DNA from: Candidatus Bathyoplasma sp. NZ
GTDB lineage: Bacteria; Bacillota_I; Bacilli_A; MAG-NZ
DNA: 45,435 nucleotides
Direction: 5' to 3'
Assembly (NCBI GenBank): GCA_013332095.1
Contig: JABENI010000014.1
Span: forward strand, 1-45,435
Notes under the pieces: model-generated
Seen by the model: the letters and a program-made list of their open reading frames with translations, nothing else
Told to the model about the DNA's origin: nothing
The model's database searches: none
Program-made: the position numbers and the translations under genes
Shown: piece by piece, positions 1-45,435 of the stretch
How the letters are laid out: each line of letters starts with the position of its first letter
Position numbering within the stretch: the stretch's first letter is position 1

Positions 1-980
1 AATTGTATTTCCTATTTCGGCTAATGCTGTATTATTATTATCACTTATAATTGTTACTGTATCTAATTCCGGTGCTATATTTAATGTTACTGTACTTTGA
101 TCTTTTGTTGCCGTTACTGGAGTACCTTGGTTCCCAGCTAAATCAGCATATGTTATGTTAATTGCTGCTACTCCATCTGGATCTCCTTTTGCCGCTATAT
201 AAGTTGCTGTATATGTAGTTCCAGTTCCTGTTGGTATTACTGACTGTCCTGCTATTGTTACTCCTGGTGTTTGAATGTCCTCATTAGCTATTATTGTTAA
301 TGTAATTGTATTTCCTATTTCGGCTAATGCTGTATTATTATTATCACTTATAATTGTTACTGTATCTAATTCCGGTGCTATATTTAATGTTACTGTACTT
401 TGATCTTTTGTTGCCGTTACTGGAGTACCTGGGTTTCCAGCTAAATCAGCATATGTTATGTTAATTGCTGCTACTCCATCTGGATCTCCCTTTGCCGCTG
501 TATAAGTTGCTGTATATGTACCTGCACTTTCAGTTACACTTGCTGCTTTTCCTGCTATTGTTACTCCTGGTGTTTGAATGTCCTCATTAGCTATTATTGT
601 TAATGTAATTGTATTTCCTATTTCGGCTAATGCTGTATTATTATTATCACTTATAATTGTTACTGTATCTAATGTTGGTGCTATATTTAATGTTACTGTA
701 CTTTGATCTTTTGTTGCCGTTACTGGAGTACCTGCGTTCCCAACTAAATCAGCATATGTTATGTTAATTGCTGCTACTCCATCTGGATCTCCTTTTGCCG
801 CTGTATAAGTTGCTGTATATGTAGTTCCAGTTCCTGTTGGTATTATTGACTGTCCTGCTATTGTTACTGTTGGTGTTTGAATGGCCTCATTAGCTACTAT
901 TGTTAAGGTAATTGTATTTCCTATTTCGGCTAATGCTGTATTATTATTATCACTTATAATTGTTACTGTATCTAATATTG
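1..980. repeat. 303-bp near-identical tandem repeats inside the adhesin gene
   Basis: The same 20-mer beginning aattgtattt recurs at 1, 304, 607 and 910, an exact 303-bp (101-codon) period. Most of each unit is identical between copies. Differences are concentrated in a short loop just after 'VTIAG': two units encode a QS(I/V)IPTGTG-type loop and the unit between them encodes a KAASVTESAG-type loop. The array continues beyond the left edge. Such recent repeats are prone to copy-number change and to assembly collapse. Confidence 0.9.
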
Positions 981-1659
981 GTGGTGTATTATCTGGGTTT
1001 ATTCCTGTTCCTGATATTGTTACTGTACTTAAATCTGTTGTTGTTGTTTGGTCACCACCCTCATTCCCTGCTAAATCACTATATTTTATGACAATTTTTG
1101 CTTCTCCGTTTGGAGTTGTTCCATTTACTACATCATAAGTAGCTGCATACGTATCTCCACTTCCAGTTACTGTTGCTATCTGTCCTGCTATTGTTACTGT
1201 TGGAGGTTGGATGCTCTCACTAGCAGTTATTGATAACGTAATTGTATCTCCATCTACCGCTTCTGTTGTAATATTATTGCTACTTGCTATTGTTACTGGA
1301 TTTAATATTGGTGCTGTTTCATCCCATGTTACATCTATGGTATATGTATTGCCATTAGCAATATCTACTATTATTTCATTTGTCCCATTTTCTTCACGTA
1401 CTGTTAAATCTATTTCATATTCTGACACTGATGGCGTAGGGAAATACTTATCAACTATACCATTGAGCGTAATTTGATTTATAAATTCCCCTCCATCTAT
1501 TTCTACCGTGTATTTTACAGTCGTACTATATCCACTACTAGTAATTTCTGCTTTTACCTCTTTTTCTAAAAATTTAGGTGTTATGAACGTTACTATTGTT
1601 AATGTTACTAACATTAATAAGTAACCTGTTATTTTAAAAATATTTTTTCTTTCATTCAT
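1..1659 (-). CDS. Secreted Ig-like repeat surface protein, N-terminal part (runs off left edge)
   Basis: An open frame of 553 codons starts at the ATG at 1659 and continues uninterrupted to base 1, so the C-terminus lies outside the window. The start is supported by AAGGAG seven bases upstream. The N-terminus (MNERKNIFKITG...) has a basic stretch, a hydrophobic core and a probable Sec cleavage region around residues 25-40. A less repetitive domain follows, then ~101-residue Ig-like modules containing the recurring motifs 'TVTIAGQ', 'GTTYTATY' and 'GDPDGVAAINITYADL'. Modules of this type form extended stalks in cell-surface adhesins. The gene lies 30 bp downstream of the 1690-5421 gene, has a related architecture, and is probably co-transcribed with it. 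The anchor, adhesive tip and total length cannot be seen. The surface role is inferred from signal peptide plus repeats. Confidence 0.85.
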   Translation of the reverse strand, partial: MNERKNIFKITGYLLMLVTLTIVTFITPKFLEKEVKAEITSSGYSTTVKYTVEIDGGEFINQITLNGIVDKYFPTPSVSEYEIDLTVREENGTNEIIVDIANGNTYTIDVTWDETAPILNPVTIASSNNITTEAVDGDTITLSITASESIQPPTVTIAGQIATVTGSGDTYAATYDVVNGTTPNGEAKIVIKYSDLAGNEGGDQTTTTDLSTVTISGTGINPDNTPPILDTVTIISDNNNTALAEIGNTITLTIVANEAIQTPTVTIAGQSIIPTGTGTTYTATYTAAKGDPDGVAAINITYADLVGNAGTPVTATKDQSTVTLNIAPTLDTVTIISDNNNTALAEIGNTITLTIIANEDIQTPGVTIAGKAASVTESAGTYTATYTAAKGDPDGVAAINITYADLAGNPGTPVTATKDQSTVTLNIAPELDTVTIISDNNNTALAEIGNTITLTIIANEDIQTPGVTIAGQSVIPTGTGTTYTATYIAAKGDPDGVAAINITYADLAGNQGTPVTATKDQSTVTLNIAPELDTVTIISDNNNTALAEIGNTI

Positions 1660-1689
1660 TGTGACACTCCTTGTTAGTAATATATTATT

Positions 1690-4600
1690 TTATATTTTAC
1701 TACTTTTTTTTGTCATCGAATAAACTAATACACCTAAACCTGCTACTGCTGCTATTATTGCAATTGTTATTATCATCGTAGTATATTTTGTTGTTGCTAA
1801 TGTAGTGTTAATTATAATTTTCCCCTCTTGATTAACACTTAATTTGTACTCATTTGATATATCTTTGTCTCCACCTGTAGTTAAAGTTTCGATTTTGTAT
1901 CTTAATACTTTACCATTTGGTACTTCTACTACTAATTTTTCACCTTTAGCTAATTCTACTGATGGCATATCGGCTGCACTTGCAATTGGTATTAAACTTA
2001 GTGTTGATTCAGTCGTTTCATTAGTAATTTCATAATAAATTGTTACTTTTTCCATATTGTATTTTTCACTATTTTCAAATTCTACTGCTTTACCCTCTGC
2101 ACTTTCGTATACTTTCATAATTTCTTTTTCTTGTATCCATTGATTTTGAATATTTTCATTTATATCTGTTAAACTATAGTCTTTTCCATCAATTTTGTAA
2201 GATATTTTTGACTGATTTGTACTTTCTATTTTTTCATAATATTTCAATTCCGTTACTTTTATTATTTCATAAGCACTTTTGTTACGAATTAAGGCATATA
2301 AACTAGTTCCTTCTTCAGTAGTTGATAAGTTAATTTGACCTTCAGTAGATTGCCACTCTGCATCCAATGCTGGCTCAGAATCACTTACTACATATAGTAT
2401 TTCAGTATCTTCTAATTTCAACAATGGTGATTCTAAATCAACTGTGAATGTTTGAAAGCCTTCATTGATATCAATTGCTAACTCCTTAGATTCTTTTTTT
2501 CCTGTTACTACTACTGCTCTTTTAGCAGTATATTTATCTCCATCTTTATCTAATACGGTATAAATCAATTCATAAATCCCTACTTTACTTGTATCAATTT
2601 CGCCATCTATTTTTACACTTTCTTGCTCAATTGACTCATCTATTGATACTCCTAATTCCTCATATTCTTCATTAATATCTAAATACAAGGGCGAACTTCC
2701 TTTTAACGTTACTAATGTTATATTTGTAATAGTTTCTGTTGTTCGTACTACTTTTACTGTTCTAGTTGCACTTTTAATTCTACCTTGTTCATTAGTTACT
2801 GAATAAGTAATCACATATTCTCCTGCTTTGTCTTCATCAAAATCCTCTTTTTCTATTTCTACAATATCATTTAAAATTGTTCCATCTCCATCAATTGCGA
2901 TAAATCCTAATTCTTCGTATTCCGTTCCAATTCCGATATTAATACTTGCTGGTCCTATAATTTTAATATCCGGTATCAAAATTGATTCTGGACGATAATA
3001 ACCAACTGTTTTTGTTTCTGAAATATTTCCTGCTACATCTTTTATTTTAATTTCGTATCTTTGTTCAGCACTGAAAGAAATTATTTTTCTACTGCTTACT
3101 GTATCTAATACAATCCATGTCTCTCCATCATCTAAGGAATATGCTTGAATTCCTTCATCTCCTATTAATTCATAATCTTTTGTAGGTGTTTCTGATTCAC
3201 TTAATATGGTAGGATTTACAAGATCGACCTTCACATATCCTGTTGTTACTGAAGTTATTTCAACACCAATGTTTCCGGCTTTATCCTCATAATCATTTAT
3301 ATTAATAGTTACATTTCCTTCAGTAGTATCTTCATCTACTTCATATGTAGCGGTATAAGTAGATCCACTTCCTTCAACAACCGCACTCTCTCCGGCAATT
3401 GTCACTGTAGGTGCTTCCAATAAATTTTCGTTAGCTTCTATTATCAAAATTATAGTATCTCCGATTTTTGCTAATCCTGTATTAGTTAAGTTATTACTTT
3501 GTATTATTGCTAACAGTGTCGGTCCACTATTATCAATTTCTACAGTTCCTTCTGTTGTTTCTTCTACTTCAACTCCTTCATTTCCTGTTTTATCAATAAT
3601 TCCACTTATTTTAATATCCGCTATTCCTTCAGCACTACTTGCATCTATTACATATGTTGCTCTATAGTTAGTTCCACTTCCTGTTACCACTGTAGTTATT
3701 CCTGCTATTGTAACGGTTGGTTTATTTGCTAAATCTTCGTCTGATTCTATTGATAAAGTAATTATATCTCCTAATTTAGCGAACTCATCATCATCAGTAT
3801 TATTACTTACAATTTTTGTTGTTAACGTTGGTGGTGTTCTGTCAATCGCCACGCTTCCTGATGTTGCTTCAGTTACTGTTTCTCCCTCAAATCCGGTGTT
3901 GTTAATGTATCCTCTTATGCTTATTTCAGCATCTCCTTCTATTGCTTCTTCTGTTACTTCATAAGTTGCAGTATACTCTATTCCACTTCCGATTACTTTT
4001 GCATTTTGTCCTGCTATTCTAACAATTGGAGCTGTTTCTAAATTTTCATTGAATGTCAATGATAATGTAATTGTATCTCCTAATTTTGCTTTTGTATCAA
4101 CCTCATTATCACTTTTTATTGAAGCATTTGATACTGTCGGAGCACTTGTATCAATTGTAATATCACCTTCTGTTGCTGTTGTTATTGCCCCAATAGTGTT
4201 ACCAGCAACGTCTCTTAAACGACTTATATTAATGGCTACAGTTCCTTCAACAGTAGTAGATTCTACTTCATATGAAGCAATATATTCATCTTTGTTTTCT
4301 CCACTTGCTCTTACTGTTACACTTTGTCCGGCAATTGTAACCGTTGGAGTAATTCCTAAACTTTCATCAGCCTCTATTGTTAAAGTAATTGTATCTCCAC
4401 TTTTTGCATATTCCTCACTATCATTATCAGTTTCTATTTTTGTTGTTATAACTGGGTTAGTTCTATCGATTGTGATATCATCGCCTGATATTGTTTTAAA
4501 AGCCGTTGAATTAACATTACCTGCAATATCAGTTACATTACTTACATTAATTTTTACAGTTTCTTCACTATCAGTATTTTTCACTACATATGTTGCCATA

Positions 4601-5421
4601 TAATTGATTCCACTTCCTGTTACTGTTGTTGCTGCTTCTCCTGCTATTGTCACTGTTGGATTTACTCCTAAAGCTTCACTGAAAGTTAACGATAAGGTAA
4701 TTGTATCTCCTACTTTTGCAAATGCTTTATTTGTATTACTAGTTGTTATTGTAGCCTCTGTTAGTGTTGGCATTGTTTGATCAATTGTCACACTACCTGT
4801 TGTTATATCTGTTGTTTCCTCCCCAGCGTTACCTGCATCATCATTAAAATCACTTATGATAATGTCAACGACTCCATCGGGATCTACTGTTACTACTTGA
4901 TAAGTTGCAGTATAATTGCTTCCACTTCCTGTTACTTCTGCAATTTGTCCTTCAATTGTTACTGTTGGTGATGTAATATTTTCACTAGCAATAATTGCTA
5001 ACGTTATTTTATCACCTGTTATTGCATATGCAGAATCAATAACACCAGTTCTTGTTGTTGTTCTTGCTATTGTTGTTGTTATTATTGTTGGCTTAGTTGT
5101 ATCCGCTATTATTGTTACTGAATCAGATACGACACCACTAGCATCCTTTACTAGCAAAGTATTTGTACCTTCAATTAGTGTAATTGGACCATGAGTTGTC
5201 GTTGCATCACCAATATTAATGTAATTAGCACCATTTAAACTATATTCTGTAAAAGAAGTATCGGTATCTATCGTATAACTGGTGTTATCCACTAACACTG
5301 AACTAGTTATAGATAATGCATTTACATCTTTTATCAAAATACTAGATACTATGCTCACTGCTAACGCAGTTAAACCAACTGCGTAACTACCTTTTCTTAA
5401 AACTTTTTTCAAATTTTTCAT
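1690..5421 (-). CDS. Large cell-surface Ig-like repeat protein with C-terminal membrane anchor
   Basis: This 1243-residue secreted protein has a signal peptide over about residues 1-36 (MKNLKKVLRKGSY... ending near DVNA). Six divergent Ig-like repeats of ~95-100 residues follow, each with a 'GDTITL'-like strand, 'PTVTIAG' and 'GSGxxYxATY'. Next come a module with 'YSLDDGETW' and two DUF5011-like domains (each with 'EYEELG' and 'GxYxxxYxV'). A less repetitive stalk leads to a terminal hydrophobic helix followed by TKKSSKI. No LPXTG motif precedes the helix, so anchoring is probably by the membrane helix or a non-canonical signal. It has its own promoter and a GAGGTGA Shine-Dalgarno site, and precedes the second repeat protein by 30 bp. 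Role in adhesion or surface layering is inferred; no enzymatic domain is visible. Confidence 0.85.
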   Translation of the reverse strand: MKNLKKVLRKGSYAVGLTALAVSIVSSILIKDVNALSITSSVLVDNTSYTIDTDTSFTEYSLNGANYINIGDATTTHGPITLIEGTNTLLVKDASGVVSDSVTIIADTTKPTIITTTIARTTTRTGVIDSAYAITGDKITLAIIASENITSPTVTIEGQIAEVTGSGSNYTATYQVVTVDPDGVVDIIISDFNDDAGNAGEETTDITTGSVTIDQTMPTLTEATITTSNTNKAFAKVGDTITLSLTFSEALGVNPTVTIAGEAATTVTGSGINYMATYVVKNTDSEETVKINVSNVTDIAGNVNSTAFKTISGDDITIDRTNPVITTKIETDNDSEEYAKSGDTITLTIEADESLGITPTVTIAGQSVTVRASGENKDEYIASYEVESTTVEGTVAINISRLRDVAGNTIGAITTATEGDITIDTSAPTVSNASIKSDNEVDTKAKLGDTITLSLTFNENLETAPIVRIAGQNAKVIGSGIEYTATYEVTEEAIEGDAEISIRGYINNTGFEGETVTEATSGSVAIDRTPPTLTTKIVSNNTDDDEFAKLGDIITLSIESDEDLANKPTVTIAGITTVVTGSGTNYRATYVIDASSAEGIADIKISGIIDKTGNEGVEVEETTEGTVEIDNSGPTLLAIIQSNNLTNTGLAKIGDTIILIIEANENLLEAPTVTIAGESAVVEGSGSTYTATYEVDEDTTEGNVTININDYEDKAGNIGVEITSVTTGYVKVDLVNPTILSESETPTKDYELIGDEGIQAYSLDDGETWIVLDTVSSRKIISFSAEQRYEIKIKDVAGNISETKTVGYYRPESILIPDIKIIGPASINIGIGTEYEELGFIAIDGDGTILNDIVEIEKEDFDEDKAGEYVITYSVTNEQGRIKSATRTVKVVRTTETITNITLVTLKGSSPLYLDINEEYEELGVSIDESIEQESVKIDGEIDTSKVGIYELIYTVLDKDGDKYTAKRAVVVTGKKESKELAIDINEGFQTFTVDLESPLLKLEDTEILYVVSDSEPALDAEWQSTEGQINLSTTEEGTSLYALIRNKSAYEIIKVTELKYYEKIESTNQSKISYKIDGKDYSLTDINENIQNQWIQEKEIMKVYESAEGKAVEFENSEKYNMEKVTIYYEITNETTESTLSLIPIASAADMPSVELAKGEKLVVEVPNGKVLRYKIETLTTGGDKDISNEYKLSVNQEGKIIINTTLATTKYTTMIITIAIIAAVAGLGVLVYSMTKKSSKI

Positions 5422-5462
5422 TTGTTCACCTCATATATTTTTTATAAACGTATTACTGTATA

Positions 5463-5491
5463 AGTATATCACATCAAATTCCAAAAGTCTA
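5463..5491 (-). promoter_or_regulatory. Predicted vegetative promoter of the 1243-residue surface protein
   Basis: On the minus strand, TAGACT (5491-5486) and TATACT (5468-5463) are separated by 17 bases. TG one base upstream of the -10 makes it an extended -10 element. Predicted leader is about 35 nt to the ATG at 5421. Confidence 0.6.
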
Positions 5492-5599
5492 CATATTTTT
5501 TTGTTTTTTTGCAATATTTTTTTGTTTTTTATAAAAATAAGTAAAAACACTGCTATATTATTAAAAGTTAATATATCTGGTTTTTTTGTTATAAATACC

Positions 5600-5634
5600 A
5601 AAAAAAGATAATATCTAGTATTATCTTTTTTTTT
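5600..5634 (-). terminator. Intrinsic terminator after the 200-residue membrane protein
   Basis: A 12-13 bp stem (AAAAAAGATAATA with its complement) around a short TCTAG loop is followed by a T-tract on the minus strand. The flanking A and T runs make it nearly symmetrical, so it could act in both directions. Confidence 0.7.
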
Positions 5635-5671
5635 ATTTATATAAACTGTTAGTAAAATTACTGTTATACTA

Positions 5672-6274
5672 TTATTCTTCCTCAATATCGATAATATTAT
5701 CCTCATTTTGATTTAAAACATTTTTCTCATTTAAATTATCATGATTGCGACTTTTAATAAGTTCTTCGAATGCCGAGTTAGAAGCATAGATATTTTGCAT
5801 GATAACAAAATCACTTTTTATACTTAATAGTAATAATCCTATTAAGGTGATTACTATTCCTACACTCAATCTGATTAAATTGCCAATTAAACCTGGCCAA
5901 ATTAATATAACTACCATTATCATTAAATTAACAAAAATAGTGGTTTTATAAATTCCATTATAATTATTATCTCGATGTTTTAATATCATTAATAATGGTC
6001 TCAAAATATTCAAGATTAAGTAAATTATTACTATCACTTTTAAATAAATATTATCTAAATTTCTATAAATAATTAAGTCAATTCCGATTAAAAAGTGAAT
6101 TATCTCACTTTGAATCATAATTTTATTTTTAATCTTAATAGCTGCATTTGCTACGCTAAATAAAAGAAAAACAGATCCTATAATAAATATTAATGCTGAT
6201 TGAGAAAATGGATTAATTAAGATAAATATTCCTATTACAATCAAAAAAATTCCTTTTAATTTTATTTTATTCAT
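5672..6274 (-). CDS. Hypothetical polytopic membrane protein, DUF308/HdeD-like
   Basis: This 200-residue protein has about six hydrophobic segments between residues 5 and 155, followed by an acidic, Asn-rich tail ending DIEEE. The first half shows the Gly-rich two-helix pattern (G-I-x4-GI-x4-NP...IG) typical of the DUF308/HdeD-like family of small membrane proteins. No catalytic residues are apparent. It sits 46 bp after nusG with its own strong Shine-Dalgarno sequence (AAAGGAG) and has an intrinsic terminator downstream, so it is probably the last cistron of the rpmG-secE-nusG transcript or has its own weak promoter. The family assignment is tentative and the function unknown. Confidence 0.7.
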   Translation of the reverse strand: MNKIKLKGIFLIVIGIFILINPFSQSALIFIIGSVFLLFSVANAAIKIKNKIMIQSEIIHFLIGIDLIIYRNLDNIYLKVIVIIYLILNILRPLLMILKHRDNNYNGIYKTTIFVNLMIMVVILIWPGLIGNLIRLSVGIVITLIGLLLLSIKSDFVIMQNIYASNSAFEELIKSRNHDNLNEKNVLNQNEDNIIDIEEE

Positions 6275-6320
6275 TTCTATTTCTCCTTTTTAAAAATAAA
6301 AAGTTGATCAAATGTCCAGC

Positions 6321-6869
6321 TTATCTCCTTAGTTCAATTCCAAAAAACGATAATTCTACTGAAGTATTTCTCCCAAATAAATATACTAGCACAACTAATT
6401 TTTGATTAGAATTATCTATTCTATCAACAACACCTATCTGTCCTTTAAATGGTCCTTCAATGATAAGAACTTTATCTCCGATTTTTCCTTCAAATTCTAC
6501 TTCTTCTAATTTACCACATTTTTTAAGAATTGGTGTAATCTCTTCTGAAGATAACGGAACAGGTTTAGTTCCACCACCACTCGATCCTAAAAATCCAGTA
6601 CATCCCGGTGTATTTCTCACGACAAACCACGATTCATCAGTTACAATCATTTCTACAAATACATAACTAGGAAACATTTTTTTTAGTTTTTCTACTTTTT
6701 TACCATCTGCTTTAACTTCTAATTCTAGAACTTCTGGAATAAACGCCTGAAAAATGTATTCTTCCATTCCCATTGATTTAATTCTTCGCTCTAAATTTGT
6801 TTTAACTGAATTTTCAAATCCAGCACTTGTTTGAGCAATGTACCAACGTTTCTCTTGATTTTCTTCCAT
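6321..6869 (-). CDS. nusG: Transcription elongation/termination factor NusG
   Basis: The 182-residue protein has the two NusG domains. The N-terminal RNP-like NGN domain opens with 'RWYIAQTSAGFE' and contains 'FPSYVFVEM' and 'TPGCTGFLG'. The C-terminal KOW domain has 'GDKVLIIEGPFKGQIGVVDR' at roughly residues 126-145. NusG binds the RNA polymerase clamp and modulates pausing and coupling with ribosomes. Its length matches other Bacilli. It starts four bases after secE, the conserved rpmG-secE-nusG order, so translation is probably coupled. Confidence 0.97.
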   Translation of the reverse strand: MEENQEKRWYIAQTSAGFENSVKTNLERRIKSMGMEEYIFQAFIPEVLELEVKADGKKVEKLKKMFPSYVFVEMIVTDESWFVVRNTPGCTGFLGSSGGGTKPVPLSSEEITPILKKCGKLEEVEFEGKIGDKVLIIEGPFKGQIGVVDRIDNSNQKLVVLVYLFGRNTSVELSFFGIELRR

Positions 6870-6873
6870 ATAA

Positions 6874-7263
6874 TTAAACCCAACTAATGATTCTAATTAT
6901 GACAGTGTCATAAACTGTAAATACAATTACTAATAAAAATATAAAAGTGAACACTTTTAAAGTATGATCCAAATATGTTTTTTTCGTAGGTGGTGTTAAT
7001 TTTTTTATTCCCCTGAAAGAAGGTTTATAAATTGGCCATATTCCAACTAAAAAGACAACAGCAGACAACAAAATAATTATTATTGCAAATACTTTTGGAA
7101 CCCCTCCGATTATTGGAAATGTCGGTTTAATAGTTAATGTCCCATTTAAAATATAAATTCCTATAAGAAGCGTTGCCATCGATAGTACAACAGATATTAT
7201 ACTCTCGTATTTATACTCTGTTGTAAACATTTTTTTAAAAATAGATTTTTTCTCTTGTTTCAT
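6874..7263 (-). CDS. secE: Preprotein translocase subunit SecE, long three-helix form
   Basis: This is SecE of the SecYEG channel, identified by position between rpmG and nusG and by its C-terminal region: an amphipathic segment (FRGIKKLTPPTKKTYLDHT) followed by a final membrane helix with a conserved Asp (FTVYD). Two extra hydrophobic helices (about residues 25-45 and 58-80) precede it, giving ~129 residues. Most Bacilli SecE proteins have ~60 residues and one helix, so this is closer in layout to the three-helix E. coli form. I chose the ATG at 7263, preceded by GGGGGT; a TTG at 7275 in the same frame would add four residues. Confidence 0.85.
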   Translation of the reverse strand: MKQEKKSIFKKMFTTEYKYESIISVVLSMATLLIGIYILNGTLTIKPTFPIIGGVPKVFAIIIILLSAVVFLVGIWPIYKPSFRGIKKLTPPTKKTYLDHTLKVFTFIFLLVIVFTVYDTVIIRIISWV

Positions 7264-7281
7264 CTTTACCCCCAAATAAAC

Positions 7282-7428
7282 TTACTTAGTTTCTTTATGA
7301 ACCGTATGTTTATTACATTTTTTACAAAATTTTTTTATTTCTAAACGCTCAGTTACTTGCATGTTTTTATCAACATTGTAATTTCGTGAAAAACACACAG
7401 AGCAAATTAATATTACTTTTTTTCTCAT
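7282..7428 (-). CDS. rpmG: 50S ribosomal protein L33, zinc-binding type
   Basis: This 48-residue frame is read directly from the sequence: [12 protein letters not shown]... ending KHTVHKETK. Cysteines at 9, 12, 35 and 38 form two CxxC knuckles, so this is the zinc-ribbon (C+) form of L33. 'ERLEIKKFC' and 'HTVHKETK' match the family core. The start has GTAGGGA upstream. It is the first gene behind a strong promoter at 7454-7482 and heads rpmG-secE-nusG. Confidence 0.93.
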
Positions 7429-7453
7429 TTTTTCCCTACCTATATGCTATAAA

Positions 7454-7482
7454 AATATAACAAATATATGTTAATTTGTCAA
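7454..7482 (-). promoter_or_regulatory. Strong predicted promoter for rpmG-secE-nusG
   Basis: On the minus strand a perfect TTGACA (7482-7477) is followed after 17 bases by TATATT (7459-7454), with an extended TG upstream of the -10. The -35 overlaps the last codons and stop of the sigma factor gene, so rpmG-secE-nusG can be expressed independently of the gltX-sigH transcript. Confidence 0.85.
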
Positions 7483-8040
7483 CCTACAATCCAGTTCTTT
7501 TATTTTTTCTTTGATATTGTAAATTTTATTATAAATAGCTTTTTTCTTTATACCTAGTTTTATAGCGATGCTATCTATACTGTAATTTTTAACAAAGTAC
7601 AGTAAATATATTTTTCTTTCGCTATCATTTAAAATCTCTTTTATTTTATCCTTTATCTCTTCAACACATACATATTGCTCTGCATTTTCTTTAACTGTCA
7701 CAACATTTAAGACAGCCGTTTCGCTATAAAATAATTTACTGTTTTTAATAATTTTTCCTTTTTCTCTATATAAAAACCTAATTAATAACAATTCAAAAAA
7801 TTTAGCAAATGTTTTCCCATAACTATCATCATATTTATCAATAGCTTCTTTTAAGAGCATTCTAGATTCTTGAAGATAATCTTCCATATCTGGATAGGGA
7901 AAATTCAATTTATTTAATTTAGAGTAAATTAAATTATCATATTTTGTTAATAATATCTCCAAAGCATCTTCATTTGATTCACTAATTAAGTACAGCAATT
8001 CATAATCATTTAATTTATTTTTTTTATTTCTGTCGATCAT
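7471..8040 (-). CDS. sigH: SigH-like sigma-70 family factor
   Basis: The 189-residue protein has a sigma region 2-like segment (YDNLIYSKLNKLNFPYPDMEDYLQE, about residues 34-58, then 'RFLYREKGK') and a C-terminal region 4-like helix-turn-helix ('LNDSERKIYLLYF...SIDSIAIKLGIKKKAIYNKIYNIK'). Its position between rlmB and rpmG is that of sigH in Bacillus and Staphylococcus. Known SigH controls the start of sporulation in Bacillus and competence in Staphylococcus. It is shorter and more divergent than Bacillus SigH. It overlaps rlmB by 17 bp, and yacP, which normally intervenes, is absent. Which programme it controls cannot be seen from sequence, but spoVM-like and cotD-like genes occur in the same window. 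Confidence 0.8.
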   Translation of the reverse strand: MIDRNKKNKLNDYELLYLISESNEDALEILLTKYDNLIYSKLNKLNFPYPDMEDYLQESRMLLKEAIDKYDDSYGKTFAKFFELLLIRFLYREKGKIIKNSKLFYSETAVLNVVTVKENAEQYVCVEEIKDKIKEILNDSERKIYLLYFVKNYSIDSIAIKLGIKKKAIYNKIYNIKEKIKELDCRLTN

Positions 8041-8743
8041 TATAAACTTGATACATCATCAAAGCAGCTGAAACAGATGCGTTCAGCGAATTCACATTCC
8101 CACTCATTGGAATTCTAACTAAAAAATCACATTTTTCTCTTACAAGTCTTCTCATTCCTTTTCCTTCAGAACCTATCACAATCGCAATTCTCATTTTACC
8201 ATCAATATCATTGTATAGCATATTTCCATTAATATCAGCCCCAACTACCCAAATTCCATAATCTTTTATTTTATCGATAGTTCTAGCAATATTAGTAACT
8301 TGCACAATGGGCACATATTCAATTGCACCTGTTGAAACTTTTGCTACTGTTGCAGTTATACCAACTGCTCCATTTTTAGGAATGATGATGCAATCTGCAT
8401 TTACAGCATCTGCACTCCTTAAAATAGCTCCTAAATTATGTGGATCTTCTAATCCATCTAAAATCACTAAAAATGGATTATCATTATCCTTTAGGACATC
8501 TTCTAATGCTGTATACTTGTAATCTTCAACAACAGCTACTATCCCTTGGTGTTTATATTTAGGAAATTTGATATCCATTTGTTTAGTTGAAAGAATGTTT
8601 ATTTTTACATATTTTTTATCTGCATATTTTAATATTTGCTCACATTCATTCAAATTTTGACTTACCACAAAGACTTCATAAAACTCTCTTTCACTAAGCG
8701 CAGCATTTAATACCGTATTTTTTCCATATATCTCACTAGGCAT
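8024..8743 (-). CDS. rlmB: 23S rRNA 2'-O-methyltransferase, RlmB/TrmH family
   Basis: The 239-residue SPOUT methyltransferase has an N-terminal L30e-like substrate-binding domain ('IYGKNTVLNAL..' type start) and a C-terminal knotted catalytic domain with the three TrmH motifs: 'DGLEDPHNLGAILRSADA' near residue 90, 'IVIGSEGKGM' and 'IPMSGNVNSLNASVSAAL'. The family methylates 23S rRNA in the peptidyl transferase region (Gm2251 in E. coli). It overlaps mrnC by 8 bp and the sigma factor gene by 17 bp, consistent with translational coupling. Shine-Dalgarno GAGGTGA precedes the ATG. Confidence 0.93.
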   Translation of the reverse strand: MPSEIYGKNTVLNAALSEREFYEVFVVSQNLNECEQILKYADKKYVKINILSTKQMDIKFPKYKHQGIVAVVEDYKYTALEDVLKDNDNPFLVILDGLEDPHNLGAILRSADAVNADCIIIPKNGAVGITATVAKVSTGAIEYVPIVQVTNIARTIDKIKDYGIWVVGADINGNMLYNDIDGKMRIAIVIGSEGKGMRRLVREKCDFLVRIPMSGNVNSLNASVSAALMMYQVYNDRQK

Positions 8744-9113
8744 TTTGTTTCACCTCTATTATATTTATAATTTTATTAGTTATTTCTTTAAATCTTTGTT
8801 CATTATTTATATATAAATATCCTAATAGACTTTCTAAACCAGTAGCATATTTATATTCTTTTACAGTGGCAGTCTTTTTTCCCTGCTTCGCACTAGAATT
8901 TCTACCTAATTTAAAATAATCTTCTTCTTCTATTGTTAACTGTTTAGTTAAAATTAATTCTTCAATTGCTAAAGATTGACTTTTAGCATTAGTAAATTTA
9001 ACCGCTAAATTATGAAGTTTTTTAATATTAAATATATTTTTATCAATTAAATACTCTCGTATCATTACCTCGTACACAGCATCACCTAAATAAGCATAAC
9101 TAAGCCCGTTCAT
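8736..9113 (-). CDS. mrnC: Mini-ribonuclease III (23S rRNA maturation)
   Basis: The 125-residue protein is a lone RNase III catalytic domain without a dsRNA-binding domain. It begins 'MNGLSYAYLGDAVYE', with the signature Asp at position 11 and Glu at 15, and has 'KFTNAKSQ' and 'GRNSSAK' motifs and the second acidic cluster around 'ATGLESLLGYLYI'. Mini-III matures 23S rRNA ends in Bacilli. It shares one base with the cysS stop and overlaps rlmB, the usual cysS-mrnC-rlmB order. Confidence 0.93.
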   Translation of the reverse strand: MNGLSYAYLGDAVYEVMIREYLIDKNIFNIKKLHNLAVKFTNAKSQSLAIEELILTKQLTIEEEDYFKLGRNSSAKQGKKTATVKEYKYATGLESLLGYLYINNEQRFKEITNKIINIIEVKQNA

Positions 9114-10438
9114 TAAATAATTCCTTTATTTAATAGATGTTTTCGGTAGTTATCCGCTAAATCAAAATTTTTCTCTTGTCTAGCTTTTTCCCACAAAAAA
9201 TAAATTTTTCTATCTTCTGCAGACATTTTTTTGAGTTCTATTTCAATACCTAATACGTACAGATACTTTTCTAAAGTGTTATATAAAACAGCTAAATCTT
9301 TAGAATTCACTTTGTCTCGCATTTTAGCATTTATCTCTTTAATTAAACTTTGTAAATAGGTAATTGCATTCGCCGTTCCAAAATCGTGATCCATTGCTTT
9401 TTTAAGTTGAGCAATATATTTCCCTTCAACTTCTTCACTGAATTCATCAGCTAAATCTAGGATAATAAACAAACTCTTTTTTACTCTTAAAATTTTTAAA
9501 TATTCTTTTTGATACTGTTCCATCAACTCATCAGTAAAATTAATCGGTGAGCGATAATTCGCTGACAATATTAGTAAACGATAAGCATTTGCATCATATT
9601 TTTCCAGTAATTCTCGCACTAATATCATATTACCTGAAGATTTACTCATTTTCGTATTGTTTAAATCAATTCTTCCGTTGTGCATCCAAGTTTTTGCTAA
9701 TCCCCGGTTATGCAAAGCATATGTTTGAGCTAATTCATTTTCATGATGTGGAAATCTTAAATCATTCCCACCACCATGAATATCAACCTCTCCGCCAAAA
9801 ATATCATCGATCATTGCACTACATTCAGTGTGCCATCCTGGTCTTCCTTCACCAAATGATGATTTAAATTTAATTCCTTTTTCATTTTTTTTCCATAACA
9901 TAAAGTCCAATGGATTTTCTTTTTTATCATTAATATCAATTCGTACTCCTGAAATTAAATCTTCAATTTTTTGTCCACTCAATTGTCCATATTCTTTAAG
10001 TTTACTAACTCTAAAATAAACATCTCCATCAACTTCATAAGCTGCCTCAACTTCAATTAATTTTTCTACATATTTAGTAATTTCTTTAATATATCCTAGC
10101 ACACTGGGTGTAAGATCAGGCAAAAGTGAATTCAAAGCTACTACATCTTCTAAAAATGCCTTACTATATTTTTCTGCTATCGCTAGTTCATCGGTACCTT
10201 CTTCTAACGATTTTAAATAAATTTTATCGTTTAAATCCGTTAAATTAGTAACGAATGTTATATCATAACCAATAAATTTAAAATATCTTCTCACCGTATC
10301 AAAAAAAACTACTGGTCTAGCATTTCCAATGTGAATGTAGTTGTAAACTGTTGGACCACAGACGTACATTTTTATTTTATTTTTTTCTATCGGGATAAAA
10401 TTTTCTATTTTATTAGTTAAACTATTATAAATTTTCAA
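9113..10438 (-). CDS. cysS: Cysteinyl-tRNA synthetase
   Basis: The 441-residue class I synthetase attaches Cys to tRNA-Cys. Zinc/substrate Cys27 lies in 'MYVCGPTVYNYIHIGN', where HIGN is the HIGH signature. 'GWHTECSAMI' and 'HHENE' provide further zinc-site ligands, and 'KMSKSSGN' is the KMSKS loop. A DALR-type helical domain closes the C-terminus. The start codon follows directly (no gap) after the stop of the lipoprotein gene upstream in transcription, so the two are tightly coupled. No T-box is seen immediately upstream; expression probably depends on the gltX promoter. Confidence 0.97.
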   Translation of the reverse strand: MKIYNSLTNKIENFIPIEKNKIKMYVCGPTVYNYIHIGNARPVVFFDTVRRYFKFIGYDITFVTNLTDLNDKIYLKSLEEGTDELAIAEKYSKAFLEDVVALNSLLPDLTPSVLGYIKEITKYVEKLIEVEAAYEVDGDVYFRVSKLKEYGQLSGQKIEDLISGVRIDINDKKENPLDFMLWKKNEKGIKFKSSFGEGRPGWHTECSAMIDDIFGGEVDIHGGGNDLRFPHHENELAQTYALHNRGLAKTWMHNGRIDLNNTKMSKSSGNMILVRELLEKYDANAYRLLILSANYRSPINFTDELMEQYQKEYLKILRVKKSLFIILDLADEFSEEVEGKYIAQLKKAMDHDFGTANAITYLQSLIKEINAKMRDKVNSKDLAVLYNTLEKYLYVLGIEIELKKMSAEDRKIYFLWEKARQEKNFDLADNYRKHLLNKGII

Positions 10439-12310
10439 TTAGGTCACTCCTTCCACCAATCTGTTTTTATGCTTATAAGTAGTATTATATATTGAGTTCA
10501 CATGAATATAAGCATATGTTAATTTTTCATAATAGTAACTGCCACTAAACAATTTTTCTCCTGCTACATACTTAACATCAACAATTTCATCTTCATTAAC
10601 TAAATATAAATATCCATGATAAAAACTATTGGATAAATTGAAATACAAATTGTAGTTGTTTAATTGCCATTTTTCATCAAAAACAATATAGTTATTAAAT
10701 ATATTTGAATAACTAAAAGTAGGAAAATCCACATTGTCATGATAAACCGAAGGTCTCACAATTTTTGTGACATGCTGATTACTCGTAGTATTGTATTCCA
10801 ATTTTGCATAAAATTCTTCCGGAAAAAAATCTGCATACTCTTTAATAGTAATATAATCAAATTTATTTAAATGTTTCTCTTCTGCATAAAATACTTTTTC
10901 TAAAATATCGTCTTTAAGTACATATACGGAAACTTTTAAATTTCTAACATCCATATCAGTCGCTACATTTATCGCTATTTCTTTTAACCCTAATGCTCGG
11001 GGAACTTCCGTATTTAAATTTTTTATATAGATATCAGCATAAACATTTTTTTGAATATCTACTTGTATAGGTGCTTCAAATGATAATTGTACTTTCGGTC
11101 CTAAAATATTATAACTAACTTTTTGATTAACTTCGACTATGCTGTCGTTGCTAATATTGACTGCTCCGCGACTATCATCGACTGTTTGGCTAACACCCAC
11201 ATATTTAAAGTGCGAATAAATCTCATCATAAACCGTTATATCTTCTTCTAAAAATAAATCAATTTTTGTATTTTTTGAAATATCAACTTGGCTAAATTTA
11301 TAATCACCAACTACTTTGCCATCTTTTAAAAAATAAAGTTGGTAATACAAATAAGCAACATCTTTAGCAAAATCAACAGAAACATAATTAATGTATTTAT
11401 TGCTGTAATAGACACTAGTTGCCGTAACCTTTTGTAAGTCTGATGAGGATGAGAGATTGTCTAAGACATAATACACATCATCTACCTCAAAGGTTTTATA
11501 AGATAATTTTTCTAAATCTGAAAGCATGTTATTTTTCAGATATTCTGTACTATTTTTAGCATATGGAAAAGTTAATTTTAAATTTCCTGAAATTGACCGA
11601 ACTTGAATATGTTCTTCATAAGTCATATAATTTTTAACTTTAGCAATCATATCTTTTAAGTCAAATTCGATATATTCTATCTGATAGTTCTGATCAAATT
11701 TAATGGTTGCAGTTACTTCGTAAGAATATCCATTATGAATATCATTCCAAATTTTATAATTGAAAATATTTTCAAAAATCTCTCCTGAAATTGTAATTAT
11801 GGCGTATTCATAAGATTCTTCATCACCTAAAACTCCATCACTACTTCGGTAATAAAGACCTTCATTTTTATAAACTAAAGCATCGATAATTGTTTCGGGA
11901 TTTATCGAGTTGTAGTCCAGTGGATAAATCGATAGATCTGCCTTATACCAGTCATCACCTTTAATTTTTAAATACCCTGCATTATCATATATATCAATAT
12001 AACTTTCAAATTGACTATTTTCACGGATAATCTGACCCTTGAAATCCGTTTCAATCGTTGCATTAGTATTTGTATAAGTTATCCCACTCCCACTATCGTA
12101 TTCTAAGGTATTCTCATAGTTCGCAAAAATATTAATGGGATTGTCAGCATCTGCTGCATATTGGGTCCATTCAAACTCTTCCTCTATCGTATAATTTGCC
12201 TTTCCATTTAACATCGTAGTTGCAATATTATCAATTATTCCCTCTGTAGGATCTTTTCGACAGCCAACTAAAAAGATTAAAAACATTAATAGCGTAATTT
12301 TTTTTAACAT
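10439..12310 (-). CDS. Large predicted lipoprotein of unknown function
   Basis: This 623-residue protein begins 'MLKKITLLMFLIFLVGCRKD', a classical lipoprotein signal with lipobox LVGC and modified Cys17. The rest is Tyr/Asn/Asp-rich and beta-strand-like, without a domain I recognise. The first ~250 residues contain motifs such as 'WYKADLS' and 'GNLKLTF', reminiscent in style of lipoproteins that carry lipids or form beta half-barrels, but I do not assign a family. It overlaps the 3' end of gltX by 7 bp and abuts cysS, the slot where cysE lies in Bacillus. Tight coupling to two tRNA synthetase genes is unusual and suggests constitutive expression. It could be a surface or substrate-binding protein. 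Confidence 0.75.
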   Translation of the reverse strand: MLKKITLLMFLIFLVGCRKDPTEGIIDNIATTMLNGKANYTIEEEFEWTQYAADADNPINIFANYENTLEYDSGSGITYTNTNATIETDFKGQIIRENSQFESYIDIYDNAGYLKIKGDDWYKADLSIYPLDYNSINPETIIDALVYKNEGLYYRSSDGVLGDEESYEYAIITISGEIFENIFNYKIWNDIHNGYSYEVTATIKFDQNYQIEYIEFDLKDMIAKVKNYMTYEEHIQVRSISGNLKLTFPYAKNSTEYLKNNMLSDLEKLSYKTFEVDDVYYVLDNLSSSSDLQKVTATSVYYSNKYINYVSVDFAKDVAYLYYQLYFLKDGKVVGDYKFSQVDISKNTKIDLFLEEDITVYDEIYSHFKYVGVSQTVDDSRGAVNISNDSIVEVNQKVSYNILGPKVQLSFEAPIQVDIQKNVYADIYIKNLNTEVPRALGLKEIAINVATDMDVRNLKVSVYVLKDDILEKVFYAEEKHLNKFDYITIKEYADFFPEEFYAKLEYNTTSNQHVTKIVRPSVYHDNVDFPTFSYSNIFNNYIVFDEKWQLNNYNLYFNLSNSFYHGYLYLVNEDEIVDVKYVAGEKLFSGSYYYEKLTYAYIHVNSIYNTTYKHKNRLVEGVT

Positions 12311-13725
12311 TTTTCGATTCTTCGTAAAACTTCATCTTTATCAATTAATTCTAAAGATCTCGGTAAGTCTGGACCATGTAACATTCCAGTTGTTGCTATC
12401 CTCATCGGCATAAACAACAACTTTCCTTTCACCTTTGTTTCTATACCGGTCTCATTTAAAGCAGTTTTAATATTTTCGCTATTCCATGTTTCAATTGCTG
12501 ACAATTTTCCTTTAAATACTTTAATCACTTCCCCACAATCATTTTCTTTTAAAAATGCTGCCGCCTCTTCCTCTAAAATAAATTCAGCTAAAAACTGCTG
12601 GTAGTATTTGGTAATTTCGCTGATACTACTTAATCTATCTTTAAACAATAGACAAAATTTATTTGTCCATTCTTGATTATTTATATCAATTCCACCTTCT
12701 ATTAAATACGGCAAACAGAGTTTACTAAATTCGATATCATCCATTTTCTTTAAATATTGCGAATTTACCCAATTGAGTTTTTGAATATCAAAAACAGCAG
12801 GTGATTTATTAATTCTTTTAATACTAAATTGTTTTTCTAACTCACTTAAAGATAAAATTTCTTTTTTCCCTTCAGGACTCCAACCTAAAAGAGCAACATA
12901 GTTAACGATTGCTGTTGGCAAATATCCTTTTTTCACAAAGTCCGAGAAATAAGCATCTCCTTCTCTTTTTGAAAGTTTTTTACCTCCTTCTTTTACTACA
13001 TGTGGTAAATGGACATAAGTAGGTTCAACAAAACCTAATGCTTTGTACAATAAGGTGTATTTTGGTGTAGATGTTAAATATTCGTTCCCTCTAACTACGT
13101 GGGTAATCTTCATTAAATTATCATCGATTACATTAGCAAAATTATAAGTTGGATAGCCATCGCTTTTAATTAAAATTTGATCTTCTATTTCCGAATTATT
13201 GATGCTGATTTGTCCGTATACTTCGCATTTAAAAGTAGTAACGTTATCTTCAGGTGTTTTTTGTCTTATCACATATGGTATTCCGCTATTTATTTTATTG
13301 GCAATTTCTGCTTTACTTAAAGATTTACAACAGCCATCATAAATAAAATTTTCTTTTTTATTTTGTGCTTCTTCTCTTAAATTTTGTAATCTTTCTAGAG
13401 TACAAAAACAATAGTAAGCTTCTTCTTTTTCCACTAATTCTAAAGCGTATTTTTTGTAGGAATTCTTTCTTTCACTTTGAATGTATGGTCCGTAATCTCC
13501 GCCTACATCTGGTCCTTCGTCATACGTTAAATTGCATTGCTTTAAAGTTTCGTAAATAACTTCTACTGCGCCTTCTACAAATCTTTCTCGATCAGTATCT
13601 TCAATTCTCAAAATAAATTTACCGTTTTTATCTCCTCTTGCTATTAAATATGTGTAAATCGCCGTTCTTAAATTTCCTACATGGATAAACCCTGTCGGAC
13701 TTGGTGCAAATCTTGTTCTTCTCAT
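12304..13725 (-). CDS. gltX: Glutamyl-tRNA synthetase
   Basis: The 473-residue class I synthetase has the HIGH-type motif in 'FAPSPTGFIHVGNLRTAIY' at residues ~6-24 and the KMSKS equivalent 'KKLSKREGD' near residue 250. In most Bacilli this enzyme also charges tRNA-Gln for later amidation; whether that applies here depends on gatCAB elsewhere. It is the first gene of the gltX-lipoprotein-cysS-mrnC-rlmB-sigH run. A GTGAGGT Shine-Dalgarno-like sequence lies before the ATG, and no T-box sequence is seen in the short leader. Confidence 0.97.
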   Translation of the reverse strand: MRRTRFAPSPTGFIHVGNLRTAIYTYLIARGDKNGKFILRIEDTDRERFVEGAVEVIYETLKQCNLTYDEGPDVGGDYGPYIQSERKNSYKKYALELVEKEEAYYCFCTLERLQNLREEAQNKKENFIYDGCCKSLSKAEIANKINSGIPYVIRQKTPEDNVTTFKCEVYGQISINNSEIEDQILIKSDGYPTYNFANVIDDNLMKITHVVRGNEYLTSTPKYTLLYKALGFVEPTYVHLPHVVKEGGKKLSKREGDAYFSDFVKKGYLPTAIVNYVALLGWSPEGKKEILSLSELEKQFSIKRINKSPAVFDIQKLNWVNSQYLKKMDDIEFSKLCLPYLIEGGIDINNQEWTNKFCLLFKDRLSSISEITKYYQQFLAEFILEEEAAAFLKENDCGEVIKVFKGKLSAIETWNSENIKTALNETGIETKVKGKLLFMPMRIATTGMLHGPDLPRSLELIDKDEVLRRIEKC

Positions 13726-13756
13726 TTTAATTACCTCACCTTGATTAATTACTTTA

Positions 13757-13785
13757 ATTATACATCAAAAATAAAAAAAAGACAC
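13757..13785 (-). promoter_or_regulatory. Predicted promoter of the gltX operon
   Basis: A consensus TATAAT (13762-13757, minus strand) directly preceded by TG lies ~31 bases before gltX. The -35 position at about 13785-13780 falls inside the rpsI terminator stem and matches poorly, so the -10 probably carries most of the recognition. Confidence 0.45.
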
Positions 13786-13802
13786 GAATTATTGTGTCTT
13801 TT
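13770..13802 (-). terminator. Intrinsic terminator after rplM-rpsI
   Basis: A 9-bp stem AAAAGACAC/GTGTCTTTT (arms 13777-13785 and 13794-13802) with an 8-base loop is followed on the minus strand by T residues. It lies 10 bases after the rpsI stop. Confidence 0.85.
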
Positions 13803-13811
13803 ACTGAAAAA

Positions 13812-14207
13812 TTAACGTTTACTAAATTGTGATGCTTTACGTGCTTTTTTAAGTCCGTACTTATAACGCTCTTTAACTCTTGCATCACGAGTTAACATAC
13901 CCGCTTTTTTCAAAGTTGGTCTAAAATCCGCACTTACTTCTAGTAACGCTCTAGAAATACCATGTCTAATTGCTCCTGCTTGCCCTGTGCTTCCACCACC
14001 GTGTACATTTACAAATATATCATAATTTTTTGTAGTATTAGTCATTTCCAACGGTTGTAAAACATCTAGACGAGTTTGTGCAGAAGGAATATAATTTTCA
14101 AAAGGTCTTTTATTAATAATAATATTACCAGCTCCTGGTAATAATCTAACTCTAGCCACTGAACTTTTTCTACGACCAGTTCCTAAATATTGAACACTAT
14201 TTGCCAT
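13812..14207 (-). CDS. rpsI: 30S ribosomal protein S9
   Basis: The 131-residue protein contains '[19 protein letters not shown]' near the N-terminus and the basic C-terminal tail '[22 protein letters not shown]' in part, whose final residues KR reach the ribosomal P site in S9. It follows rplM with a 10-bp gap, the conserved rplM-rpsI pair, and is followed by a terminator. Confidence 0.97.
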
Positions 14208-14217
14208 TTAAAACACC

Positions 14218-14652
14218 TTACCCTTTCAATACGTATTCTTTTGGTTGTTGAGCTTGATGTGGGTGCTCATTACCTGCATATACGTATAATTTTGTACACA
14301 TTGTTCTACCTAAACGTCCTTTAGGTAACATCCCGTGAATTGCTAATTCTAACATTTTCACTGGATGATTTTCTCTCATCTCTTTTGCTGTTTTAGTTTT
14401 TAAACCACCTGACCAACCAGAGTGTTTATGATATAATTTTTTGTTTAATTTATCACCAGTCAGTTCGATTTTCTCTGCGTTAATTACAATCACATTATCA
14501 CCACAATCGATATGTGGAGTAAATGTAGGTTTATGTTTACCTCTGATTAAAACTGCTGTTTCGGTAGCTAATCTACCTAAAGTTTTTCCTGTCGCATCAA
14601 TTACATGCCAACTTCTCTCAACCGTTTCGTTTGGTTGCATAAATGTTTTCAT
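14218..14652 (-). CDS. rplM: 50S ribosomal protein L13
   Basis: The 144-residue protein starts at the ATG at 14652 ([20 protein letters not shown]...), the standard L13 start, preceded by AGGGGGAT. The frame is open for 24 further codons upstream, but those lie in the leader and do not belong to L13. Family motifs include '[10 protein letters not shown]', '[16 protein letters not shown]', '[20 protein letters not shown]' and '[13 protein letters not shown]'. It is co-transcribed with rpsI from a strong promoter at 14730-14758 through a ~70-nt leader that can fold over the Shine-Dalgarno site. Confidence 0.97.
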
Positions 14653-14723
14653 TACTATTATCCCCCTAATTTTTTTTGTTACTATTAGGCTATACCTTAT
14701 TTCGGGCTTTTTAAAACGTACCA
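14653..14723 (-). promoter_or_regulatory. rplM leader with Shine-Dalgarno-sequestering hairpin (possible L13 autoregulatory element)
   Basis: In the leader, CCTAAT (14689-14684, minus strand) can pair with ATTAGG (14670-14665), whose last bases run into the GGGGG ribosome-binding site. An upstream GCC...GGTATAGCC segment could offer an alternative pairing. L13 operons of Bacillota are known to have autoregulatory leaders (Rfam L13_leader). Membership here is inferred from position and the blocked SD, not from a covariance search. Confidence 0.45.
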
Positions 14724-14729
14724 TCTATC

Positions 14730-14758
14730 ATAATATATTTTTTCTGGCACAATGTCAA
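14730..14758 (-). promoter_or_regulatory. Strong promoter of rplM-rpsI
   Basis: Perfect TTGACA (14758-14753) and TATTAT (14735-14730) on the minus strand are separated by 17 bases. The predicted start of transcription is near 14723, about 70 nt before the L13 ATG. Confidence 0.85.
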
Positions 14759-14776
14759 TAACGATTACTGTTTATA

Positions 14777-16249
14777 TTATTTATTTTTAACTTTTTCTAA
14801 TGCTCTTTCCCATCCTTTACAATATCTAGATACTTCTAATTCAGTTAATTTACGGTTAAATTCTTCACTTTGAATATCGCCTAACTGCGATAAATCACTC
14901 CAAAATCCCACTGCTAGTCCCGCCAAAAAGGCTACTCCTAGCGCTGTTGATTCAACCATCTTCGCTCTTTTAATAGGTACGTTAAGTAAATCAGCTTGAA
15001 ATTGCATTAAAAAATTACTTTTACTGGCTCCTCCATCTACTTTTAGTTGTTTTAGTTGGATACCAGAATCAACTTCCATCGCATTAATTAAGTCTTTTGT
15101 TTGATAAGCAATCGCTTCAATTGCCGCTCTAATTATGTGTGACTTATTTACATCCAGTGTTAATCCAACGATTATTCCTTGGGCAGTCATATCCCATATT
15201 GGCGCCCCTAATCCTGAAAATGCTGGCACTAAATAAACACCGTTGTTATTTTGAGCTTTCAAACAGTGTTCTTCAATTTCTTCTACTGAATCGATTAATT
15301 TCAACTGATTTTTTAACCACTCAACAGTAGCTCCTGCAGTAAAAACAGACCCTTCTAAAGCATATGTTACTTTTCCTTTTATCCTCCAAGCTATTGTTGA
15401 TAAAAGTCCATTTTTACTTTTAACGACTTTATCTCCGACATTCATCAGCACAAAACAACCTGTTCCATAAGTATTTTTTGCTTTTCCAATTTCAAAACAT
15501 TTTTGTCCAAATAACGCTGCTTGTTGGTCGCCAATGGCTGCCGTTATGGGAATTTCTACTCCTAAAATGCATTTGTCTAACATTCCGTATACTTCTGAAG
15601 AATCTTTTATTTTTGGTAAGATAGATTGAGGGATGTTAAAAAGTTCTAGTAATTCTTCATCGTATTTTAAAGTTTCAATATTTAACAACATCGTTCTAGA
15701 AGCATTAGAATAATCAGTTACATGTACTTTTTCTTTTGTTAAATTATAAATTAAAAAGCTATCGACTGTTCCAAAAAGCAATTCACCTTTATTAGCTTTC
15801 TCTCTTGCCCCGTTAACGTTATCTAGAATCCATAAAATTTTAGTTGCCGAAAAGTATGGATCTACGACCAGACCAGTTTTATCTTTAATCAGTTCATCTA
15901 GACCTTGAGTCTTTAGTGAATCGCAATATTTTTTTGTTCTTTTACACTGCCATACTATTGCGTTATAAATTGGTTTATTCGTTTTTTTATCCCAAATTAT
16001 CGTTGTTTCTCTTTGATTAGCAATGCCAATTGCTTTTATTTTTGATAAATCTATGTCCTTGACTGCTTCTCTTAAAACTTCGATTTGGCTTTGTAAAATT
16101 TCTTCAACATCTTGCTCTACATATCCTTTTTTAGGGTAGATTTGTCGTAACTCCTTTTGAGCTACACTTACTACTTGACCTGCTTTATTAAAAACAACTG
16201 CTCTAGCAGAAGTAGTTCCTTGATCTATTGCTATTATGTACTCATCCAT
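14777..16249 (-). CDS. glpK: Glycerol kinase
   Basis: The 490-residue FGGY-family kinase phosphorylates glycerol to glycerol-3-phosphate. Signatures are 'IAIDQGTTSARAVVF' at the N-terminus, 'WQCKRT', 'YGTGCFVLMN' and 'GGASKSNFLMQF'. Just before 'GDQQAALFGQ', the site where Bacilli and enterococcal enzymes carry the His phosphorylated by HPr reads 'DKCILGVEIPI', so a Cys stands at the expected His position. PTS-dependent activation is therefore doubtful. The start has GGAGG upstream. It appears to be a stand-alone gene diverging from rpmB; no glpF or glpO/D is adjacent. Confidence 0.96.
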   Translation of the reverse strand: MDEYIIAIDQGTTSARAVVFNKAGQVVSVAQKELRQIYPKKGYVEQDVEEILQSQIEVLREAVKDIDLSKIKAIGIANQRETTIIWDKKTNKPIYNAIVWQCKRTKKYCDSLKTQGLDELIKDKTGLVVDPYFSATKILWILDNVNGAREKANKGELLFGTVDSFLIYNLTKEKVHVTDYSNASRTMLLNIETLKYDEELLELFNIPQSILPKIKDSSEVYGMLDKCILGVEIPITAAIGDQQAALFGQKCFEIGKAKNTYGTGCFVLMNVGDKVVKSKNGLLSTIAWRIKGKVTYALEGSVFTAGATVEWLKNQLKLIDSVEEIEEHCLKAQNNNGVYLVPAFSGLGAPIWDMTAQGIIVGLTLDVNKSHIIRAAIEAIAYQTKDLINAMEVDSGIQLKQLKVDGGASKSNFLMQFQADLLNVPIKRAKMVESTALGVAFLAGLAVGFWSDLSQLGDIQSEEFNRKLTELEVSRYCKGWERALEKVKNK

Positions 16250-16322
16250 AATTGACCTCCTACTTTATTTATATTTTATCATAACTAGACATTTTTTTAT
16301 TATTGTTTATTTATATTTGTTC

Positions 16323-16351
16323 TTGATTAAAATATATATGTATGCTAAACT
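16323..16351 (+). promoter_or_regulatory. Predicted promoter of rpmB
   Basis: TTGATT (16323-16328) and TAAACT (16346-16351) with a 17-base spacer and an extended TG one base upstream of the -10. The leader to rpmB is about 60-65 nt. Confidence 0.6.
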
Positions 16352-16420
16352 AGGTAAGTATTTTATTTATCGTTAAGATGAATTATTATAAAGATTAATT
16401 TTATTAAGGAGGTACACGAA

Positions 16421-16609
16421 ATGACAAAAGTATGTTATGTAACTGGTAAAAAAGTTAAAAGTGGTAACAATGTTTCTCACTCACTTCATCGTACAAAAAG
16501 AAGATTCAAACCAAATCTTCAAAAAATAAGAATCGAAGAAAATGGAAAAATCAAAAAGGTATATGTTACTGCTAGAGCATTAAAATCAGGAAAATTAAAT
16601 AGAGTATAA
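16421..16609 (+). CDS. rpmB: 50S ribosomal protein L28
   Basis: The 62-residue protein begins '[20 protein letters not shown]', with '[13 protein letters not shown]' following, and ends '[12 protein letters not shown]', matching L28. AAGGAGG lies 8 bases before the ATG. It is the only plus-strand protein gene in the window and converges on the thiN/spoVM side, as in Bacillus. Its last 32 codons with the terminator are tandemly duplicated immediately downstream. Confidence 0.96.
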
Positions 16610-16612
16610 TAA

Positions 16613-16640
16613 GGCATACCCATTAAGGTATGCTTATTTT
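16613..16640 (+). terminator. rpmB terminator, first copy
   Basis: Stem GGCATACC with GGTATGCT (16613-16620 and 16627-16634), six-base loop, then TATTTT. One end pair is mismatched compared with the second copy. Confidence 0.75.
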
Positions 16641-16658
16641 CTAAATAATCTTCGGAAT

Positions 16659-16754
16659 AATCTTCTAAAAATAAGAATCGAAGAAAATGGAAAAATCAAA
16701 AAGGTATACGTTACTGCTAGAGCATTAAAATCAGGAAAATTAAATAGAGTATAA
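16659..16754 (+). pseudogene. Duplicated 3' fragment of rpmB
   Basis: These 96 bases repeat codons 32-62 and the stop of rpmB, with a Gln-to-Leu change at the junction and one synonymous change. There is no start codon or ribosome-binding site in register and a terminator lies upstream, so it should be silent. It is the by-product of the 145-bp duplication. Confidence 0.85.
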
Positions 16755-16757
16755 TAA

Positions 16758-16785
16758 GGCATACCCATTGAGGTATGCCTATTTT
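16758..16785. terminator. Bidirectional terminator between rpmB copy and spoVM-like gene
   Basis: Perfect 8-bp stem GGCATACC/GGTATGCC (16758-16765 and 16772-16779) with a six-base loop. T-rich sequence follows on the plus strand, and TTATTATA follows on the minus strand. The last base of the stem is shared with the stop codon of the spoVM-like gene. Confidence 0.75.
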
Positions 16786-16859
16786 CTAAATAATCTTCGG
16801 AATAATCTTCTAAAAAATCTAATTATAAAACTTGGTATTTTCAAAATATAAACTTTCAT
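16779..16859 (-). CDS. spoVM: SpoVM-like 26-residue amphipathic peptide
   Basis: This short frame was found by reading the gap between thiN and rpmB, the exact place of spoVM in Bacillus subtilis. It encodes 26 residues, the same length as B. subtilis SpoVM. It starts MKVYILKIPSF, against MKFYTIKLPKF in Bacillus, and ends in an Arg/Phe/Leu-rich amphipathic segment [12 protein letters not shown]. Met1, Lys2, Tyr4, Lys7, Pro9, Phe11 and Arg17 align without gaps; Pro9 is important in known SpoVM. AGGAAG lies 8 bases before the ATG. SpoVM marks the convex forespore membrane and recruits the coat ATPase SpoIVA. The C-terminal part is more basic than Bacillus SpoVM, so function in curvature sensing is inferred. 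It lies 37 bp after thiN and is probably co-transcribed with it. Confidence 0.72.
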   Translation of the reverse strand: MKVYILKIPSFIIRFFRRLFRRLFRK

Positions 16860-16896
16860 TTAATCACTTCCTGTTACAGATTATGACTATCATAAA

Positions 16897-17484
16897 TTAT
16901 TTATTACAATGAATCACCAATATTTTCCCTTTTTCTACTTTTATCGCTCCAGTAGTTAGAACTTCGTTACTGACACATAAGGTATCTGAATATTTTAAAT
17001 TGTAGTCATTTAAGTTATATTTGAATCCCGCCAAAGTTATCACTGGCTCTCCTGAATAATTGAAAAAAGATACGTACTCTTCTTTTTTTTCGATTTCAAA
17101 TGAACAATCTTTTAAATAAATTCTATTGATGCTATCTATCAATTCAATATTTCCTAAATTCAACATATGAACGTTGGCTAAATAGTGATCAAATCGATTA
17201 TTTGTGGCCCCGTAAATACAAATTTTATCAGGATTCATCTTCAAAGCTTCTTTGATTGCTACTAATAAGTCTGTTTCATCTTTAGTCGGATTTAATTTTA
17301 TTATTTTTTGATCTATTTTTTCTAATTCTATATCTTCTAAAGAATCAAAATCCCCGATTACTAAATTCGGTGTTATTTGATTTTTTTTAGCGTGACTGTA
17401 TCCTTTATCAACGGCAATCACATAAGATAAATCAATATTTTTCAAACAGACATCGTTTGAGCCCGCAATTATACTAATAATCAA
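16897..17484 (-). CDS. thiN: Thiamine pyrophosphokinase
   Basis: The 195-residue protein converts thiamine to thiamine pyrophosphate with ATP. The catalytic acidic motif 'GDFDSLE' is at residues 44-50, preceded by 'AVDKGYSHA' and followed by 'TKDETDLLVAI' and 'GATNNRFDHYLANVHML'. A beta-rich thiamine-binding domain makes up the C-terminus. It overlaps rpe by 11 bp, matching the Bacillus rsgA-rpe-thiN order. Confidence 0.94.
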   Translation of the reverse strand: MIISIIAGSNDVCLKNIDLSYVIAVDKGYSHAKKNQITPNLVIGDFDSLEDIELEKIDQKIIKLNPTKDETDLLVAIKEALKMNPDKICIYGATNNRFDHYLANVHMLNLGNIELIDSINRIYLKDCSFEIEKKEEYVSFFNYSGEPVITLAGFKYNLNDYNLKYSDTLCVSNEVLTTGAIKVEKGKILVIHCNK

Positions 17485-18106
17485 GATTATTTAAAACCTT
17501 TATATTATTTTTATCTTTGAAGACATACGTTCCCGCGACCAAGACATCTGCTCCAGCTTGTAAACATAGTTTAGCCGTTTCCTCGTTAATTCCACCATCA
17601 ACTTCAATTAAATAGTTGCCACCTTTTAACTGTTTTATTTTATCTATTGCCTTTAAGATAAACGATTGCCCACCTTTTCCAGGCTCAACACTCATTATTA
17701 AGACTAAATCTACTTTATCTAATAAGTGCTTAATTTCATTGACTTCAGTATTTGGTTTAATACTTATTCCTGTTTTAATACCGTACGACTTAATTAAATC
17801 GATAACAACTTGTGCCTCATCAGCAGATTCATGATGAATTGTAATTAATTCCGCTCCCGCATCAACGTATTTTTTAATTTCCTTTAAAGGATTCATTATC
17901 ATCAAATGAACATCAAAAAACATCTTTGTCAAAGGTCTTATTTCTCTGACAAATTTTGAATCAAAAGTAACATTCGGAACAAACTTACCATCCATTACAT
18001 CTAGATGAACCCACTTAACTTTATATTCATCTAATTCTTTAAGCTCTTGCTCAATTTTACTAAAATCTGCCGCTAAAATACTTGGTGCTAATATCATTTC
18101 GCTCAC
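17474..18106 (-). CDS. rpe: Ribulose-phosphate 3-epimerase
   Basis: The 210-residue TIM-barrel enzyme of the pentose phosphate pathway interconverts ribulose-5-phosphate and xylulose-5-phosphate. Motifs are 'APSILAADFSKIEQEL', 'WVHLDVMDGKFVPNVTF' (metal and catalytic Asp), 'DVHLMIMNP', 'MSVEPGKGGQSF' and 'EVDGGI'. It starts two bases after rsgA and overlaps thiN. Confidence 0.96.
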   Translation of the reverse strand: MSEMILAPSILAADFSKIEQELKELDEYKVKWVHLDVMDGKFVPNVTFDSKFVREIRPLTKMFFDVHLMIMNPLKEIKKYVDAGAELITIHHESADEAQVVIDLIKSYGIKTGISIKPNTEVNEIKHLLDKVDLVLIMSVEPGKGGQSFILKAIDKIKQLKGGNYLIEVDGGINEETAKLCLQAGADVLVAGTYVFKDKNNIKVLNNLDY

Positions 18107-18108
18107 TC

Positions 18109-18966
18109 CTAATATTTTTTATTTTCTATAATTTCATCGTTAAATTTGACATAATTATCGTATCTTGTCCTTAATATTTTTTTATCTTCTACTAAATTTT
18201 TAACTTCACAACTCGGTTCTTTTAAATGTAAACATCCTCTGTACTTACACCGATCGGCTACTTCGACAAAATCTTGAAAACTTTCGACCAAATCGTATTT
18301 ATCCATTTCACCAAAATCTAAACTAGAAAATCCTGCTGTATCAGCAATTAATCCCCCGTATATTTCGATTAATTCAGTATGTCTAGTAGTGTGCTTTCCT
18401 CTTCCTAAAGCTTTACTGATTGGTTGAGTAAGAATCTTTAAAGAACTTATCGAATTCACAAAGGTACTTTTCCCTACTCCAGATTGCCCTGCTAATACAC
18501 TTATTTTATTTTTAAGTAATTTTTCTAAATCGATAATTTTTATATTATCAATGTTTGCCGTATAATAAATATCCATCATTTTTTGATAATATGATATTTT
18601 ATCTTTAAGTTTTAACATTTTATCGGCACTGAGTAAATCTATTTTCGTTACAATAAGTACGATATCAATTTTATTATACGTAATTAAAGAAATAAACCTA
18701 TCTAATAGAGCAAAACTAAATTTTGGCTCAACTGCACTAAAAACTAATAATACTTGATCTACATTAGTTACCGGTGGTCTAGTTAATGAATTTTTTCTTG
18801 CCAAGATTTGGCTAATAAAACCGTTCTCAATTTTCACATTATCTCCTACTTTAGGAGATATTTTTAAATGTCTAAACTTTCCTCTTGCTTTAATCGCAAT
18901 TATTTCATCGTCTACTTTAACTGTATATAAATCACTTAGTAATTTTACGATAATCCCCTCTAGCAC
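18109..18966 (-). CDS. rsgA: Ribosome small-subunit GTPase RsgA
   Basis: This circularly permuted GTPase acts late in 30S assembly. In order: an OB-fold, G4 'VTKIDLL', G1 P-loop 'GQSGVGKSTFVNSI', G3 'DTAGFSSLDF', and a C-terminal zinc site 'C-KYRG-C-L-H-LKEPS-C'. I place the start at the GTG at 18966, giving 285 residues beginning VLEGIIVKLL, which aligns with the start of Bacillus YloQ (MPEGKIIKAL). The frame is open for 11 more codons upstream inside rlmN. This start overlaps the rlmN TAG by one base. AAGGAG lies 15 bases upstream, which is long, so the start is not certain. prpC and prkC, normally between rlmN and rsgA, are missing. Confidence 0.93.
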   Translation of the reverse strand: MLEGIIVKLLSDLYTVKVDDEIIAIKARGKFRHLKISPKVGDNVKIENGFISQILARKNSLTRPPVTNVDQVLLVFSAVEPKFSFALLDRFISLITYNKIDIVLIVTKIDLLSADKMLKLKDKISYYQKMMDIYYTANIDNIKIIDLEKLLKNKISVLAGQSGVGKSTFVNSISSLKILTQPISKALGRGKHTTRHTELIEIYGGLIADTAGFSSLDFGEMDKYDLVESFQDFVEVADRCKYRGCLHLKEPSCEVKNLVEDKKILRTRYDNYVKFNDEIIENKKY

Positions 18967-19982
18967 TATCCCATGTTTTTGCTCCTTAATTGACCACAAG
19001 CTGCGTAAATGTCTCGACCTTTTTCTTGTCTGATAGTCACATTTATTCCTCTTTTTTTCAGCACGTCATAAAATTTTAAGGTATCTGGCTTGGAAGAAGA
19101 TTTATATTCAAATTCATCTACCTCATTATACGGAATTAAATTGACATAAGCATTAATTCCTCTAATTAAATTACTCAGTTCATGTGCATTATTTTCTGAA
19201 TCATTTACTCCCTTTAATAAAATATATTCAAAACTAATTCGACGGTTTGTTTTTTCAACATAGTACTCAACCGCTTTTATCAATTCACTTAAGCTGTATT
19301 TATTATTTATTTTCATCAGATGATTTCTTATTTTATCGTTGGACGCATGTAAGCTAATCGCCAAGTTGACTTGTAATTTTTCATCGGCAAAATCATATAT
19401 TTTAGGAACTAAACCACTTGTTGAAATAGTTATGTGCCTTGCACCTATTTCTAATCCTTTTGGACTGTTTAACAAATCAATTGCTTTAATTGTATGATCA
19501 TAATTATCAAACGGCTCCCCAATTCCCATAATTACAACGTTGCTAATTCGTGTTTCTAAAAGTTTTTCAACTTCGATTATTTGTAACACTATTTCACCAC
19601 TAGTTAAGTCACGAACTTTATCCTCTAGACCACTCGCACAAAAACTACAACCGATATTACAGCCTATTTGGGTGGTAACGCACAAACTGTTACCCCACTG
19701 ATAATTCATAAAAACTGTTTCAATAACATTCCCATCTTTTAACTTAAATAAAAATTTAATTGTCCCATCTGCTGAAATCATCTTATCTACTAATTTTAAA
19801 TTGCCAAATTCAAATTGTTTTTCTAATTTTACAATTAAATCTTTTTTTAAATTTGTCATTTGCGAAAATGAACTCACTCTTTTTTTATACAACCATTCGA
19901 ATACTTGTGTAACTCTGAATTTCTTTTCCCCTATTTTTAAGAAATATTCTTCTAATTCTTCTACCGTGTAGTTATAGATCAT
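18966..19982 (-). CDS. rlmN: Dual-specificity 23S rRNA/tRNA adenine-C2 methyltransferase RlmN
   Basis: The 338-residue radical SAM enzyme methylates A2503 of 23S rRNA and A37 of some tRNAs. The CxxxCxxC iron-sulphur motif is Cys108, Cys112 and Cys115 (GCNIGCSFCASG). The resolving Cys329 lies in 'AACGQL' near the C-terminus. 'GIGEPFDNYD' and 'SLHASND' are family motifs. It overlaps rsmB by 4 bp (ATGA). Confidence 0.97.
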   Translation of the reverse strand: MIYNYTVEELEEYFLKIGEKKFRVTQVFEWLYKKRVSSFSQMTNLKKDLIVKLEKQFEFGNLKLVDKMISADGTIKFLFKLKDGNVIETVFMNYQWGNSLCVTTQIGCNIGCSFCASGLEDKVRDLTSGEIVLQIIEVEKLLETRISNVVIMGIGEPFDNYDHTIKAIDLLNSPKGLEIGARHITISTSGLVPKIYDFADEKLQVNLAISLHASNDKIRNHLMKINNKYSLSELIKAVEYYVEKTNRRISFEYILLKGVNDSENNAHELSNLIRGINAYVNLIPYNEVDEFEYKSSSKPDTLKFYDVLKKRGINVTIRQEKGRDIYAACGQLRSKNMG

Positions 19983-21214
19983 CTTTTTACCTTCTTAATT
20001 TTAGCCATATAAAAACCATCAGTATTGTTTTCATAAGGCAATATTAATTTCTCTTCGACTAACTCAAAATTGCTGTTATTTTTCAAGAAATTTTTGATTT
20101 GTACTTCATTTTCACCTTTATTTAACGTACAAGTGCTATAGACCAAACAGCCATTTATTTTTAATAGCACTGCTGCTTCATTTAATAAAGAAATTTGTAT
20201 TGCTCTTATTGCTTCAACTTTTTCGTTGTTTTGAAAATATTTTATTTCTGGTTTTCTAGCGATTACACCCCAACCGCTACATGGTACATCTAATAATATT
20301 TTATCAAAGTTTTCTCTTAGAAACACTTTTTTTAATTTTGTTCCATCATAATTGGTAAATTCAACGTTGGTAATGCCTAGTCTGGTACAACTTCCTTTAA
20401 TCAATTCAATTTTATGCTCGTGAATATCGTTAGCGTAAATCGTTCCTTGATTTTCCATTAATTCTGCAATGTGTGTTGTTTTACCACCTGGTGCACTGCA
20501 TACATCTAATATTATATCATTTTTACTTGGATTTAAAAACAGCGATACTAGTTGACTTGACTCATCTTGAACTGAAACTAATCCTCTTTGGTATTCTGAA
20601 CTATTCGCAATATTGCCTTTAGCAAAAATCACTCCATCTTTACTTATTTTCGATAACTTAATGTTTTCATTTAAAAGTTTTTCTCGTTTTATTTTCCAAC
20701 TGTTTACTCTTGCGCTTAGTTTAGGTTTATCGTTAAACGATTTTAGTATTTTCAAATAATCATCTTTGTACTGTCCTTTAATTTGTTTATATAACCATTC
20801 ATTAATTGAATATTCTACTGACTCATTAGGTGGTTCGTACAAACAGTCAACGTCAAAATTTCTTAAAACCGCATTTATTAATTTACTCGTTGTATATTCG
20901 TATTCTTTTGCTATTTCTACTGCATCATTAATTATCGCATATTTAGGTACTTTATCTAAAAACAGTATTTGATAAATGCTCAGTGCTAGTAGATGTCTTG
21001 TCCAATCTTTTAAAACTTTACCTTCTAAATAAGGCTTTAAATAGTTGTCTAACAACATTTTATTTTTTAAAACACCATAAACTATTTCCGTAAACAACCT
21101 ATTATCTTTATCGTTTAAGTCGTTGTCTTTAATTGCCTTACTAATCGCTAAATTAGAATATTGTTTTTTGCTAAAAATATTATTGAGTGTCTCCAGTGCT
21201 AACCTTCTCGCCAT
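19979..21214 (-). CDS. rsmB: 16S rRNA m5C967 methyltransferase RsmB
   Basis: The ~411-residue enzyme has an N-terminal NusB-like helical domain ('ALETLNNIFSKKQYSN', 'AIINDAVEIAK') and a C-terminal SAM-dependent domain with 'DVCSAPGGKTTHIAELM', catalytic 'LDVPCSGWGV' and second Cys 'VYSTCTLNKGENE'. The ATG at 21214 (MARRLALETL) is chosen because GGAGG sits five bases upstream; a TTG four codons earlier is part of that ribosome-binding site. It overlaps the preceding MFS gene by 35 bp. Confidence 0.95.
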   Translation of the reverse strand: MARRLALETLNNIFSKKQYSNLAISKAIKDNDLNDKDNRLFTEIVYGVLKNKMLLDNYLKPYLEGKVLKDWTRHLLALSIYQILFLDKVPKYAIINDAVEIAKEYEYTTSKLINAVLRNFDVDCLYEPPNESVEYSINEWLYKQIKGQYKDDYLKILKSFNDKPKLSARVNSWKIKREKLLNENIKLSKISKDGVIFAKGNIANSSEYQRGLVSVQDESSQLVSLFLNPSKNDIILDVCSAPGGKTTHIAELMENQGTIYANDIHEHKIELIKGSCTRLGITNVEFTNYDGTKLKKVFLRENFDKILLDVPCSGWGVIARKPEIKYFQNNEKVEAIRAIQISLLNEAAVLLKINGCLVYSTCTLNKGENEVQIKNFLKNNSNFELVEEKLILPYENNTDGFYMAKIKKVKR

Positions 21215-22349
21215 TTTTTCCTCCAATTATCAAAACTATAAATGCTAATAAATAGATAAATCCCATTATTATAAACATTGTTTTTGGGTTTTTTGTATAA
21301 ACTAGTCCGGCAAAAATTGTCCCCAAAAAACTACCAAACATTTTACCGCTTTCACTACTACCTACTAATTGTCCTTGATAGACATCATCTAATTTACTAA
21401 TATAACTGTTTTGTAAAATTGGATAGATAGAAAAGCAAAAGAAATAAGGTAACATTAACAAATATAAAGATGTCCACAAATTAATAGTAAACGCAAAATT
21501 TAAAATCACTGTTATACCTAAAACTAAAAGACAACGTTTAATTAACTTTAATTCTTTATTTTCCTTTAAAATCAAAGGCAAAATAAACATCATCGTGATT
21601 ACGCCAAAAACTCCAGTAAATAACATATAATTTCCTAAATCATTTGCACTGTAACCTGAGTCGATTATCAAGACATCAATATATTTATTTATTCCATTAC
21701 TGGCAAAGAAAAATAAAGTGTACCCTAGTATTATAACTAATGTCTTTTTATTTAACAAACCTTTTAGACTCATTTTAACTCTTTTCGTTTTAATTTTAAC
21801 ATTTTTCAATAGAACCAAAGTGACAAAAGCTAAAACATAAAGTACTACTGCCTGTAGTTTAAAAATCTTCTCGGTAGCGATGTACAAAGATAAAATACCC
21901 CCTATTTTATACCCTACAGTTGAAAAAAACAAGGCTACACTCGCTTGAATACTTAAAATTTTAACTCGATTCTTTTTAGTGGTGATTTTAGCAATATAAG
22001 ATATTATCGTCGGAAAAATTAAACTTACTCCCACTCCGGCAACAAATCGACAGAGAAACAACATGTATATATTGCTGTTCATACTAAAGAATACTTGACT
22101 TGTGCCGTAAATCAACAAGCCACTGAAAAGGGGAATTCTGGTTCCCTTTAAATCAACAAATTTTCCTGCTGTCGGTGCAGATACGGCTAGTCCTATTGAC
22201 ATAAAAGCAAATAGATAACCGTACACACTTATATCCAACCCGACTTCTATTAAATAAGAAGGAGTTACGGGATGTTGAAAGTTCGCTGCTATGCCAACTA
22301 TTGCTGTAAAAATTAAAATTTTAACAACATCACTTTTGTTTTTTTTCAT
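21180..22349 (-). CDS. Major facilitator superfamily transporter
   Basis: The 389-residue protein has about 12 hydrophobic segments in two halves. A short basic N-terminus, the cytoplasmic loop motif A-like 'GKFVDLKGTRIPLFSG' after helix 2, and 'RFVAGVGVSLIFPT' in helix 4 are MFS features. Substrate cannot be predicted; drug efflux-type transporters have similar motifs. Its place between pheT and rsmB is unusual for Bacilli, and it overlaps rsmB by 35 bp, so it belongs to the Phe T-box transcript unless an internal promoter exists. Confidence 0.85.
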   Translation of the reverse strand: MKKNKSDVVKILIFTAIVGIAANFQHPVTPSYLIEVGLDISVYGYLFAFMSIGLAVSAPTAGKFVDLKGTRIPLFSGLLIYGTSQVFFSMNSNIYMLFLCRFVAGVGVSLIFPTIISYIAKITTKKNRVKILSIQASVALFFSTVGYKIGGILSLYIATEKIFKLQAVVLYVLAFVTLVLLKNVKIKTKRVKMSLKGLLNKKTLVIILGYTLFFFASNGINKYIDVLIIDSGYSANDLGNYMLFTGVFGVITMMFILPLILKENKELKLIKRCLLVLGITVILNFAFTINLWTSLYLLMLPYFFCFSIYPILQNSYISKLDDVYQGQLVGSSESGKMFGSFLGTIFAGLVYTKNPKTMFIIMGFIYLLAFIVLIIGGKNGEKVSTGDTQ

Positions 22350-22367
22350 TTTTTCCTCTTAAATCAA

Positions 22368-24731
22368 TTAATCTCTTAATTTTCCATTTAGTCGTTTTTT
22401 AATCTCCTTAACGATAACTTCAATTTTTTGACTGACAATTTCACTGTCTAAAGTTTTTTCTTTGTCTCCAAAAATCAGTTTAAAAGCAATTGATTTTTTA
22501 TTTTCTGGAATATTTTCACCTTGATAAATATCAAAAATTTCTAGTTTTAATAATAGAGGTTTTCCTGTTTTTTCAATTAAATCAGCAACACATGACGCTT
22601 CGATATCTCTATCAATAACAATTGCAAGGTCCCTCTCTACTACAGGATATTTCTGTAACTTTTTAAATTTAATTTGCTCAATATCTTCAAACAATTTATC
22701 TAAAAATAGTTCAAATATAAAAGTATCTTTTAAAGAATTTTCAAATTGATATTTAGGATGCAATTTGGCGATGAATCCGACTAATTGTTCTTCTTGATAA
22801 ATATAAGCAGTTTGACCAGGATGGAAATTTTCATTTGTTTTTTCTGGTTTTACAAAAGAAAACTTTTTTTTATCTTTTTTTAAAACTGTTTCAATAAGTC
22901 CTTTAACGTAATAAAAATCAATTTCTTCATAAGTTTTTTTCCACAGAGTTTTATCGATTACTCCAGTTAAAGTTCCACTTAAAATTAGAGGCTCTCCCTC
23001 GGTGTACTTGTGACCTATTTCAAAAAATCTTAAATCGTTATTTTTTCTAGCTAAATTGTACTTAATAGATTTGATAATTCCGTTTAACGGTGTGTGACGC
23101 ATAACTGCTTTATCTAAACTCATCGGCTTGGAAACTATCACGTAATTCTCCTTTTGAAGAGTAAAATCGTAAATATTTTTTTCATTGACCAAAGAGTAAG
23201 TAATTACTTCATCCAATCCTAATCCTGTCATTAATTTACCGATAAAATTTTTCTTATAAGTATTTAAAGAAATTTCCTCACGTATTTGTGTTTTCGGCAA
23301 AGTAATCGGAACTTTATCATAACCGTATATTCTTACTATTTCTTCAATTAAATCTTGTCTAACAGAAACTCCTCTTCTCCTAGTTGGCACAAATACTTTA
23401 AATAAGTTGTCGGTAGTTTGATAATCAAAAGATAGTAAATCGAAAATATTCTCAATTTCCTCAACTGTCAACTTACAACCGATGTATTCGTTAATGTAAT
23501 TCAAATCAATTTTTATCTCTTCTCCGGAAAAGTTATTATTTTCGATAAACTCAGTTCCTTTTACCACTTCTCCACCTGCTAATTCTTGTAGTAGTTGGGT
23601 TGCTCTGTTTAAAGCAAAATTTGTTATTTGAACATCAATTCCTTTTTCAAAGCGCACCGAGGCATCACTACGTAATTCTAAACGTTTCGAAGTAATTCTG
23701 ACACTTACTTGATCAAACATTGCTGATTCTAATAAAATAGTTTTAGTAGAATCATCTACTGCCGTAGTTAATCCACCCATTACACCGGCAATCGCAATTG
23801 GTTTTTCACCATTAGTTATAACTACATCGGAGATTAACAAATTTCTTTTTATCCCATCTAAAGTTGTAATTTCCTCTCCTTCTGTTGCTTGTCTAATAAC
23901 AATTTCTTTGGAACCAATTTTATCGTAATCAAATGTATGCAGAGGTTGTCCAAGTTCTAACATTACATAATTCGAAATATCAACGACATTGTTAATGGGT
24001 CTCACTCCTGAGGCAATTAATTTAGCCTTTAACCAGTTTGGTGATTCGCCAATTTTTACATTCTTAATCATTTTAGCATAATAATTACTACAATTTATTG
24101 TATCAATTTTTATTTCGAGATCAATTTTTTCTTTAATTTCTTTAAATTTAGGCTCTGGTAAATATATTGCTTCTATATTTAAAATTGCTTTTGTTTCATA
24201 GGCAACTCCAATCATGCTCATTAAATCTGGTCTATTAGGTGTTAAGTCTAACTCCATAACTTCATCGATTAATCCTAATAATTCTAACGGATTTTTTCCG
24301 ATTTCAAAATAGTCTGGCAAAACTTCAATCCCTTCAGAATAGCAACATTTTTTATCAATTCCTAATTCAACTAACGAACAGATCATTCCGTTTGATTCAA
24401 CACTACGTAATTTTGCTTTTTTTATTTTAAAATTACCTGGTAATACTGCGCCTACTAAAGCTACGATTACTTTTTGACCAACTTCAACATTTTTAGCTCC
24501 ACAAACAATTTGCAACGTTTCTCCTACATCTACTTGACAAACATTAAGTTTATCGGCATTCGGATGTTTTTCTTTGCTTATTATTTTTCCCACTACTATC
24601 TTAGTAGCATCTGTTAACTTTTCAACACTTGATACTTCTTGACTTTTTAAAGAAAATTGTTTAGCTAAATCTTTCATATTTATCTCAATTTTTAAAAATT
24701 CTTGTAGCCAATTTTTTGAAACTTTCATCAT
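22368..24731 (-). CDS. pheT: Phenylalanyl-tRNA synthetase beta subunit
   Basis: The ~787-residue subunit contains an N-terminal EMAP-type tRNA-binding domain ('HPNADKLNVCQVDVG...IVCGAKNV'), a B3/B4 editing domain ('YVMLELGQPLHTFDYDKI', 'VMGG'), a B5 domain, a core catalytic-like fold and a C-terminal ferredoxin-fold anticodon-binding domain ('YPVVERDLAIV'). It forms an alpha2-beta2 enzyme with PheS. Two ATGs are adjacent; the second, at 24728, is better spaced (5 bases) from AGGAGG. It lies six bases after pheS. Confidence 0.97.
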   Translation of the reverse strand: MMKVSKNWLQEFLKIEINMKDLAKQFSLKSQEVSSVEKLTDATKIVVGKIISKEKHPNADKLNVCQVDVGETLQIVCGAKNVEVGQKVIVALVGAVLPGNFKIKKAKLRSVESNGMICSLVELGIDKKCCYSEGIEVLPDYFEIGKNPLELLGLIDEVMELDLTPNRPDLMSMIGVAYETKAILNIEAIYLPEPKFKEIKEKIDLEIKIDTINCSNYYAKMIKNVKIGESPNWLKAKLIASGVRPINNVVDISNYVMLELGQPLHTFDYDKIGSKEIVIRQATEGEEITTLDGIKRNLLISDVVITNGEKPIAIAGVMGGLTTAVDDSTKTILLESAMFDQVSVRITSKRLELRSDASVRFEKGIDVQITNFALNRATQLLQELAGGEVVKGTEFIENNNFSGEEIKIDLNYINEYIGCKLTVEEIENIFDLLSFDYQTTDNLFKVFVPTRRRGVSVRQDLIEEIVRIYGYDKVPITLPKTQIREEISLNTYKKNFIGKLMTGLGLDEVITYSLVNEKNIYDFTLQKENYVIVSKPMSLDKAVMRHTPLNGIIKSIKYNLARKNNDLRFFEIGHKYTEGEPLILSGTLTGVIDKTLWKKTYEEIDFYYVKGLIETVLKKDKKKFSFVKPEKTNENFHPGQTAYIYQEEQLVGFIAKLHPKYQFENSLKDTFIFELFLDKLFEDIEQIKFKKLQKYPVVERDLAIVIDRDIEASCVADLIEKTGKPLLLKLEIFDIYQGENIPENKKSIAFKLIFGDKEKTLDSEIVSQKIEVIVKEIKKRLNGKLRD

Positions 24732-24737
24732 AACCTC

Positions 24738-25772
24738 CTAATTAAATTGATTTAAGAATCGAATGTCATTTATATAGAAATTTCTTATATCATCAATTCC
24801 ATATTTAAGCATCGCAATTCTTTCAATTCCTAATCCAAAAGCAAATCCACGGTATACTTCTGGGTCGTATCCACAGGCAGTTAAAACATTAGGATGAACC
24901 ATTCCCGCTCCTAAAATCTCAATCCAGCCCGTTTGTTTACAGATATTACAGCCTACTCCACCACAGTTGCAAGTAACATCTACTTCTACACTCGGCTCAG
25001 TAAAGGGAAAGTACGATGGGCGAAGACGAATTTTTTTATCTTCTCCAAACATTTTTCTCGCTATTTCATCTAATGTCCCCTTTAAATCACTTATTGAAAC
25101 TTTTTTATCAACTATTAATCCTTCTAATTGCATAAACTGATGACTGTGTGTCGCATCATCGTCATCACGTCGATATACTTTCCCTGGACAAACAATTTTA
25201 ATTGGTTTGTTTCCATTATTCTTTAACATCGTTCTTACTTGTACAGGAGAAGTGTGTGTTCTAAGTAATATTTGTTCTGTTATGTAAAAAGTATCTTGCA
25301 TATCTCTTGCTGGATGATTTTTGGGTAAATTTAATTTTTCAAAATTATAATCTTCATTTTCAATCTCTGGTCCTTCAGCAACGATATAACCCATCTCAGA
25401 AAACAACTGAACAATTTCATCTACAGTTTGTCTTAAAACATGTCTTGTTCCTGTCTTAATTTTTGTTCCAGGCAAAGTAACATCAATTGCTTCTTTTAAT
25501 AATTTTTGATTAATTTTTTCATTTTCAATTAATTTACGTTGGTTTTCTAAACATACATTAATTAATTTTTTGGTTTCATTGCTAACACGCCCTAGTTCTT
25601 TCTTGCCACTTTCATCTAGAGTATCCATCATTCTTATCGCTTCAGCAATTATCCCTTTTTTTCCCAAATATTTAGCTTTTTCATTGTTGAGTTGTTGCTC
25701 TTCTTTAATTTTAGAAATGTTCTCTACCACTTCATCTTTTAATTTTATGATGTTCTTAATAATATTACTCAT
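24738..25772 (-). CDS. pheS: Phenylalanyl-tRNA synthetase alpha subunit
   Basis: The 344-residue class II catalytic subunit has an N-terminal coiled coil (residues ~1-85), motif 1 around '[17 protein letters not shown]', motif 2 '[21 protein letters not shown]', and motif 3 '[19 protein letters not shown]'. A CxC...CxxC cluster '[13 protein letters not shown]' sits in the catalytic domain. It heads a probable nine-gene operon behind a Phe T-box. Confidence 0.97.
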
Positions 25773-25784
25773 AACCGTTCTCCT

Positions 25785-26015
25785 TTCAAGAAAAAATCGT
25801 CCTCAATCTAAGGACGAATTTTTCGTGGTACCACCTTAGTTCTAGCAGAAAAAAACTAGCACTCAATTTTTGTAACGCTTAATCTAATAAGCGGGTGCGA
25901 TTAACACCACTCCAAAGGTGAATTCATTGATTTTGCTTTAAGAATACTTGCAGTTTAAAATATTCTCTCCCTTAAAAAACAATTTATACAATTACTAATC
26001 CTTTTTATCTGTTTT
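25785..26015 (-). promoter_or_regulatory. T-box riboswitch for phenylalanine upstream of pheST
   Basis: The minus-strand leader contains the T-box core AAGGTGGTACCACG (25837-25824), which pairs with uncharged tRNA-Phe. Stem I begins near 25971 with GGGAGAGA. A TTC triplet (25922-25920) in a specifier-like GAATTCA context matches Phe. The competing terminator is a CGTCCT/AGGACG stem followed by TTTTTT at 25792-25823. T-box leaders read through when the cognate tRNA is uncharged. The specifier is assigned by inspection. Confidence 0.9.
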
Positions 26016-26021
26016 CTACTT

Positions 26022-26050
26022 ATTTTATCTTATTCTAAAAATAAATTCAA
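26022..26050 (-). promoter_or_regulatory. Predicted promoter of the pheS T-box operon
   Basis: TTGAAT (26050-26045) and TAAAAT (26027-26022) on the minus strand with a 17-base spacer. It lies just beyond the stop of the cotD-like gene. Confidence 0.65.
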
Positions 26051-26056
26051 GTAGTT

Positions 26057-26602
26057 TTAACAACATCGTGGATTTTCTACATGACATCTTAGTTCACTTG
26101 AGCATGTATGATTAGATCTATAAGTATGTTTTTGTATTTTGTGATTAACAACATGCGTATGATAATTACAAATATGTGGAATTTCTTCTACATGGTATTT
26201 GTGAACTACTTTACATTTGTTGTGAACGATTGGTTGTTTACAACTAGGGTAACAATTCATTGGTTTATGGCACTGTTGGTAGGCCATCTGTTTATCGTAC
26301 TCTGGGTATTGCATTGATTTATCGTACTCTGGGTATGACATCGATTTATCATATTTTGGATATGACATCGATTTATGCTCAGGATACATTGATCCACCGT
26401 ACATCTTACATGATTGATATGACATCGGTTTATCGTACTTTGGATATGACATCGGTTTATGCATAGGATACATTGGTCCACCACACATCTTGCATGAATG
26501 ATACGGCATATACTGATTTTTCATCTCTTCGTAACCATTTGAACCTTTTTTATCTTTTTCACCATTTCCATATTTACTATTCTTTTCATAAGAATGATAC
26601 AT
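26057..26602 (-). CDS. CotD-like Cys/His/Tyr/Met-rich protein (spore coat family)
   Basis: The 181-residue protein has no signal peptide. Residues ~1-125 are rich in Met, Tyr, Lys, Pro and Cys and contain short repeats of the type 'MSYPKYDK' and 'SCKMCGGPMYP'. Residues ~125-181 resemble the CotD spore inner-coat family: 'PIVHNK', 'HVEEIPHICNYHTHVVNH', spaced His residues and a terminal CC. CotD proteins are cross-linked coat components in Bacillus; Tyr- and Cys-rich tracts suit cross-linking or metal binding. The Met/Tyr repeat domain is not part of Bacillus CotD. An excellent GAGGAGGAG site precedes the ATG. It stands alone between polC and pheS. If the host does not sporulate, it could be a stress-related or metal-binding surface protein. 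Confidence 0.6.
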   Translation of the reverse strand: MYHSYEKNSKYGNGEKDKKGSNGYEEMKNQYMPYHSCKMCGGPMYPMHKPMSYPKYDKPMSYQSCKMYGGSMYPEHKSMSYPKYDKSMSYPEYDKSMQYPEYDKQMAYQQCHKPMNCYPSCKQPIVHNKCKVVHKYHVEEIPHICNYHTHVVNHKIQKHTYRSNHTCSSELRCHVENPRCC

Positions 26603-26676
26603 TTTATCTCCTCCTCATATTACACTATGTAAAGAAGATAAAAAAGTTATGTACATTTGTCTTAAAATTTATTGTT

Positions 26677-29600
26677 CTAAAACAAAGTCATCTGTGCTCC
26701 GCTGTCATTTTCTTTCAAATCATGTAAAACACCCAAATCTATTAATGTTTGAGTTAAAGTTTTAGATAGTCTGGTTCTTTTTTTCAAATCTTCAATCGAA
26801 GTAAATTTCTTTTCTTTACGTGCATTTACGATTGAATCAGCAACATTTTTACCTAATCCATCTAAAGTAGTAAAAGGCATTAACAATGTTTTTTTATCTT
26901 CTGCTAGTAAAAATTCACTAGAAGCAGATTCGTTAATATCTATCAATTTAAATTCAAACCCTCTAGAAGTCATTTCTAATGCTATCTCCAACTCCGTAAT
27001 TAAATTTAAATCCTTATTCGTCGGATTAGCCATTTTTCTTAATCTAATTATTTTTTCCTTAATTATATTGTAGCCACCGATAAACGATTCGACACAGAAA
27101 AAATCTGCTCTTTTAGAAAAATAGGTTGCATAAAAATAAATCGGTCGATGAACTTTAAACCAAGCTATTCTTAAAGCCATTACAACATAAGCAGTGGCAT
27201 GAGCTTTAGGGAACATGTATTTAATTTGATTACAGCTCCAAATATACCAATCTGGAACACCTTTTTCACGCATCAATGCTTTTTGTTCATCATTCAAATA
27301 TTTTCCAGTTTTCCTTGCTGTTTCGGTAATATTATAAGCATCTACTGGATCCAATCCTTGGTAAATCAAATAAATCATAATATCATCACGACATCCGATT
27401 ACTTCACTAAAAGGAATTTTACCAAAAGCTTGCTTTCCCAGTACTAAATCTTGAGCGTTATTCAACCAAACATCAGTTCCGTGTGATAATCCAGAAATTT
27501 TAACTAATTCACTAAATGACTTTGGTCTCGTTTCTTTAAGCATTCCTCTAACAAACGGTGTTCCTAATTCTGGTAGTCCGTATGTTCCTACTTCAGACAT
27601 AATATCATTAGACAATTTTAAAACTTTTGTTGAACTTAATAAACTCATAACATCACGGTCAGTAAACGGTATATCATAAACATCATTAAAAGGAAATTCT
27701 TCTGGGTACTTGTCAACAAAATCCATCAAATAACGAATAACCGTTGGATCATCATGACCTAGTACATCTAATTTGAATAAATTACTTTCAAATGAATGAT
27801 AATCAAAATGTGTTGTACGCCAAGAACTAGTAACATCATCTGCTGGATATTGTATTGGAGTTATGTCAAAAATATCAATTTGATGAGGAACTACTACTAT
27901 TCCTCCTGGATGTTGACCGGTTACTCTTTTAACACCTTCGATTTGGCAGACTAATCTTACGATTTCTGCTGTTCTCATTTTTTGTTCAGTTCTCTCAACA
28001 TATCCTTTTACATATCCAAAAGCTGTTTTCTCTTGGACTGTTCCGATTGTTCCTGCTCTAAAAGAATACTCCTTACCGAACATTTGTCTAATATCTTCAT
28101 GGGCAATCGGTTGATAATCTCCCGAAAAGTTTAAATCAATATCTGGAACTTTATCTCCTTTAAATCCTAAAAAAGTAGAAAAGGGAATATCTTGTCCTTC
28201 TCTTTTTAAAATTTCTCCACATTTTGGACAAGTTGCTGGTGCTAGGTCGTACCCTGAGATAATATTTTGTAAATTTTCTCTCAATAGCGGATAAGATAAA
28301 TCCTCTTTAATATCTCCCACTTTTTTAAAGATTGAAAAATTACATTTTTTGCACAAATAGTGTGGCGGTAAGGGATTAACTTCCGTAATATTCATCAAAG
28401 TTGCGACAAGTGATGACCCTACTGATCCTCTTGAGCCAACTAAATAATTATTTTCCAACGATTTTTTAACCAATAAGTGAGAAATATAATAAACATTTCC
28501 AAACCCTCTACCAATAATTGTTTTAATTTCGTGTTCAATACGTTCTTCGACGATTTTTGGTAACTGTTCACCATATAGTTTTTTGGCATTGTTGTTAACC
28601 ATTAATGTTACTTCATCTTTTATACTGTCAATTCCCCTACTTTTAAAGAAATCATCCCGAGGAGTAAATAACTCTTTGGGAAACAAATCAAATTTTTCAA
28701 TCACCTGATATATTTTATTAGTATTTTCCACTACAATTTGATAACAATCTTCACCTAAAAATTCAAAATCCTTTAACATTTCTTCTGTTGTTCTAAAATG
28801 CATAGTCGGAACTGATTTATATCTTTTTAACGGATGAATTCCGCCACCAACTGATGGGGTATCTAAATATATTTTTCGATACTTAGCTTGTTCCTTATAT
28901 AAATGATGGGCATCTGATGATCCAACTACTAAAATATTATTTTCTTTTCCTACTTTTACTATTTTTTTAACTACGTCATAAATATTTTTAATATAACCAG
29001 GTCCATTACCTTCTGTTAAATGACTGTATACTTCTGGTGGTTGAACTTCTAAATAGTCGTAAAACGATACTGCATCTGCTAAAGTTTTATAATCTTTATT
29101 TAAAGCATTTTGAAAAATTTCCCCATTTACACAACTTGAACCGATCAAGATATCTTGACGATATTTTTCAATTACACTTCTCAGCGCTCTTCCACCTTTA
29201 AAAAAATGTGTTGTTAGAGCACACGAAAGAATTTTGTACATATTTTTAAGACCGTTTCTATTTTTAACTAAGATAGTAATATGTTTGGGAATTTGATATT
29301 TATGAATTTTATCTTCTTCAATTAAATTATTTAGATCTGCTAGACGTTTGACTCCTCGCATATTAATTTCATTTAGCATATGCAAAAAAATGTCTTTAGT
29401 TGCGCGAGTATCATATATTGCTCGATGATGTTTCGTTAATTCAACTTTTAAAAATTTACTAACTGCTTTTAAATTAAAAGATTTTAACTTCCCATCGTAT
29501 AAAACTCTTGCTAAAGTTAAGGTATCAATAACTGGATAGTCCGTTTCGTAAATACCTAGTTTGCGAAAATTCTCATAGATATGGCTAAGGTCAAAGTCAG

Positions 29601-31062
29601 CATTGTGAGCTACTAAAATTGCTCCTTTAGAAAACTCTTTAAACCTAGTCATCGCTTCTTCTATTAGCGGTGCTCCTTTTAAGTGTTCATTCTTAATTGA
29701 AGTTATTTCCGTAATTTTTCTAGAAATTGCTTTATCAGTATAAACAAAATCATTATATTCTAGTTGTGTACCATCAGCGTTTACTCTAATGGCTGCAATT
29801 TCAATAATATCATCATAATTTACACTAAATCCTGTTGTTTCAATATCCAAAATAACGTAGTCACTATCTAAAAGACTTTCTTCGTTACTACCTTTTGCAA
29901 TCGTTAAATTTAAATCATCAATATAATTTAATTCAACACCGTAAATCGGTAAAATATCTTTATCTTTTGTTGCGTAATTAAAATCTGGGAAACTCTGAAC
30001 TGCATTATGATCAGTTATTGCAATTGCTTTATGTCCCCATTTTATCGCTTGATCCACATAATCTTTTACACTCGTAATTCCATCCATTACACTCATTTTA
30101 GTGTGAGTATGTAACTCAATTCTTTTAACTTCAGCGTTATCGATAATTTCCGTTGTTTCTTTTTGGCTAGACTGTAAATTTTCAAAATCAACAATTACTT
30201 CTTTTAAATATTTATCGTAATTTATACAACCACTTACCTTTAAGTGATTATTTACTTTAACAATTTTTTCAAAAAGTTCCTTGGAAGTATTTTCAAATGC
30301 TCTAATATATTTTTTAACTTTAATTGAATCATTGCCATCGTGAATATAAGCACTAACTAAAACCGCTCCTTTAGCTAATTCTCTTACTTCTGATTTAAAT
30401 ATTTTTCCCTCTACCACAATTTTTTCTGCCGATGTTTCTTCTACTTCTTCAAAAGTATGAGGAACGTCACAAATATTAATTTTTTTTCCTTTTATTGGAC
30501 CTGTAGAAGAAAAATTATTACTTTCTGCTTTTTTAAGTTCTAAATTTAAATTTTCTTCTATTTTGCCTATTTCTTCTTTTATCAGTTCATCACTAGATAC
30601 TGTTTCCTCTATTTTTTCTAATTTATATTCAAATTTAACAAAATATTCTGCTAAAAATTTTAAAACAACTGCTAGTTTCTCCTCAATAATGTTAAAATCA
30701 TCCACTCCTGCTTTGATTATAACAAAGTTGTTGTACTCCCTTTCAAATTCTTCTAAAATTACTAAACTAGGAAATTCACTAGATGCTAAATCAACTACAG
30801 TTTCAAAATATTCTGCTAGTAAGTTTTTTGTTAGCATATTATTCTTATAATTTATTTTTACCGTAGGATTGTAGTCAGTAAATTTATTTTTTATTTTAAA
30901 TTTTAAATTTTCTAAACTATCAAAAGATAATATTTCAGTAAACTCAAACAAAAAAATCCACTTATTATCTTTTTCATTAATTCGTACTTCTAAAAATTCA
31001 GCATTTTTAAAATGCTCTAAATTATCTACTTCAATGATTTTTAATAATTCTTTTAATTTCAT
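26677..31062 (-). CDS. polC: DNA polymerase III alpha subunit, PolC type
   Basis: The 1461-residue replicative polymerase is of the Gram-positive type. It has an N-terminal domain, an OB-fold around residues 215-300, a PHP domain starting at 'ELHTHTKMSVMDG' (residues 316-328) interrupted by a DnaQ-like 3'-5' exonuclease with 'DIETTG' at 406-411, a zinc-finger segment 'CKKC...CPKCGE', and the polymerase active site 'PDIDLNFSGD'. A helix-hairpin-helix segment lies near the C-terminus, which ends 'AQMTLF'. Length is close to that in Bacillus and Staphylococcus. It has its own promoter and no close partner gene. Confidence 0.97.
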   Translation of the reverse strand: MKLKELLKIIEVDNLEHFKNAEFLEVRINEKDNKWIFLFEFTEILSFDSLENLKFKIKNKFTDYNPTVKINYKNNMLTKNLLAEYFETVVDLASSEFPSLVILEEFEREYNNFVIIKAGVDDFNIIEEKLAVVLKFLAEYFVKFEYKLEKIEETVSSDELIKEEIGKIEENLNLELKKAESNNFSSTGPIKGKKINICDVPHTFEEVEETSAEKIVVEGKIFKSEVRELAKGAVLVSAYIHDGNDSIKVKKYIRAFENTSKELFEKIVKVNNHLKVSGCINYDKYLKEVIVDFENLQSSQKETTEIIDNAEVKRIELHTHTKMSVMDGITSVKDYVDQAIKWGHKAIAITDHNAVQSFPDFNYATKDKDILPIYGVELNYIDDLNLTIAKGSNEESLLDSDYVILDIETTGFSVNYDDIIEIAAIRVNADGTQLEYNDFVYTDKAISRKITEITSIKNEHLKGAPLIEEAMTRFKEFSKGAILVAHNADFDLSHIYENFRKLGIYETDYPVIDTLTLARVLYDGKLKSFNLKAVSKFLKVELTKHHRAIYDTRATKDIFLHMLNEINMRGVKRLADLNNLIEEDKIHKYQIPKHITILVKNRNGLKNMYKILSCALTTHFFKGGRALRSVIEKYRQDILIGSSCVNGEIFQNALNKDYKTLADAVSFYDYLEVQPPEVYSHLTEGNGPGYIKNIYDVVKKIVKVGKENNILVVGSSDAHHLYKEQAKYRKIYLDTPSVGGGIHPLKRYKSVPTMHFRTTEEMLKDFEFLGEDCYQIVVENTNKIYQVIEKFDLFPKELFTPRDDFFKSRGIDSIKDEVTLMVNNNAKKLYGEQLPKIVEERIEHEIKTIIGRGFGNVYYISHLLVKKSLENNYLVGSRGSVGSSLVATLMNITEVNPLPPHYLCKKCNFSIFKKVGDIKEDLSYPLLRENLQNIISGYDLAPATCPKCGEILKREGQDIPFSTFLGFKGDKVPDIDLNFSGDYQPIAHEDIRQMFGKEYSFRAGTIGTVQEKTAFGYVKGYVERTEQKMRTAEIVRLVCQIEGVKRVTGQHPGGIVVVPHQIDIFDITPIQYPADDVTSSWRTTHFDYHSFESNLFKLDVLGHDDPTVIRYLMDFVDKYPEEFPFNDVYDIPFTDRDVMSLLSSTKVLKLSNDIMSEVGTYGLPELGTPFVRGMLKETRPKSFSELVKISGLSHGTDVWLNNAQDLVLGKQAFGKIPFSEVIGCRDDIMIYLIYQGLDPVDAYNITETARKTGKYLNDEQKALMREKGVPDWYIWSCNQIKYMFPKAHATAYVVMALRIAWFKVHRPIYFYATYFSKRADFFCVESFIGGYNIIKEKIIRLRKMANPTNKDLNLITELEIALEMTSRGFEFKLIDINESASSEFLLAEDKKTLLMPFTTLDGLGKNVADSIVNARKEKKFTSIEDLKKRTRLSKTLTQTLIDLGVLHDLKENDSGAQMTLF

Positions 31063-31101
31063 AGTTTATTTACCTACCTAAAAATTTTATTTGCTTAATA
31101 A

Positions 31102-31129
31102 AGTATAACATTAATCTACTTATATTCAA
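31102..31129 (-). promoter_or_regulatory. Predicted promoter of polC
   Basis: TTGAAT (31129-31124) and TATACT (31107-31102) with a 16-base spacer and an extended TG one base upstream of the -10, about 40 bases before the polC ATG. Confidence 0.6.
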
Positions 31130-31336
31130 ATATTGAAGAGTCATAATTTGTTGATTATTAAAAAAAAAATTCTAAATAAGAGAACTTTTTGTTTTATTGT
31201 TTTTTTATATTCCCAATTTATTTTTTTCTCTGTGGAGAATAAAACTGATTATGTTGTAGGTAAACATCATCATTTTTAGTGATTTTTCTGATTATCAAAA
31301 AAATTTTCATTTATATAATCTATTTATTGTTTGTAT
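31130..31336. other. Non-coding spacer upstream of polC
   Basis: AT-rich sequence between the polC promoter and the tRNA-Leu terminator. I see no gene, repeat or clear regulatory motif in it. Confidence 0.6.
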
Positions 31337-31360
31337 AAAAAAAAATCTCTAATGAGATTT
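31337..31360 (-). terminator. Terminator of the tRNA-Cys/tRNA-Leu transcript
   Basis: Seven-bp stem AAATCTC/GAGATTT with a four-base loop followed by a T-tract on the minus strand, just after the encoded CCA end of tRNA-Leu. Confidence 0.85.
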
Positions 31361-31367
31361 GTTTAAA

Positions 31368-31455
31368 TGGTACCTCGGGCCGGAGTTGAACCGGCACGGG
31401 CTATGAACCCACGGGATTTTAAGTCCCGCGCGTCTACCAATTCCGCCACCGAGGC
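31368..31455 (-). tRNA. tRNA-Leu (TAA anticodon)
   Basis: The 88-nt gene includes encoded CCA. The acceptor stem is GCCTCGG with CCGAGGT, the T-arm loop reads GTTCAAC, and a long class II variable arm is present. The anticodon loop is CTTAAAA-like with TAA, decoding UUA. It follows tRNA-Cys by seven bases in the same transcript. Confidence 0.93.
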
Positions 31456-31462
31456 ATTTCTA

Positions 31463-31538
31463 TGGAGACCCCGACCGGATTCGAACCGGTGATCGTTGAG
31501 TTGCAGTCAACTGCCTTAGCCAACTTGGCCACGGGATC
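31463..31538 (-). tRNA. tRNA-Cys (GCA anticodon)
   Basis: The 76-nt gene includes encoded CCA. The acceptor is GATCCCG with CGGGGTC, discriminator T, a T-arm with GTTCGAATC, and the anticodon arm GTTGA-CTGCAAC-TCAAC contains GCA. It is the first of a two-tRNA operon. Confidence 0.94.
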
Positions 31539-31555
31539 ATTTTTACGACATTGTT

Positions 31556-31584
31556 ATTATACAATTTTATTATCATAAATGCAA
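31556..31584 (-). promoter_or_regulatory. Promoter of the tRNA-Cys/tRNA-Leu operon
   Basis: TTGCAT (31584-31579), a 17-base spacer and perfect TATAAT (31561-31556) directly preceded by TG, ending 18 bases before the tRNA. Confidence 0.8.
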
Positions 31585-31695
31585 TTCTTTTTCACATTTT
31601 ATTATTGGTATATTATAATTATTCATCTTTTTATTTTTTTAATTTTTAATAAAAAAACTACGAACTAGCAACTGCAGTTTTTTTATTATATTTAT

Positions 31696-31975
31696 TTATA
31701 ACATTATGATCTTCTTATCAGTAATGCTTATTATCCCTACTACTGATGCACCTATTAAAATGATGCTCATTACAGCCATTGTAATCATTATCGTATTTAC
31801 CGTATGTGTATAGATTGGGAGGTTAGTTAATAGTGTAAACATTAAGCACTCCACTAATTCTCGCCCAAGTAATCTTAATTCCCGAATCATTGATAACTAA
31901 ACGTTTAGAAGCAGGTACTTTTATTAAACTTCTTTTCCTTCAATTACTAAATCTAAAATTGAAGCTTTAACATAA
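31696..31975 (-). pseudogene. Decayed C-terminal remnant of a sortase-anchored surface protein
   Basis: Coding-like text runs through three frames on the minus strand. The segments are 'VKASILDLVIEGKEV' ending in a stop at 31924, then 'IKVPASKRLVINDSG...' running to about 31833 in another frame, then from about 31825 'NLPIYTHTVNTIMITMAVMS' continuing to a hydrophobic helix and a short charged tail. The last part resembles a cell-wall sorting signal with LPIYTHT in place of LPxTGT. A 48-codon frame could still be translated from the ATG at 31842 (GTGGAG six bases upstream), giving a one-helix membrane peptide. I infer a frameshifted gene remnant; a genuine small membrane protein is the alternative. 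Confidence 0.4.
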
Positions 31976-32007
31976 ATGAAAAATAGGTATAAAAAGCCAT
32001 ACCTATT
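31976..32007 (-). terminator. tyrS terminator
   Basis: Nine-bp stem AATAGGTAT/ATACCTATT (arms 31982-31990 and 31999-32007) with an eight-base loop, followed by TTTTC on the minus strand; 17 bases after the tyrS stop. Confidence 0.85.
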
Positions 32008-32024
32008 ACTATGCACTACTAAGT

Positions 32025-33257
32025 TTAATTGAATTTAACTATTGAATATTTTTTCTTTCCTCTTTTTAAAACGATAAATTTATTTTCTATTGCTTTTTCT
32101 TTCGTTAAAAACAAATCAAGATCAACACATTTTTCGCCATTAATACTAACTGCATTTCCAGTAATAAATTCTCTTGCTTCTCTTTTGCTTCTAGCAAGTT
32201 TTGTTTCCACTAAAGAGTCAATCAAACTAATTTCATCAACGTTGATTGAAGATACACCATCAAAAATAACTTCAATTTCTGATCCCTTTAATTTCGTAAT
32301 TTCACCACTGAATAAAGCATCTGTAATTCTGACAGCATCTGAGTAGCCTTCTCGCCCATGAACTAAATAGGTAATTTCTTTTCCCAGTACTTTTTGTGCA
32401 TTTCTTAGATGGGGGTTCTCTTTCATTTTTTCTTCAATTTCCCAAATTTCGCCTTTAGATAAGAAAGTAAATTGTTTTATATAAATTAGGGCATCACTGT
32501 CCGACACGTTCAGCCAAAATTGATAAAATTCATAAACTGAAGTTTTTTCTTGATCTAACCATATTGTCCCACCAGCAGTTTTTCCAAATTTTGTTCCATC
32601 ATTTTTGGTAATTAAAGGCCAGGTTAATCCATAAGCTTTTGCTTCTGTTCCTACATTTTTTCTAATTAATTCTAAACCTGCACTTATATTTCCCCACTGC
32701 TCAGTTCCCCCAACTTGTAAAACACAGTTTTCTTCTTTATATAGATGTAGAAAATCTAAAGATTGCACGATTTGATAAGTAAATTCGGTATAGGAGATAC
32801 CATTATCTAAACGGCTTTTCACTGAATCTTTCGCTAACATCGTATTGATATTAAAATACTTACCAATATCTCTTAAAAATGTGATGATATCGTATTTAAT
32901 CGTCCATTCGTAATTATTTACAATTTTAGCATCTATCAATTTCTCAATTTGCATTTTTAATCCTTGAACGTTTTTTTCAATATCTTCTGCCGTTAATAAA
33001 TTCCTTTCAGCACTTTTTCCAGATGGATCTCCAATCATTCCGGTTGCTCCACCTATTAAAATAATTGGCTTATGTCCCGCTAATTGCAATCTACGACAAT
33101 TGATAAGTCCAAATAAATGTCCAACATGCATACTATTTGCCGTTGGATCAACTCCTAAATAAAACGTTATCTTCTCGTTATCTAATATCTTTGCCAGTTC
33201 ATCATCAGATAGTTGGGCAATACAATTTCTCCACACTAACTCATTATATAATTTCAT
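32025..33257 (-). CDS. tyrS: Tyrosyl-tRNA synthetase
   Basis: The 410-residue class I synthetase has HIGH-type 'ADPTAN..HVGHLFG' (as DPTANSMHVGHLFGL), 'TYQIVQSLDFLHLY', 'QVGGTEQWGNI' and the KMSKS equivalent 'TKFGKTAGGTIW'. A C-terminal S4 RNA-binding domain ('KLARSKREAREFITGNAVSI') binds tRNA. The start is the ATG at 33257 (MKLYNEL), with GGAGG seven bases upstream; the frame is open for 15 more codons into the leader, which I exclude. It is regulated by a Tyr T-box and has its own terminator. Confidence 0.97.
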   Translation of the reverse strand: MKLYNELVWRNCIAQLSDDELAKILDNEKITFYLGVDPTANSMHVGHLFGLINCRRLQLAGHKPIILIGGATGMIGDPSGKSAERNLLTAEDIEKNVQGLKMQIEKLIDAKIVNNYEWTIKYDIITFLRDIGKYFNINTMLAKDSVKSRLDNGISYTEFTYQIVQSLDFLHLYKEENCVLQVGGTEQWGNISAGLELIRKNVGTEAKAYGLTWPLITKNDGTKFGKTAGGTIWLDQEKTSVYEFYQFWLNVSDSDALIYIKQFTFLSKGEIWEIEEKMKENPHLRNAQKVLGKEITYLVHGREGYSDAVRITDALFSGEITKLKGSEIEVIFDGVSSINVDEISLIDSLVETKLARSKREAREFITGNAVSINGEKCVDLDLFLTKEKAIENKFIVLKRGKKKYSIVKFN

Positions 33258-33261
33258 ATGT

Positions 33262-33425
33262 TTTCCTCCAAAACAAAAGTCCCTAGATTTTCTAAGGACC
33301 AATTATTCTTTCGATAACCACCCTTAGTTCAGTTTCCTAGCATTCAAAATTTCACAAACTAAAAAGTGTATTTCTGATAAATTAATCTTAATTTTTCCCA
33401 ATCGCTAACTCTCTTAAAATAAATA
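33262..33425 (-). promoter_or_regulatory. T-box riboswitch for tyrosine upstream of tyrS
   Basis: The minus strand contains the T-box sequence AAGGGTGGTTATCG (33325-33312), slightly off the usual ACCGCG ending. Stem I begins with AAGAGAG near 33415, and a TAC triplet (33370-33368) lies in an AAATACAC specifier-like context. The terminator is an eight-bp stem GTCCTTAG/CTAGGGAC (33279-33299) followed by TTTTGTTTT. Confidence 0.88.
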
Positions 33426-33451
33426 TTCACTCTTACTCTTTTATCAGCATT

Positions 33452-34444
33452 TTATTTAGTTGTTTCTCTTTCAATAATTTTATATGGCACAAATAAATCC
33501 ATTTTTTCAAGTTTACCATCTTCCATTAAAACAGTCAACTTTTCCATCGCAATTTTTCCTAATTCATATGTTGGGACATGTATACTTGATAGTTGAGGTC
33601 TTGCTAATTTACATATTCTTGTATCTTTACAACTGTATACCTCTAAATCATTTGGAACATTATATCCGCTAATTATGGCGTTATTCAAAAAAGAAATCGT
33701 TATTGAATCGCGAACACCAATAATTCCATCAATTTTATTATTATCCAAATAGTCAATAAAAATTTTTGTGTTTTTATCAGTTTTTCCAGAAGTATAGACA
33801 ATTTTAGATTTAAGATTCGCTTCTTGAATTGCTTTTAAATAGCCTTCTTTTATAACATCATTTATCGTATATTTTCTTTCTGTAGTTGCTAGAACAATAT
33901 TTTTTCTACCATTGTCAATTAGTTTTTTAGTAATTTTATAACAAGCATCGCTATAATCAATATTTACAGTTGCAATTTTAGATTCTTTAAAAACGCTATT
34001 CAATGCAACAACTGGGATGTTTATTCTGTCAATTCCCTCTATTGCATCCTCATCATGTAAGTCATTTAAATACAATATACCATCCACTTGTGAAGCAATA
34101 ATATCACTCCATACATCTCTTTTATTTCTATTGTCATCTTCTGCTGGAAATACTAATGTTTGATATTCGTATTTAATTGCTAGTTTTACTATCCCGTTAA
34201 TAGCTTCGGCTACACTCCCTCTAGAAAAATCGGGCACAACGATACCAACAAATGTTGATTTTCTAGAAGCTAGTCCTCTAGCAATAACGTTAGGCCGATA
34301 ACCAAGTTCTTTAATCACTTTTAAAACTTTTTCCCTTGTTTCTGGTTTAACTTTTTCAGGATAATTCAAAACTCTAGAGACCGTCGCTAACGAAACGCCT
34401 GCTGTTGCTGCTACTTTGTATATTGTAACTTTATTTTTTTTCAT
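33452..34444 (-). CDS. ccpA: Catabolite control protein A (LacI/GalR family)
   Basis: The 330-residue regulator has an N-terminal helix-turn-helix 'TIYKVAATAGVSLATVSRVLN' (partly quoted) and hinge 'NVIARGLASRKS', followed by a periplasmic-binding-protein-like effector domain. With HPr(Ser-P) bound, CcpA represses or activates carbon catabolite genes at cre sites. The neighbourhood ccpA-tyrS is that of Bacilli CcpA, and the DNA-binding domain fits. Other LacI-family regulators cannot be excluded by sequence alone. A GAGGAAG Shine-Dalgarno site precedes the ATG. Confidence 0.85.
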   Translation of the reverse strand: MKKNKVTIYKVAATAGVSLATVSRVLNYPEKVKPETREKVLKVIKELGYRPNVIARGLASRKSTFVGIVVPDFSRGSVAEAINGIVKLAIKYEYQTLVFPAEDDNRNKRDVWSDIIASQVDGILYLNDLHDEDAIEGIDRINIPVVALNSVFKESKIATVNIDYSDACYKITKKLIDNGRKNIVLATTERKYTINDVIKEGYLKAIQEANLKSKIVYTSGKTDKNTKIFIDYLDNNKIDGIIGVRDSITISFLNNAIISGYNVPNDLEVYSCKDTRICKLARPQLSSIHVPTYELGKIAMEKLTVLMEDGKLEKMDLFVPYKIIERETTK

Positions 34445-34511
34445 AATATCTTCCTCTGTATGCTTTTTATTTATTGTACCTTACTTATGATGTTTTTACC
34501 ACATTTTTAAC

Positions 34512-34540
34512 AAATAAAAAGAGGCACTAGCCTCTCTTTC
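34512..34540 (-). terminator. Terminator overlapping the 3' end of the 300-residue gene
   Basis: Six-bp stem AGAGGC/GCCTCT with a four-base loop, then TTTTTA on the minus strand. The first arm lies within the last codons and the stop codon is in the loop region. Confidence 0.75.
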
Positions 34541-35429
34541 TGCCAAATCTAATAATTTTTTCTGTTGCATATAGACATTCAGAATTGTCCAATTTTTTGG
34601 GTATGTTTAAATGTTTATACGCTTTCAATAAAATAGAAATATCATGCACAAACTCAAATTTAAATTTGAATTCATCAACATAACCATCTGCTTCAATACA
34701 CAGCGTTCCATATCCTCTTTTCGCCCATGACGGACTCAGTATTTTTCCATAATATTTTTCATATCTAAATGCCTTAGACATGCCGTTCCCATCCGAATCA
34801 TCTTCAACTTGTATTGTTTCTTTTATGATCGATTCTTCATCAATATATTCTACAGTGATTGAATTTTTAAAAATCCACTTATCCACTACTCTAAATTTCT
34901 TATCAAAAGACAAATTTATTTTGCAATCCTCTACTAACATTGGTTTTTTATCCCATTGCCAACCAATTTTAATAAAAACATATGTTTTATTTTTTGCATG
35001 ATGAAATTTAACTGCATCTGAATAAACTTTACAACTTGAGAAAATACCAACTGAATTTAAAACTCTTAATTCAACTACATTTTTCAAACTTCTAAGTAAT
35101 GCTACTTCATCCATGCTATAACCATATTGGTATAACAATTCAATTGAATACATTGCTCTTTTTTCCATCTCAGTCTGTAGATGTCTCTCAAAAACTACTA
35201 ATCCCTCCACATCAAATTTCTTATGTGTTCTTTCTTTAAGCGATAATTCTTGCAAGTCTTTAAATAAATTATATTCATTTATAGCTCTTGGGAATTTCAT
35301 TTTTTTGAGATAATTATCACTTCTTTTTTTTTCATTTCCATATATTTTAAGATATTTAAGCCAATAATTTAAAAAAACAATAAATACTACTGCTATAACT
35401 GCTATTCCAAAGGCTAAACGAAGTTGCAT
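34527..35429 (-). CDS. Membrane-anchored protein of unknown function, downstream of agrD
   Basis: The 300-residue protein has one N-terminal membrane helix (residues ~3-24, LAFGIAVIAVVFIVFLNYWL) with a positively charged following segment, then a soluble domain. The middle contains helical 'EMEKRAMYSIELLYQYGYSMDEVALLRSLKN' (partly quoted). The second half is beta-rich with many aromatic residues ('YVFIKIGWQWDKKPM'). I do not recognise a family. It lacks the multiple helices and the catalytic His/Cys of AgrB. It is the next gene after the AgrD-like peptide, separated by a strong hairpin, and ends in a terminator. Linkage suggests co-regulation with the agr-like system. Confidence 0.65.
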   Translation of the reverse strand: MQLRLAFGIAVIAVVFIVFLNYWLKYLKIYGNEKKRSDNYLKKMKFPRAINEYNLFKDLQELSLKERTHKKFDVEGLVVFERHLQTEMEKRAMYSIELLYQYGYSMDEVALLRSLKNVVELRVLNSVGIFSSCKVYSDAVKFHHAKNKTYVFIKIGWQWDKKPMLVEDCKINLSFDKKFRVVDKWIFKNSITVEYIDEESIIKETIQVEDDSDGNGMSKAFRYEKYYGKILSPSWAKRGYGTLCIEADGYVDEFKFKFEFVHDISILLKAYKHLNIPKKLDNSECLYATEKIIRFGRKRG

Positions 35430-35463
35430 TTCACATTATTACCTTTCTGTTAATTTTGGTATT

Positions 35464-35499
35464 TTACTAACTATTTAAAAAATTTAAAATAGTTAGTAA
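35464..35499. promoter_or_regulatory. Long hairpin between agrD and the 300-residue gene
   Basis: A perfect 13-bp inverted repeat (TTACTAACTATTT with its complement, arms 35464-35476 and 35487-35499) with a 10-base loop. On the minus strand, in the direction of transcription of agrD, no T-tract follows. A T-rich run follows on the plus strand, where no gene is seen. It may stabilise the agrD mRNA 3' end or partly separate expression of the two genes. Confidence 0.6.
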
Positions 35500-35533
35500 T
35501 TTTATTTTTTTTACTCAATTTCTAAAACTTAAA

Positions 35534-35677
35534 TTAAAATTTTCTTAATTTGCTTGCGCTCTCTGGTAATTCTGGTTGGTGTAAGTAGAAAAGACAAGTT
35601 GAATTAGCACTAACTACTGCCACTAATAAAGCTAACCCTGATATTACTTTTCCATATTTCGTTAAAAATAAATTCAT
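35534..35677 (-). CDS. agrD: AgrD-like cyclic (thio)lactone autoinducer pre-peptide
   Basis: This 47-residue frame was found by reading the gap behind the histidine kinase gene. It has an N-terminal amphipathic/hydrophobic leader (MNLFLTKYGKVISGLALLVA), a core 'ANSTCLFYL' with Cys28, and an acidic/proline tail 'HQPELPE'. That is the hallmark of clostridial-type AgrD peptides such as C. perfringens AgrD (SAC..WFTHQPEEP). By analogy the mature signal would be a five-residue thiolactone ring Cys28-Leu-Phe-Tyr-Leu32 with a short N-terminal tail; ring and tail lengths are inferred. A very strong GGAGGAGGGG site precedes the ATG. It follows the AgrC-like kinase, and no AgrB peptidase gene is present in the window. 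Confidence 0.85.
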   Translation of the reverse strand: MNLFLTKYGKVISGLALLVAVVSANSTCLFYLHQPELPESASKLRKF

Positions 35678-35713
35678 TTTCTTCCCCTCCTCCCATACAT
35701 TCTCATGTAGAGA

Positions 35714-35768
35714 ATACTACAGATAATCCGATTTTTCACTTAAATGTAAAAATTAATATCTTTTTTGT
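35714..35768 (-). promoter_or_regulatory. LytTR-type direct repeat and agrD promoter
   Basis: On the minus strand ACAAAAAAG (35768-35760) and ACATTTAAG (35747-35739) form a 9-bp direct repeat with a 12-base spacer, the spacing of AgrA boxes in Staphylococcus (consensus ACAGTTAAG). The second half matches 8 of 9 bases and the first 6 of 9. A TG plus TAGTAT -10-like element (35719-35714) follows 19 bases downstream and lacks a good -35, as expected for an activated promoter. A small ATTCTC/GAGAAT hairpin (35699-35715) lies in the leader. Confidence 0.55.
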
Positions 35769-35784
35769 AATAATTAATGTTTTT

Positions 35785-37074
35785 TTAAATTATTAACTGT
35801 ATTTTTACACTGAAAATATTATCAGAAATTTTAAATTCAAGATTCCCATTATTTTTTAAAATGATAGCTTTTACATTTTTTAATCCTATTCCATGGTTTC
35901 TTTTATCTGCCTTTGTTGTCGTAAATTTGAAATTTTTATCATAGATTAATTTTTTACTATAGTAATTGCTTATTTTTATCAACAGTATATTTTGTACATA
36001 AAAAACTTTTAAATAAATTGTTTTCTTGCCATTTTGTACAGTTACATTTTCTATCGCATTATCTAGTAAATTTCCTAAAATACTGACCATGTCGAGATCA
36101 GAAACCTCTAATTTAGTTGGTACTTTTACATTAAGATCAAACTCAACATCATTTTCTTTAGCTTGGGAAACTTTATAATTGATAATACTATCTAAAAGGG
36201 CATTGTCAGTTTCTAATATTTTTTTAGGTTTAACTAGAATTTTATATTTTTCATCAATGCAAATTTTTGCTTCTTCTAGTTGTCCTCTATTTAAGTACTC
36301 TTTTAATGCAATCATTTGATTTTTGATGTCATGTTGAAGTGAACGAGCATCTGACAGTGATTTGTCAAAAAGATTAAGTTGTGCTATATACATTTTATTT
36401 CTTTCTAGCATTTTACAATATTCAACTTCATCCTCATAATCTCTAGTTATTTTATCATATAAATAAAAAATATAAATATTCAATAAAAATAAACACACTG
36501 TGCTTACTAGAATAATCCATAAGTTATAAGTGGGCAACAAAATGATAATAGTTACTAATGTGGAAACAACTGGAAATAATACTAATAAAAATATTGGTAT
36601 TTTTGATACTTCAAATCCATTTTTAACTGTTTTTGTTCGGACAAAGTACACTACAAAGATATAAGTTAATATTTTACAGATTATCAAGCCAATTATCATT
36701 TCATTATCTTTATTTAGTACCCCAGAAAAATAAGAAGAATTAATTAATTGAACCATCGCATAGACAGCGGACTCTATACAAAATGTTAACGTATAAATAA
36801 TTATCATTATTCTCAAACTTTTTAAATAATTTCGGCTATAAATTAAAGCAATTAAAAATAGTGCTACCGTGTTAATAAATAAATTCATTTTCGGCTGACC
36901 GATTTTAATAACCAATAAAGTGCTAACTAAATAGTAAACAATATATAGAATAATTTCTAATTTTTTATTTATCTCTTTTTTCACAAAAAAACCATTCATA
37001 AAATAACCAAGTGTATAAACATTAAAAATATTAGCAATAATGTAGGTATACTGTAAATTATTCAAATTTATCAC
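35785..37074 (-). CDS. AgrC-like sensor histidine kinase, copy 1
   Basis: The 429-residue protein has about six to seven membrane helices in residues 1-205, followed by a coiled linker and a GHKL kinase domain of the AgrC (HPK10) class. The phosphoacceptor His248 is in 'LQHDIKNQ', the N-box is 'NLLDNAIE' (Asn335, Asn339) and the G-box is 'NHGIGLKNVK'. AgrC senses the cyclic peptide made from AgrD. It overlaps the response regulator upstream by 17 bp, and agrD follows 107 bp after its stop. It is highly similar to the kinase at 38066-39358 (shared starts, 'YFVRTKTVKxGFEV', same domain lengths), indicating duplication. The cognate peptide is presumably the adjacent AgrD. Confidence 0.88.
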   Translation of the reverse strand: MINLNNLQYTYIIANIFNVYTLGYFMNGFFVKKEINKKLEIILYIVYYLVSTLLVIKIGQPKMNLFINTVALFLIALIYSRNYLKSLRIMIIIYTLTFCIESAVYAMVQLINSSYFSGVLNKDNEMIIGLIICKILTYIFVVYFVRTKTVKNGFEVSKIPIFLLVLFPVVSTLVTIIILLPTYNLWIILVSTVCLFLLNIYIFYLYDKITRDYEDEVEYCKMLERNKMYIAQLNLFDKSLSDARSLQHDIKNQMIALKEYLNRGQLEEAKICIDEKYKILVKPKKILETDNALLDSIINYKVSQAKENDVEFDLNVKVPTKLEVSDLDMVSILGNLLDNAIENVTVQNGKKTIYLKVFYVQNILLIKISNYYSKKLIYDKNFKFTTTKADKRNHGIGLKNVKAIILKNNGNLEFKISDNIFSVKIQLII

Positions 37075-37780
37075 CCATAAATTTTAAATATTCACTTCTT
37101 GCTTTTTTCAGATATTGTTGACTTATCGGCAATTCAATTCCATTTATTAAAACAACATCGCTCCTACTAAATTTTTCTATATACTCAGCGTTCACGGCAT
37201 AAGATTTATGAATTCGAATAAATTTACTATCATTTAGTATATTTACGAAATTTGTCAATTTGTCATAGCAAATATATGTCTTTTGGTTAGAGTAAACAGT
37301 TATTATTCTTTTGTCACTTTTTATAAACATAATTTTATCTTTCATTACTCTATGTAAAATACTTTTAAATTTGAAAATTATAGAATATTCATTTTCATCA
37401 CACTGCTTAAAATATGATGTCATAACAGAAAATAGCTTTTCATCTGTTATTGGTTTAATTAGAAAATCAAACGGTCTATTTTTAAACAAATCAATGGCAT
37501 ATGTGGCTTTTCCAGAAACATAAATAATTTCAAGTTTCTTAATATTAAACTTCCTTCTAAGGTATTTACCTATTTCAATTCCATCTGAATCACCTAGTTC
37601 AATGTCTAAAAACAACAAATCATATTCTATCAGATTTTCTATATCCTTTACTAAATTTTTGTAGTCAGTATAAATTGTAAGTTCGAATTCATTATTTTCA
37701 AAAAATGAATATTTATTTAATTTTTCTTTTAAATTTTGACAAAATATGCTTTCGTCATCACAAATAGCAATACTGAACAT
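37058..37780 (-). CDS. AgrA-like LytTR response regulator, copy 1
   Basis: The 240-residue protein has a receiver domain (acidic pocket Asp8-Asp9, phosphoacceptor Asp59 in 'LLFLDIELG', conserved Lys109 in 'FLIKP') and a C-terminal LytTR DNA-binding domain ('FIKSDKRIITVYS...FIRIHKSYAVNAEYI'). Such regulators bind paired 9-bp direct repeats; one is seen before agrD. It overlaps its kinase by 17 bp. It is a close paralogue of the regulator at 39339-40061. AAAAGGAG precedes the ATG. Confidence 0.9.
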   Translation of the reverse strand: MFSIAICDDESIFCQNLKEKLNKYSFFENNEFELTIYTDYKNLVKDIENLIEYDLLFLDIELGDSDGIEIGKYLRRKFNIKKLEIIYVSGKATYAIDLFKNRPFDFLIKPITDEKLFSVMTSYFKQCDENEYSIIFKFKSILHRVMKDKIMFIKSDKRIITVYSNQKTYICYDKLTNFVNILNDSKFIRIHKSYAVNAEYIEKFSRSDVVLINGIELPISQQYLKKARSEYLKFMGDKFE

Positions 37781-38065
37781 TTTTTTCTCCTTTTTAAATA
37801 TTATTTGAAAATATTAATAATATAAGTTTATCTCTATCTAATTCAGTTTTATTTTTTAATACCAAATTTTTTGATATTTAATATTTTTATTAAAACCTTT
37901 TCCAGATTTTATATTCTTTATATGGTTATCATTGGTAAAATTGATCGCATTGTTATTCTTTAAAAACTGATAATATTGTGTAGAATTGTATGTATAATTT
38001 ACCATTCAATATTTCTAAAAATAATTTTTAATTTTATAATCACAAAGTAATCTATTTTTTATTCA

Positions 38066-39358
38066 TTAATTCAACTGCACTTTTACTGTAAAAATATTCT
38101 CACAAATTTCAAATTCAATGCTACCATCAAGCATTTCAATAGTACTTTTTACATTTTCTAGTCCGATTCCATGATTTTTTTTATCTGCTTTCGTACTAGT
38201 AAATTTTAGTTTTTTCTTATCATAAATTATTTTTTTATTAAAATAGTTAGAAATTTTTATAATTAATACATTATGAATATAACGCATTTTCAAATAAACA
38301 GTTTTTTTATTATTTTGTATACTAACATTTTCCATTGCATTATCTAATAAATTACCAAAGATACTAACCATATCTTCATCAGGGAAATCAATTTTATCTG
38401 GTATTATTACATCTAAATTAAATTCAACATTATTTTCTTTTCCTTCATATATTTTATAATTAATAATGCTGTCTATAGAAAAATTATCGGTTTTCAAACT
38501 TTTTTCCGCTGTATCTAAAATAATATATTTTTGATTGATAATTTTTAAAGCTTTTTCCGATTGATTTGTATTTAAGTATTCTGTTACTAAAATCATTTGA
38601 TTTTTTATGTCGTGCTGGAGTAAACTAACATTTTTAAGTGTTTCTTGATAAAATGTAAGTTGCATATCATACATCCTATTTCTTTCGATTATTTTATAAA
38701 ATTTTATCTCTTCTTCATAATCTTTAATCAACTTGCCATACAAGTAAAACACATAAATATTTAAAACAAATAGAAGTATTGTATTCATTAAAATTAAAAA
38801 TAAGTTTTGTGTTGAAAACAAAGTTGTAATTGTCATGATAATAGAAAATATTGGAAAAGAAACTAATATAACAGTTGGTATTTTAGCTACTTCAAAGCCA
38901 CTTTTTACTGTTTTCGTTCGAATAAAATATAATGCAAAAATATATGTTAATATTTTCGATAGTACTAAACTAACTATAATCTCCTTATTTGAAGTTAAAT
39001 ATTCTGAAAAATATTTCTCATTAATCAATCTAACTCCAACGTATACTATTGATTCAATACAAAATGCCAATGTATAAACGATTATAGTTACTCTCACACT
39101 TTTAAGAAAATTGCGACTATACATCAAAGAAATCAATAATAATCCACCTAAACTGACTAATAAATTGATTGATGGATCTTCAATTAAAATAATTAGAGTA
39201 GTACTGAGTAAATAAAAAATAATGTGGATACCAACTTCTAATTTTTTGTTTATATCAGTTTTATTAAAAAAACCATTCATAAAATAATAGAGAGTATAAA
39301 TGTTGAAGATATTAGTTACAATATAGGTCCATTGTAAATTACTCAAATCTAGCACCAA
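38066..39358 (-). CDS. AgrC-like sensor histidine kinase, copy 2
   Basis: The 430-residue paralogue of the 35785-37074 kinase has the same order of features: about six to seven membrane helices, His249 in 'LQHDIKNQ', N-box 'NLLDNAME', G-box 'NHGIGLENVK'. The N-terminal sensor domains differ more than the kinase core, so ligand specificity may differ. It overlaps its regulator by 20 bp. No convincing AgrD-like frame lies immediately downstream, so this copy may share the single AgrD, respond to another peptide, or have lost its ligand gene. Confidence 0.87.
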   Translation of the reverse strand: MVLDLSNLQWTYIVTNIFNIYTLYYFMNGFFNKTDINKKLEVGIHIIFYLLSTTLIILIEDPSINLLVSLGGLLLISLMYSRNFLKSVRVTIIVYTLAFCIESIVYVGVRLINEKYFSEYLTSNKEIIVSLVLSKILTYIFALYFIRTKTVKSGFEVAKIPTVILVSFPIFSIIMTITTLFSTQNLFLILMNTILLFVLNIYVFYLYGKLIKDYEEEIKFYKIIERNRMYDMQLTFYQETLKNVSLLQHDIKNQMILVTEYLNTNQSEKALKIINQKYIILDTAEKSLKTDNFSIDSIINYKIYEGKENNVEFNLDVIIPDKIDFPDEDMVSIFGNLLDNAMENVSIQNNKKTVYLKMRYIHNVLIIKISNYFNKKIIYDKKKLKFTSTKADKKNHGIGLENVKSTIEMLDGSIEFEICENIFTVKVQLN

Positions 39359-40061
39359 TAAATTTTTTATATTGTTTTTTGGCGATTTTTGTAAATTGCT
39401 GACTTACTGGTATTCTAATATCGCCTTCTAAAATAACTTCGCTTCTACTAAATTTTTTCACATATGTAGCGTTCACTGCGTAAGATTTATGAATTTGGAT
39501 AAAGTCTTCATCATTTAATAATTTTAGAAAATCTTCTAATTTACTGTAACACTCAAATTCTTCGTTACTAGAGTAAATACGTGTTAATCTCCTATCACTT
39601 TTTATAAATTTTATTTTATTCTTTGGCATTGTGTGAAAAGAATTTCTGAATTTAAAAGTTACGAAATGCTCTAATTTATTATTTTCTCTAAAATACAAAG
39701 TCATAACATATTTCACTTTTTTATAAGTAATCGGTTTAACTAAAAAATCAAGTGGTTTATTTTCGAATAATTCTAGAGCGTACGTTGTATTTCCAGAAAC
39801 ATATACAATTTCAAGTTTATAACTATTAAATCTATCTCTGAGATATTTACCAATTTCAATACCATTAGAATCACCTAATTCAATATCTAAAAACAATAAA
39901 TCAAATTCAATTTCATCTTCAATATCACGAATAAAATCCTTATAATCAGTGTAAATATGAAAATTAAATTCGTTATTTTTAACAAATGAATATTCGATTA
40001 GTTTCTCGTGCAAATTATCACAAAATATTTTTTCATCATCGCAAATAGCAATATTCAGCAT
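39339..40061 (-). CDS. AgrA-like LytTR response regulator, copy 2
   Basis: The 240-residue paralogue of the copy 1 regulator has the same length and the same landmarks: Asp8-Asp9, Asp59 in 'LLFLDIELG', 'FLVKPIT', and LytTR core 'FIQIHKSYAVNATYV'. It is encoded directly upstream of its kinase with a 20-bp overlap. GGAG precedes the ATG. It lies 42 bp after the GNAT gene and may be co-transcribed with it. Confidence 0.9.
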   Translation of the reverse strand: MLNIAICDDEKIFCDNLHEKLIEYSFVKNNEFNFHIYTDYKDFIRDIEDEIEFDLLFLDIELGDSNGIEIGKYLRDRFNSYKLEIVYVSGNTTYALELFENKPLDFLVKPITYKKVKYVMTLYFRENNKLEHFVTFKFRNSFHTMPKNKIKFIKSDRRLTRIYSSNEEFECYSKLEDFLKLLNDEDFIQIHKSYAVNATYVKKFSRSEVILEGDIRIPVSQQFTKIAKKQYKKFIGARFE

Positions 40062-40103
40062 TATTTTTTTCTCCTTATCTCGTATAGTAGATCCAATATT
40101 TAT

Positions 40104-40601
40104 TTATTCATTAAGCAAAAACTCCATGTTATACCATTTTTCGCCACCATGCTCTGAAATAGAAACACCTAAATTCACAAAACCAAAACTCTTATAATAC
40201 TCTATTTTTTTTTCTTTACAAGTGAGAATCAATTTTTCTTTTTTATTTTTTTTAGATTGAATTATTAAAAAATCTAATAATTTTTTTCCGAATCCTTTTC
40301 TTTGAAAATCAGGATGCACAGCTAAACTAAAAATTAAAACATTATTATCTGATTGTTTCCGTTCCTTCATCGATTCGAAAAAATCATCTTCAATTATTTC
40401 ACTGTTGGAGATAGCTCCATTCACATATCCGATTATTTCATTATTTAATATACCAACTAAGCACACTTCATTAAAATAAATTATTCGTTTTTTGATTGCT
40501 TTTAATGACGCTGCCTCACATTCAGGAAAACATGCAGATTCAATATAAAACATTTTATTAGCATTTTCAATTAAAGCATTTTTAATTACAAAATTATTCA
40601 T
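40104..40601 (-). CDS. GNAT acetyltransferase, arylalkylamine N-acetyltransferase-like
   Basis: The ~165-residue GNAT enzyme has the acetyl-CoA loop 'VHPDFQRKGFGKKLL'. Its N-terminal 'FPECEAASLKAIKKRI' and C-terminal 'YYKSFGFVNLGVSISEHGGEKWYNM' are typical of the serotonin/arylalkylamine N-acetyltransferase subgroup. The substrate is probably an amine, but is not defined by sequence. I use the ATG at 40601, five bases after GGGAGG; an in-frame TTG at 40616 is part of the ribosome-binding site. It may be the first gene of the agr-like transcript. Confidence 0.85.
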   Translation of the reverse strand: MNNFVIKNALIENANKMFYIESACFPECEAASLKAIKKRIIYFNEVCLVGILNNEIIGYVNGAISNSEIIEDDFFESMKERKQSDNNVLIFSLAVHPDFQRKGFGKKLLDFLIIQSKKNKKEKLILTCKEKKIEYYKSFGFVNLGVSISEHGGEKWYNMEFLLNE

Positions 40602-40650
40602 TCTTCCTCCCTCCAATTATTATTTACCTGTAGAAAATTTCAAAATATAT

Positions 40651-40680
40651 ATTATACAATTTGAATTACATATTAATCAA
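40651..40680 (-). promoter_or_regulatory. Promoter upstream of the GNAT gene
   Basis: TTGATT (40680-40675), an 18-base spacer and perfect TATAAT (40656-40651) directly preceded by TG on the minus strand. It is the best candidate promoter for GNAT and the copy 2 regulator/kinase pair. Confidence 0.7.
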
Positions 40681-40702
40681 TAACTGAGTGTTCATCGATT
40701 TA

Positions 40703-42400
40703 TTTATATAATTTTCCAATATAATTAGTTAATTTATCTTGAAAATAATCAATTTACTTTCAAAATTTATAAATTGAGTAATATATCATATTACAATTTT
40801 ACTACAAATAATTTTAAAAACAAATGAAATTATGTATAAATTTTTATTTTTCTGCAAATCTTGAACATTTTTTCTATTTATAAAATTAAACTATAACTGA
40901 ATATCATTCTAATATTTTAAATTACTTTTAATTCACATCAAAGATAAATTGTTTTTCAATCTCAATTATTTATAAAATTTTCCATTCAAGTTCTAAAATT
41001 TTACTATTTATCGTAAAATAAATTATTTTATTTCCAAAATTTACCAATCGTGTTCATCTGTTATAATACAATTTTACTATAAATAATTATAAAAATAAAC
41101 AAAAATCATATTTGAATCTAATATTTTATTATTTTTAGATTCCCATTCCCTCAAGTTCATACATAGTCGAAACACCTCAGCTAAATTTGATTTTCCTTTT
41201 ATTAGTGAATTTTTATAAATTCCGAATTATTTATAAAATTTTCCATTCAAGTTCCAAAATTTTATTATTTATTGCAAAGTAACTTACTTTATTTCCAAAA
41301 TTTGCCAATCGTGTTCATCTGTTATATTACAATTTTACTATAAATAATTATAAAAATAAACAAAAATCATATTTGAATCTAATATTTTAATATTTTTAGA
41401 TTCCCATTCCCTCAAGTTCATACATAATCAAAACATCTCAGCTAAATTTGGTTTTCTTTTTATTAATGAATTTTTTTAAATTTCGAGTTATTTATAAAAT
41501 TTTCCATTCAAGTTCCAAAATTTTGTTATTTATCTTAAAATAAATTAGTTTATTTCCAAAATTTCCCAATCGTGTTCATCTGTTATAATACAATTTTACT
41601 ATAAATAATTATAAAAATAAACAAAAATCATATTTGAATCTAATATTTTATTATTTTTAGATTCTCCATTCTCTCAAGTTCACACATAATCGAAACATCT
41701 CAGCTAAGTTTGGTTTTCTTTTTATTAATGAATTTTTTTAAATTTCGAGTTATTTATAAAATTTTCCATTCAAGTTCCAAAATTTTATTATTTATTGCAA
41801 AGTAATTTACTTTATTTCCAAAATTTGCCAATCGTGTTCATCTGTTATATTACAATTTTACTATAAATAATTATAAAAATAAACAAAAATCATATTTGAA
41901 TCTAATATTTTATTATTTTTAGATTCTCCATTCTCTCAAGTTCACACATAATTAAAACATCTCAGCTAAATTTGGTTTTCTTTTTATTAATGAATTTTTT
42001 TAAATTTCGAATTATTTATAAAATTTTCCATTCAAGCTCCAAAATTTTATTATTTATTGCAAGGTAACTTGCTTTATTTCCAAAATTTGCCAATCGTGTT
42101 CACCTGTTATATTACAATTTTACTATAAATAATTATAAAAATAAACAAAAATCATATTTAAATCTATTATTTTTAGATTCTGCATTCTCTCAAGTTCATA
42201 CATAATCGAAACATCTCAGCTAAATTTGGTTTTCTTTTTATTAATGAATTTTTTTAAATTTCGAATTATTTATAAAATTTTCCATTCAAGTTCCAAAATT
42301 TTATTATTTATCGCAAAATCATTTGCTTTATTTCCAAAATTTGCCAGTCGTGTTCATTTGTTATATTATAATTTTACTATAAAAAAACTTTAAAACAAGT
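40703..42400. repeat. Non-coding tandem array of ~261-bp repeats
   Basis: The motif tccattcaag recurs at 40981, 41242, 41503, 41765, 42027 (as tccattcaag with one c change nearby) and 42281, giving periods of 261, 261, 262, 262 and 254 bp. Units are very similar over their whole length. A more decayed unit precedes the array (from about 40703). Each unit contains two AAAATTTT blocks 21 bp apart, an inverted repeat of the AAAGTAA/TTACTTT type, a TGTTATAAT- or TGTTATATT-like element on the plus strand, and a GAATCTAA/TTAGATTC hairpin. No long reading frame is seen. It separates the agr-like locus from murC. Confidence 0.9.
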
Positions 42401-42656
42401 GCAATATTAATTTTATTTTTTTATAATTATTCCTTCACCTCCATTTAAAATTCACAATTTGATTAAACCATTAAACTAATATTTCAAACATATTTTATTT
42501 ACCTGTTGATCATTTATCTCTAGTTTAGTTATTTTAAAATTTTTCTTTGTGTACTATATTTTTTTGATTAAATTGTCATAAAAACTATAAATTGCGATAA
42601 TTATCTAATTGTTCATGTTGTGATGTTATTTTACTACAAAAAAATTTTAAATGCAA
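42401..42656. repeat. Decayed flank of the 261-bp array
   Basis: AT-rich, gene-free sequence. Around 42598-42655 the text (gcgataatta... tgttcatgtt... ttttactaca) matches the central part of the 261-bp unit with many changes, suggesting an old degenerate copy. The rest shows no feature I can name. Confidence 0.5.
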
Positions 42657-42680
42657 ATAAAAAAGAATATTTAAATATTC
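42656..42680 (-). terminator. murC terminator
   Basis: A perfect GAATATTT/AAATATTC palindrome (42665-42680) followed by six T residues on the minus strand. The murC stop codon lies inside it. Confidence 0.75.
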
Positions 42681-43933
42681 TCTCTTAATTTTTCTATTTC
42701 TTCATTTATAGTGCCTGCACCCATGAATATTAATAAATAATCTAAATTTCCAATATAAACATTTAAATCTATCAAACTATATTTTTTGGCACCATTTGTT
42801 TTTTTTAATAGTTTTAAAAATAATGTTTCATCAATATTTTCTCTAACTGAAGAAAAAATTTTGTCTATAAAAACTACATCTGCTAAATTTAGAACATCGG
42901 AAAATTCATTTAACAAGCTTTTAGTTCTTGTATAAGTATGTGGTTGAAATATTACAACTATTTTTTTATTATATTTTTGCTTCACTCCATCAAATAAAGA
43001 TTTTATTTCACTTGGATGATGCGCATAATCATCAATAATTATTTGTCCATTTATTTCAGTTTCTTGAAATCTTCTATCCGGAAGTTTGTAATTATCAATT
43101 TCTTTTTGAATTTTTTTATCGCTTATTCCAATTGATTTACAAAAACTAAAAGTAGCTAAGAAATTTAGTACCATATAATCACCATAGAATGGCAATTGAT
43201 ATTCATGAATAATTTCTAAATATTTTATTTCTATCTTATAACCTTTAGAATCTTTTTCTATTATTTTACAGTAAACATCATCCTCATCCTCAAAACCGAA
43301 AGTTATTTTATTAGTATGATCAATGTTGTATCTACCATTTATGATTAATTTTTCTGACTGTGAAGCAAATTTTTGAAACGATTTGTATGTACTAGTTAAA
43401 TCATTAAAATAATCCGGATGATCAAACTCTATATTAGTAATAATTGCTGTTTTAGGAAAATGTATTAAAAAGTGATCTTTGTATTCACATGCTTCTAAAA
43501 TAGTATACATATAATTTTTTTTTGCATACCCAGTTCCATCTCCAATGATTGAACAAATAGAATATTCTTCTTTTAAAATAGTTGAAATCATTTTTGTTGT
43601 TGTGGTCTTTCCATGTGTCCCGGAAATTGCTATTAAATTTTTAACTATTTTTTTTTCAATAAATTCATTATATCCGTAGATTTCTAAATTCAAATTTAGT
43701 GCTTTTTTATATTCATCATTTTTAAATGCATTACCTTTAATAATTATTTGATTTTCTTTAATATTATCTATGCTAAAATTATAAATTTGTATGCCTTTAT
43801 TTACTAAAGATTTTTCAGTATAAAAATAATCGCTATAATCTGATCCTGATATCTTATAACCTAAATCATACAGTACATTAGCTAACGCACTCATTCCTGC
43901 ACCTTTAATCCCTATCATAAATATTTCTTTCAT
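42671..43933 (-). CDS. murC: UDP-N-acetylmuramate--L-alanine ligase
   Basis: The 420-residue Mur ligase adds L-Ala to UDP-MurNAc in cytoplasmic peptidoglycan synthesis. The N-terminal domain has 'FMIGIKGAGMSALA' and 'ISGSDYSD'; the ATP P-loop is 'AISGTHGKTTTTKMI'; the central domain has 'NIEFDHPDYF'; the C-terminal domain has 'DDYAHHPSEIKSL', 'FQPHTYTRTKSL' and 'LIFMGAGTI'. Length is slightly short for the family but all motifs are present. It appears monocistronic, with AGGTGAT before the ATG. Confidence 0.97.
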   Translation of the reverse strand: MKEIFMIGIKGAGMSALANVLYDLGYKISGSDYSDYFYTEKSLVNKGIQIYNFSIDNIKENQIIIKGNAFKNDEYKKALNLNLEIYGYNEFIEKKIVKNLIAISGTHGKTTTTKMISTILKEEYSICSIIGDGTGYAKKNYMYTILEACEYKDHFLIHFPKTAIITNIEFDHPDYFNDLTSTYKSFQKFASQSEKLIINGRYNIDHTNKITFGFEDEDDVYCKIIEKDSKGYKIEIKYLEIIHEYQLPFYGDYMVLNFLATFSFCKSIGISDKKIQKEIDNYKLPDRRFQETEINGQIIIDDYAHHPSEIKSLFDGVKQKYNKKIVVIFQPHTYTRTKSLLNEFSDVLNLADVVFIDKIFSSVRENIDETLFLKLLKKTNGAKKYSLIDLNVYIGNLDYLLIFMGAGTINEEIEKLRENI

Positions 43934-44017
43934 ATAATCACCTATTAAAGTATATTAATAAAATGAAAAAAAAGACATTTAGGAATTATTTCTGATTATA
44001 AATTAAATAATTTTATT

Positions 44018-45262
44018 TTATTTTTTTTCTAACAAAACTACACTTTCAACATGTGCTGTATTTGGAAACATATCAAAAAGTTGAATTGATACAATTTTAT
44101 ATTTTTTGCTCAATATATTTATATCTTTAGCTAAAGTTGATGGATTACAAGAAACATAAATAACATTTTTTACCTTACTTAGAATAATAGATTTAATACT
44201 TTCTTCATCTAATCCTGCTCTTGGTGGGTCAAATATCATTAAATCAGGTGAATAATTTTCTTTTGACCACCTTTTTAAAACATCCTTTGTACTACCACAT
44301 GCATATTTAGCTTCTACTTTATTGACTTTAGCATTTTCTCTTGCACTTTCTACCGCTGATTTTACTATCTCGATTCCTCTTAAATCCTGGGTAGTGCAAA
44401 CATATTGTCCGATTGTTCCTACACCAGCATAACAGTCTAAAATTTTCTTTTCATCTTTTATTAATGTTTTAATATAATCATATAATTTTTTTGTTTGTTC
44501 ATCGTTTAATTGAAAAAAATCTTTAGGTCTAATATAAAAATTTTTATCTCCAATTTTTTTGATAATTCTAGTTTTTCCATATAAATGTTCTAGATTTTCC
44601 CCTACAATTTTGAAAATAGAAGTTACATATTTTATGTTTTTAAATTGTTCTACTTCTCTAGTCATTTTCCGATCTCTATCTAAGATAAAAATAACTTGTG
44701 CTTCCTCATCATTCACTTTTATAATTAGGTTTGTTAAAGCTTTTATTCGAGCCTTTTCCAATATTGGACGTAATTCATTAATTACAAAATTAATTTTTTT
44801 ATCTTGAATATCACAGTCTTTTACATCGACTATGTAATTGCTGCCTTCTTCATATAATCCAATCATTACTCTATTAGTAGTCTTGACTGCTAAATTTGCT
44901 TTATTGCGATAGTTAAAAGTATTTTCGGCTCCAACACAGTTAGATACCTTAACGTTTAAATTAGTATATTTTTGAAATGCCTCCAGTACTTTATTTTCTT
45001 TGTATTGAAGTTGTGATTTGTAATTTAAATGCATTAAGCTACAACCACCACATTTTCTCTGTACTTTACACTTAGTTCTTACTCTATCTGCAGCTTTAAC
45101 AATAATTTCATCAGCTATTGCTAAAATATGATTTTCATTTTCTCTCTCTACAACAGCTTCAACAGTTTCACCAAGAAGCGCACCTTTAACAAAAACTAAC
45201 TTCCTATTATGATATCCAATGCCATGCCCATTAATATCTAATTTTTTAATTTCTAATTTCAT
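44018..45262 (-). CDS. rlmD: 23S rRNA m5U methyltransferase, RlmD/RlmCD type (TrmA family)
   Basis: The 414-residue enzyme has an N-terminal TRAM domain (residues ~1-55), an iron-sulphur cluster motif 'CKVQRKCGGC' with a fourth Cys in 'VKDCDI', SAM motif 'ILDCYAGVGTIGQYV', 'FDPPRAGLDEE' and catalytic Cys in 'VIYVSCNPSTLAKD'. This family makes m5U in 23S rRNA; in Bacillus one such enzyme modifies both U747 and U1939, while a relative modifies tRNA. Which target applies here cannot be decided from this sequence alone. Confidence 0.9.
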   Translation of the reverse strand: MKLEIKKLDINGHGIGYHNRKLVFVKGALLGETVEAVVERENENHILAIADEIIVKAADRVRTKCKVQRKCGGCSLMHLNYKSQLQYKENKVLEAFQKYTNLNVKVSNCVGAENTFNYRNKANLAVKTTNRVMIGLYEEGSNYIVDVKDCDIQDKKINFVINELRPILEKARIKALTNLIIKVNDEEAQVIFILDRDRKMTREVEQFKNIKYVTSIFKIVGENLEHLYGKTRIIKKIGDKNFYIRPKDFFQLNDEQTKKLYDYIKTLIKDEKKILDCYAGVGTIGQYVCTTQDLRGIEIVKSAVESARENAKVNKVEAKYACGSTKDVLKRWSKENYSPDLMIFDPPRAGLDEESIKSIILSKVKNVIYVSCNPSTLAKDINILSKKYKIVSIQLFDMFPNTAHVESVVLLEKK

Positions 45263-45305
45263 ATTGCCTCTTCCAATTTATTTTTATTTTTTGTTCTTAC
45301 TACTA

Positions 45306-45334
45306 ATTATCTATTATTTAGATACAAATTACAA
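45306..45334 (-). promoter_or_regulatory. Predicted promoter of the rRNA methyltransferase gene
   Basis: TTGTAA (45334-45329) and GATAAT (45311-45306) on the minus strand with a 17-base spacer, just downstream of tRNA-Asn. Confidence 0.5.
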
Positions 45335-45346
45335 GTAAAAAAAAAA

Positions 45347-45423
45347 TGGCGCCCCCAACAGGACTCGAACCTGTGACCCCATGATTAACAGTCATGTGCT
45401 CTAACCAACTGAGCTACGGAGGC
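45347..45423 (-). tRNA. tRNA-Asn (GTT anticodon)
   Basis: The 77-nt gene includes encoded CCA. The acceptor is GCCTCCG with TGGGGGC, the anticodon arm CATGA-CTGTTAA-TCATG contains GTT, and the T-loop is GTTCGAGTC. A run of T residues follows on the minus strand and may aid termination. Confidence 0.93.
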
Positions 45424-45435
45424 TATTTTTTTGGT

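What the first reader, a model, noticed from the sequence alone, without database searches (positions are those of the whole stretch)
35534..35677. Unannotated AgrD-type autoinducer gene
Seen: a 47-codon frame with a hydrophobic leader, 'ANSTCLFYL' core and 'HQPELPE' tail behind an AgrC-like kinase, with a very strong ribosome-binding site. Known: clostridial-type AgrD peptides share Cys plus four residues followed by HQPExP. Inferred: a five-residue thiolactone signal made from Cys28-Leu32. Such a peptide would define a specific signalling group for this species.
Basis: partly seen in the sequence, partly recalled or inferred. Interest (0 to 1): 0.8.

Follow-up and report, generated by a model that had tools for sequence, protein, structure and literature searches.

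The report
Split agr quorum-sensing signal gene
The small gene is a genuine AgrD-type peptide-signal gene of a deep-branching Bacilli bacterium; its processing enzyme (AgrB) lies elsewhere in the genome, and its promoter has been copied in front of a streptolysin/listeriolysin-like peptide-toxin gene cluster, which hints at what the signal controls.

Summary
Window 35534-35677(-) is a 47-codon frame matching NCBIfam TIGR04223 (AgrD) at 49.7 bits against a cut-off of 19. It has AGGAGG 8 nt before the ATG and is the only AgrD in the genome. The Cys28-Leu32 ring followed by HQPELPE fits the family.

(1) The genome's only AgrB is on another contig among housekeeping genes, with no AgrD or kinase beside it. 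AgrB and AgrD are each closest to the partners in one A-C-D-B operon of another Bacilli genome, so they are probably cognate. (2) Two kinase/regulator pairs, about 58% alike, precede agrD. (3) agrD has its own promoter region with a 21-bp-period direct repeat, the geometry of an AgrA site. About 290 bp (agrC 3' end plus this promoter, stopping before the RBS) was copied in front of a TOMM peptide cluster (E=1.3e-30).

A similar site lies upstream of a Cas13a gene, but a match of that score arises by chance in about 11% of simulated genomes: tentative. Peptide production, binding and regulation are inferred, not shown.

The parts
35534..35677 (-). agrD: 47-aa AgrD precursor; hydrophobic leader (3-24), probable ring Cys28-Leu32, tail HQPELPESASKLRKF
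   Evidence: TIGR04223 49.7 bits vs cut-off 19; only AgrD in genome; alignment to other AgrDs
35684..35694 (-). Shine-Dalgarno region GGGAGGAGGGG, 8-nt spacing from AGGAGG to ATG
   Evidence: sequence
35739..35773 (-). candidate AgrA-type direct-repeat site in the agrD promoter: ACAAAAAAG (35768-35760) - 12 bp - ACATTTAAG (35747-35739), 21-bp period; -10-like TAGTAT at 35719-35714
   Evidence: 21-bp-period direct repeat, 16/21 p=0.007 and 12/13 p=0.003 in 107 bp; copied to C36; binding not shown
35700..35990 (-). segment (agrC2 3' end + agrD promoter) that has an 86-90% identical copy in front of the TOMM cluster on contig C36
35785..37074 (-). agrC2: GHKL sensor kinase with hydrophobic N-terminal half and LQHDIKNQM histidine box
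   Evidence: PF14501 82.3 bits; hydropathy
37058..37780 (-). agrA2: receiver + LytTR response regulator
   Evidence: PF00072 and PF04397 over cut-off
38066..39358 (-). agrC1: paralogous kinase, 58% identical to agrC2
   Evidence: PF14501 75.1 bits
39339..40061 (-). agrA1: paralogous LytTR response regulator, 59% identical to agrA2
35464..35499 (-). AT-rich 13-bp inverted repeat directly behind agrD, where agrB stands in A-C-D-B relatives
   Evidence: fold z = -4.87; function unknown

Best explanation
The frame is agrD of a complete but dispersed agr-type quorum-sensing system. AgrD is cut and cyclised by the single AgrB of the genome, encoded on another contig (C34:106373-106942). The product is probably a thiolactone of Cys28-Leu32 with a short N-terminal tail. 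It is exported and sensed by AgrC2 and/or AgrC1, which phosphorylate the LytTR regulators AgrA2/AgrA1. Phospho-AgrA most likely binds the direct repeat in the agrD promoter (positive feedback) and its copy in front of a TOMM cluster on C36, so that a modified peptide toxin or bacteriocin is made at high density. Shown here: gene identities, unlinked agrB, paired kinases, promoter copy. Inferred: processing, ring, sensing, binding and direction of regulation.
For: AgrD profile match and uniqueness. Single AgrB at 135.4 bits with H-x6-C spacing, no AgrD nearby. AgrB and AgrD independently rank the same operon first (G332:C53, order A-C-D-B): AgrB identity 31% vs 28% and less for the rest, AgrD score 100 vs 91 and less; the next AgrBs (G035, G013) go with the fourth- and second-ranked AgrDs. 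Promoter copy: 87% over 105 bp, E=1.3e-30, ending just before the agrD RBS, followed by a Cys/Ser/Thr-rich 53-aa frame about 120 bp past the site and then SagB (129.9 bits, cut-off 78.4), SagC-like, YcaO, Rce1-like protease and ABC transporter genes. A 22/27 match to the site with a 1-bp longer spacer lies 41 bp before agrB, p=0.0024 for a 150-bp region.
Against: No expression, peptide or binding data. No close relative with agr is held, so there is no conservation test of the ring or the site. The agrB upstream match is weak: one other of 125 upstream regions scores as high. The copied promoter is no better conserved than the decayed agrC piece beside it (86% vs 90%), so selection on it is not shown. 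Support for the deep placement of this AgrB in the tree is poor.
Confidence: 0.75

Rival explanations
1. A decaying agr system: agrB was separated from the operon and the remaining agrB and agrD persist without making a working signal.
For: agrB is not beside agrD; a broken agrC copy exists on C36; the other genomes of the family held here, G001-G003, have no agr.
Against: agrD, agrB and both kinase/regulator pairs are all intact open frames; AgrD keeps the family positions and a strong RBS; AgrB keeps H-x6-C.
Confidence: 0.12
2. agrD works with another processing enzyme, and the C34 AgrB serves a different, unrecognised peptide.
For: agrB is not linked to agrD; degenerate AgrD-like peptides can be missed by the profile.
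Against: No second AgrD over the cut-off in the genome and no candidate seen in the 3.5 kb around agrB; AgrB and AgrD point to the same partner lineage.
Confidence: 0.08
3. The agr system works, but the promoter copy upstream of the TOMM cluster is an accidental transposition scar with no regulatory role.
For: IS240-type transposase remnant upstream; the copied agrC piece is as conserved as the promoter.
Against: The copy stops between promoter and RBS and is oriented into a complete TOMM operon; 25 of 27 half-site positions are kept.
Confidence: 0.3

Closest known systems
Staphylococcus aureus agrBDCA
   Same: AgrD with Cys+4 ring and Glu/Pro-containing tail, AgrB, GHKL kinase, LytTR regulator; AgrA binds direct repeats upstream of its promoters (PMC4227749)
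   Different: Here the order is A1-C1-A2-C2-D, agrB is remote, the kinase/regulator pair is doubled, agrD probably has its own promoter; PF05931 is just missed
Clostridial-type agrBD (C. perfringens, C. difficile agr1)
   Same: AgrD with a Cys ring and HQP/YQP-x-x-P-like tail (TIGR04223 type)
   Different: There agrB and agrD are adjacent and the two-component system may be remote (own knowledge); here it is agrB that is remote
agr operons of other Bacilli genomes (G332:C53 and G035, order A-C-D-B; G013 with agrACD and agrB apart)
   Same: Gene order A-C-D and closest AgrD/AgrB sequences; G013 shows the same separation of agrB
   Different: G013 keeps a second complete agrBD elsewhere; the window genome has only one agrB and one agrD
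Streptolysin S / listeriolysin S type TOMM clusters
   Same: SagB, SagC-like, YcaO, CAAX-type protease, ABC transporter and Cys-rich precursor on C36
   Different: Precursor is below the listeriolysin S cut-off (27.8 vs 33); the operon sits behind a copy of the agrD promoter

Membership tests
AgrD (TIGR04223) | Profile score over curated cut-off | tested here: met
   49.7 vs 19 bits, profile positions 2-38 of 38
AgrD (TIGR04223) | Cys (or Ser) ring residue, then 4 residues, then QP-x-x-P type tail | tested here: met
   C28-L-F-Y-L-HQPELP; Q34, P35 and P38 invariant in five aligned AgrDs
AgrD (TIGR04223) | Amphipathic/hydrophobic N-terminal leader | tested here: met
   Hydrophobic stretch 3-24; amphipathicity not computed
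AgrD (TIGR04223) | Processed to a thiolactone/lactone peptide by AgrB | not testable with these tools
   needs mass spectrometry
agr quorum-sensing system | AgrB present in the genome | tested here: met
   PF04647 136 bits vs 23, on contig C34
agr quorum-sensing system | AgrB encoded next to AgrD (usual, not required for function) | tested here: not met
   none in the window; AgrB on another contig with housekeeping neighbours
agr quorum-sensing system | GHKL kinase and LytTR regulator next to AgrD | tested here: met
   two pairs
agr quorum-sensing system | AgrA direct-repeat site at the agrD promoter | tested here: inconclusive
   21-bp-period repeat p=0.003-0.007; no binding test
TOMM (streptolysin S-like) cluster on C36 | SagB dehydrogenase and SagC/SagD cyclodehydratase | tested here: met
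   TIGR03605 129.9 vs 78.4; YcaO PF02624 93.8 vs 25.7; SagC-like (93.3) and SagD-like (167.5) below their NCBIfam cut-offs of 187.65 and 219.25
TOMM (streptolysin S-like) cluster on C36 | Recognised precursor peptide | tested here: inconclusive
   listeriolysin S family 27.8 vs cut-off 33
Cas13a (type VI-A) on C15 | Family profile and two HEPN R-x4-H motifs | tested here: met
   NF038188 158.3 vs 150; PADLOC 165 bits; RNASIH and RNYYAH in the translation
Cas13a (type VI-A) on C15 | CRISPR array | tested here: inconclusive
   none within about 10 kb; no cluster of a type VI repeat-end pattern in the genome

The most novel reading that the evidence does not exclude
One agr signal made by a dispersed agr system directly drives, through copies of the same AgrA site, its own precursor gene, an unlinked agrB, a TOMM toxin/bacteriocin operon and the RNA-targeting CRISPR nuclease Cas13a: attack and phage defence under one density signal. 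In S. aureus the agr effect on a CRISPR system is reported as indirect (PMC12462963).
Probability: 0.25. Interest if true: 0.8.

Novelty: new variant of a known kind. Interest (0 to 1): 0.52.

Why it matters
It adds a signalling group from a poorly known branch of Bacilli and shows that agrB can be separated from its substrate gene, so searches for agr loci by AgrB-AgrD adjacency will miss systems of this kind. The promoter copy in front of a TOMM cluster gives a concrete, testable output for the signal. If the Cas13a site holds, it would be a direct link from peptide quorum sensing to RNA-targeting immunity.

Tried and rejected
A lost agrD between agrC1 and agrA2 (37781-38065): only a 49-aa frame without a family match. 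A second AgrD near agrB on C34: none. Contamination as the reason for the split: both contigs carry housekeeping genes and the stated contamination is 0.19%. Close relatives of AgrC in the named genome collection: none found; the tyrS neighbourhoods fetched from named genomes show no agr genes. A shared agrB/agrD motif by free comparison did not stand out. The Cas13a site looked exceptional when scored on half-sites only (none as good in 239 million simulated positions), but that mask was chosen after seeing it; the unbiased BLAST null gives p of about 0.11 (0.24 with intergenic composition), so I treat it as tentative. Literature on an unlinked agrB or on agr-controlled TOMM clusters: none found in the titles and abstracts listed.

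Full report
CHECK OF THE OBSERVATION. The frame 35534-35677(-) exists as described. It matches TIGR04223 at 49.7 bits (cut-off 19) and is the only match over the cut-off in the whole genome. The staphylococcal Pfam model gives E=4e-4, just under its cut-off. The Shine-Dalgarno AGGAGG lies 8 nt before the ATG. The Cys28-Leu32 block is followed by HQPELPE; Q34, P35 and P38 are invariant among five AgrDs aligned from Bacilli genomes. Ring size and thiolactone are inferred from the family.

SURROUNDINGS. On the minus strand the order is agrA1 (40061-39339), agrC1, agrA2 (37780-37058), agrC2, agrD. Both kinases carry HATPase_c_5 and both regulators carry receiver plus LytTR domains. The pairs are 58-59% identical, so they are an old duplication. 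No agrD lies between the pairs. Behind agrD come an AT-rich inverted repeat (z -4.87) and a 300-aa protein with one N-terminal hydrophobic segment and no family.

AGRB IS ELSEWHERE. The genome (1.82 Mb, 44 contigs, 97.35% complete; the window is the whole of contig C9) has one AgrB, on C34:106373-106942. It sits between a 292-aa exonuclease-like protein and a MATE-type transporter (names by eye), in a run of housekeeping genes, with no AgrD or kinase. It keeps the H-x6-C spacing of the catalytic pair (sequence; the catalytic role is established knowledge). Of 395 genomes of the class, 29 have an AgrD over the cut-off, and most have an AgrB within a few kb. G013 repeats the separation, with agrACD and agrB about 580 kb apart. 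AgrB and AgrD of the window genome independently pick the same best match, an A-C-D-B operon in G332 (AgrB 31% identity; AgrD score 100), and then the G035/G013 lineage. That agreement between two unlinked genes is the main evidence that they are partners; the tree itself has weak deep support.

PROMOTER. agrC2 and agrD are 107 bp apart. This gap holds a direct repeat of 21-bp period, readable as ACAAAAAAG-N12-ACATTTAAG. S. aureus AgrA binds two direct repeats upstream of P2 and P3 (PMC4227749); the 9-12-9 geometry and the near-match to its half-site are from my own knowledge, not tested. Against a Markov model of this genome's intergenic DNA the repeat has p=0.003 (12 of 13) to 0.007 (16 of 21). 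In G332 a terminator-like hairpin separates agrC from agrD (sequence), so a separate agrD promoter seems not unique to this genome.

COPY OF THE PROMOTER. A search of the genome with agrC2 found a broken 73-codon copy of its end on C36 (three stops). A DNA search with the agrD promoter found the same place at 87% over 105 bp, E=1.3e-30. The copy spans window 35990-35700: 90% over the agrC part, 86% over the promoter, no similarity from the RBS region on. Downstream, in order, are a 53-aa Cys/Ser/Thr-rich frame, a 96-aa membrane protein, SagB, SagC-like, YcaO, an Rce1-like protease, an ABC ATPase and a permease-like protein: a TOMM cluster of the streptolysin S/listeriolysin S kind. An IS240-type transposase remnant lies upstream. 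The plain reading is promoter capture: the agr promoter now drives the TOMM operon. Regulation is inferred.

FURTHER CANDIDATE SITES. A pattern built from the sites occurs three times in the genome with no further match within 3 mismatches, and none for the reversed control. The third is on C15, right after a terminator-like hairpin and about 210-250 bp upstream of a Cas13a gene (NF038188 158.3 vs 150 bits). It keeps 25 of 27 half-site positions but only 3 of 8 spacer positions. Because the pattern was built with this site, the fair test is the original BLAST score, and that arises by chance somewhere in 11-24% of simulated genomes. Its position in a promoter region helps, but I rate it at about 0.4. 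No CRISPR array was found nearby or by a type VI repeat-end pattern. Upstream of agrB a 22/27 match with a spacer 1 bp longer has p=0.0024 for one 150-bp region, with one equal among 125 regions: suggestive only.

WHERE IT COMES FROM. The 16S gene is about 84% identical to plasmid-borne copies of the Bacillus group, and tyrosyl-tRNA synthetase is at best 59% identical to named genomes, the nearest filed as Mycoplasmatota or Bacillota MAGs. It is a deep, unnamed branch of the Bacilli.

VERDICT. AgrD identity is near certain (0.97). A working dispersed agr system is likely (0.75 to 0.8). Control of the TOMM cluster is probable (0.65), control of cas13a possible (0.4). As an AgrD it is a new member of a known family; the dispersed layout and the captured promoter make it a new variant.

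Noticed in passing
window 40780-42650: Non-coding tandem array of about six to seven 254-262-bp units (76-95% identical) upstream of the GNAT/agrA1 genes.
   Followed up: no
window 34527-35429: 300-aa protein with one N-terminal hydrophobic segment and no family match, directly behind agrD; takes the place of agrB in A-C-D-B operons.
   Followed up: partly
L097 1040-4879 (G000:C15): Cas13a gene without a CRISPR array nearby, with an agrD-promoter-like repeat upstream.
   Followed up: partly
L085 3148-5455 (G000:C36): A second, internally deleted copy of the TOMM operon (membrane protein, fused SagB remnant, ABC ATPase, permease) just upstream of the intact one.
   Followed up: no
window 5480-5594: Two 22/27 matches to the AgrA-site pattern upstream of a 1243-aa Ig-like surface protein; the number expected by chance is not small.
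   Followed up: no
G013 C1:1970676 and C1:1387160 (L033, L034): Independent case of agrACD and agrB far apart; its AgrD has Ser in place of Cys, so probably a lactone.
   Followed up: partly

Follow-up and report, generated by a model that had tools for sequence, protein, structure and literature searches.

The window analysed here is the whole of contig C9 (45,435 bp), which belongs to a draft genome of 1.82 Mb in 44 contigs. Within it, a gene-free gap of 2,054 bp (40617-42670) separates a murC-like gene from a GNAT acetyltransferase gene, and this gap is occupied by a noncoding tandem array with a G+C content of 20%, against 28.5% for the window. The array lies upstream of the GNAT gene, which precedes the first agrA in the same orientation. 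A promoter-like site of the GNAT gene's own, TTGATT-18-TATAAT at 40680-40651, is found between the array and the gene. The features are as follows; identities of the units are to the reference unit U3.

35535-35676, minus strand: agrD, encoding an AgrD-type precursor of an autoinducing peptide, MNLFLTKYGKVISGLALLVAVVSANSTCLFYLHQPELPESASKLRKF (TIGR04223 at 49.7 bits, cut-off 19)
35785-40061, minus strand: two tandem agrA-agrC pairs, their AgrCs 58% identical to each other
40104-40616, minus strand: GNAT acetyltransferase gene, downstream of the array
40695-40875, minus strand: UL, decayed left unit, ~73% identical, with the exact core TTTGTAGTAAAATTGTAATAT
40966-41219, minus strand: U1, 254 bp, 94% identical
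41220-41480, minus strand: U2, 261 bp, 94% identical
41481-41742, minus strand: U3, 262 bp, the reference unit for searches
41743-42004, minus strand: U4, 262 bp, 95% identical
42005-42258, minus strand: U5, 254 bp, 90% identical
42259-42386, minus strand: U6, half unit, 89% identical over 128 bp
42500-42670, minus strand: UR, strongly decayed right unit, ~60% identical, with TTTGTAGTAAAAT and ATGAACA in phase
42671-43933, minus strand: murC-like gene, upstream of the array (TIGR01082, 317 bits, below the cut-off of 335)

The agr locus that the original prediction placed next to the array is indeed there, with agrD and both agrA-agrC pairs, and agrB lies on a separate contig (C34:106388-106912, 135 bits) with no agrD beside it. 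The agrD gene is small and missing from the gene list. A third AgrC-like kinase fragment was observed in the stretch L133 (G000:C36:100000-106000) at about 3238-3408, 56% identical to AgrC1 over the last 58 residues; a transposase-like ORF (2332-2724, named by eye) lies within 1 kb of it.

The structure of the array was established in three ways. Tandem Repeats Finder (TRF) reported 40947-42383 with a period of 262, 5.5 copies, 93% matches and a score of 2417. BLAST of one unit against the genome returned seven in-phase copies at the murC-GNAT locus, six strong and one of 73% at 40695-40824. The third line of evidence is a core motif, TTTRTAGTAAAAT, which occurs eight times in phase, always on the minus strand, from beside murC to beside the GNAT promoter (minus-strand positions 40808, 41083, 41344, 41605, 41867, 42129, 42383 and 42640), with spacings of 275, 261, 261, 262, 262, 254 and 257 bp. 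All three agree with the six copies, decayed ends and gene desert first described. The stretch 40966-42386 consists of five full units, with identities of 90-97%, plus half a unit; in the core-anchored series, units 2-7 show a mutual identity of 72-97% and both ends are the most decayed. Against first-order Markov shuffles, local alignment to the unit gave p < 0.005 for the left end (40617-40965) and p = 0.01 for the right end (42387-42670), where UR itself was recognised via the core motif. An extent of 40703-42400 had been proposed; the repeat phase reaches somewhat further and spans the entire murC-GNAT gap in eight copies.

The length of this gap is not exceptional by itself, since a genome sample of 445 kb (400 kb of stretches plus the window) has repeat-free gaps of 2,371 and 2,342 bp elsewhere in which no ORF reaches 80 aa; the longer one holds two tRNAs. 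The remarkable part is the noncoding tandem array and not the gene desert. Further long arrays in the same sample, defined by a period of 60 or more and over three copies, all have a period divisible by 3, and one of them, examined in translation, was coding.

The units differ pairwise at 6-23 sites and every unit is distinct from every other. Among them, 49 of 264 alignment columns are variable, the longest invariant run is 29 columns (p = 0.09), and two-allele changes comprise 25 transitions against 5 transversions. The variants are distributed as a mosaic, pairing U1 with U3 (columns 162-216), U3 with U4 (column 67), U1 with U2 (column 78) and U2 with U4 (column 58). The four-gamete test on the five full units fails in 10 of 21 pairs of informative sites, which means that a single duplication tree cannot explain the variants. 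Recombination or gene conversion between units would explain them, and the mosaicism together with the transition excess fits repeated exchange of this kind. High identity in the centre, decay at the edges and mosaic variants form the pattern that unequal exchange would be expected to leave, which is in keeping with the suggestion of a long-lived array undergoing homogenisation.

Taken together, these observations indicate that the locus probably carries a satellite-like, locally born, recombining and near-neutral noncoding tandem array. A segment of about 260 bp of AT-rich intergenic DNA between murC and GNAT would have been duplicated in place, through slippage or accidental recombination; unequal homologous recombination or gene conversion would then have expanded the copies and partly homogenised them. 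Exchange would keep the central units alike, while units at the ends would exchange less and decay. Such an array would need no encoded product and, apart from keeping murC at a distance from the GNAT promoter, most likely has little or no function under selection. The array has at least three head-to-tail intergenic copies, no conserved frame and signs of inter-copy exchange, as is expected of a satellite or VNTR (variable-number tandem repeat) locus; the recombination mechanism and the near-neutrality are what we infer from this. Three points count against the near-neutral reading: neutral arrays of such length are regarded as uncommon where bacterial genomes are compact, the core is exact in all eight units, and a small hairpin in the units carries a few compensatory changes.

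The possibility that the units encode something was addressed on the level of protein and of RNA. No frame of at least 35 aa is common to the units and a period of 262 is not divisible by 3, on which grounds a decayed protein repeat was rejected, as had been proposed; a CRISPR array was likewise dismissed, in agreement with the original prediction, as the units of about 262 bp are contiguous and contain no spacers. The longest plus-strand frame, 55 aa at 42226-42393, is missing from the other units. All six near-intact units keep open a nine-codon minus-strand frame, MNTIGKFWK, in which the glycine codon varies synonymously (GGC, GGT, GGG) and the start codon changes from ATG to GTG; this would be compatible with a micro-peptide gene for this or a similar short peptide in each unit. 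However, so short a frame gives too little to judge by, a Shine-Dalgarno sequence was not seen upstream, isoleucine is replaced by threonine in one unit, both decayed units lack the frame, and variation within it is not below that of the rest of the unit. Micro-peptide genes are therefore an extremely improbable explanation.

Alternatively, each unit may be a small-RNA gene that yields a short minus-strand transcript, in the manner of tandem sibling sRNA arrays. In favour of this, the promoter-like core is followed by the small hairpin, in which two pairs are changed on both sides (GCAAG/CTTGC to GTAAA/TTTGC); further 3' there is an inverted repeat of 10 bp whose 13-base centre hardly varies, and then a GAATCTA..TAGATTC inverted repeat, with the 8-base deletion of U5 confined to its loop. 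Against it, 59 of 500 shuffles show as much covariation, and in U1 and U3 the hairpin is either lost or displaced. Neither decayed unit contains the GAACTTGAATGG centre, and it does not occur elsewhere in the genome. Neither strand folds beyond dinucleotide shuffles (z = 0.27 for minus and 1.01 for plus), the only terminator-like site in the array is on the plus strand of one unit, and Rfam gave no match in the array. A structured RNA was rejected on the folding, covariation and Rfam results. The source of small RNAs that had been suggested thus finds no support in the folding of either strand, and sRNA genes seem a quite unlikely reading of the array.

A further reading is that the array acts in cis, each unit providing a binding site or promoter, so that copy number tunes GNAT or agr expression or titrates a regulator. 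Several features point in this direction. The core is present in eight of eight units, including those decayed to ~73% and ~60%, on one strand and at a spacing of 254-275 bp; the TAAAAT within it is similar to a -10 hexamer; the co-oriented GNAT-agrA-agrC genes follow directly downstream of the array, and its cores point toward them; and A-tract-like words show a weak peak at a 10.5-bp period (p = 0.038, uncorrected for the number of tests). However, the longest run kept across all eight units is 8 columns, for which a rotation test gave p = 0.088. Conservation of the core beyond chance is suggestive at most, because the right unit was recognised by that same motif. Promoter-like sites are not in excess (32 in 3 kb, where shuffles gave 28.9 ± 5.6), and the GNAT gene has its own promoter-like site beyond the array. 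The core is not enriched genome-wide, with 10 further matches against 6 for the reversed control, and it was rejected as a general promoter element. DNA curvature of the array does not exceed that of shuffled sequence (p = 0.29), and curved or architectural DNA was set aside on this result. If either the promoter or the sRNA explanation were true, discrete 5' ends would be expected just 3' of TAGTAAAAT on the minus strand.

The neighbouring regulators make AgrA an obvious candidate for binding. In staphylococci, LytTR/AgrA direct repeats take the form ACAGTTAAG-N12-ACAGTTAGG. The array resembles such sites in its setting, as LytTR regulators of the AgrA type are encoded next to it and an AgrA-like box pair, ACAAAAAAG-N12-ACATTTAAG, lies upstream of agrD (14 of 18 matches, reached by none of 200 shuffles). 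The array unit itself, in contrast, has no such repeats: AgrA-type box pairs (9 bp each, 20-22 bp apart) are not enriched in it (p = 0.97), and an AgrA/LytTR binding array was rejected. Of the protein-binding locus once envisaged, the part that would involve AgrA-type repeats did not hold, and the core motif remains as a weak hint. Apart from position, no connection between the array and agr was found, so the notion of a recombination substrate affecting agr was not sustained. A look-alike of the unit in the agrC1-agrA2 gap, TTTTAGAAATATTGAATGGTAAATTATA, is within chance (p = 0.13) and was discarded. A cis-regulatory array is thus rather unlikely. A more elaborate version, in which a lineage-specific platform of about eight binding or promoter cores feeds into GNAT-agrAC and recombination-changed copy number tunes quorum sensing between cells, has a small chance of being correct.

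The satellite-like reading is consistent with the distribution of the unit. BLAST found no copy of it in the 1.82-Mb genome outside the murC-GNAT locus, which answers the call for a genome-wide search made at the outset, and a mobile or dispersed repeat was rejected. The array unit had no match in plasmids or phages and the exact core pattern none in viral contigs, so that a plasmid or phage origin was also rejected. Weak matches of 40-48 bits (best 48.2) were obtained in 19 of 60 relatives, a set with no congener; the dinucleotide-shuffled unit gave matches in 9 of the 60, up to 45.5 bits. The weak matches were not accepted as homologues, being short, AT-rich and of a strength also given by the shuffled unit. 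The original prediction had held that absence from all relatives, together with a lack of transcription or protein binding, would favour neutral satellite DNA; no comparable match to the unit was found in these 60, which is a weak test as no congener is among them. When the core was searched as a pair at 253-283 bp spacing, it was found in this genome and in none of the other 295 among the 296 class genomes searched. Via MurC, the closest named relative proved to be Mycoplasmatota bacterium zrk6 (CP074575.1, 51% MurC identity), in which murC stands in a different setting without an array. Neither this GNAT nor a close AgrC is present in CP074575.1 or in the two other genomes of the family.

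An assembly artefact or a wrong copy number in the draft contig would be another way to account for the array. In its favour, the window makes up an entire contig of a draft assembly in 44 contigs, and one end of that contig enters a 303-bp repeat. However, the flanks are unique, and this together with the pairwise differences between units shows that the copies are distinct; the exact number alone could be wrong. An artefact is therefore very unlikely.

Bacterial intergenic tandem repeats, such as minisatellites and VNTR loci, are known from mycobacteria, Wolbachia and others, and most VNTR units are shorter than 262 bp. The present array is similar to these in its head-to-tail intergenic copies, the lack of a conserved frame, the divergence between copies and the signs of recombination. 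It differs in its longer unit (262 bp) and strongly decayed end units, and it is known from one genome. The homogenised centre, decayed edges and mosaic variants also resemble eukaryotic satellite DNA shaped by unequal crossing over, although here the copies number only about eight, within a single intergenic region of a bacterium, and no role in chromosome segregation is indicated. Tandem sibling sRNA arrays, of which Listeria LhrC is an example, likewise place several similar copies head to tail between two genes, each with a promoter-like core; unlike in them, the units of the present array do not each have a terminator, neither strand folds better than shuffles and there is no Rfam match. 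The literature searched contained no matching precedent. On present evidence this is an ordinary repeat array, and it serves as a small and clear-cut case of satellite-like concerted evolution within a bacterial chromosome. If the core were functional, the array would be a copy-number-variable control region adjoining a quorum-sensing locus.

Other repeats were noticed along the way. At 1-976 (minus strand), 3.2 copies of a 303-bp repeat run off the contig end within a large ORF that resembles a surface protein and has weak Ig-like matches, and contig C44 carries another array of 303-bp period (L162:9773-12295). A 145-bp tandem duplication at 16514-16816 (2.1 copies, 97%) ends in a terminator-like palindrome, AAGGCATACCCATTAAGGTATGC. 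Finally, a 181-aa ORF at 26057-26602 (minus strand), which has no Pfam match, contains 27-bp coding repeats.
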